Below, one piece after another: positions 1 through 64,000 of a stretch of DNA of 64,000 nucleotides. The stretch lies in contig NC_135170.1 of assembly GCF_041146795.1 (NCBI RefSeq), positions 25,042,033 through 25,106,032 of the forward strand, given 5' to 3'. The stretch is from Maylandia zebra. Taxonomy: Eukaryota > Chordata > Actinopteri > Cichliformes > Cichlidae. A model generated the notes under the pieces. The model saw nothing but the letters and a program-made list of their open reading frames with translations, was not told the origin of the DNA and ran no database searches. Every line of letters starts with the position of its first letter. Positions within the stretch are counted from its first letter, which is position 1. A program made the position numbers and the translations under genes.

Positions 1-900
1 AGATTTAACAAATTGCTGGAAACTTTCCTCAGATGGTCCATTTTGATATAACAGCGTCACACAGTTGCCCCAGATTTGATTCTACCACATCCCAAAGGTG
101 CTCTCTTATAGATTGGCATATGTTGACTGTGGAGGACATTTGAGTCATTGTCATCCTAAAGAAACAAGTTTGAAATGATTCGAGCTTGGTGACATGGCTT
201 GTTATCCTGCTGGAAGCTGCCATCTGATGATGTATACACTGTGGTCATATAGGGATGGACATCAGCAGCAGCAATACTCATGTAGTCTGTGGTGTTTAAA
301 CAATGCTCAGGCCCTTAACCGTTGATAAATGCAGGATTGATTTATCCTTTCTTGTAGTTTGTGCCAAATTCTGAATGTTGCAGCAGAAATCGACACTCAT
401 CAGACCAGGCGCTGTTGTTCCAGTCTTCCCTGAGCCAACTTTGGCGAGCTTGTGTGAATTGTGGCTTCAGTGTTCTGTTTTTTAGCTGACAGCAGTAGCA
501 CCCAGTGTGGTGTAGCCCGTCTGCTTCGAGGATCAATGTGTTCTGCATTCAGAAATGCTCTTCTGGACACCTTGGTTGTTACGAGTGGTTATTTGAGTTA
601 TTGCTCTCCTCTCTGTCATCAACAGGGCATTTTTAACCCAGAGAATTGCCCTTCACTGTATAGTGTCTCTTTTCTGGAGTATGCTCCGTAAACCCTATAG
701 ATGCTTGTGTCACAAAATATCAGCAGTTTGTGAAATGCCAGTCCATCTGGCACCAACAAATTAAATTACCTTCCCCATTCTGATGTTTGAACGTCAGTCC
801 CTCATCATAACCATACTTAAATGCACTGAGTTCCTGTCATGTGATTGGCTCATATTTCCACGCCACAAATTTTTGAACAAGTGTGGTCAATGAGTAATTG
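1..900 (-). mobile_element. Tc1/mariner-like transposon with decayed transposase, cut by the window edge
   Basis: Minus-strand translation in broken frames gives recognisable Tc1-type transposase pieces: an EDW..AWSDE.RF catalytic-region block near 340-440, a D-H-V-H-P-like block near 250-290, and an EHLWDVVE block near 60-110 that normally follows the DxxP/N motif. The N-terminal MGK-like start lies near 770-783 but runs into stops at once. Beyond it (about 800-900) is the family's 5' non-coding end with a CATGTGATTGGCT stretch. Frameshifts and stops make it a pseudogene. The 3' end lies before the window. Related partial copies sit at 13,845-14,300 and 62,527-63,253. Confidence 0.8.
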
Positions 901-1569
901 TGCATGCTGGTTCCAGTTTACCAATAACAGGCCACTTTCAAAACTACATCATCGTTTGTATGAGCATTTACACATGTTTGAAACAATAAAATTATATGAA
1001 GCTGCAGCCATACCTACCTGGCAGTCAGGTTAGACTGACTAAGTGTTAAAGAAGGGATTTATCCTATTATTGCCTTCAGCTTGTTATTGCAGTTGCTTGC
1101 TCTTTTGCTGCCAGTGTTTGTTATTTTCTCTTCGGCCACAGAATCAAGGAAGCAGGCTTAGCTCTCACTCTCCACCTGTCAGAAGTCTCAGTAGTGCTGG
1201 TGGTGTTGGGGGGAGGCAAATCATGAGTCTGAAAAACAAAAAAGCTAATCATACGGTGTGCTCTTACCGTTGTTTTTTAGACTGAAACTTGGCAGAGAAG
1301 CCCTGATGTTCAACAGAGAGGCACTGAAGTGGATCGTAAATTAAAGGATTAAGTGAGTTTGGTAAATATGTGTTATATAGCCTGGGATAGTGAGCTAGAG
1401 AATCAGTGGAGTTTCGGGAGTTAGTCGGGGGAGTTTTGCGGGGGAAGGGTTTGGTTTTTTTGTCAAGCCTGTTGTCCCAAACTCTTGCTGAACATGGCTT
1501 ATTCCTTTAGGTAGCCTCCAGGTGAAAAAGCAGTCATAAAGTAGATTAGGCTGCTGACAGGATGTGATT

Positions 1570-1644
<75 letters not shown>

Positions 1645-4042
1645 TATTCAACTCTTAGTTTGTCTTTAATGGTTTCACTTTGGTAAAGCAAGAAATCAGA
1701 CTTGTCTGCAATAAACTAACTCTCTAACAGTTGTTAAGAGAACCATTTTTTTAGTAAGTACGGAGGATGATGAATAAACTTATTGTTCACTGTGCTGCAA
1801 AAACTAAAACCTCCTAAACAGACCTATTGTTGTCTGTGGCATTTTCCTCTCTGGGTTTATTTATCTGAAGTTTGTCTGGAGTTCATTTTCAACAGACTTC
1901 CCCTGAGTGTTAAACCAGTTTGATGAACACACTGTTGCTCTTTTTCCAAGCTAGTCTCAACCTGTTTTATTGAGGCTACTATCTTAGCCAGACACACGGT
2001 AAACCGCAGTCACATAGCCATGTCCGATATCTTGTGGTATGCGCAAGCAGATTGGAAGGCGCTGATAGCATCAACAGGCCGTCTGCCTGTCATCATCCTT
2101 CTCTGGCTGTCTTCCAGATTGTCACATTCCTCTCAGTAAACAGGAACCCTGTCATTTTGAAGTACCGGTCATATCTGAGGACTGACATGGTGTTTGTCTC
2201 TCTACCAACACCTTACATCATTTTGTCAGTCCTAATAACTTCCTTCAATGATGTTGTTCTTCCCCACAGTGCAGTTCCCACATGTCATCAGCACTAGTCA
2301 GTGGTTGAACTGTCGATGGTAAAATCCAGTCGGTGTGAGAGCGTGTGGGAGGGTAGTGACATATTTGAAGTATGCAGCAACTGGAGCATCTCACTCAAAA
2401 TTCAAAAAAAGTTTTGCAAGGCAGCGCAGACAAAGCCATGCTTTTGATTCACTCCCAATGATGATGTATAGGTCATGTGTATGTGCTTGAGGGGGAAATA
2501 GAGGGAAGAGAAAAGCAGGGAAAAGGCTCAACACAGTGACATTGTCAAGTCCATGCAAATCAGCCAGTGATGCCTCCAAGCTGTTCTCATCACTTTCAGC
2601 TGTCAGCACCTTTATAATCTCTGCAGCACAGAGAGACCTGAGCAACCACAGCACTGAGGGTGCATAAGAAGATTGCGGGGGACATTCTTGTAAAAGTAGC
2701 AGCACAGACAAAGGGGAATTTAACTCTTCTCTCTTCAGATTTCACAGAAATCAAATATGGATGAGTCCTAAGTGTGCAGTCAGCCATTTTACAGCCAAGT
2801 TTGGCAATGAAACCCCAGAATCCACTGTATAAGTGTATGTTTAAACCACCTTTTCTCCATCACAGGCAAGACGACTTCCGCTCACCAGATTAGCCTCAGT
2901 GATCGGATTCTCATGGCTTCCTCTGGCCCACAACCCTCCTTCTTCTTCGTGGCCCTGTGGCATGAGAGCTTCCTTGATGGGTGCGCTCATTCTTCGATTT
3001 GCATGATCAGTCCAGGATGCTGGGCACAAAAAGCTTCAGCCTTTAGGCTCGCTGATGCTAGGTGACAGCCATGATAGACTCAGGAACTGTGGGGGTGGGA
3101 GGGAAGAAGCAAGATCGCCTTCTTTTGTAATTCCTAAGTTCTCTGGCTCACACAAGGAGATCGGCTCTTTCTGTCTATACCCGCATACTCTGGCATCGTT
3201 CCTGGGCAGCACCTAATCCTTAAGTCTCTTGGAGTCTCTGCAGCACATTCTAAGATTGGAGTAATATTGATTTCATAAAGGCCAGTACAGCAAAACAGAT
3301 TTTTTTTTATTGGAATTTTAACATCACGTCTGCTTTGTGCAGTCAGAGATGCAGCGATCTGACAGTGCAGATGCGGTTTAGTGAAACTCCCTGGGTATTG
3401 TCGATTGATGGTTGTTGAAGTTATGTTTTTGGTTTAGGCTTTCTTTTTTATACTTAGAGAATGCGATCTTTGAGGAGATGCATCCTGGCTTTTGCCATGT
3501 GGTTTAGGGTGAAAAGTGAACAAAGACAACTTAACCATGCACACACTTGCTGATTTACTTTTTGAAGCCGTGTATAAACAAAAGAAAGCCAGCTACAGCT
3601 ACAGTGATGAAAATGATTAGGTACAGTTACTAAAGTACTGCAAATGACCTAACACTAGAGACATATAATGTAGTTCTTACTGTTACACGTGCATTTGACA
3701 GCTTTATTTACTTTAGCATTTACACACAGGCGCCACAGCCCTGAATTTCTCCAGATGTCACCCTACAGAGGTGCACGTGAGAACACAAACCCCTACACTG
3801 AATGGGCTCTAACCTGCCAGCCTCCTGGTCCAGAGTGTGTGTAATGTCCAACTGCCCCTATGTGAGAACAGTACAGATACATGTTAGGTAAAGTCACTGC
3901 AAGCAAGGGGGCATCCTGCCTCCTGTAGGTTCAATCCAAGCAGCAACCTTGCCTAAACTAAATGCTATAGGTACTTTCTTCAATTACTATAAAGAGTGAC
4001 TGTGTCAAAATGGCTTTGATGGCTACATAAACATGAAAGTTC
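901..4042. other. Intergenic, no gene seen
   Basis: Only short chance ORFs with no family resemblance occur here. The main landmark is the GT microsatellite at 1,577-1,642. I see no splice-flanked coding exon, RNA gene or intact transposon. Confidence 0.5.
1577..1642. repeat. (GT)33 microsatellite
   Basis: Uninterrupted GT dinucleotide run of about 66 bp preceded by ATATAT. Likely length-polymorphic; a potential Z-DNA-forming tract. Confidence 0.97.
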
Positions 4043-4351
4043 TAATAATAATAATGGATTGCATTTATATAGCGCTTTTCGAGACCCTCAAAGTACTTTA
4101 CAATTCCACTATTCATTCACTCTCACACACTGGTAGAGGCAAGCTACAGTTGTAGCCACAGCTGCCCTGGGGCAGACTGACAGAAGCGAGGCTGCCATAT
4201 CGCACCGTCGGCCCCTCTGGCCATCACCAGTAGGCGGTAGGTGAAGTGTCTTGCCCAAGGACGCAACGACCGAGACTGTCCGAGACGGGGCTCGAACAGG
4301 TAACCTTCCGATTAAAAGACGAACAGCCAACTCTTGAGCCACGATCGCCCG
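4043..4351 (-). mobile_element. tRNA-derived SINE, minus strand
   Basis: Read on the minus strand it starts with GGGCGATCGTGGCTCAAGAG (pol III A-box-like) and has a B-box-like GGTTACCTGTTCGAGCCCC about 45 bp later. A tRNA-unrelated body follows, then a tail with AAAAGCGCTATATAAATGCA ending in an ATT-type repeat. The same tail type occurs at 7,841-8,174, 15,462-15,537 and 36,221-36,475. Not a functional tRNA: the cloverleaf is not maintained. Confidence 0.75.
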
Positions 4352-4974
4352 TTATCCAGAGCTGTAGCTGCTGGTCGGTTATGCTAAGACCGGTTAGCAT
4401 AACCAGAAGATGTGTCATCATCAGCGGATGAGTGTAGAATACATATTGACTAACAGCCAATCAAGACGTCCTGTCATGGGTAAAATACAAAAGCATAAGC
4501 TGGATTCCCTTGTTGGGTGTTACAGCAAGTTCACATGAGTAGTCCACTTCATAACCTGTAATCAATCTTAATTTCACTAACAGCGTATTAAAACGGTAGA
4601 CTGTGTATGTTGGTGGTTAGTTAAGTCCCATCTTTAAGCCTCAGGTTCAACAGTTTATGAGTATCTTGGTGTTCTGAAACTGGATGTGATGAGTGAGGGA
4701 CAGGTCTGATTAAAACCGAGGTATACTTTATGCTCATACAGGGTCACACAATCTCAGAATTTACGCAATATATCATGTTTTATTCAGTAAGATTTGATGG
4801 TAGCACCTGAGACTATGAACTCATCATGGAAGTATTACCAAAGGTCACAAATCAAGTGAAGAACTGGGTCATTTAATCTTTAGCTTCACTTTTTAGATCC
4901 GACAACATGTCCATCTTTTGTAACAGTCTATGAGAACTTTTTGTTGCATTTGTGTCTTTCAATCGCTTCCATGG

Positions 4975-6033
4975 CCCAGGTGTGTAAAATCAAATACATA
5001 CGCACGCAGAGCTCACTTTCAGGACCTCAGTGAATTCAAGAATGATGCCATGATGGGATGCCACCTAAGCAACAAGTCCAGTTGTGAAATTTCCTCGCTA
5101 CTAAATATTCCACAGTCAACTGTTTGTGGAACTATAAAAAAGCGGAAGTAAAAATGGAAGTGTTTGGGAACGTCAGCAAGTCATCCATGAAATGGTAGAC
5201 CTCTGTGCATAGTGCAAAGTCCGCAGAGGTCGCCAGCTTTCTGCTCAGTCAGTCCGTTCCAAACTTCATGTGGCCTTTAGATTATCTCAACAATAGTCCA
5301 TAGAGAGCTTCATGAAATGGGTTCCCATGGCTGAGCAGCTGCATCCAAGCCTTGCATCACCAAGTGCAGTGGTGTAAAACATGCCGCCACTGGACTCTAG
5401 AGCAGTGGAGATGTGTTCTCTGGAGTAACGACTTATGCTTCTCTGTCTGGCAATCCGATGGATGAGTGTGGGTTTGGTGGTTGCCAGGAGAGCGGTACTT
5501 GTCTGACTGTGCCAAGCGTAAAGTTTGGTGAAGGGGGGGATTATGGTGTGGGGTTGTTTTTCAGGAGTTGGGCACGGCCCCTTAGTTCTTAGCATGCCAA
5601 GACATTTTGGACAATTTCATGCTCCCAACTTTGTGGGAACAGTTTGGGGATGGCCTCTTTCTGTTTCAACATGACAGCGCACCAGTGCACAAAAAAGGCC
5701 CATAAGGACACAGATGAGCGTGTTTGGTGTGAACTTGACTGGCTTGCACAATGTCCTGACCTCCACCTGATAAAACACCTTTGAGATGAATTAGAGCAGA
5801 GACTGTGTGCCGGGCCTTCTTGTCTAATATCAGCGTCTGACCTCACAAATGTGCTTCTGGAAGAATGTTCAAAAAGTCCCATAAACACACTCGTTGTTGA
5901 AAGCCTTCGCAGAAGAGTTGAAGCAGTTATAGCTGCAAAAGGTGGACAGATACCAAAGCCTAGGGATTAAGAATTAAGTGTCACTCATATGTGTGTGAAA
6001 GCAGATGAGCGAATACTTTTGACAGTATAGTGT
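4975..6033 (+). pseudogene. Tc1-like transposase pseudogene, second family, 5'-truncated
   Basis: Plus-strand frames give, in order, an N-terminal helix-turn-helix region around 5,020-5,150 (C-H-L-S-N-K-S-S-C-E-I-S-S-L-L-N-I-P-Q-S-T-V), a catalytic W-R-C-V-L-W-S-N block near 5,405-5,430, a GGIMVWGCFSG block near 5,533-5,565, an FQHDSAPVH block near 5,665-5,690, and a C-terminal E-S-L-R-R-R-V-E-A-V-I-A-A-K-G block at 5,898-5,945. Several frameshifts and stops break the frame. The right end near 6,010-6,033 (ACTTTTGACAGTATAGTG) looks like a Tc1 terminal inverted repeat. I could not find its partner on the left, so the 5' end is probably lost. It belongs to a different Tc1 family from the copies at 1-900 and 62,527-63,253. 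Confidence 0.82.
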
Positions 6034-7079
6034 ATCTAATGAAAGTTGCACTTCACCAGTACTTACACATTGCATATTTTTTTTACAGTCAGCATCTCTT
6101 TTAGACTCTAATAAGTGTGTGTATGTGTGTGTGTGTAGGGGGTGGGGGTGGGGGAGCCAGTTGTTGATGCTGAAGTGGCAAATTTTCCTGTATGTGTTCC
6201 TGACATGCACACAAATCTGCATTCGTAGAACAGACAACTGAAAAGCTCCTTCTCTGCAGAAAGAACTGTGACCAACTAACATCTCCCATCACAGGGTAGA
6301 TTTTCTAAAGTCTTAAAACAAAATAAGTAGGAAGTGCGTTTCCTCTCAGACCACTTTAGTTACATTATGCTGAAAGGTTATAATGGAAATTTTTTTTTGC
6401 CCCAAAACCACAAAAACTGCCTTCCTACCCCCGGCTTTAAGCGAAGGATCTGAATTTCTTCCACCGCTACACAGCCCACGCTGCCGTCCAATAGGCCTAG
6501 CTCTTTCAGGACAATTATGATCACATAACAAGCTTGTGAATTTACAAAGGGAAGGAGACTGAGAAGGGGAAATGTAGAAGAGGAGAACAGTTAGTCTATT
6601 GTGTTTATCCACATGCACAGTTATATACAGTATTAGCACATGGTTTGCCTGGAGAAAGAGCCATCAAGCTGTAGAACAAAACAATCAGTCAAGTGTTGGG
6701 ATAAACTAAGTATGACAGCTCCTAATGGAAACTCTTGTCGACTTGTTCTTTTTCTTCGTTGCCATCGGAACAAAAGCTGGAATTTCAGAAAGAGAGGAGT
6801 TCAGACAGCGGCGTGGTCAACTATGAAGGTGCTACTCGTTCATTTGCTGATTCATCATAACCGGTGTGATGACAAGACTCAATAGCTAAGGGTCAGGAAA
6901 TACAGAGTCTAAGAACCTGAAGGCTGAAGTGGAAAATAAAGACAGTATCCTTTTTCCTCAAGGCTATACCCCTATGATGTATTTATATGGGCAGCAATTC
7001 GAGGCTATTCCACCAGCTATAGCTTGCAAAGCTTTTTTTAGTGCGCTCATGAGTTCATTTTTAAAGATAATTATGAGGC
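6034..7079. other. Intergenic, no gene seen
   Basis: Contains a short imperfect GT/GGGTG stretch near 6,115-6,155 and chance ORFs only. Confidence 0.45.
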
Positions 7080-7840
7080 AGGGAAAAGGGTAACACCACC
7101 TGGGTCTGGGTGCAATTCCCCCCTCCAGGGGCAAGGGTACCTAGACCCGGTTCGTAGAGTACGCTTGGGGAGTGTGATCATGTGTACAGCGTCTCTTTAT
7201 GTCTGTCTCCACGTTGGTTGAGTGTGGAGTAAGTGCATATGAGAGCATGAGGGTGGGAATGGATGTTTGAGTCTGTGTGTGCCTGTATGTCTGTGTCTAT
7301 ATGTCAGGTTGGGTATCAGACACCACCTCTCTGGGGACATCTCAGGCCCTCCAAGGTTTGGAGGCCTATCTCCACCCACCACCACTTCCCCTGCCAGTGG
7401 CGGACTCCCTCAGGTATCGGTGCGTTGGTGGTTCTTTGTGTCTGGGGATGGGCGTCCGGGTACACACCGGCTCACTCCTTGGCGGCTGCTTATCGGGGCC
7501 TGGAGCCTGGGGCTCGCTCGGGCCGCTTCAGAGGTGGGGTGCCCTCGGCCTCTCGGCCTGGGGCTCGGTCACTCAGGCACAGCTAGCTGCCGGCGGAACT
7601 CACGGGCGCGTCACTGCAACTCCCCCTGGCTTCTGCTCGGTGGCTGCTGAGTGAGCCCTCATCTGGGACTCTCCTCAGCTCTTACTGGGACAGTGGCGCG
7701 GCTGCCCCTCTGTTGGTCTTCCTTGGTCTCTTGTGTTCTGGGGGCCTCTGGATGTCTGGAGTTTTGATCTCCTCCATACCTGCTTCATACCCTGGAGGAC
7801 GGGGCTGTGGCTCCCCACACTCCTTAGCAGATCGTAACAT

Positions 7841-8174
7841 GGGTGGCTGTAGCTCAGGTGGCAGAGCAGGTCAGCCACTAATCAGAAGGTCGGTGGTTCG
7901 ATCCCAGGCTGCCTCCTGGCTGCATGTCAAATATCCTTGGGCAAGATACTAACCCCATGTTTGCCTACTGGTGGTGGTCAGAGGGCCCGGTGGCGCCTGT
8001 GTCCGGCAGCCTCGCCTCTGTCAGTGCGCCCCAGGGCAGCTGTGGCTACAATGTAGCTTGCCATCGCCAGTGTGTGAATGTGTGTGTGAATGGGTGAATG
8101 ACTGAATGTAGTGTAAAGCGCTTTGGGGTCCTATGGACTAGAAAAGTGCTATACAAATGCAGGCCATTTACCAT
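7841..8174 (+). mobile_element. tRNA-derived SINE, plus strand
   Basis: Head GGGTGGCTGTAGCTCAGGTG carries an A-box, and GGTCGGTGGTTCGATCCC about 35 bp later is a good B-box. The body follows (CCTTGGGCAAGATACTAACC, then CCCCAGGGCAGCTGTGGCTAC), and the 3' end has GTGTAAAGCGCTTTGGGGTC and AAAGTGCTATACAAATGCAG. This is the best-preserved member of the SINE family in the window. Confidence 0.8.
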
Positions 8175-8730
8175 GGAGAAACCTTTGGAATACAAGCATG
8201 CTGATCCACACAGGTGTACACACGGGTATTCACAGACGCGGACTACAGCTTTCTTGGCTGCTGCCTCAAAGCACATTGTGCGCTGTCTATCTTGCGTGCG
8301 GCACAATATCGTTTAGTATTTAGTTTCTACTGATATCTACTGCTAGCTAGTTTATTGTGATGGTGCTGTTTTTATTATGTTGCTCTTTGTTGTTTGCTTT
8401 CTCTCCTGTTTTTTTCTCCATACAGATGACCCAGGTGTTTTGTTTGTTTTGTTTTTTTTCTTTCTTCCCCCCCTTCTCACCGTCTCTTCTCCCCTTTGGT
8501 TTTCTTTCTCTCCCTCTCTTTCTTTCATTCTTTCTCCCTGTCCTATCCCCCAGTCATGTCTGTCCCGTTTGTAGCAACTGAAAATAAAATAAATACATAA
8601 TTATAATAAAGGTCAATCAAATGGACCAATATGGCAAGGCCATGATGATCCACTTGGTGAAATAAATCCGCTTGGCATCTTTCTTGGCCTTAAGACAACA
8701 ATTCTGATGGCTAAAGATCCAAACGGGAAA

Positions 8731-8731
<1 letters not shown>

Positions 8732-8762
<31 letters not shown>
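8732..8762 (+). repeat. Poly(A) run
   Basis: 31 consecutive A bases, read as the retrotransposition tail of the element to its left. Confidence 0.85.
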
Positions 8763-8764
<2 letters not shown>

Positions 8765-8984
8765 TAATTATGATGCTACAGGCATATATACCCATATTTA
8801 TACATTCAGCTCAAAGTAGTTCAGTAAATATAATGTACTTATCCAGTAGCTGGGCAGTTTATTTTGGTACATTTGTGCAATATATGCTCTATTTCTAATG
8901 CTTGATGAGATTATACTTAGACAAAGCATTAAAATATTTCAGACTTTGTTTGTAATATTGTATTTTTCAATATTGTAAGATCTT

Positions 8985-9062
8985 TTCTTTGCAGTATAAA
9001 GCACCTTGTGTTGAATGTTGTTGGAAATTGGGGCTGCATAAATAAAACTGAGTTGAATTGTT
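8985..9062 (+). mobile_element. 3' tail fragment of a LINE/SINE-type element
   Basis: The stretch ending in CATAAATAAAACTGAGTTGA matches the common fish retroelement tail of the 'AAAGCGCCTT...ATAAATAAAATTGAATTGAA' type. Only the tail is recognisable. Confidence 0.5.
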
Positions 9063-12000
9063 TCCTGAAACTGCAGTTTATTAGCTTAGAGGAGGGTCAG
9101 TAGGGAGAGCATTGCCTCATTAATTTTGTTCTTCCTGACTTGTGTTGCAAAACTGTTATCACTCCAGCAGCCCTGCAAAAGTGAAACTGACATCTGTTTT
9201 AAAGGAAATGCCACTTATTAAATTTAAAAGTGTGAAAAAGTGGTTCGCACTATTTTTTTTTCTTTTCTTTTTTCTTTTACATTTCTAGTATCAAGTGTGC
9301 TTGTTGTCCCAGCGTATAAAATGACCACATTTCATCACAGTCTTGTTTTTGGTTCGCTGTTTTGATGGATAGTCTTTCTATCTTTTTGCAATACTCCAAG
9401 CTGTTGCTAAATACTTCGACCTTTCTGTTGTTTCATCATGTCATGTGAAACAAAAACAACACAGGCACGCCAGGGCCTGAAGCGTGGCATTAATGAAGAG
9501 CGCAGACCAACACTCAAATAACCTGTTAGGTCTGTATCTTGTTCCAGTACACCTGAGGTCATGTCAGGACTCCTGCCAACAGAGTCTGTGATGAAACCAT
9601 GAGACATTTTGAGAAAAGAGGGTACTCATAGAGCACAAATAGAAAGGATCTGCTGGTAAAAAACTAACTTCTGGCATCCCCAGAAAAAGGCATCTAGAAA
9701 CAATTTATTATTCTCCTTTCAAACAGGTATATGGCATGCACAAATGATTATGCTGAAGGCCTCCGCATGAATGCTCAGATACGTTTTAAGTTGCCTTCAA
9801 GGGCACCAGAACGATTAAACTCGCCCTGAATTAGTCTGAGGTTTTGCTGAAAGGTCCACATTAAGATATTTTAGGGTTTAAGCAGGTGGTGCAGAATGTA
9901 GCGAGAGTATTAATCTATGTATTTAGTAACCTGGATGAAGTTGAAAGGGGCTGATGTGCTGACTGAGTGGAACAAGGAGGCTGTTTCTGTCAGATCAGCT
10001 GCAGGATCAGCTGAGGGATCATGGGAGCCGAGCATGGAGGCTGCGCTTTGTGACCTTATTATTGTGCTTTGCTGTCTGTCCTCTACTCCGCTCTCTGCCC
10101 GCCCGGCTTAGCCGTGCTAAGTAGGCTCAGTGTCTTGCACGCACACACACAAACAGACATCTTTAGCACCGCAGGGCTGAATCAGCAAGTTGTCCGGCCG
10201 GTTTGTGCATTTGACGCACACACCTGTAGCACTTAGCCTGCCTCACGCATATTCAAAGCTGGCACGCTCCATGCACACTTCCACGGTCACATGACCCAGC
10301 ACACAGACACGCTTCAGCAGGTCACACGTATGGATGCATATCAGAGATGCTGAAAGCAGAGGAAAACAAAGTGTAAACACAGTTTTGATGGAGGCAGATA
10401 AAATATCTCAGGCACTCACTGCTATTAAATCCATAATAGTTGATTTCAAAAAATGTTCAAGTTAACAAGTACCCCATCAGCTGAACATCAACTGCAGCTG
10501 CTCTTTAACACGTCCATCGCTCTAGCCGTTTGCTGAATATGCCCCCATGTGAAGGAGTTCACTTTGTTGCCCTACCAGACACCTGTTGAAACACGGGAGA
10601 CTCCGTCATGATGAGACACGCATCTACGCAGGTGAATCACAACCAGCTGAAAGAGCTGCAGCAGGTGACACACACCTTCACAAAGGAGGCATGAGCACAG
10701 CGTGTGGAACAGATCACTAAATCAATGAGTCCACGACACAAAAGGCTGCGTCTTCTTCACCATCTGCAGTAAATCAAACAGCAGATGTTTATACACAACG
10801 TCTGTAAAATATTGAAAAACTTGTGAAATAATACTGTTTTTTCTTTACTAGCATTTTGTGTGCCCAAAGCCAAATCTGGACGGTTTTCTAAAGTGACAAC
10901 GGGATTCGGTGCGAGATTAAACTTGCTCTCACACCTGTGTGACGCAGTGCGCAGCCCAGACTGTAAGCAGAGTTAAGCAGCTTTGAGTCCCCCATCCATT
11001 CCAACCATATGATCAAAAAAAATCCCGGGATATGTCTGCAAACAAAGCAAGCGATTCAGCGGTGGGCTCGCTCCGCACCTCAACCCCATCCCACTCTCAT
11101 CTTGCCAAGCCTCAGATCCACCAGCAGCCCGTGGAGCTATACTCCTCACAATGGGCCCATTGTATGAGCTGAGGTAACACCATAATTGTTCCCATTCAGG
11201 TGAAAGACACACCCACTTTTGACTCCTAGTGACATTTTGAGAGGTTTGTGGCTTCCACTGATGTTGCATTATTCAGATACAATGAGGTAAAACGTGGGTG
11301 GCTCACACACCTCGAGCTGCGGCTGGAGCCTCGCTAAGCTGCCATTTGTTTTGTTTTTTTCATGTGTAAAGCCTACGTCTTGACCACAGGGTCTGCAGAG
11401 CTGCAGCGGCAGATTTAATAACATCCTGACATTTCCATGAAGTGGATCTGTGGTGAAAGACAAGTCTGTTGGAAAAGTTTAATAATTTGTTGCTGCCAAT
11501 CTAAAACCCAGAATGAGAAATACTTAGACGAGATTGCCAAAAAGCAGGCCAGTCTAACTACATTAATAAACATACTGAAACAAGCACATTTGCAGTGTGT
11601 TCTTAGAGACTGTGTTTCTCTTTTTTCATTTTATTCTTTTCCTCTCTTCACTTATATCCTCTTATCGCGAAGCTTTATTGAACGACAGTGGAGTCAGACC
11701 CCTCGTCCTCCTCACAAGCCTGGATGCTTCCTGGGGATATAAATCGCAACCATGGGCCCTCAGCAGGGAGGGACCACTGAGAAGGAAACAGTATGGAAGC
11801 TTGGGTGTTTCCAGCTGGCCGGCTTCCGAGCGTTCGTTGAGTCTAACGCAGGCTGGCGAGGAGCTTCCCTGCCTTTCATCTGTTTAGGAAACATCTGGAG
11901 TCATCTGCCGGTTGAATGAAAGTATACACGCGTATGCCTGTGTGTGTTTGTGTCATTCAGGACTCTTGCCAGAAATGTTATCTTTGTGTAAAGATTAACC

Positions 12001-13844
12001 TTGCTGTCCAGAAAATAAATTAAGGAAACTGGTGAATTGCCAAAAAGATATTTGCGCTTTGACATCATCTCCAGTGTACAAATTCTTGCTCAACATCAGC
12101 AAGTAGTTTACGATCAGTCCCCTCCTCATTACTCACCGAAGGGCGGTTCAGAATGGAATACATGCAGTCAGAAAAACACACTTGTTGTTCAACCCTGCCA
12201 TTTTTATGTTTTTTTAACTCGTCTGAGACAAGATTGCAGAAGAATCCGAGGTGCAAAATCAAGAGCAATTACTAGCGCGAGCTGTTGCTGCTCAACAGAC
12301 TGGATATTTTATCCATGCGAGCAGGTGAGCAGACAAAGCCGGTGGTGGTGCAGCGTGTCTCTCCACGCCTGAGCTGAGACATCGGGGTTAGATGTGTTGA
12401 CAGATGCAGACAGAGGATAGGGTCAGGAGTCACACCTGTCGGTAAAACACCTCTTTCTGTGCGCCAAAGAACTGGCACTGTGAAGAAGAAGAAAAAAACA
12501 GCACATGCTCACAGCAGTTCAAACCTTAAGGGCAACAACTGCTGTCTGCACACAGAAATGTTAAATTACTCTTAAAGATAATACTGTAAGTAGACAATGC
12601 AAAGCATTAAGCTCTTTCTCTTTATTTTAAATAAGGAGAAACTTCATCCAACATGTCATTTCAAGAGCACCATGCATTTCATTTGCCTTCAAAGCACCGG
12701 TTTCACAGCATTCTCCCCAGTTAATGGCAGAATATTTAATTCTTTCTTTTGAAACTAACACATGAAAATCATCAAGTGGTTAAATGTTGGGGGTTTTTTT
12801 TATTACAGAACCACACCAGCAGCGCATAAGAATATTATACAGCCGGGAGATAACAGGCGTGCCTCTCAGACATAACAATCCAAACATTTTCACAGATGAC
12901 TTTTTCGTTCCGTGTTATTTGCTACAGACTAGGTGTGCAGGGAAGAGCAAGGCCGTGTTTGGACTGCTAAAAGGATGTTCAGGTCTGGCTGCAGCAATGC
13001 TAGGGGATGTGATTTTTGGGAGTATTGCAGAGGATGTTTTGCCTCCTGTGTGGTGACTCCTGACCTCCACCTTCCTCTCTCCTAACCTGCTTCACCTCTG
13101 TCCTATTGTAGCTCTTATCAAATAGCTGAATGTTGTACATACATCCAGTCCAGTAGCACATACAGGAGATAACACAGCAGCCTGTTTTTGTTCTGATGTG
13201 TGTTTAGTGAGTCATTAGACCACGTGAACGGAGTCTATCCTCATAGAGTGTTCTCTGCCACCATCCAAATGTTCCACCTATCCCTTTCTCCACCCCGATC
13301 ATCACCTGTTTGTTCTTTCTTGCAGCTCCTGTGTTTGAGTGTTTTTGTAGTGCTACGTGATTACCCTGCCTGCTAACACAACACGGTGTTGTCCAGAGTG
13401 TGCACTGTGAGCCCTGCTGATCACACTCCACTGAGTTGCGCTTGTACGGCCTCTCATCTTTGCTAACTCACACTGACATGGTCCTTTGATGTCACGAGGA
13501 GCAGAGCAGACCTCGGACAGTCCCAACAAAAGCAATGTGATCCAGGGCTGATGTGTCCAAGCATGCCTGCAGTCACCAGCCTACAATGAACCAGGACAGC
13601 AGGGCTCCGCTTTGCAACCTCTGTGTTTACCTAAGAATGAACCTGCATGCTGTCTGTGCTGAACTTGACATCTGAATAATCTGAGGAGAGATGGTGCAGA
13701 ACAGAATGTGTGACAGCGTGAAGATTTAGCCTATTTTTTGCAATTTCTTGGGGATAGAGAGGGGAAACATGGTAGTGCACACTCACTAATACACCTTGCT
13801 AGTGTTTGATTAGACCTACTTTTGCCTTCAGGACTGTTATGACA
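9063..13844. other. Intergenic, no gene seen
   Basis: About 4.8 kb with only chance ORFs (longest near 110 codons). None shows family motifs, convincing flanking splice sites or repeat structure. Confidence 0.5.
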
Positions 13845-14300
13845 AAGATTCAGTAATGTGCTGGAAACATTCCTCGGAATTTTGGGCTCACATTGACTTG
13901 ACAGAATTATGCAGCTGCTATAAAGTTTCTCTTTGTTCACGGATGTGTGTGTGTGTGTGTGTGTGTGACCCTGTACGGTCTTCTGCTACTGTAGCCCATC
14001 TGCTTCAAGGTGTTGTGTGCTCTTCTGCTTACCTTGGTTCTAAAGACTGGGTCTTTTTCAGTGTGGCTGTTCTCACCTGAGAACTCCAGAGAACTTCCAC
14101 TCATTTTGTCCTTTTCACATTCTCTGGTAGTGTTGGAAAAGTTTTTGAAACAAGCCAACAATCATGCTTCTTTAAAAGTCATTTAAATCACCTTTCTTCC
14201 CCTTTCTGATGTTTTGTTTGAACGTAAATGCCTAAATGCACTGAGGGGCTGCCATCTGATTGGCTGTTTAGACATTTGTTTTAATGAGCAGCTAATGGCT
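13845..14300 (-). mobile_element. Fragment of a Tc1-like transposon (same family as 1-900)
   Basis: Minus-strand frames give the N-terminal half of the transposase: an R-T-L-K-Q-M-G-Y-S-S-R-R-P block near 13,975-14,030, and an initiator region with CCCCTTT near 14,195-14,205. The characteristic 5' end (TGCCATCTGATTGGCTGTTT) is at about 14,250-14,270. A short GT run (13,944-13,967) interrupts the coding part, and the C-terminal half is absent. Confidence 0.7.
13944..13967. repeat. Short GT microsatellite
   Basis: About 24 bp of alternating T and G inside the Tc1 fragment. Confidence 0.9.
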
Positions 14301-14304
14301 AATT

Positions 14305-14337
14305 GATAGATTTGGGACCAAATTTCCCAAATCTATC
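14305..14337. repeat. Perfect 13-bp inverted repeat (hairpin)
   Basis: GATAGATTTGGGA at 14,305-14,317 is the exact reverse complement of TCCCAAATCTATC at 14,325-14,337, with a 7-bp loop. It lies just outside the recognisable end of the Tc1 fragment and may mark a transposon tip or a small foldback. Confidence 0.85.
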
Positions 14338-16039
14338 TAATAATGTGCTTTTGTATGAATTCATTTATTTCCTTTCAATTTTAACTGTACCTCTGATGAT
14401 ATAAATTTCAGCTCGATTACTAAAGTTCCCCATCAATAACCTGACAGGCTGCAGCTCTTTCTGTTGTGGGTGACAGCCCAGTCATTTGCACAGTAAAGCA
14501 GATTTACATTAGTAGGAACTACATTAGGTGAAAAAAGTATATTTATGGAAGTAAATGCTAAGATAAAATGATACATCCTTACAGTTATTTATAGTTTTAT
14601 TTATAATCGCATTAAATTGCATATTACTGAATTAAATTACTACTTTCTTTATTACTGTGTTATCACAAGTATATATATATTTAGATTTTGGTAGTTTCAG
14701 TTCTTCATATCCTCTTTGAAGTCATGTAAGTTAAACTCATGTACATCACTCTTGCAGATGAAGACAATCTGCATGCACAGACTATATATACAGGAGACCA
14801 GCAGTTTTGATTGTTAGTGCTTATTATGGCGGTCTTAAAGTTGAAAACTTTACTTTTTTCTGTTTTTGCTTAGAAGGTTTAACCAACTTCTGACCTTCAA
14901 ATCTCTGAACACACTTTGGACACATGAAATAACCAAAGTTCACCTCAAACAGTATTCAGACACAAAGGAGGAACCTCGTGTGGCAAGTAAGACGTACTAT
15001 TTGTTATCTTGACATTCCAGTCTGTGTTTTGTGTCTTATGTGTGTTTACATACACTAAGGTATGCATGAACGAGGCAAGTTAGAACGACTCAAAGTCTCC
15101 CGAACGCCTTGATCTGGACTCAAGGTCTAGAGTATCAGTTTTCCCTCCTGGAAAGTACGCGGGAGTAACGCCTTTGTCTTGTGTCTGGGACCATTTGGGC
15201 ACAAGGACATACATTATCCAACTAATGATCTGACCTTCAAGGTTTCTGGCAACATATGCTCCAAGAAAAGCTTTAGCCCAGTCTCACGTGTGAAAGGGAA
15301 ATTGTTGACACAAAGTTTCTCAAAGACATCACCACATATTTACCATCTTTTTCCCACGTGTGCCATATAATTCTTTGACATCTCTGTAATTTATGAATGC
15401 ATGCTAGGTCAACTGGTGATTCTAAATAGGTTGGTGTAGGAATAAAGCGTTGTATGAATGCATGGTTTAAAAAGTGCTTTGAGTGGTCAGTAAGACTGGG
15501 AAAGTGCTGTATAAATGCCAGTCCATTTCCATTTCCATAAAGAAGCTTTTCTTATTCCCTTCACATTTAACAGAGCTGTGGTTCTGTGTACTGCTTGTGA
15601 TTCACAGGTTCAGAGGAGGGGAGGTTGTGGCTGGACTGTAACCACCCTTAGTATGAATTATTCCTTGGGACAAATTTTCCAGCAACTCTATAGGGGAAGT
15701 ACAGCTTCCAGTGTTTTTTTTTCCTCTCTCTCTCTCGCTCTCACTTTACTATTTTTCCCTCCTGCACGGGATCGTGCCAAACACCGAGCAGAATAACAAC
15801 TTCTTTAACACCTGCACAAAACGCTTCCCTGTTTGTCTTTAAAGTTTACACCCGTGCGAGCATGCAAATGATATACCAACTCCAAACAGAACCCAAGAAT
15901 TACCTCAGCGAGGAGCAACGCAGCATATCCCCCTCCAGTACATCTGGTTCACTTTAGCTTCAGCATCAACAAGTGCTTCGACCGGCACAGTGCCGCTGCA
16001 TGCTTTCTCTCCCTCATACGCAGAGAGAGAGAGAGGGAG
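14338..16039. other. Intergenic, with one SINE tail fragment
   Basis: No coding signal. A pyrimidine-rich run occurs near 15,716-15,765. The only recognised element is the SINE tail at 15,462-15,537. Confidence 0.45.
15462..15537 (+). mobile_element. SINE 3'-tail fragment
   Basis: Contains AAAGTGCTTTGAGTGGTCAG and GAAAGTGCTGTATAAATGCC then CCATTTCCATTTCCA, the same 3' region as the SINE at 7,841-8,174. The tRNA head is absent, as expected for a 5'-truncated copy. Confidence 0.7.
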
Positions 16040-16340
16040 AGAAAGTACGTATGAATCATGAAGGATGATGTGCTACAAAGCTCTGAAAGCACTTCAACTA
16101 ATGTATATTTCATGAGGTATTAGATGCCGTATTATTCATGATGCTCTGCTTTGCTGTTGTGTTTGGGAGACAGAGAGCTTAACAATGGATTCATGGCATG
16201 GCGGTGGAGCATTAGAATATATATGGTCCACAAAAGCCCACAGCCACCTTTTATTCCCCACAGGAATCCATTCATAGTTGTTCTGAGCGATTTTCCGTGG
16301 AGGAATTTGTGTTAATCACTCTCTTGAAGATGCTGTAGCA
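16040..16340. promoter_or_regulatory. Candidate conserved non-coding element
   Basis: An AT-rich, repeat-free stretch with clustered motifs typical of vertebrate enhancers: ATTTCATGAGGTATTA, CCGTATTATTCATGATG and AGAATATATATGGTCC (CArG-like). It has no open frame of note. Conservation cannot be seen from one genome, so this rests on composition and motif clustering only. Confidence 0.3.
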
Positions 16341-17659
16341 GGATAAAACTTTATATGTGGCGGAGCGGAATCAAACCTCCTTCAGAGGCCACGATGTGTT
16401 GTGGATTATTATCTTTCAACATCAAATGTGGGTCTGGAACTTGGTATAGACAAACATTGCCCAGATGCTTTATATGTTCATGAGAAAAAAAACCACACTC
16501 ACTAAACCACCTTAACATTGACCTAAGCCCATCTATAAAACTATGCTCTCTGTGTCGTGAACAACGCTCCCTTTGTTACCCATGTGAAGACTGGAAAATG
16601 AAGGCGACTGCAGTCTCTTGCTGTAAATCATTAGAAACAGACAGGGGTCACAGGTTTTGGCTGTAGTTTATAACAGCTATGCTTACTTAGTAACACCCCT
16701 TGAGCGATCTCTTTTAAGCTGGCTGGTGATTTCCGTAGAGCTGAGCGCAGGTAGCTTGGCATGTCAAAGGTATTTAAGCTAGCAAAATAGCTCTCTGTGG
16801 AGGATTCAAAACTATGCTGCCACACAACTTCTGACTAATTTAGGAGAAAATCTGCTCGAGGAAGGTATTTCTGGAATATGTTAACATTTTTAAAACATCT
16901 GCACAATTCTACCATCGCTTCTCTCCCATTGTCTCAGGAATTCTTTATAGAAGTTTCTCTAAATTAGGCCTGAATTGGATTCAAATGACAAAATTACATG
17001 CCTGCTATGACTAAATATATAAATTAAAGAATTCGCAGAAATATCTAACAGGAAACCACAACGTCAGTGACGGAGTAGCTCATCCGCCTCATGCTGCTAC
17101 TGCTTACAGGTGATTGTTATGTGCGATGCACAAAAAGAAAGCGATACATTTCCTTGTAAATGCTTGGTTGCATTTGCACCAACTAATGAAAATGAAAATG
17201 TGTTGAGAACAACCAGTGTTACCGTGACCTTGATTAAATTTAGACTCGTGCAGGAGGAGAAGCAATTCTGGCAAATTGTGGACGGAAGGAAAAAGGTCGC
17301 CCTGCCATGGCACGAGCTCATCGGTCGTTTAGCTTGATGATCTAAAAATGAAAAAAGTGCTATTTTTTGCAGCAGGATACCAATTTTAACTGGCACGAAA
17401 AAATATGACCCTATTGCTTCAGTACTGGCAGATCTAAAGCATTTACTGGCCATGCTTCCCCCGAGTTATTAACTATTCTGATCAAACTAGAGTGAGGTGA
17501 TAATATCCCTTAAAAATTTGTTGTAGATCCACCAAGGTCTTTAAAGTCAACTTAATTCTTTATTAGTTCAAAAATGACAAAAAGTCTTGTACTTTAAAAG
17601 CATGATTATTACAAGTGGGGTGTATATTGTCAACATATGGAAAGTACCAGAGAATGATT

Positions 17660-17965
17660 GAAATATCATGTCACATTCGACCTCCGACCTCTGCTTCATA
17701 TTTAATAGATTGATCTTAATGTGATAATAGTGCTATATAGAGCAATTAAAAACGTATTTATATTAACAACATACAGTCATAGAGGGAACAATTCTAAGCA
17801 CCTTCACTATTACTTTGGATCTGTCCTCTTCTTCGAGGTCAGATAAGATCAAACTTTCATAAAATATCTCTTTTAGCTTTAAAACTATGCTTAAAAGTCT
17901 AGTGCCTTTGTTTGTATCCAATATATCCAAATAGGTCAAATGTGACATTTGACCTCTGACCTCAC
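17660..17965. repeat. Repeated nuclear-receptor-like half sites with an inverted repeat
   Basis: CGACCTCCGACCTC at 17,678-17,691 and TGACCTCTGACCTC at 17,950-17,963 are two DR1-like tandem pairs about 270 bp apart. Overlapping the second, AGGTCAAATGT (17,933-17,943) is the perfect inverse of ACATTTGACCT (17,945-17,955), separated by one base. It may be a transposon-derived motif pair or receptor-binding sites. Confidence 0.5.
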
Positions 17966-20900
17966 TACTACTTTTTAAATCTTTAATCTTCTGCAGGAAA
18001 TAACAACTATACGCTTCAAGAGAGTGACAGTGAGCTGTCGTGGTGAGGTTTGTGCTCTCGGAGTGCTTCTTGTCTTTTTTTAAAAGATTTTTTAACCATG
18101 TTGTGGATTCCTTAAATTTCTTTCTGTGAAGCCCTTTGTAACTTTTCTAAATTAAGCTCTTGGGTACACACCTTGGACCTGTGGATTGGCCTTTGTTGCT
18201 GCTCCACGATTTAGAATTTGAAGCTTCTTTTGCAGCAACGTCCATATCTGAAGCACTGCCTTCTAAATAAATCTCTTCGTGTCTTCACCGATTACCTTAT
18301 ACGAGTCTGGGCAGATATGGATATAAACTGCAGCTCGACTGGTTGGAGAAGGCATAAAATCGCTAGAGGGGGGGTAACTGAGGTTTCGAGGCTTAAATCT
18401 CTTTAAAGAAATTAAATTAACATCAATAAAAGGCCCACTTGTATGTGACGAAGATTCCCAACAGAGAATTATTACCCAACTGCAGTTATGCAAAGCGCGA
18501 TAGCATCTTTTCAGCTCAGTTTTTCATTTTCTACCCCACAACTTTACAGTTTTCTTTGAGTCCCACTGCTCAGCGAGTGTTGTTTTTGGCCCCACTCAGG
18601 CAGTTACTCTGGCAAAAAAAAAAAAAAAAGCTTTACAAGTGCATTGCACACACAGTGCCATGCACCAAAAAGCTGAAAAGATCAGGTGAAATACGTGAAG
18701 ACCAAAAACAGACCTACAGAGAAAATTATTGGAAATGCAGTGATGCCGATAAATTATTTGCATTTGTACTTGCAAAGATCTGCAGTGATACATTCAAACC
18801 CGAGACAGAAATATATGTAAACTCACCTCAGTCTATTGGTGCATATTAATCTAAATAAAGTTACACTTACACTATTGTTTTATTTTAAAACAGTCATCCT
18901 CAGTACTCTCAGTAAACATTTAACAGTTGTTTCAGGGAGTTTTATATCTAATAAGATGTGAAGGACACAGAACAGATCTTCACATATAAATACTTTCTTT
19001 TTTTATCATCCTGTTATTTAGTGTATCTGTGTTAAAATATGGCAAGAAAAGTTTTAAAGTAGACAGTTGGGAGATTAACATCCAGAATGAGGAAAATAAA
19101 TGAGCTTCACAGGATGGCACAGGAGGGAAAAGTAACATTAAGGGGAGCAAGAGGCAGTGGCAGAAAGAGAAATAATAAAAGTGAGCGGGTAGACAAAGTG
19201 AGCAAATCCAATTTAGCCATATGTGAGCCCATCTCCACAGCAACCCTTTGTGTTTGCAGCGAGCAGTTTGTGAGCTTTGGCACCGGTCGACTCTTCTCCC
19301 CATGTCAGCCCCTTGCTAACGACCATCCCTGAAAAGGCAAGCGGACAGAGGGACACGGCGAAGGAAAGAGATAAAAATGTGGGGAAATGTGGGGAGAGGA
19401 GGACAACGGAGAGCCAGTGCAGGAGAGGAGGAGAGGAGGGAAATAATAAAGAGCGAGTGGGGGACAAGGAGGTGATGAAGTGAGTGGAGACTTGAGAGAA
19501 CATTCCTGAGCCAGCTGTGGGTTGGAGGGGGAATTCTCACTGAATGCCTGACAAATAAAACAAGACACAGGCTATTTCAGTATTCCAAAAACCCACTGGC
19601 ACATCGCGGAGCAATGAAGGGGAAAGAGAGATTTTGGAAGGAAAAAGAGGGAGGCTAATGAGAGAACCAGCAGTCTGCATGGTCCGTCAGGCAGGCCTAA
19701 AACCACAGCAGTCCAGCGGTTAATCTCTCCCTCCCTCTCCTGTCTCCACCAAAATGGAAGCAGAAACTGGCAGCAGCAGCGGTGGCGGTGCTGATGGTGG
19801 TGGTGGCGGTTGTTGGGCCCTGACGGCACTCACATTCCTCTTGCACAGACAGGTGGTGGGGTTGTTTAATAAATACAGGATTTGGAGGGGGTCAGCGAAG
19901 GAGGGGAGAGTCAAAGGGCATCACAGACTGTAAACAGCAGAGCTGAAAAGCCATAATGCTGCTACTGCTTTTCTGGGGAAACAAAAGCTGACTCTACTCA
20001 TAACTCCTTGTTAATGACTAACCCTATCTAAACACTTCTGTGGAATGACTGACTACACATGCTTCCCTTTATTAAGTGTTGCTCAAGGTCTAATAAGAAG
20101 CAGTTTAAAAAAGTAAACTTCACAGTGGAGTGACTCAAAAGTAGTTTCTACAGGAGCTGGGCATTTTAGCTGTCATCTTTAGAAGAGCTACATCTGTCTC
20201 CTCTTACTTTCTACTAGTTTAGTTATTCAGCACTTGATACAGTTTCAGGTGTTGCTAAAATTGCCTTCAGCACCCGTACTTAAATTACTCTGATTTCCAG
20301 CAATTTTTAACAAGAGGTCAGCACTGTTGCCTCTCAGCAAGAAGAGTACTGTACTGGCAGCCTATTGAATGTTATAAATACAGATAATATTACTGTTAAA
20401 TGTTATTTGCAGACTTACTACAGAATAACATCAATCTATAATCCTGTTTGGTTGCGAAACTACTGGAGGTGGAAAGGCTGGGCTAATTAATTATACTGGA
20501 GCGGGATAGAAGTTGATGCCTTGTTCTTGCTTTCTTGTTATGTTTTTTCCACATAAATAAGCTTTTCCGTTTCAGTGATGGAAACTTTTGATAAGGTTTG
20601 TGAGTAACTGGAATTTAAATGGGTGGCCGTGCTGTTAAAAATAATATAATAGAGGCGTCCACGTAGGAAGCAAATTGCTTATCATGCATCACTTTGAGCT
20701 GAAGCTGACGGCTGGTAGCAGTCTTTCCAGGCTCCGGTTGCCTAGGTAACCCCCTATCATATCTCAGTCAAAGGTATCCTGTGCTCTCATTGGCAGTAGT
20801 TTCAGTTAACTCTGGGCTCGCCCAAGTTGCCAGCAGTTATTTTTGCCTGCACTCAGTGGAAGTAGCTGAATGTCTTTGACTTTAGTGTGTGTGCAGCTTC

Positions 20901-22395
20901 TAACGGGCTTCACAATTACTTGCATGTGGGTGGGGCGGTGGCCACCCCTGACCTCTCTGTGGTTCAGTCCCTGTATGTCACACAAATATCTAGATCTCCA
21001 CAGCTGGACAACACAGCTGGGCTTAATCTGCTATAAGATAACTAATTCTTATGATACATTTACTTATTTTCATGTTTTTAAAAAAACATTGCATCCTGCT
21101 TCTCTGGTAGTCACCTGATCATCCAGTTATTTCTTTGTGGCTTAAGGATGTTATGTCAGTTCTCAGAGCAGAAAAGCTCAGGTTAACATGTCGTGATGCC
21201 TGCTCAATCATCCAGGTACAGAAATCCCAGGTTGAGTCCGTTCATCGGTAACCCAGGTTCCTCCTTCAGTCTCAGCTGACTGCAGGTTTCTCCAGGTCAT
21301 TATGCAGCACAGTTGCACGATGGCCGAAACTAGAACCACTGAACAACTCCGTGTACCATTTTTAAAAGTTTTTTTCAGAGTTGCATGTCTTTGTCTTGTT
21401 GCATGTCTTGCATTTTTGATTATTAACTTTCCTATTTTTTTTTTTACCAACTCTCACTACAGATTAGCCACACATATACAATGTCTACTCATTTTTATTT
21501 GTTAGACATTTTTGTTGTTTTATCTTCTCTGTTGTGTTCTGTGTTGATCCATACAAGCATTGTTCTTGTCTTCATTTTTTTGAAATGTGTGCTGCTGACT
21601 GTTGTGCAACAAAAAAACGCTGCTTAAAGCCACATCTAACCACAAAGATAAAAGCTATAACTTTACAAGAAAAAAAAATAGCAGTAAAAACTCCCTCCTT
21701 CCTTTCTTGTAACCTTTTATCTCACCTGCACTTTGGTGACTTTCACACTTATTCACAGTTAAGAATCAGTTGGCGGTTTCCCATCCATTACTGCATCAGT
21801 AGCAGTTATGGCTTTGTGATGCTTTCGGTGCACCCACATTCATGAGCCAACTGCACCTCAGGTGAACTTGTACCTTAACTTCAAACTTTCAGGATGTCAG
21901 TTGGTGTTCTTGCATGTCAAAAGCTTTTTTTTCAGGCTGCTGTAGGTGACAAGCAGAGCATGCAGAGGTTTAAAAATAAAAGAGGACCTCAAAGGAGTTC
22001 GAGTGTTTGTTTACCCTCTTGCTATCATGATAAACACTGCTAACATGGCTACTGTTTCATCCGCGTGCAGAGACTTGTCTTTCCACCGCAAGTAATGCAG
22101 AGTGTGTCAGAGGGCGCACTGGTAGGATAGGTTACCGGTAAGTTGTCAGACAATAATAAAACAAGAAAATCAAAACATCATGTGACGGCTTGACTGCACC
22201 TTTAACGTCAGTGATGACTCCGTGGTTACGGGACCTGGTGAATCTTCTGGTTTTTCCAACATCCGCGTTAACGACACGAAGATTTAGTCCAATTAACGTA
22301 AATCGGACTCAATCCTCTAAACACAAAGTTGCTAAGGCTGCTTTGAACCAGCAGCTCTGAGGTGGAGAAAATTTTGAGCCAGAGCTTTTTTTGTG

Positions 22396-22398
<3 letters not shown>
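17966..22398. other. Intergenic, no gene seen
   Basis: Holds a purine-rich stretch (about 19,330-19,460), a GGT-repeat-like stretch (about 19,775-19,812) and the X-box at 20,737-20,750. The ORFs here are low-complexity or chance. Confidence 0.45.
20737..20750. promoter_or_regulatory. X-box motif (RFX-type site)
   Basis: GTTGCCTAGGTAAC matches the RFX consensus GTNRCC-N(0-3)-RGYAAC with both half sites complete and a 2-bp spacer. No promoter or exon is recognised nearby, so it would be a distal element if functional. Confidence 0.55.

Positions 22399-22479
<81 letters not shown>
22399..22479. repeat. (GT)40 microsatellite
   Basis: About 81 bp of uninterrupted GT. It creates spurious Cys-Val and His-Thr repeat ORFs on the two strands, which should not be annotated as genes. 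Confidence 0.97.
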
Positions 22480-22480
<1 letters not shown>

Positions 22481-25400
22481 CGGATCAGAAAGGCTGGGGC
22501 TTTCCGGTGAGCAGTACTCCACTGTTCCCATTCACGGCCAGAATGGTGCCCATGTGTATCAGAGGGCCGCCACATCACAGCCAACCTCCTGCCAAAGTCT
22601 TTGTGATCTTCGCCGCAGCGTGCAAGCTCGTCTGTGCTTCTGCACGCGCTTTTTCCTTCCTCTGAAACCCCCCCCTCCACCACCACCACCACCCTTAACC
22701 ACATAGATGACAGGAGAAGCGGGAAGAGGGATGATTATTTCATATGGAGCAGGAGGGGAATCCCACATCCTGCAATTTTATCTTCTTGTCTCTCTGAGGG
22801 ACCTCAGAAAAATATGATAAGACCACTACAAACAGAAAGAAAAGAGTAAAAAAAAACAAGAGGGGCGGAGGGGGGGGACCAAGAAGCCATAAGTGACAAC
22901 ACTGCTTCTTTGACGCTGGGCACACGCAGCTAAATGTGCGAAAAAAAAGCGAAAAAGCTGGTAAACTGTTGATCCGACTACGGCACACTTGTGCACACTT
23001 CCTTTACTCTATACTGTATGTCAAAAGTCACTTCCTAGAGTTGAGTCACTCGTTTAGGATGACAGCTGCTGGTAGACCGCTGCGACCGCGTCCACTGCCC
23101 TTTCTTTTGCATCGCCAAATCTCTTGCTATCGCTCTTCCACAGCACTGCAGTTCTTCTGCGCACACTGCTCGGTTAAAGCAGGCGTGACGCACATCATTG
23201 ACAATTTCAAAAGCTTCTGTGCAAGTAGTAGCTGCACAGCGATCTCTCCACTTAATTCATCCAGGACATTTATGTGTACAGTGAATATGTCTCTTGGAAA
23301 CAGCCCTGGAGGAGCAGGGCTTTTGTATCCCACATCACTGATGGAAATGATTAAGTATATTGGAGTGTAATTCCACCCCCCTTGGTCTGGCTCTTAAAAT
23401 AGTGGAATAGAGGGGAGGGCGGCTGGCCTGCACACATGTTTGAATTCCTCTGATTGGAGCAGAGAAGCAATTTCTTATTAGGCTGCTGATGTTGGCTCGT
23501 GACTCCAGCAGCAGGCCTTCCTTGTGGGGGAGAGAAGCATGGCATCGTTGACTCAAGAGGCCCCTCGGTTTAAAACCCTCTTTGCTACTTGTGCTGCCAG
23601 CCTGTGATTTCTCAGCACATGAATGATTTCAAAAGCACTCCTTGCTCTGAAATTTAAACATAAACATGTGAAAATGTGCCTGCAAACTCTAAATTCAAGC
23701 TAGATTCAAGCTCTATGTTTTGATCGGCTCAGCGTCTCTGAAGTTTACGCTTCGAGTTTATATAAAATATACAACAATGCTGCAACTAGTGTGATTATTT
23801 ATCATGCTAATAAGCCACACATGTCTGGAACACTGCAGCAGCCCCGGATGTTATCCCTGAAGGCTGGCAGGAAATGATGCATGAACAGGTGAAACACTTT
23901 AAGAGAAGCAGGGGTTACGCACAGAACATATACACCAACACACTATGACTACCAGCCCTGTAATTAGGACTTCTGCAGGAAGACGAGGTTAAAGCAAATG
24001 ACAGAAAAGGCTATAATAAAAACAAATGCTTCTCTGCCATTTTTGACTGTGGAAGCTGCTAACAAACAGAGATGCAGAGAGCTTTTCAACACGAGAAACT
24101 AATCTGTCCCCCTGAGGTTAACCAGACAAGACAAAATTGGCCACAACCACACTGCAAATGTTGAAACTCGTATTTTTTCACTTCCGAGCAAATAAGACGG
24201 AATTGAGAACTGAGTAAAGGTGCAGAAAACCTAAAAAAAACTATATCTAATACCTTTAAAAATAAATAAATAAATAAATCACACCAGCAGATAAAACTAG
24301 ATCATCACAGAGCTCTGAGTTTTTGATGCTGCCTCTAATTCTACGTTTCAGCAGATCCACATAACCACAAAAGCCGTTTGTTTCTGAAGTGGCCTGGATC
24401 TGCCCTTGAGATCCACGAAGATGAGCAATAATTCTTGCAACCCTGCTCTTACCAAGACTGTGTCACCGATTTCAAAAGACTCGACCTGTGTTGCAACTAT
24501 AAAGTGACGACAGCTTACATTCTATAACTTCCGATCAGAGGATACAGCTGCTGCTGAAATAAGGCGCATCCTGAATATTTACAAAATCACGTGACAGGGG
24601 GATAAATAAACTGCAGAAAGGCTTGTTAACAGACTGCAAAAAAGAAAAAAAGCACACCGGCTACCATGTCATCTGATTTAAGAGTCCTGTGATGATCTTT
24701 GGGGCCTCGCAGCTGTGAATTGTCAAGACTAGCTGCATGTCACAAGTTCAAGACCAGCTATGCTTCTTAAACTACCCCGAGAGAGACCAAATCGGCTGCA
24801 CTGTCATTAGGATTTAAATCACATGCTTTAACAGCAAACAAGTGACTGCCTTTGACTGAGGTCACACTCCAAATTGGTAACTCTTAAATTTGCCAGGAAA
24901 ATAATAGTACGAACTATCTCTTGCTGCATGCACACACATAAAAAAAAAAAAACTGAGTCCAACAGATGTGCTCATAGATAAGGAGGAAAATGACTCATTA
25001 GCTGAAACTAATAACGCATGAAACAGTGTTATCTGATGTGATTCATATGTTTTTTAACTAATGAAAAAGCCTCACAAGTTCATTAGTGCATGGGAGCGCA
25101 TCTTGTATTGCATCAGTTGAAGTCCTCTTTAGCCATAACTTTTAACTTTATTAGACTTTTTTTTTTCAAATGAATTTGCTTAACCAAATGAATGTATCTG
25201 GACAGAAGGGTTGTGTAAATGCTGGCTGCCATCAGGGATTTCTTTATCCTCATGCCACGTGCATATTTGAATAACGGGTAAAGTTTTCATCAACTGTAAA
25301 AAAGAGAAACAGAATGCAAATCCAGATTTGAGCCAAGTCTCTGTAATAAAAGTTAGAGCTGTCAAACACAGTTTCAGAAATGGGTGATGAACTCAGTTTG

Positions 25401-26559
25401 ACCAGGTGCACTTTTGGAGGGATGGTCTGATGAGAATGTAACACCAAGTGTGTCTGACCTCTGTGCTGAGCAGCACCGCTGCCAAACTTGAATTACAATT
25501 AAACTGAGTTCAGAGTTGCCCCCCCCCCCTCCCTCCCCAAAGTTCAGAATAAGCTCGCCGCTGTGTGACAGATGTTTTTGATAGCTTTCTTTTGCAAACC
25601 GCAGCCTTAACGTACCCCAGATGAACACCTCTCCCCCACTCTCTTCTCCAACATATTGCAAATCCCAGTTCCAAAAGTGCTAACTTTAAAAAAACGAACG
25701 GATTTCGCTCACACTATGTGAGCACACTATGTATGTATGTACACTAGGATTTGCTCCCAGCTCTGGATGAGCACCAGTCTGCCTGCAGTCTTCGCCCTGC
25801 CAACGGCTGATCCCAGAGAACAGCCGTTAATCTGAGAGGGAACATCGAGAACGTCTCCTTTTAATTATCAGAAAACTCCAGCCGGGTTGGATAATGGATT
25901 CCAAATGGTGAGCTAAGGCAGAAGTGGGTGAAGCATTGGAGGAGGTGGCCACGAATGGAGAAGTGGATCAGAAGGAAGGGGGGGGGGGGGACGGGTGACT
26001 CCTTCTCAGGTTCTGACCTTTGGCTGGCCCCCCTCCTGCTCGTGTGCTCTGCTACAGATTGAGACCAGATTGACTGTGTTAGGCCAGGAGATGACTGAGT
26101 GACAGAGCCCAGCACACAGTCCAATGCAGCTATCTTCCTCCCAGGGGATATCTTTCAGGCCTGCTGATACCTTATACGCTCCAGAGATTTCTAACTCATG
26201 CTGATATTATGCAGCGGCATCAAAAGAAAGTGTAGCATGAGTAGCAGCGCTGGAACTAGCAATTCTCTGTGTCCCCTAACTGACAAAAGCTTCCTTCAGG
26301 ATCCGCACCCCTTCAGCATTTATCTTCATAGAAATAGCTGAATGAATTAGAAGCATAATCTCTTGTGTGCTGTTCCTCCTCGCTATTCCCAGGACACGCT
26401 GGGGGGTTTGACAAAGACAGAGAGAGATCTTACGGCCCGAGAGCTTAAAACCAAAGCAAAAAAATAACAGAATCACACAAAAACAAAACACAAGCTAATC
26501 ATCGTGGCTCCAAACACATCGCACATACATTCGCACGCATGGACTACAAGACCACCCCT
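22480..26559. other. Intergenic, no gene seen
   Basis: Includes short mononucleotide runs (a C run near 25,520-25,530, a G run near 25,979-25,990) and a (TAAA)n stretch near 24,264-24,278. No supported coding exon. Confidence 0.45.
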
Positions 26560-27500
26560 GAGAGCTGACCTGGCCTTGCCCCCAACCGCTCAGCGCTGGC
26601 GTGTGTCCAGAACAAACTGGGCCTCTCCGTAGGGAACAGTGGAGGCCTGAGGCCGCGCTGCTTAGCAGGCGCCGAGGGGGCGGCAGGCTGCCAGTGGTCA
26701 GTCCCTGGCGGAGCCTCTGGGAACCGTGTCACAGACGCACCACCTCACGGCGTCGTTGCCGGGTGAGGAGGTCAAGGAAGAACAGCACTCCTACGACCAA
26801 GCAGCTGGAAGCACTGTCATGGATGAGCTCATTTTGGCCGGCGTCCAAACAAGAGGCGAGCCAGACCCCTGAAGTTTGAGCTGTCTCCATGAAGTCACTC
26901 TTCAAGAGCACAGAGCATCAGCAGGACAACCTCTGAAGACATGCTCACAAACACAGAGAATAACTGAGGTTCATTCAAGGCCAGAACGATAACAGGAAGA
27001 GGAGTTACATCTGAACTGGAGCGGGGCTGAAACTGCTTGCTTCAAGACCAAGAACCACATGGAAAGTACTGGCAAAGGGAACCCCCAAGACAACAAAAAA
27101 ACCACAGCTTCAACAGATGTGATCAGAATAAAGAGCAGAGACAGGGTTAAGATTTGTGGCACAGCTTCACCAACTTCCATGTTGCAGGAAGACGATAAGA
27201 TCGCAACAAATTAAATCTCTAGCAGCACATGCAGTATATATAACAACTTCAGTGCCCTACCAGTGCACTTCAGCTTGCGGCCAGGAACAATGACCGACTC
27301 TAAACCGCAAGATCAAAGCCCATCGTTGTTAGTGCGTCAATGACCAATGTGCATGTTGGTCTTTGTGATTGTCTGTTTTGTATTTTTTCAGCCCTGTAAT
27401 TATCCTACTTAAAATGCTGCCTGTAATATGTTTTATGATTATGAAGAAGGCCATAAGCCGAAACTTTTTGGCCAGCCAATAAAACTGTTGTATGCACTAA
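26560..27500 (+). mobile_element. Possible retroelement 3' region with a GC-rich open stretch
   Basis: A GC-rich segment (26,580-26,880) stands out from AT-rich flanks and holds an open plus-strand frame of about 68 codons after a stop near 26,660, ending at a TGA near 26,874. About 600 bp on, GAAGAAGGCCATAAGCCGAA followed by GGCCAGCCAATAAAACTGTT (about 27,443-27,490) resembles the 3' ends of Penelope-like or similar fish retroelements. No reverse transcriptase or endonuclease motif is visible. It could equally be an unrecognised host exon followed by an unrelated repeat. Confidence 0.3.
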
Positions 27501-28689
27501 ATGTGTTAATGGGTCTACAGCTTCAATATAGAGTGAGAGAGCAAAAAAGCTTTTCTTTCAAGGCTAAATTTAGTCTTATCATCATACTCATAACCAAGCA
27601 ACTATGAATACACAACAAATCTTATCGGACAGAAAAACCTTGACAATTCTAAGTGACGTTAAGTAAGCAAGCCTGAACTTCTTTAATCAAACAAACAGTG
27701 GATGGAGGACATCGCTCAGAAGGCAACAAGAAACTCTCAGCAGTCATTTGATATCATTTTAACCCAAACAACATATGTGACTCACAAGCTCCTGACCTGC
27801 ACTTTTAGCCAATAAGAGAAGAATCGTAACTGTCCTTCACTGCTCACAGGTCAGATAAGTACAGTTGAACAATAAACAAACACAGTTCTTTGTGAGGATG
27901 CAAGTGCACAGAAATGCTGCACACGCACTATGAATAGTGAATGGGGAATCTGGGAGGGGCTGGAGCCGATAACAGCTGTCAGCCTCCTCCAGGTCAGCAG
28001 TGATAAGGAAGGAAGGCTAATTGGATGGTGCATGCTCTAACAAGGGCGGTCAGTATTCAGAAGACACGAGCCCGGGGAACTCTTTCACATGCTACTGAAT
28101 AAGCTGGTCACACTTTAAAAAAAACCAAGAGTCTATTATACAAGCAAATAAATGAACATTTTATGGAAAAAAATCTATAAGATAATGTTTTCTAACTAAC
28201 AAATGAGGGAATTAAAAATACCACCTTTCCGTTCCATTAGCCAAATTATCTACAAGCACATGTAAGCATTGTCGATATAAAAACACACCACCCATTAACC
28301 TGTGGTCTACAAAAAGGACACAGGCTTAGCAATTAAGCCACATTCCCAAACGTATCCAACTGCCTCCATATCCAAATGACTATAATTCCAAACAACGTGG
28401 TAATTTCCTCGGCAGAGAGCGCATGCCTGGTGTGCTGCTGATTATGGCTTTTTGAAAACGTATAAAGACGGTGGTTTCCTGGAGGGAGACCGCATCAGCT
28501 GTCATATTCATAATTATAGCATTTCTGCTATTTCTATCAATCTTATGATTATCGTATATCTGCTATTTCTATCAGTCATATAATTAGGTCTTCTGTCATT
28601 TCTACCTAAACTTTACTTCTGCAGTTTCCTAAAGTTTTCTTAAAGTTCACGATCCATGACTTTTATGACATTTGGGACAGCGTTTCTCC
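27501..28689. other. Intergenic, no gene seen
   Basis: AT-rich. A short imperfect duplication occurs near 28,500-28,585, where TCTGCTATTTCTATCA appears twice about 40 bp apart, each followed by a variant of TNATNATTA. No coding signal. Confidence 0.45.
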
Positions 28690-29041
28690 TTTTTTTCCGC
28701 AAGCAACACAGAATTTTTCTGATTGTGGAGGACGACGTGGCTGAGCACACAGTTTGGAGGATATTGCTGAACAGAAAGCAAAAATAAAGGAAGAAAAGCC
28801 TTTTTGTTTGTCAAGTCAATTTAGACTTGAGCACATGGAGGATTGTGGATATACCGGACAAAGGATGTTGACTATGGAGTTGCCAGGCAGGAGGAAAATA
28901 AGAAGTCCACAGAGGAGGTTCATGGATGAGGTGAAAGAAGACATGCAGTGGGTTGGGTTGATAGAAAAGGATGTTAGGGATAAGATAATCCAATGTGGCA
29001 ACCCTTTAAGGAAGCAAGCGAAACAAGAAGAAGCAGCTTAG
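28690..29041 (+). pseudogene. C-terminal end of a non-LTR retrotransposon ORF (RTE-like)
   Basis: The open frame 28,754-29,041 carries the tail typical of this LINE group: a G-R-R-K-I-R-S-P-Q-R-R-F-M-D block (near 28,888-28,930), then V-K-E-D-M, then C-G-N-P, ending in lysine- and glutamate-rich residues just before the stop. The reverse transcriptase core is missing, so this is a 5'-truncated copy. The clade (RTE rather than another LINE) is a judgement from memory of similar tails. Confidence 0.65.
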
Positions 29042-31632
29042 AAAATAAAAGAACTATCACTTCTAGTTAAGCAAATTCCATCTCAATGTATGCATTTATA
29101 ATATATTAAAGGTTGTTCTGGAGGCTTGAACTTAAAGGAACACTACCTGTGACAGTGGCTTGATGAATTTAGGCCCTTTACAGCCTGGGCTTCACTAATG
29201 AAGCTGACTAGCAAGCAGGAGGAGGGTTTTGCTCCCTCACCAGGTGGCCATATACACAAGGACCCAGCAGGAAAAACACCTGGGAATAATAAACTTTAGC
29301 ACCATCTCAGGGCTGGGACACACTGAAAGCACAGTAAAAGCTTTATCCATAGAACATATAATAGATAGTTAAACTGCATAAATGCCAAAATTAGAGCCAT
29401 GAATCTCCAGATTAAATGGCTTCTGCCGCGTGGTGGTTATGTGGTTATTAGGCCACTGATGGCAATAGTATAAATCAACAAGCAGAACTGCTTTATGGGA
29501 CTACTGGATTTACAAGATTTTTTTTAAACCATTAAATATGACATTTAATATTCTATGTATTGTACTGCAGTAGTAATATAAAATCAATTACCCGTACTAT
29601 GACGTCAGGTTCAATCCACGCCGCGCTGGCTAAGAGAAGTGCATGCTTGTACTGAAAGACATTTATATGCCGTCCAGTTCCTTTTACCCCAGAAAAGTAC
29701 TGAGCAGGTCAAGAAACCAAATGAATAAACAAAAGGTTATCCAGAGGGCAATTAGCGTAACACTCGCCTCTGTGTTCACCACAGTTGAGTCATTGATTGT
29801 GAGAGGGGAAGTGAATTTTGATTATACATGCTTCTGTGATGTTGATAGCAATCACTGGATCATGAGGTAAATTAGAAACACACTGTTTTCTTTAAGCCAT
29901 AACAAGTGTTCAAACAGAGCCTGACATTACTGATGAGAGAAAAAAAAGCGCACAACGCCCTCACACCGTCCTCCTGCAGGGAACAGCGACACGACACACA
30001 GGAAAAGAAAAGAAAAAAGGGGGCTGAGGAGCGATCGAAATCTTATCTACGTTAGGGAAATTCTGCGATGATCTGGTGATGTTTATGTTTAACCATTTAT
30101 GAGTAACTCTTTCAGGCAGACTACCAAACCACGTTACATACAGACACACCTACAAATCGCTTCATAATCATTAATCTAAGCAAACTGCATTGGATAAAAT
30201 GTCTAATAATAACCTGAACAGCTGAAAGTGCACAGGAGCTCTTTCTTAATGTCGCACCAAACTGAATCGACGAGGAAGACGCCTCCCTCCCCTCTCCACT
30301 CCTCTAAAAAAAGGCCACCATTGTATGTGAAGAATTACCATGGATACTGCCGGCGCACTGTAAGCCTTTTAGAATTATTAGCATTCCTCTCTACCCTGAG
30401 CACTGTAGCAAAGCCGCTCTCTTTACGGTCAATCCGCCTTGAGAGAAACAACATTTCTTTCATTAGCAACTACAGGAATTTCCATCTGGCTGGGAATTAA
30501 TTAAAGTCGAATTATGGGCCGCGGCAATATTGGCCTACTCAGACAAACTCAACAACGCCCGTGGAGGGTAAGAATGAATGTGGCCTTGTTAATGAGCAGG
30601 ATACGAGGCACGGCCACTTGTCAGAGACACTAATTCAGAAGTTATTACTCACTCGTTATGAGACAAATCATGTCATATTTAATAGACCTATTTATAAATG
30701 AGCCGAAGTGACTGAACGGCTTTGGCACCATTATTGCTGATTCAAGAAACATATAAAGCTAATGGAAACAGCTGAAGCATGGCTTTCATATAAAATAACC
30801 TCAAACTTCATGTTATATTTCCTGATTTTGTCATGTTGATTTTCGATTACATAAACCACCACGAGGGGATTTTTTTTTCCAGTCATGGTTTTGTGCTGTG
30901 GAACTGCTGTTTAGAATATCATAGAGTTCATCCGTGAAAGAATAACTGGAAAAAATATGTCACTAATGATCTGGCAGCACACGTAGCCTTGCTGAAATAC
31001 ACGGAGCCAAGCAAATCATAAAAAAACTTTTTTCTCTATCCATTTTAAACAGGTCAAAATACAGATCAGTTTCCACGAGAAAGGATAAATCTAGTTACAT
31101 TAATCATATTATACACAGCACAAAAAAATGTAATGCAATATAGTGATTACCAGCTTAGGGAGTTTCTACACTGTGTGACTCGCAATCAGAAGCACGTAAT
31201 TTGAAAATAATGCAACAATTCTATCTTTGTGAAGGAAGGTGTCGGACACAATGTGGCTACTATCAGCCTCTGATGACAAAGGCTCTGTACCACAGAGCAC
31301 CAGGGAGGCTCTGCTATCAGGCCCCGATACTCCTCTAGCCCTTGGCACTTCCACCGATGCAGAAAAAGTAGGTCTGCGTAGGCCTCAGTGAGATTCCACG
31401 GTGTGTGCCAACATGGCTAAATGAAAACATCCCCCTGGAGTGTACGTAGACTACAGTTTAAGTTTCATCTATCTGTGTCATTCCAGGTGCAGATTACAAG
31501 TAAACAGCTCTACTGAAACCAAAGTGACATTAGGCTGTAACCAGAACGCACGCAAAGTGATAGAGATATAACCTTTATGCAGGTGTGTCTTAGTAATAAC
31601 AACACAACAAATCAAGTAATTTCTTTTATACA
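29042..31632. other. Intergenic downstream of tbcd, with a candidate CNE
   Basis: No recognisable gene or transposon. Contains the enhancer-like stretch at 30,330-30,800. Confidence 0.45.
30330..30800. promoter_or_regulatory. Candidate conserved non-coding element (enhancer-like)
   Basis: A repeat-free tract dense in homeodomain-type cores and other vertebrate enhancer motifs: GGGAATTAATTAAAG near 30,491-30,505, CATTAGCAAC, TTGTTAATGAG, CACTAATTCAG, GGAAACAGCTGA (E-box) near 30,763, and CCATTATTGCTGATT. It has no open frame and sits about 1.0-1.5 kb beyond the tbcd 3' end. Function is inferred from motif texture alone. Confidence 0.4.
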
Positions 31633-31667
31633 TTTATTGTATTTCGACTGTTTCCATGTGTTTTATT
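31633..31667 (-). terminator. tbcd: tbcd polyadenylation signals
   Basis: AATAAA occurs on the minus strand at 31,662-31,667 and again at 31,633-31,638, about 150 and 180 bp beyond the tbcd stop codon. That is a normal 3' UTR length. Confidence 0.6.
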
Positions 31668-31817
31668 GGCAGTTAGAAGAGCTACCTGACATGGGGTGTT
31701 CTTCATTTCCTGTGAGTGATCAGGAAACCTGGACAGGGCCCTGCTGATTAAAGACAGCAGTTAGGATCAACTCAATTCAATTTGTTTGCCTTGTGCTCTA
31801 AACTCTCAATAATTACG

Positions 31818-56993
<25,176 letters not shown>

Positions 56994-57345
56994 TATCGCA
57001 GACCTTTAGCACGAGTATCTGTTGCAAGTTATGACAGGTTTAGCTAGCTAATATTAGCATTTGTGCGAACAAATAAAAGCGGAAAGGTGGAAATTATTCC
57101 AGGAAACTGGTGAATTGAATTAAAACATATACTGATAAGATGCGTAGGAGGTTCAGAGAGTATAAGCGCGAAATATGGCAGCTCTCAAAATTACATAAAC
57201 TTCACTGGACACAACTATTGTTGATGTCTATAACGATGCAGCTAGCTGTTGTAGTCGTACCCCGCCCCGGTACGGCAAGCGAGATGGCTCACGTGGTTAA
57301 CAGGGGCGGAAATTAAAGTCCCAGGTCACGTGTTCTCTAGACCGT
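56994..57345 (-). promoter_or_regulatory. tbcd: tbcd promoter and 5' UTR region
   Basis: Immediately upstream of the tbcd ATG on the minus strand. It has a small GC-rich patch (CCCCGCCCCGGTACGG near 57,260-57,275) and two palindromic E-boxes CACGTG at 57,290-57,295 and 57,327-57,332; the outer one reads GGTCACGTG. No TATA box is evident, which fits a housekeeping promoter. Confidence 0.5.
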
Positions 57346-58147
57346 ATTAATGCAGGATATGTTTACTAACCTTTTACTAAACAGTTATTTGGGCTGCTGT
57401 GAAGTTGACCTAATGATGAAACATTTCTATCCAAATGGGATTGTTTTTCTTTTCCATGCCTCCATTCACAGGGAATTAAGGTGTGTAAATCTAGTGTGTA
57501 AAGGTTTTCACACTAGATAAATAACAAATTCAGCAGGTCTGGAAAAACACAATGGATTCGCTTAGGATTTAATAATGGTTATACCATGCACAACAAGGGC
57601 TTGCAATGACTCACTGTTATACAGGGATATTTTGTAGGTGTAGTTAGTATGCCAACCTTTATTCCATTCGTAGCCATTCTACTATAATGTAGATAAAATA
57701 TAAAACATTGCATCCATAGTGAAAGTCAGATTCTGGTTTGTTCTACCTGCTTATAAAGGATTCCTCAATATTAACATAAATAAATAAAAAACAATAATTT
57801 TTAAGTTCAGTCATTGGTGTGTAGTACAGACTTCTGATTTGCAAGTTTTGTTTAATTTATGTCTATAAACAAACTACACTTAATTCACTGTAACACCTTG
57901 TGCAAAATACAGAATTTATTTGCAGATTCTGTTTTATATATTAGGAAGCAGGAAAGTGTCAGATGAGCTGGCAGGATGCAACTGTTTTTTCTATGTTAGG
58001 TCAGTATTTTCTGCACAGTACAGAAGACATTAAAGTGTTAGATGTGTTGTTTAATGTCTTCACACACTGTTTTTGGTCAAATAAGCAAAATCGCATAATA
58101 CTTCAATGTAAGACTGCAATGCTTTCTAAGAGTGCCTGTGAGTGTGT
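57346..58147. other. tbcd-fn3krp intergenic and fn3krp 3' UTR
   Basis: AT-rich and without coding signal. The fn3krp 3' UTR occupies the right part. Confidence 0.5.
57915..57920 (-). terminator. fn3krp: fn3krp polyadenylation signal
   Basis: AATAAA on the minus strand about 230 bp after the fn3krp stop codon. Confidence 0.6.
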
Positions 58148-59040
58148 TTATTTCAGCAGGGTCTTCATAACTCTTATGGAAGAACCTTTGTAACCACCAC
58201 CAAAGTGGTTCCAGTGATTCAGGTAGTGGAAGAGTTGGTAAAGCTGGTTCCTCTTTGCAAATCCTGGTGCTTGGGGAATCTTGCTGTGGTATGCAGAGTA
58301 AAAAGCACTGTTGAAGCCACCAAACATCCCAGCAATACCCAACTCAAACTCAGAGTGGCCGTAGAAGGAAGCAGGATCGAAGATGACTGGGCCGTCTGCA
58401 CATTCTGCCACGTTTCCTCCCCATAAATCTCCATGTAGGAGAGCAGGGACTATCTCCACATCTTTGAAGAACTGAGGGATCTTCAGCTGGAAATAAGAGA
58501 CACAACATGCACATTACAATGCTGATACAATCATAATGTCTTGTGCAAAATATGTTTAATTTCAAACAGGATCAAAGGGAGGTTGCACCTGTAACTCAGC
58601 CCATAGTTCTCTGGTCTCCCTGTCTCCATACGATTTCTCCACCATGTTAAGCTGGTGCTGTAGCCTCTGCTGGGTGTAGAATGGAACCCAATCACTCTGC
58701 CATTGATTGTCCTGGAGAGGTAAGAATGAGAAAAAACTGTGATGCTGCTGAAATTCACTTTAACATCTTGAAGATTTGGAGACCAAACATTTGTAACACA
58801 ACTTAGAGACATCAATACTGTACACCCTCCACTAGAATGCAGACACAGTATATAGACACATATACATTGGCTTTACCTGTGGCAGATATCCACAGCATGT
58901 AGTTACATGGAAGCCAAATTTTTCAACAGCAGCCACATCTGACTGCCCCGCTCCTTTTCCTGCATATATAGCCGTAATATTAATAAACAGTAATCACAAA
59001 CTTTTTACCTTAAATTTGACACAGTTCATTATTATTCATT

Positions 59041-59119
<79 letters not shown>

Positions 59120-59918
59120 TATCCACATTGTGGCATCCTAAGATGAAGTTAAACTGAATTACCCACTGTCTGTTGCTCTTTATTTAATTTTTCCAGTTGT
59201 TTCTTGTTGTGAAGATGCAGATCTGCCATCTTCTCTCCTAGCTGTTTTGAGTACCTGCTCATTGTGTTTAAAAATCAAGTATGTCATTGAAAAAATATTT
59301 TGCTCAGTGTTTCTAAAACTAAATTCATCTGCCCAAATTCTGCTTTAATCTGCACTAAAGAAAAAAATGTAGTCAAGAGCTCTCTTACTTGCTAAGACTG
59401 TTCATGTCCAGATGTTCCATCACAAATACAGAGCCTCCTGTGTCAAGCTCAATCACCTTTATGGGCTTGGGGACTTTCACGGTTTCTGTCTTTACAATAG
59501 CCTCCAGACTGGCCATTTCTCCATCAAACATCAGTTTGGCCTGGATAATTTAAAGACAGGACAACACGGTCTGGTAAACACAAGCTTCAGTAAATGTGAA
59601 TTTTTGCATTGTTCTCCACTCCACAACATCTACACAAAGTCCACGGACAGTAGTGTGGTGCAGCTGCTGGATCATGTCCCATTCATTTAAGTCCCGAGTT
59701 GAGCACACGCCGAAAGCCGATCATGAACTGAATGACACAACAGATAAAGAAAATGAAAAACTAACAATAACAAATACCTCACTCTTGTGATTTATCTTTA
59801 CAAACACTTTCCCAGTGTCAGTATGATAACTCTGTCCCTCGCTGATGCATCCACCTCCAGCATGACCAGCTGATTTCAGCATGGTTGTCCCCAACTCCCT
59901 CTTTAACTTAGCTTCCAT
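58148..59918 (-). CDS. fn3krp: Ketosamine-3-kinase (fructosamine-3-kinase-related protein), complete
   Basis: Phosphorylates the third sugar carbon of ketosamines on glycated proteins, destabilising the adduct and so repairing the protein; cytosolic, aminoglycoside-phosphotransferase-like fold. Six exons: 59778-59918, 59389-59540, 59163-59254, 58877-58959, 58589-58711 and 58148-58486. They give 309 residues, the length I recall for human FN3K and FN3KRP. Key residues are present: redox Cys24 in the GGGCISEG loop, Lys41 in VFVKIN, catalytic Asp217 in HGDLWGGN and metal-binding Asp234 in [13 protein letters not shown]. Much of the N-terminal half and the C-terminal NHWNHFG..Y.GSS region fit FN3KRP better, while some middle segments (Q-M-A-D-L-H-L, R-E-L-W) look FN3K-like, so paralogue assignment is less sure than family. 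A GT microsatellite sits in intron 3. Confidence 0.95.
59042..59117. repeat. (TG)38 microsatellite in fn3krp intron 3
   Basis: About 76 bp of uninterrupted dinucleotide repeat, 45 bp from the exon 3 donor site. Confidence 0.97.
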
Positions 59919-60237
59919 GATTATTTATCATCAGTTCCAGGACAGTTACAGCAGGACTAAAACCACCTACGCATCGCAAATGCGGGTATGAAAGTCTTTC
60001 TGACAGTTTCCGTTGCGGCAGCCAACCAGGACTTTGTCCCGAAGCAGGATCTTGTTTTTCTTCCGTTATGTAAATAATGATTGAGTAGTAGCCAATCATA
60101 AACAAGTCTGGGTTGATTGATTTCTACTTTGTCCAATAGTTGCGACGTTTGTCCGGTCACGTGAACGTCGCCATGGTGCCAAGTGAGGCTACAGCTATAC
60201 GCTACGAGTTTAACTATGGTTCTGCGGAAAAACCGGC
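59919..60237. promoter_or_regulatory. Bidirectional promoter between fn3krp and arl16
   Basis: The two start codons are 319 bp apart and point away from each other. The interval has two CCAAT boxes on the plus strand (60,092-60,096 and 60,133-60,137), a palindromic E-box CACGTG (60,158-60,163, context GGTCACGTGAAC) and several CpGs. There is no obvious TATA box. This is the usual make-up of a head-to-head housekeeping promoter. Confidence 0.7.
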
Positions 60238-60241
60238 ATGA
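60173..60241 (+). other. Upstream ORF overlapping the arl16 start codon
   Basis: ATG at 60,173 in an optimal context (GTCGCCATGG) opens a 22-codon frame that ends TGA at 60,239-60,241. That stop overlaps the arl16 ATG (60,238-60,240) as ATGA. If the mRNA begins upstream of it, ribosomes would have to leak past or reinitiate at the overlapping start. The transcription start is not known, so the uORF may lie outside the mRNA. Confidence 0.55.
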
Positions 60242-62522
60242 CCAGCAAAGAAATGTGTTTACTCCTCGGAGCGACCGGTGTTGGAAAGACGTTGTTGCTC
60301 AAACGTCTACAAAATATCCTTTGTGGCCATGTGAATTTCTTTGACGTAAAAGGAAATACTACCAAATAGCTTAATTAGCTAACTAATTTAGCCTATGAGC
60401 TTGTGTAGTACTTAAGTTGCTAAGTAATGGACGACCAGGGTTTGTATATCGCCTTTCCCAATTGCCAAATGTCGATACCCAGTGTTATTTTATTTTGCAT
60501 CGGTATGTGTACAAATTCATTTTCATAATAAGATCTGTAAGAGAGATTATTATTACAATATTTAAGCTTTGGTAGCCCTTATTAGTCCAATAGTTTGGAA
60601 ATTCACATTACAGCAGAAATTAGTGCTGTACTGTAATGTGAAATTGTCAATGGTCAGAAAGTGGATAATAACAGTAATAATTATAATTATATAAAACAAT
60701 AGGAAACATGTACAAGATAGACGAAGTATAATTTAAATGTGTGTACATATATGTCGCAGTGATAAAATAAAATAACATCTTTAGATGCCTAGAAGCAAAA
60801 AAACAGAGCCCCAGATGATGCTAATAGAAGATGGAGTGTTGAAAACAGTTGCACACTGTGATTTATCAGTCCCCAATGTGTGCATGTGTAAGTATACATG
60901 TGTTTTACTGCTGCGGCTCTGCTGGATGAAAAGACCTCCAATATTGCTCCTTTACACACCGTGGGTCCAGCAGCCTGACGCTGAAGAAGCTGCTCAGTGC
61001 TGTAAGAGTGTCCTGCATGGGGTGGGATGTGTTTAGCTACCATGCTACCTGTCACTTACTACCTCCAAGATGTCAAGAGGGCATCACGTTGGCACTCTTG
61101 GTCTACCTGTTTCAATTCTTTTTGACCCCAGTAGAGATACTGCTGCCCCAACAGACCAGCACCATTACAGATAGCTGTTGGAACCACAGTCTTCAGGAGC
61201 TTCTCCTGCACTTCAAAAGTCCTTGGCATACTTACCAGATACAGCCTGCTCTGTCCTTTTTGGTAAATAGCATTTTTTTTGATATAGTCCACATTCTCCA
61301 TTTCGTAAGTGGAGAAGGATATTTGTGCCTGTGGACGTTCACCACCAGCCCTTTGGTTTTTCCAGTATTTATCTGGAGGCAGTTCTCGTTCACATAGCTA
61401 TTTCAGAGATTGAAAGGGAAGTGATCTGCAACAGCACAAGTTAAACACTATCCTCCAGTTGCCTAGATTACATGCATGGGGCCCATCGCATATAAACTTA
61501 GCCCAAATTGGTGGATTATTAATAAACTGTCATCTGAACAGATGACGTGATTTCATTTGTGAGGTGACAAGTCAACAGTAGTCTCTCAGCTGTGACATCA
61601 CCAACCTTACTCATAACAAATATTCAAGTTCTACTTTCATAGCTCATAAAATATTGCGTAAACATTTCAAAATGTTTTTCTTTAAAGCTGATAGCAATGC
61701 TGTCTCCAGTCGATTTTCCTATCAGATTTCATTTACAGTTTATCGTACATGGTTTAGATGAATTGGGGACACCACCTTCAACTCTTCCCACAGTAAGTAC
61801 TAATGGACAGTTCAAAGTCTCTGACACCTTATCCGTGTAAGTTCTCCATCTCCAGTCTTCATTCTTTGTAGGTAGGAACCAATCTGACAGATCTAACCGT
61901 GAAGAAGAAGAAGGTGACTGTGAGAGAGCTGGGAGGCTGCATGGGCCCTATATGGCCCAGTTACTTCAAAGACTGCTCCTCTGTCATTGTATGATCTTTG
62001 TATACATGCTGTTTATATTTGTAATATTCAATATGGGTTTACTAAATTGAAGTACTTGAGTAGATTTCTTTTGTTTCTCCATAGTTCATGGTGGATTCGG
62101 CCAACATTGCTCAGATATCCTCCTCCTGTATCCAGTTGCTGTCAGTACTGTCAGCTGAGCCTCTGAGCAAGGCCTCTGTGCTTATTCTCTTCAACAAGAG
62201 GTGACACTCGTAGAATACACATCAGTCTCTATTAGTGTTTTACCATATTGTACAGGATCTCTAGCAGGTTTAATGCAATTTGTATGTAATAAGGAAAGCT
62301 AATAATACCACTAGGAAATTTTTGATTTTCTTTTCCAATTTTATATTTTCCCCCAGGGACATGCCTTGCACTATGAGCCTTATAGAGATAAAGTCACTGT
62401 TCAGGATGGATGACATTGTTGCATCTGCGACTCAGCCAATCACAACACTGGAAGTCAGTGCCAGATCTGGAGAGGGACTTAAAGAGGTGATGAGCTGGCT
62501 GGAGTCCGTCACAGTCAAGTGA
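60238..62522 (+). CDS. arl16: ADP-ribosylation factor-like 16 (atypical ARF-family GTPase), complete
   Basis: ARL16 is a divergent ARF-like GTPase; in mammals it has been linked to cilia and to RIG-I. Five exons: 60238-60313, 61737-61792, 61872-61988, 62085-62200 and 62357-62522, giving 176 residues. The P-loop GATGVGKT is at residues 11-18, the switch-I threonine in PTVGTN at 47, and NKRD (the NKxD motif) at 120-123. The switch-II WDxxGQ motif is replaced by R-E-L-G-G-C, as in human ARL16, so hydrolysis is probably atypical. There is no N-terminal glycine for myristoylation. This ATG is the first in frame after an upstream TAA. Intron 1 is AT-AC; the others are GT-AG. Intron 1 contains LINE remains, and the 3' UTR is transposon-derived. 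Confidence 0.95.
60314..61736 (+). other. arl16: arl16 intron 1, U12-type AT-AC intron
   Basis: The intron starts ATATCCTTTG, a perfect U12 5' splice consensus, and ends ATTTAC, with a pyrimidine-rich TTTTCCTATCAG about 10-20 bp before as the likely branch region. Cutting A|ATATCC...TTTAC|AG gives an intact Lys codon and continues into the family sequence. Ending the intron at the following AG instead would break the frame. Confidence 0.85.
60880..61435 (-). pseudogene. LINE reverse-transcriptase C-terminal remnant (L2/Rex1-like) in arl16 intron 1
   Basis: Minus-strand translation gives, from about 61,430 downward, an N-T-G-K-T-K-G-L-V-V-N-V block, then K-K-G-Q-S-R-L-Y-L (near 61,245-61,270), an E-K-L-L-K-T-V-V-P-T-A-I block, and a later H-S-Y-S-T-E-Q-L-L-Q-R-Q segment. 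These correspond to the thumb and C-terminal part of L2/CR1-type reverse transcriptases. Frames are broken, and it lies antisense to arl16. Confidence 0.65.
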
Positions 62523-62526
62523 CATA

Positions 62527-63253
62527 CGCTTACTGATTACTTCATTAGGTACACAATTACTCTTTCATGCAAATATCTAATCAGCTAATAACATGGCAGT
62601 AACTGAATTAGTTTAAGCATTGAAACATGGTAAAGATGATCTGCTGAACCGAGTTCTCTGGGTTCTCTGGCCTTGTTGTTGTAGATGATCAGAGGAAAAG
62701 GAGACCAGAGGGGCTAAGAACAGGAAACAGGCTATAGTTTGCACAGGCTAACCAAAGTTAGACATCAAAGAATTGAAAAATGTTGCCTGGTCCAGTGAGT
62801 GTAAGTTTCTCCCAGCAATTTGGATGGTATTGTTACAATTTGGCATAAATAAAATGAAAGTATAGATCCACGCTGCCTTATATCAGAGGATCAGGCTGGT
62901 AGTGGTGTAATCGTGTGCCGGATATTTTCTTGGTACCCTGCACCCAGCAGGATAACGCAGTATGTCACAAAGCTCCAGTCATGAACTTGACAATCAGTTC
63001 ACTGTACTCAAATGGCCACAAGAGTCACCAGATCTCAATCCAGTGGAGCAACTTCAAAGTCTGGTGCAAACTCACACCATGGTTGTGCATATGACAGATC
63101 TGCAGCAAATACATAAGACTGTCAAGTCAGTATGGACCAAAATCCAAGGAATGTTTCTAGCACCTTGTTAAATAGAATTAAAACAGCTCTGAAGGAAAAA
63201 TGGGTCCAACCCTGAACTAGTGAGGTATACTTAATAAAGTGGCCAGTGACTGT
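62527..63253 (+). mobile_element. Internally deleted Tc1-like transposon forming the arl16 3' UTR
   Basis: The left end (TACTGATTACTTCATTAGGT) and right end (TTAATAAAGTGGCCAGTGAC) are recognisable inverted termini of the Tc1 family also seen at 1-900. About 730 bp remain. A C-terminal transposase piece survives at 62,962-63,171: F-T-V-L-K-W-P-Q-E-S-P-D-L-N-P-V-E, the region with the last catalytic acidic residue. The element begins about 5 bp after the arl16 stop codon. It supplies AATAAA at 62,848-62,853 and 63,233-63,238, the nearest candidate arl16 poly(A) signals. Confidence 0.85.
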
Positions 63254-64000
63254 GTGTGTGTGCGTGCGTGCCAGTTTCTGTATTTGTATCTTATAATAGT
63301 GATACTGTTTATACAAAAAATGTTCTGCCTTTTGGTCTTTATCAGCTTATATGCTACTCTGTTGAGGTTTTCATGGTGTGTTTCTCGTGTAAGAGTGTTT
63401 ATCTTTGGTAGCACAATATTTAATATTAAAAAAAAAAAAAGAGTAACAACTCTTATAGAACTTTATGAAGATTTTACAGAATATTTTCTCATGTAAGGCA
63501 TTCAGTATTTATCTTTGTATATGTTTTTTTTCTTAATGAAATTTGGATTTTGTGTATGAACTTTGTTTTCAGTGTATGTGGATGTTATGTTTTAATTGAG
63601 AGGAGCAGTTTTTTGTGTTTCTTTTTTGGCTTATTGTCACTTTTTTCTGTTTATTCTGGTAGTGGTGTAATGTAAGAAGAGGTAATATTGCTGACTTCAC
63701 TACCAGCAGGGGGCGCAAACTGCTTATGAGACAGTGATACTGAGTCGTCATGATTTCATGTAGCATGTATTGATACCAAGGGAAATGAGTAAATGCAAGT
63801 GAATAAACCCATGTGAAGAACTGAGCAGTGTTGTAAATACACTCCTATATTTGGTGAAGTCAGTGGTTTGCAAGCAATGAATAAACTCATATTCATACAT
63901 TTTTTAAGGTTACTTCATATGAATTATTTGCTCACAGTCCTCCCAAACTATTACTTCATTCGCCACTTGAATTTCATAATAGCAGACTGGTATACACTGA
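63254..64000. other. Downstream of arl16, no gene seen
   Basis: AT-rich with short A and T runs. Further AATAAA signals occur (for example near 63,803 and 63,880) that could end longer arl16 transcripts. No other feature is recognised. Confidence 0.45.

Follow-up and report, generated by a model that had tools for sequence, protein, structure and literature searches.

A likely U12-type AT-AC first intron in the arl16 gene of Maylandia zebra

A window of 64,000 nucleotides of Maylandia zebra DNA (NCBI RefSeq assembly GCF_041146795.1, contig NC_135170.1, positions 25,042,033 to 25,106,032 of the forward strand) was analysed, with positions numbered from its first letter. A complete arl16-like gene lies on the + strand; its five coding exons encode 176 amino acids when exons 1 and 2 are joined at 60313/61737. 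Introns 2, 3 and 4 are of the GT-AG type and keep the remaining frame open to the stop codon. The features of the gene, including the alternative splice and branch sites weighed below, are as follows:

60238-60313, + strand: arl16 coding exon 1, MTSKEMCLLLGATGVGKTLLLKRLQ plus the first base of a Lys codon; Arf domain (PF00025)
60268-60291, + strand: P-loop GATGVGKT, inside exon 1
60314-61736, + strand: predicted intron 1, AT-AC, 1423 nt, phase 1, from the donor and an in-frame AC
60314-60322, + strand: putative U12-type 5' splice site ATATCCTTT, exact consensus
60331-60336, + strand: best rival major-class donor, CAT/GTGAAT, in frame with AG 61642, 61687 and 61738
61713-61721, + strand: candidate branch region, AUUUUCCU followed by A 61721; putative pairing with U12 snRNA, poor match to the TTCCTTRAY matrix
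61728-61736, + strand: rival branch site TTCATTTAC (7 of 9 positions), 13 nt before AC 61748
61735-61736, + strand: preferred 3' splice site AC (TTTAC/AG), in-frame join
61747-61748, + strand: alternative in-frame 3' splice site AC (CGTAC/AT), product 4 residues shorter
61737-61792, + strand: arl16 coding exon 2, whose join to exon 1 gives an open frame
61872-61988, + strand: arl16 coding exon 3, open frame
62085-62200, + strand: arl16 coding exon 4, open frame
62357-62522, + strand: arl16 coding exon 5, with the stop codon at 62520-62522

A profile search matched the 176-residue product to the Arf domain (PF00025) at 95.8 bits with the P-loop GATGVGKT intact, compared with 85.2 bits for a product that lacks exon 1. 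Among the best 60 of 113 matches to solved structures (obtained with a query that carried one wrong residue), the closest relatives were ARL1 and other Arfs, and no chain named ARL16 was present. ARL16 is a small GTPase switch protein related to cilia. The gene is probably ARL16, a name that draws on the MCLLLG start of exon 1 and on general features of the family. In PMC13216214 the forward primer listed for human ARL16 encodes the same MCLLLG start (translated by us), and this P-loop start, taken with the Arf domain, suggests that the human and M. zebra sequences probably represent the same gene. No relative of the protein emerged from a search of viral contigs, which yielded 13 pattern matches, and an Rfam search at the gathering threshold returned 0 matches.

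A fructosamine-kinase gene (PF03881; 58148-59924, - strand) lies head to head with arl16. Matches to PF03881 reached 141.1 bits at 58151-58513 and 26.0 bits at 59388-59549, with a further stretch at 59724-59924 scoring 17.2 bits, below the cut-off of 22.4. The likely start codon of this gene (59916-59918) is about 320 bases from that of arl16, a spacing which suggests that the two genes may share a promoter. Further upstream, an open frame at 48923-50224 (+ strand) carries a zf-C2H2_7 domain (PF15269, 127.7 bits) and is presumably ZNF750; in human, ZNF750, ARL16 and FN3K share a chromosome arm. An open frame of 112 amino acids was also seen on the - strand within intron 1 (61059-61397). It had no Pfam match at E 0.01 and resembles what we take to be the decayed tail of a LINE reverse transcriptase.

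The sequence-only reading had placed a U12-dependent AT-AC intron after exon 1, and its account of the two ends agrees with ours: the donor ATATCCTTT at 60314-60322 matches RTATCCTTT, the minor-spliceosome consensus, at 9/9 positions, and the intron ends in the AC at 61735-61736. The last bases of exon 1 are CTA CAA A and the first of exon 2 are AG TTT, such that the 60313/61737 join gives a Lys codon at the junction and an open frame. The accompanying claim that only AT-AC cutting restores this codon and the frame went too far, as 20 GT-AG pairs are also in frame (see below) and the AT donor at 60314 has seven in-frame acceptors, namely AC 61736, 61748, 61772 and 61775 and AG 61694, 61709 and 61757. 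The argument from uniqueness is wrong, and the reading is silent on the branch site, which is non-canonical; the U12-dependent intron is nonetheless the best reading, given the donor, its place, the in-frame AC and the report on human ARL16.

The RTATCCTTT motif alone is no evidence for such an intron, since the number of exact matches in the window was near chance (2 versus 1.36 expected; at least 2 in 40 of 100 shuffles). With one mismatch allowed, there were 48 matches versus 33.35 expected, a count reached in 2 of 100 shuffles. The weight of the donor comes instead from its placement just after the codons of the P-loop helix. For the exon edge, which we define as beginning where the LQ codons finish and closing with an in-frame stop at 60367-60369 (57 positions on the + strand, 60313-60369), the window-wide rate predicts only about 6e-4 exact donor matches. 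The second exact match in the window, GTATCCTTT at 6945-6953 (+ strand), is probably a chance match; no coding frame was recognised by eye beside it in 6601-8400, and no intron was assigned to it. A SINE-like stretch occurs at 7840-8170 (+ strand), presumably a tRNA-derived SINE of a type often seen in percomorph fish.

Human ARL16 has been listed as a minor-intron gene, and intron retention was reported for it in ZCRB1-heterozygous cells, in which the minor-spliceosome protein ZCRB1 is reduced (PMC13216214). Because of the placement of the donor at the exon edge, together with this report, intron 1, with 60314 as its donor, is very likely a U12-type AT-AC intron, and it probably ends at the AC at 61736; we regard the donor as firm and this acceptor as likely. 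The passages on ARL16 in PMC13216214 name it at the level of the gene, leaving unspecified which intron is minor or retained and whether it is AT-AC, and they concern a different vertebrate class. This was the one link between ARL16 and minor splicing found in a literature search conducted largely without full text. ARL16 occurs 0 times in the main text of a study of CENATAC and A-type minor introns (PMC8280824), and the passages on ARL16 in PMC9714508 and PMC8358228 are silent on the class of its introns, minor or major.

Intron 1 resembles the U12-type AT-AC introns described in vertebrates (PMC7367187, PMC2831892) in its ATATCCTTT donor, its AC end and its position as the sole such intron among the GT-AG introns of the gene, and differs from them in a branch site that departs from TTCCTTRAY. 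AT-AC ends are common to both spliceosomal types, being found also in U2-type introns such as SCN4A intron 21 (PMC2831892). The U2-type AT-AC introns of sodium channel genes have G at +5, whereas arl16 intron 1 has C at that position (ATATC), which is the U12 pattern. It has further been stated that a strong AT-AC 5' site alone suffices to class an intron as minor (PMC6717393), a criterion which, with ATATCCTTT as the donor, would favour the minor class. The description of AT-AC introns as a tiny minority applies in part: they are uncommon among all introns and a minority within the U12 class, but ordinary there, accounting in Danio rerio for 22% of U12 introns, in Tetraodon and Takifugu for 12% each and in human for 26% (PMC7367187, Table 2).

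The U12 reading is weakest at the branch site, which is not canonical. No canonical TTCCTTRAY site was found 8-22 nt from the AC at 61736; the best matrix match in this range, TTTCCTATC, has three mismatches and lacks the branch-point A, and its score under an approximate PWM was equalled by 31% of random 45-mers from the window (P 0.31). The candidate branch region AUUUUCCU (61713-61720) forms a putative eight-base pairing with U12 snRNA, whose pairing region we take to be AGGAAAAU, and is directly followed by A 61721, 15 nt from the 3' end. With two extra upstream pairs included, this duplex has an energy of -9.0 kcal/mol, compared with -14.9 kcal/mol for an invented perfect branch site. The duplex energy was reached by 2.3% of random 25-mers, and TTCATTTAC, with two mismatches and a PWM score of 5.2 bits, was equalled by 2.9% of random 45-mers (P 0.029); P values of 0.02-0.03 carry little weight here because several tests were made on one short stretch, with approximate matrices and U12 letters. 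Across the window, branch-site matches with at most one mismatch were not enriched (63 versus 71.66 expected).

The leading alternative retains the donor at 60314 and takes the AC at 61748 as sole or second acceptor, with TTCATTTAC as its branch site. We consider this unlikely and, as a sub-case of the U12 reading, its share of belief falls inside that already given to a U12-type intron. The join is in frame, and its product reads LQNGLDELG in place of LQKFIVHGLDELG. The core of TTCATTTAC is missing a central C and its putative duplex with U12 snRNA is weak (-5.2 kcal/mol, reached by 28% of random sequences), but its matrix score is better than that of any site available to AC 61736. Its distance of 13 nt falls within the published optimum of 11-13 nt from the intron end for a class of introns defined by donor and branch site (PMC3584512). 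The resulting product of 172 residues also has a higher Arf profile score (100.1 bits) than the 176-residue product (95.8 bits) or the 181-residue product of the GT-AG join discussed below (92.7 bits); the profile is, however, a poor judge among the three, since the score drops as the insert grows. A mammalian ARL16 segment is longer here and nearer to the 61736 product than to the 61748 product, which is part of the reason for preferring AC 61736.

A variant in which both acceptors serve, such that one U12 donor and two in-frame ACs, which are 12 nt from each other and have a partial branch site each, yield two ARL16 isoforms and the choice between AT-AC tandem acceptors tunes a ciliary GTPase, appears distinctly improbable. 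The predicted isoforms would differ in the loop between the P-loop and switch I, with KFIVHG from AC 61736 and NG from AC 61748.

Alternatively, ATATCCTTT may be coincidental and intron 1 a major-class GT-AG intron. All eight GT dinucleotides at 60260-60369 were tried with each AG lying between 60 nt downstream and 61789; an open full-length frame resulted from 20 pairs, nine of which retained the whole of exon 1 to 60313. Under an approximate PWM the donor at 60331 scored 4.6 bits, which exceeds the gene's own intron 3 donor (1.1 bits) and falls below those of introns 2 and 4 (6.4 and 6.2 bits), although it has no G at -1 or +5. Its pairing with AG 61642 had the top summed score (6.4) but brings in a long unmatched stretch. 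The most plausible major-class intron is the next in rank, 60331-61738 (6.1), which is in frame and full-length, uses the natural edge of exon 2 as its acceptor (TTTACAG) and replaces the K after LQ with NILCGH. Its product has a lower Arf score than that of the AT-AC join (92.7 versus 95.8 bits), and it requires the exon edge to have acquired a perfect U12 donor by chance (about 6e-4). It also sits ill with the report of the human ortholog as a minor-intron gene (PMC13216214). This reading is countered by improbability and not by frame, and we judge it highly improbable. A further reading leaves exon 1 unused and lets the gene begin at another site, such as the in-frame ATG 61697, which is present together with its open frame. 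This is extremely improbable, as the product loses the P-loop and falls to 85.2 bits while the exon 1 frame keeps GATGVGKT intact and starts with the MCLLLG that the primer for human ARL16 encodes (PMC13216214).

Returning to the U12-type AT-AC intron ending at 61736, the DNA directly shows its sequence elements, an open frame and a product with an Arf domain; we infer that the intron is spliced, that the minor spliceosome removes it and that 61736 is the acceptor used. In minor splicing, the U11/U12 di-snRNP binds donor and branch site jointly and U4atac/U6atac-U5 then performs the chemistry. For arl16, ATATCCTTT would be the target of U11 snRNP, and U12 snRNP would recognise a branch region some 15 nt from the 3' end, after which the U11/U12-U4atac/U6atac-U5 machinery would excise intron 1 and join CTACAAA to AGTTTATCG, linking the P-loop exon to the remainder of the GTPase. 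With intron 1 retained, conceptual translation runs from exon 1 into LQNILCGHVNFFDVKGNTTK and then a stop, so arl16 output would be predicted to depend on the minor spliceosome. AT-type minor introns have been found to depend on CENATAC, the depletion of which in HeLa cells affected 92% of A-type minor introns (PMC8280824).

Human ARL16 has already been described as a minor-intron gene, and the fish gene is a likely further example of a known phenomenon that changes no general idea. Should the minor intron of human ARL16 also prove to be intron 1, a cilium gene would have retained a minor intron from the common ancestor of fish and tetrapods onwards, which would fit published evidence that AT-AC U12 introns convert to U2-type less often than GT-AG U12 introns do (PMC2831892). 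The same source describes a switch from AT-AC to GT-AG in the Syntaxin-6 gene of fish.

Lastly, it is plausible that a gene builder restricted to GT-AG introns could overlook or misrender the exon encoding the nucleotide-binding P-loop, as the earlier reading had anticipated. The in-frame ATG at 61697 upstream of exon 2 opens a frame (61697-61792, + strand) leading to an ARL16-like product of 164 amino acids without a P-loop, which matches the Arf domain at 85.2 bits, and is likely a false start for automatic annotation.
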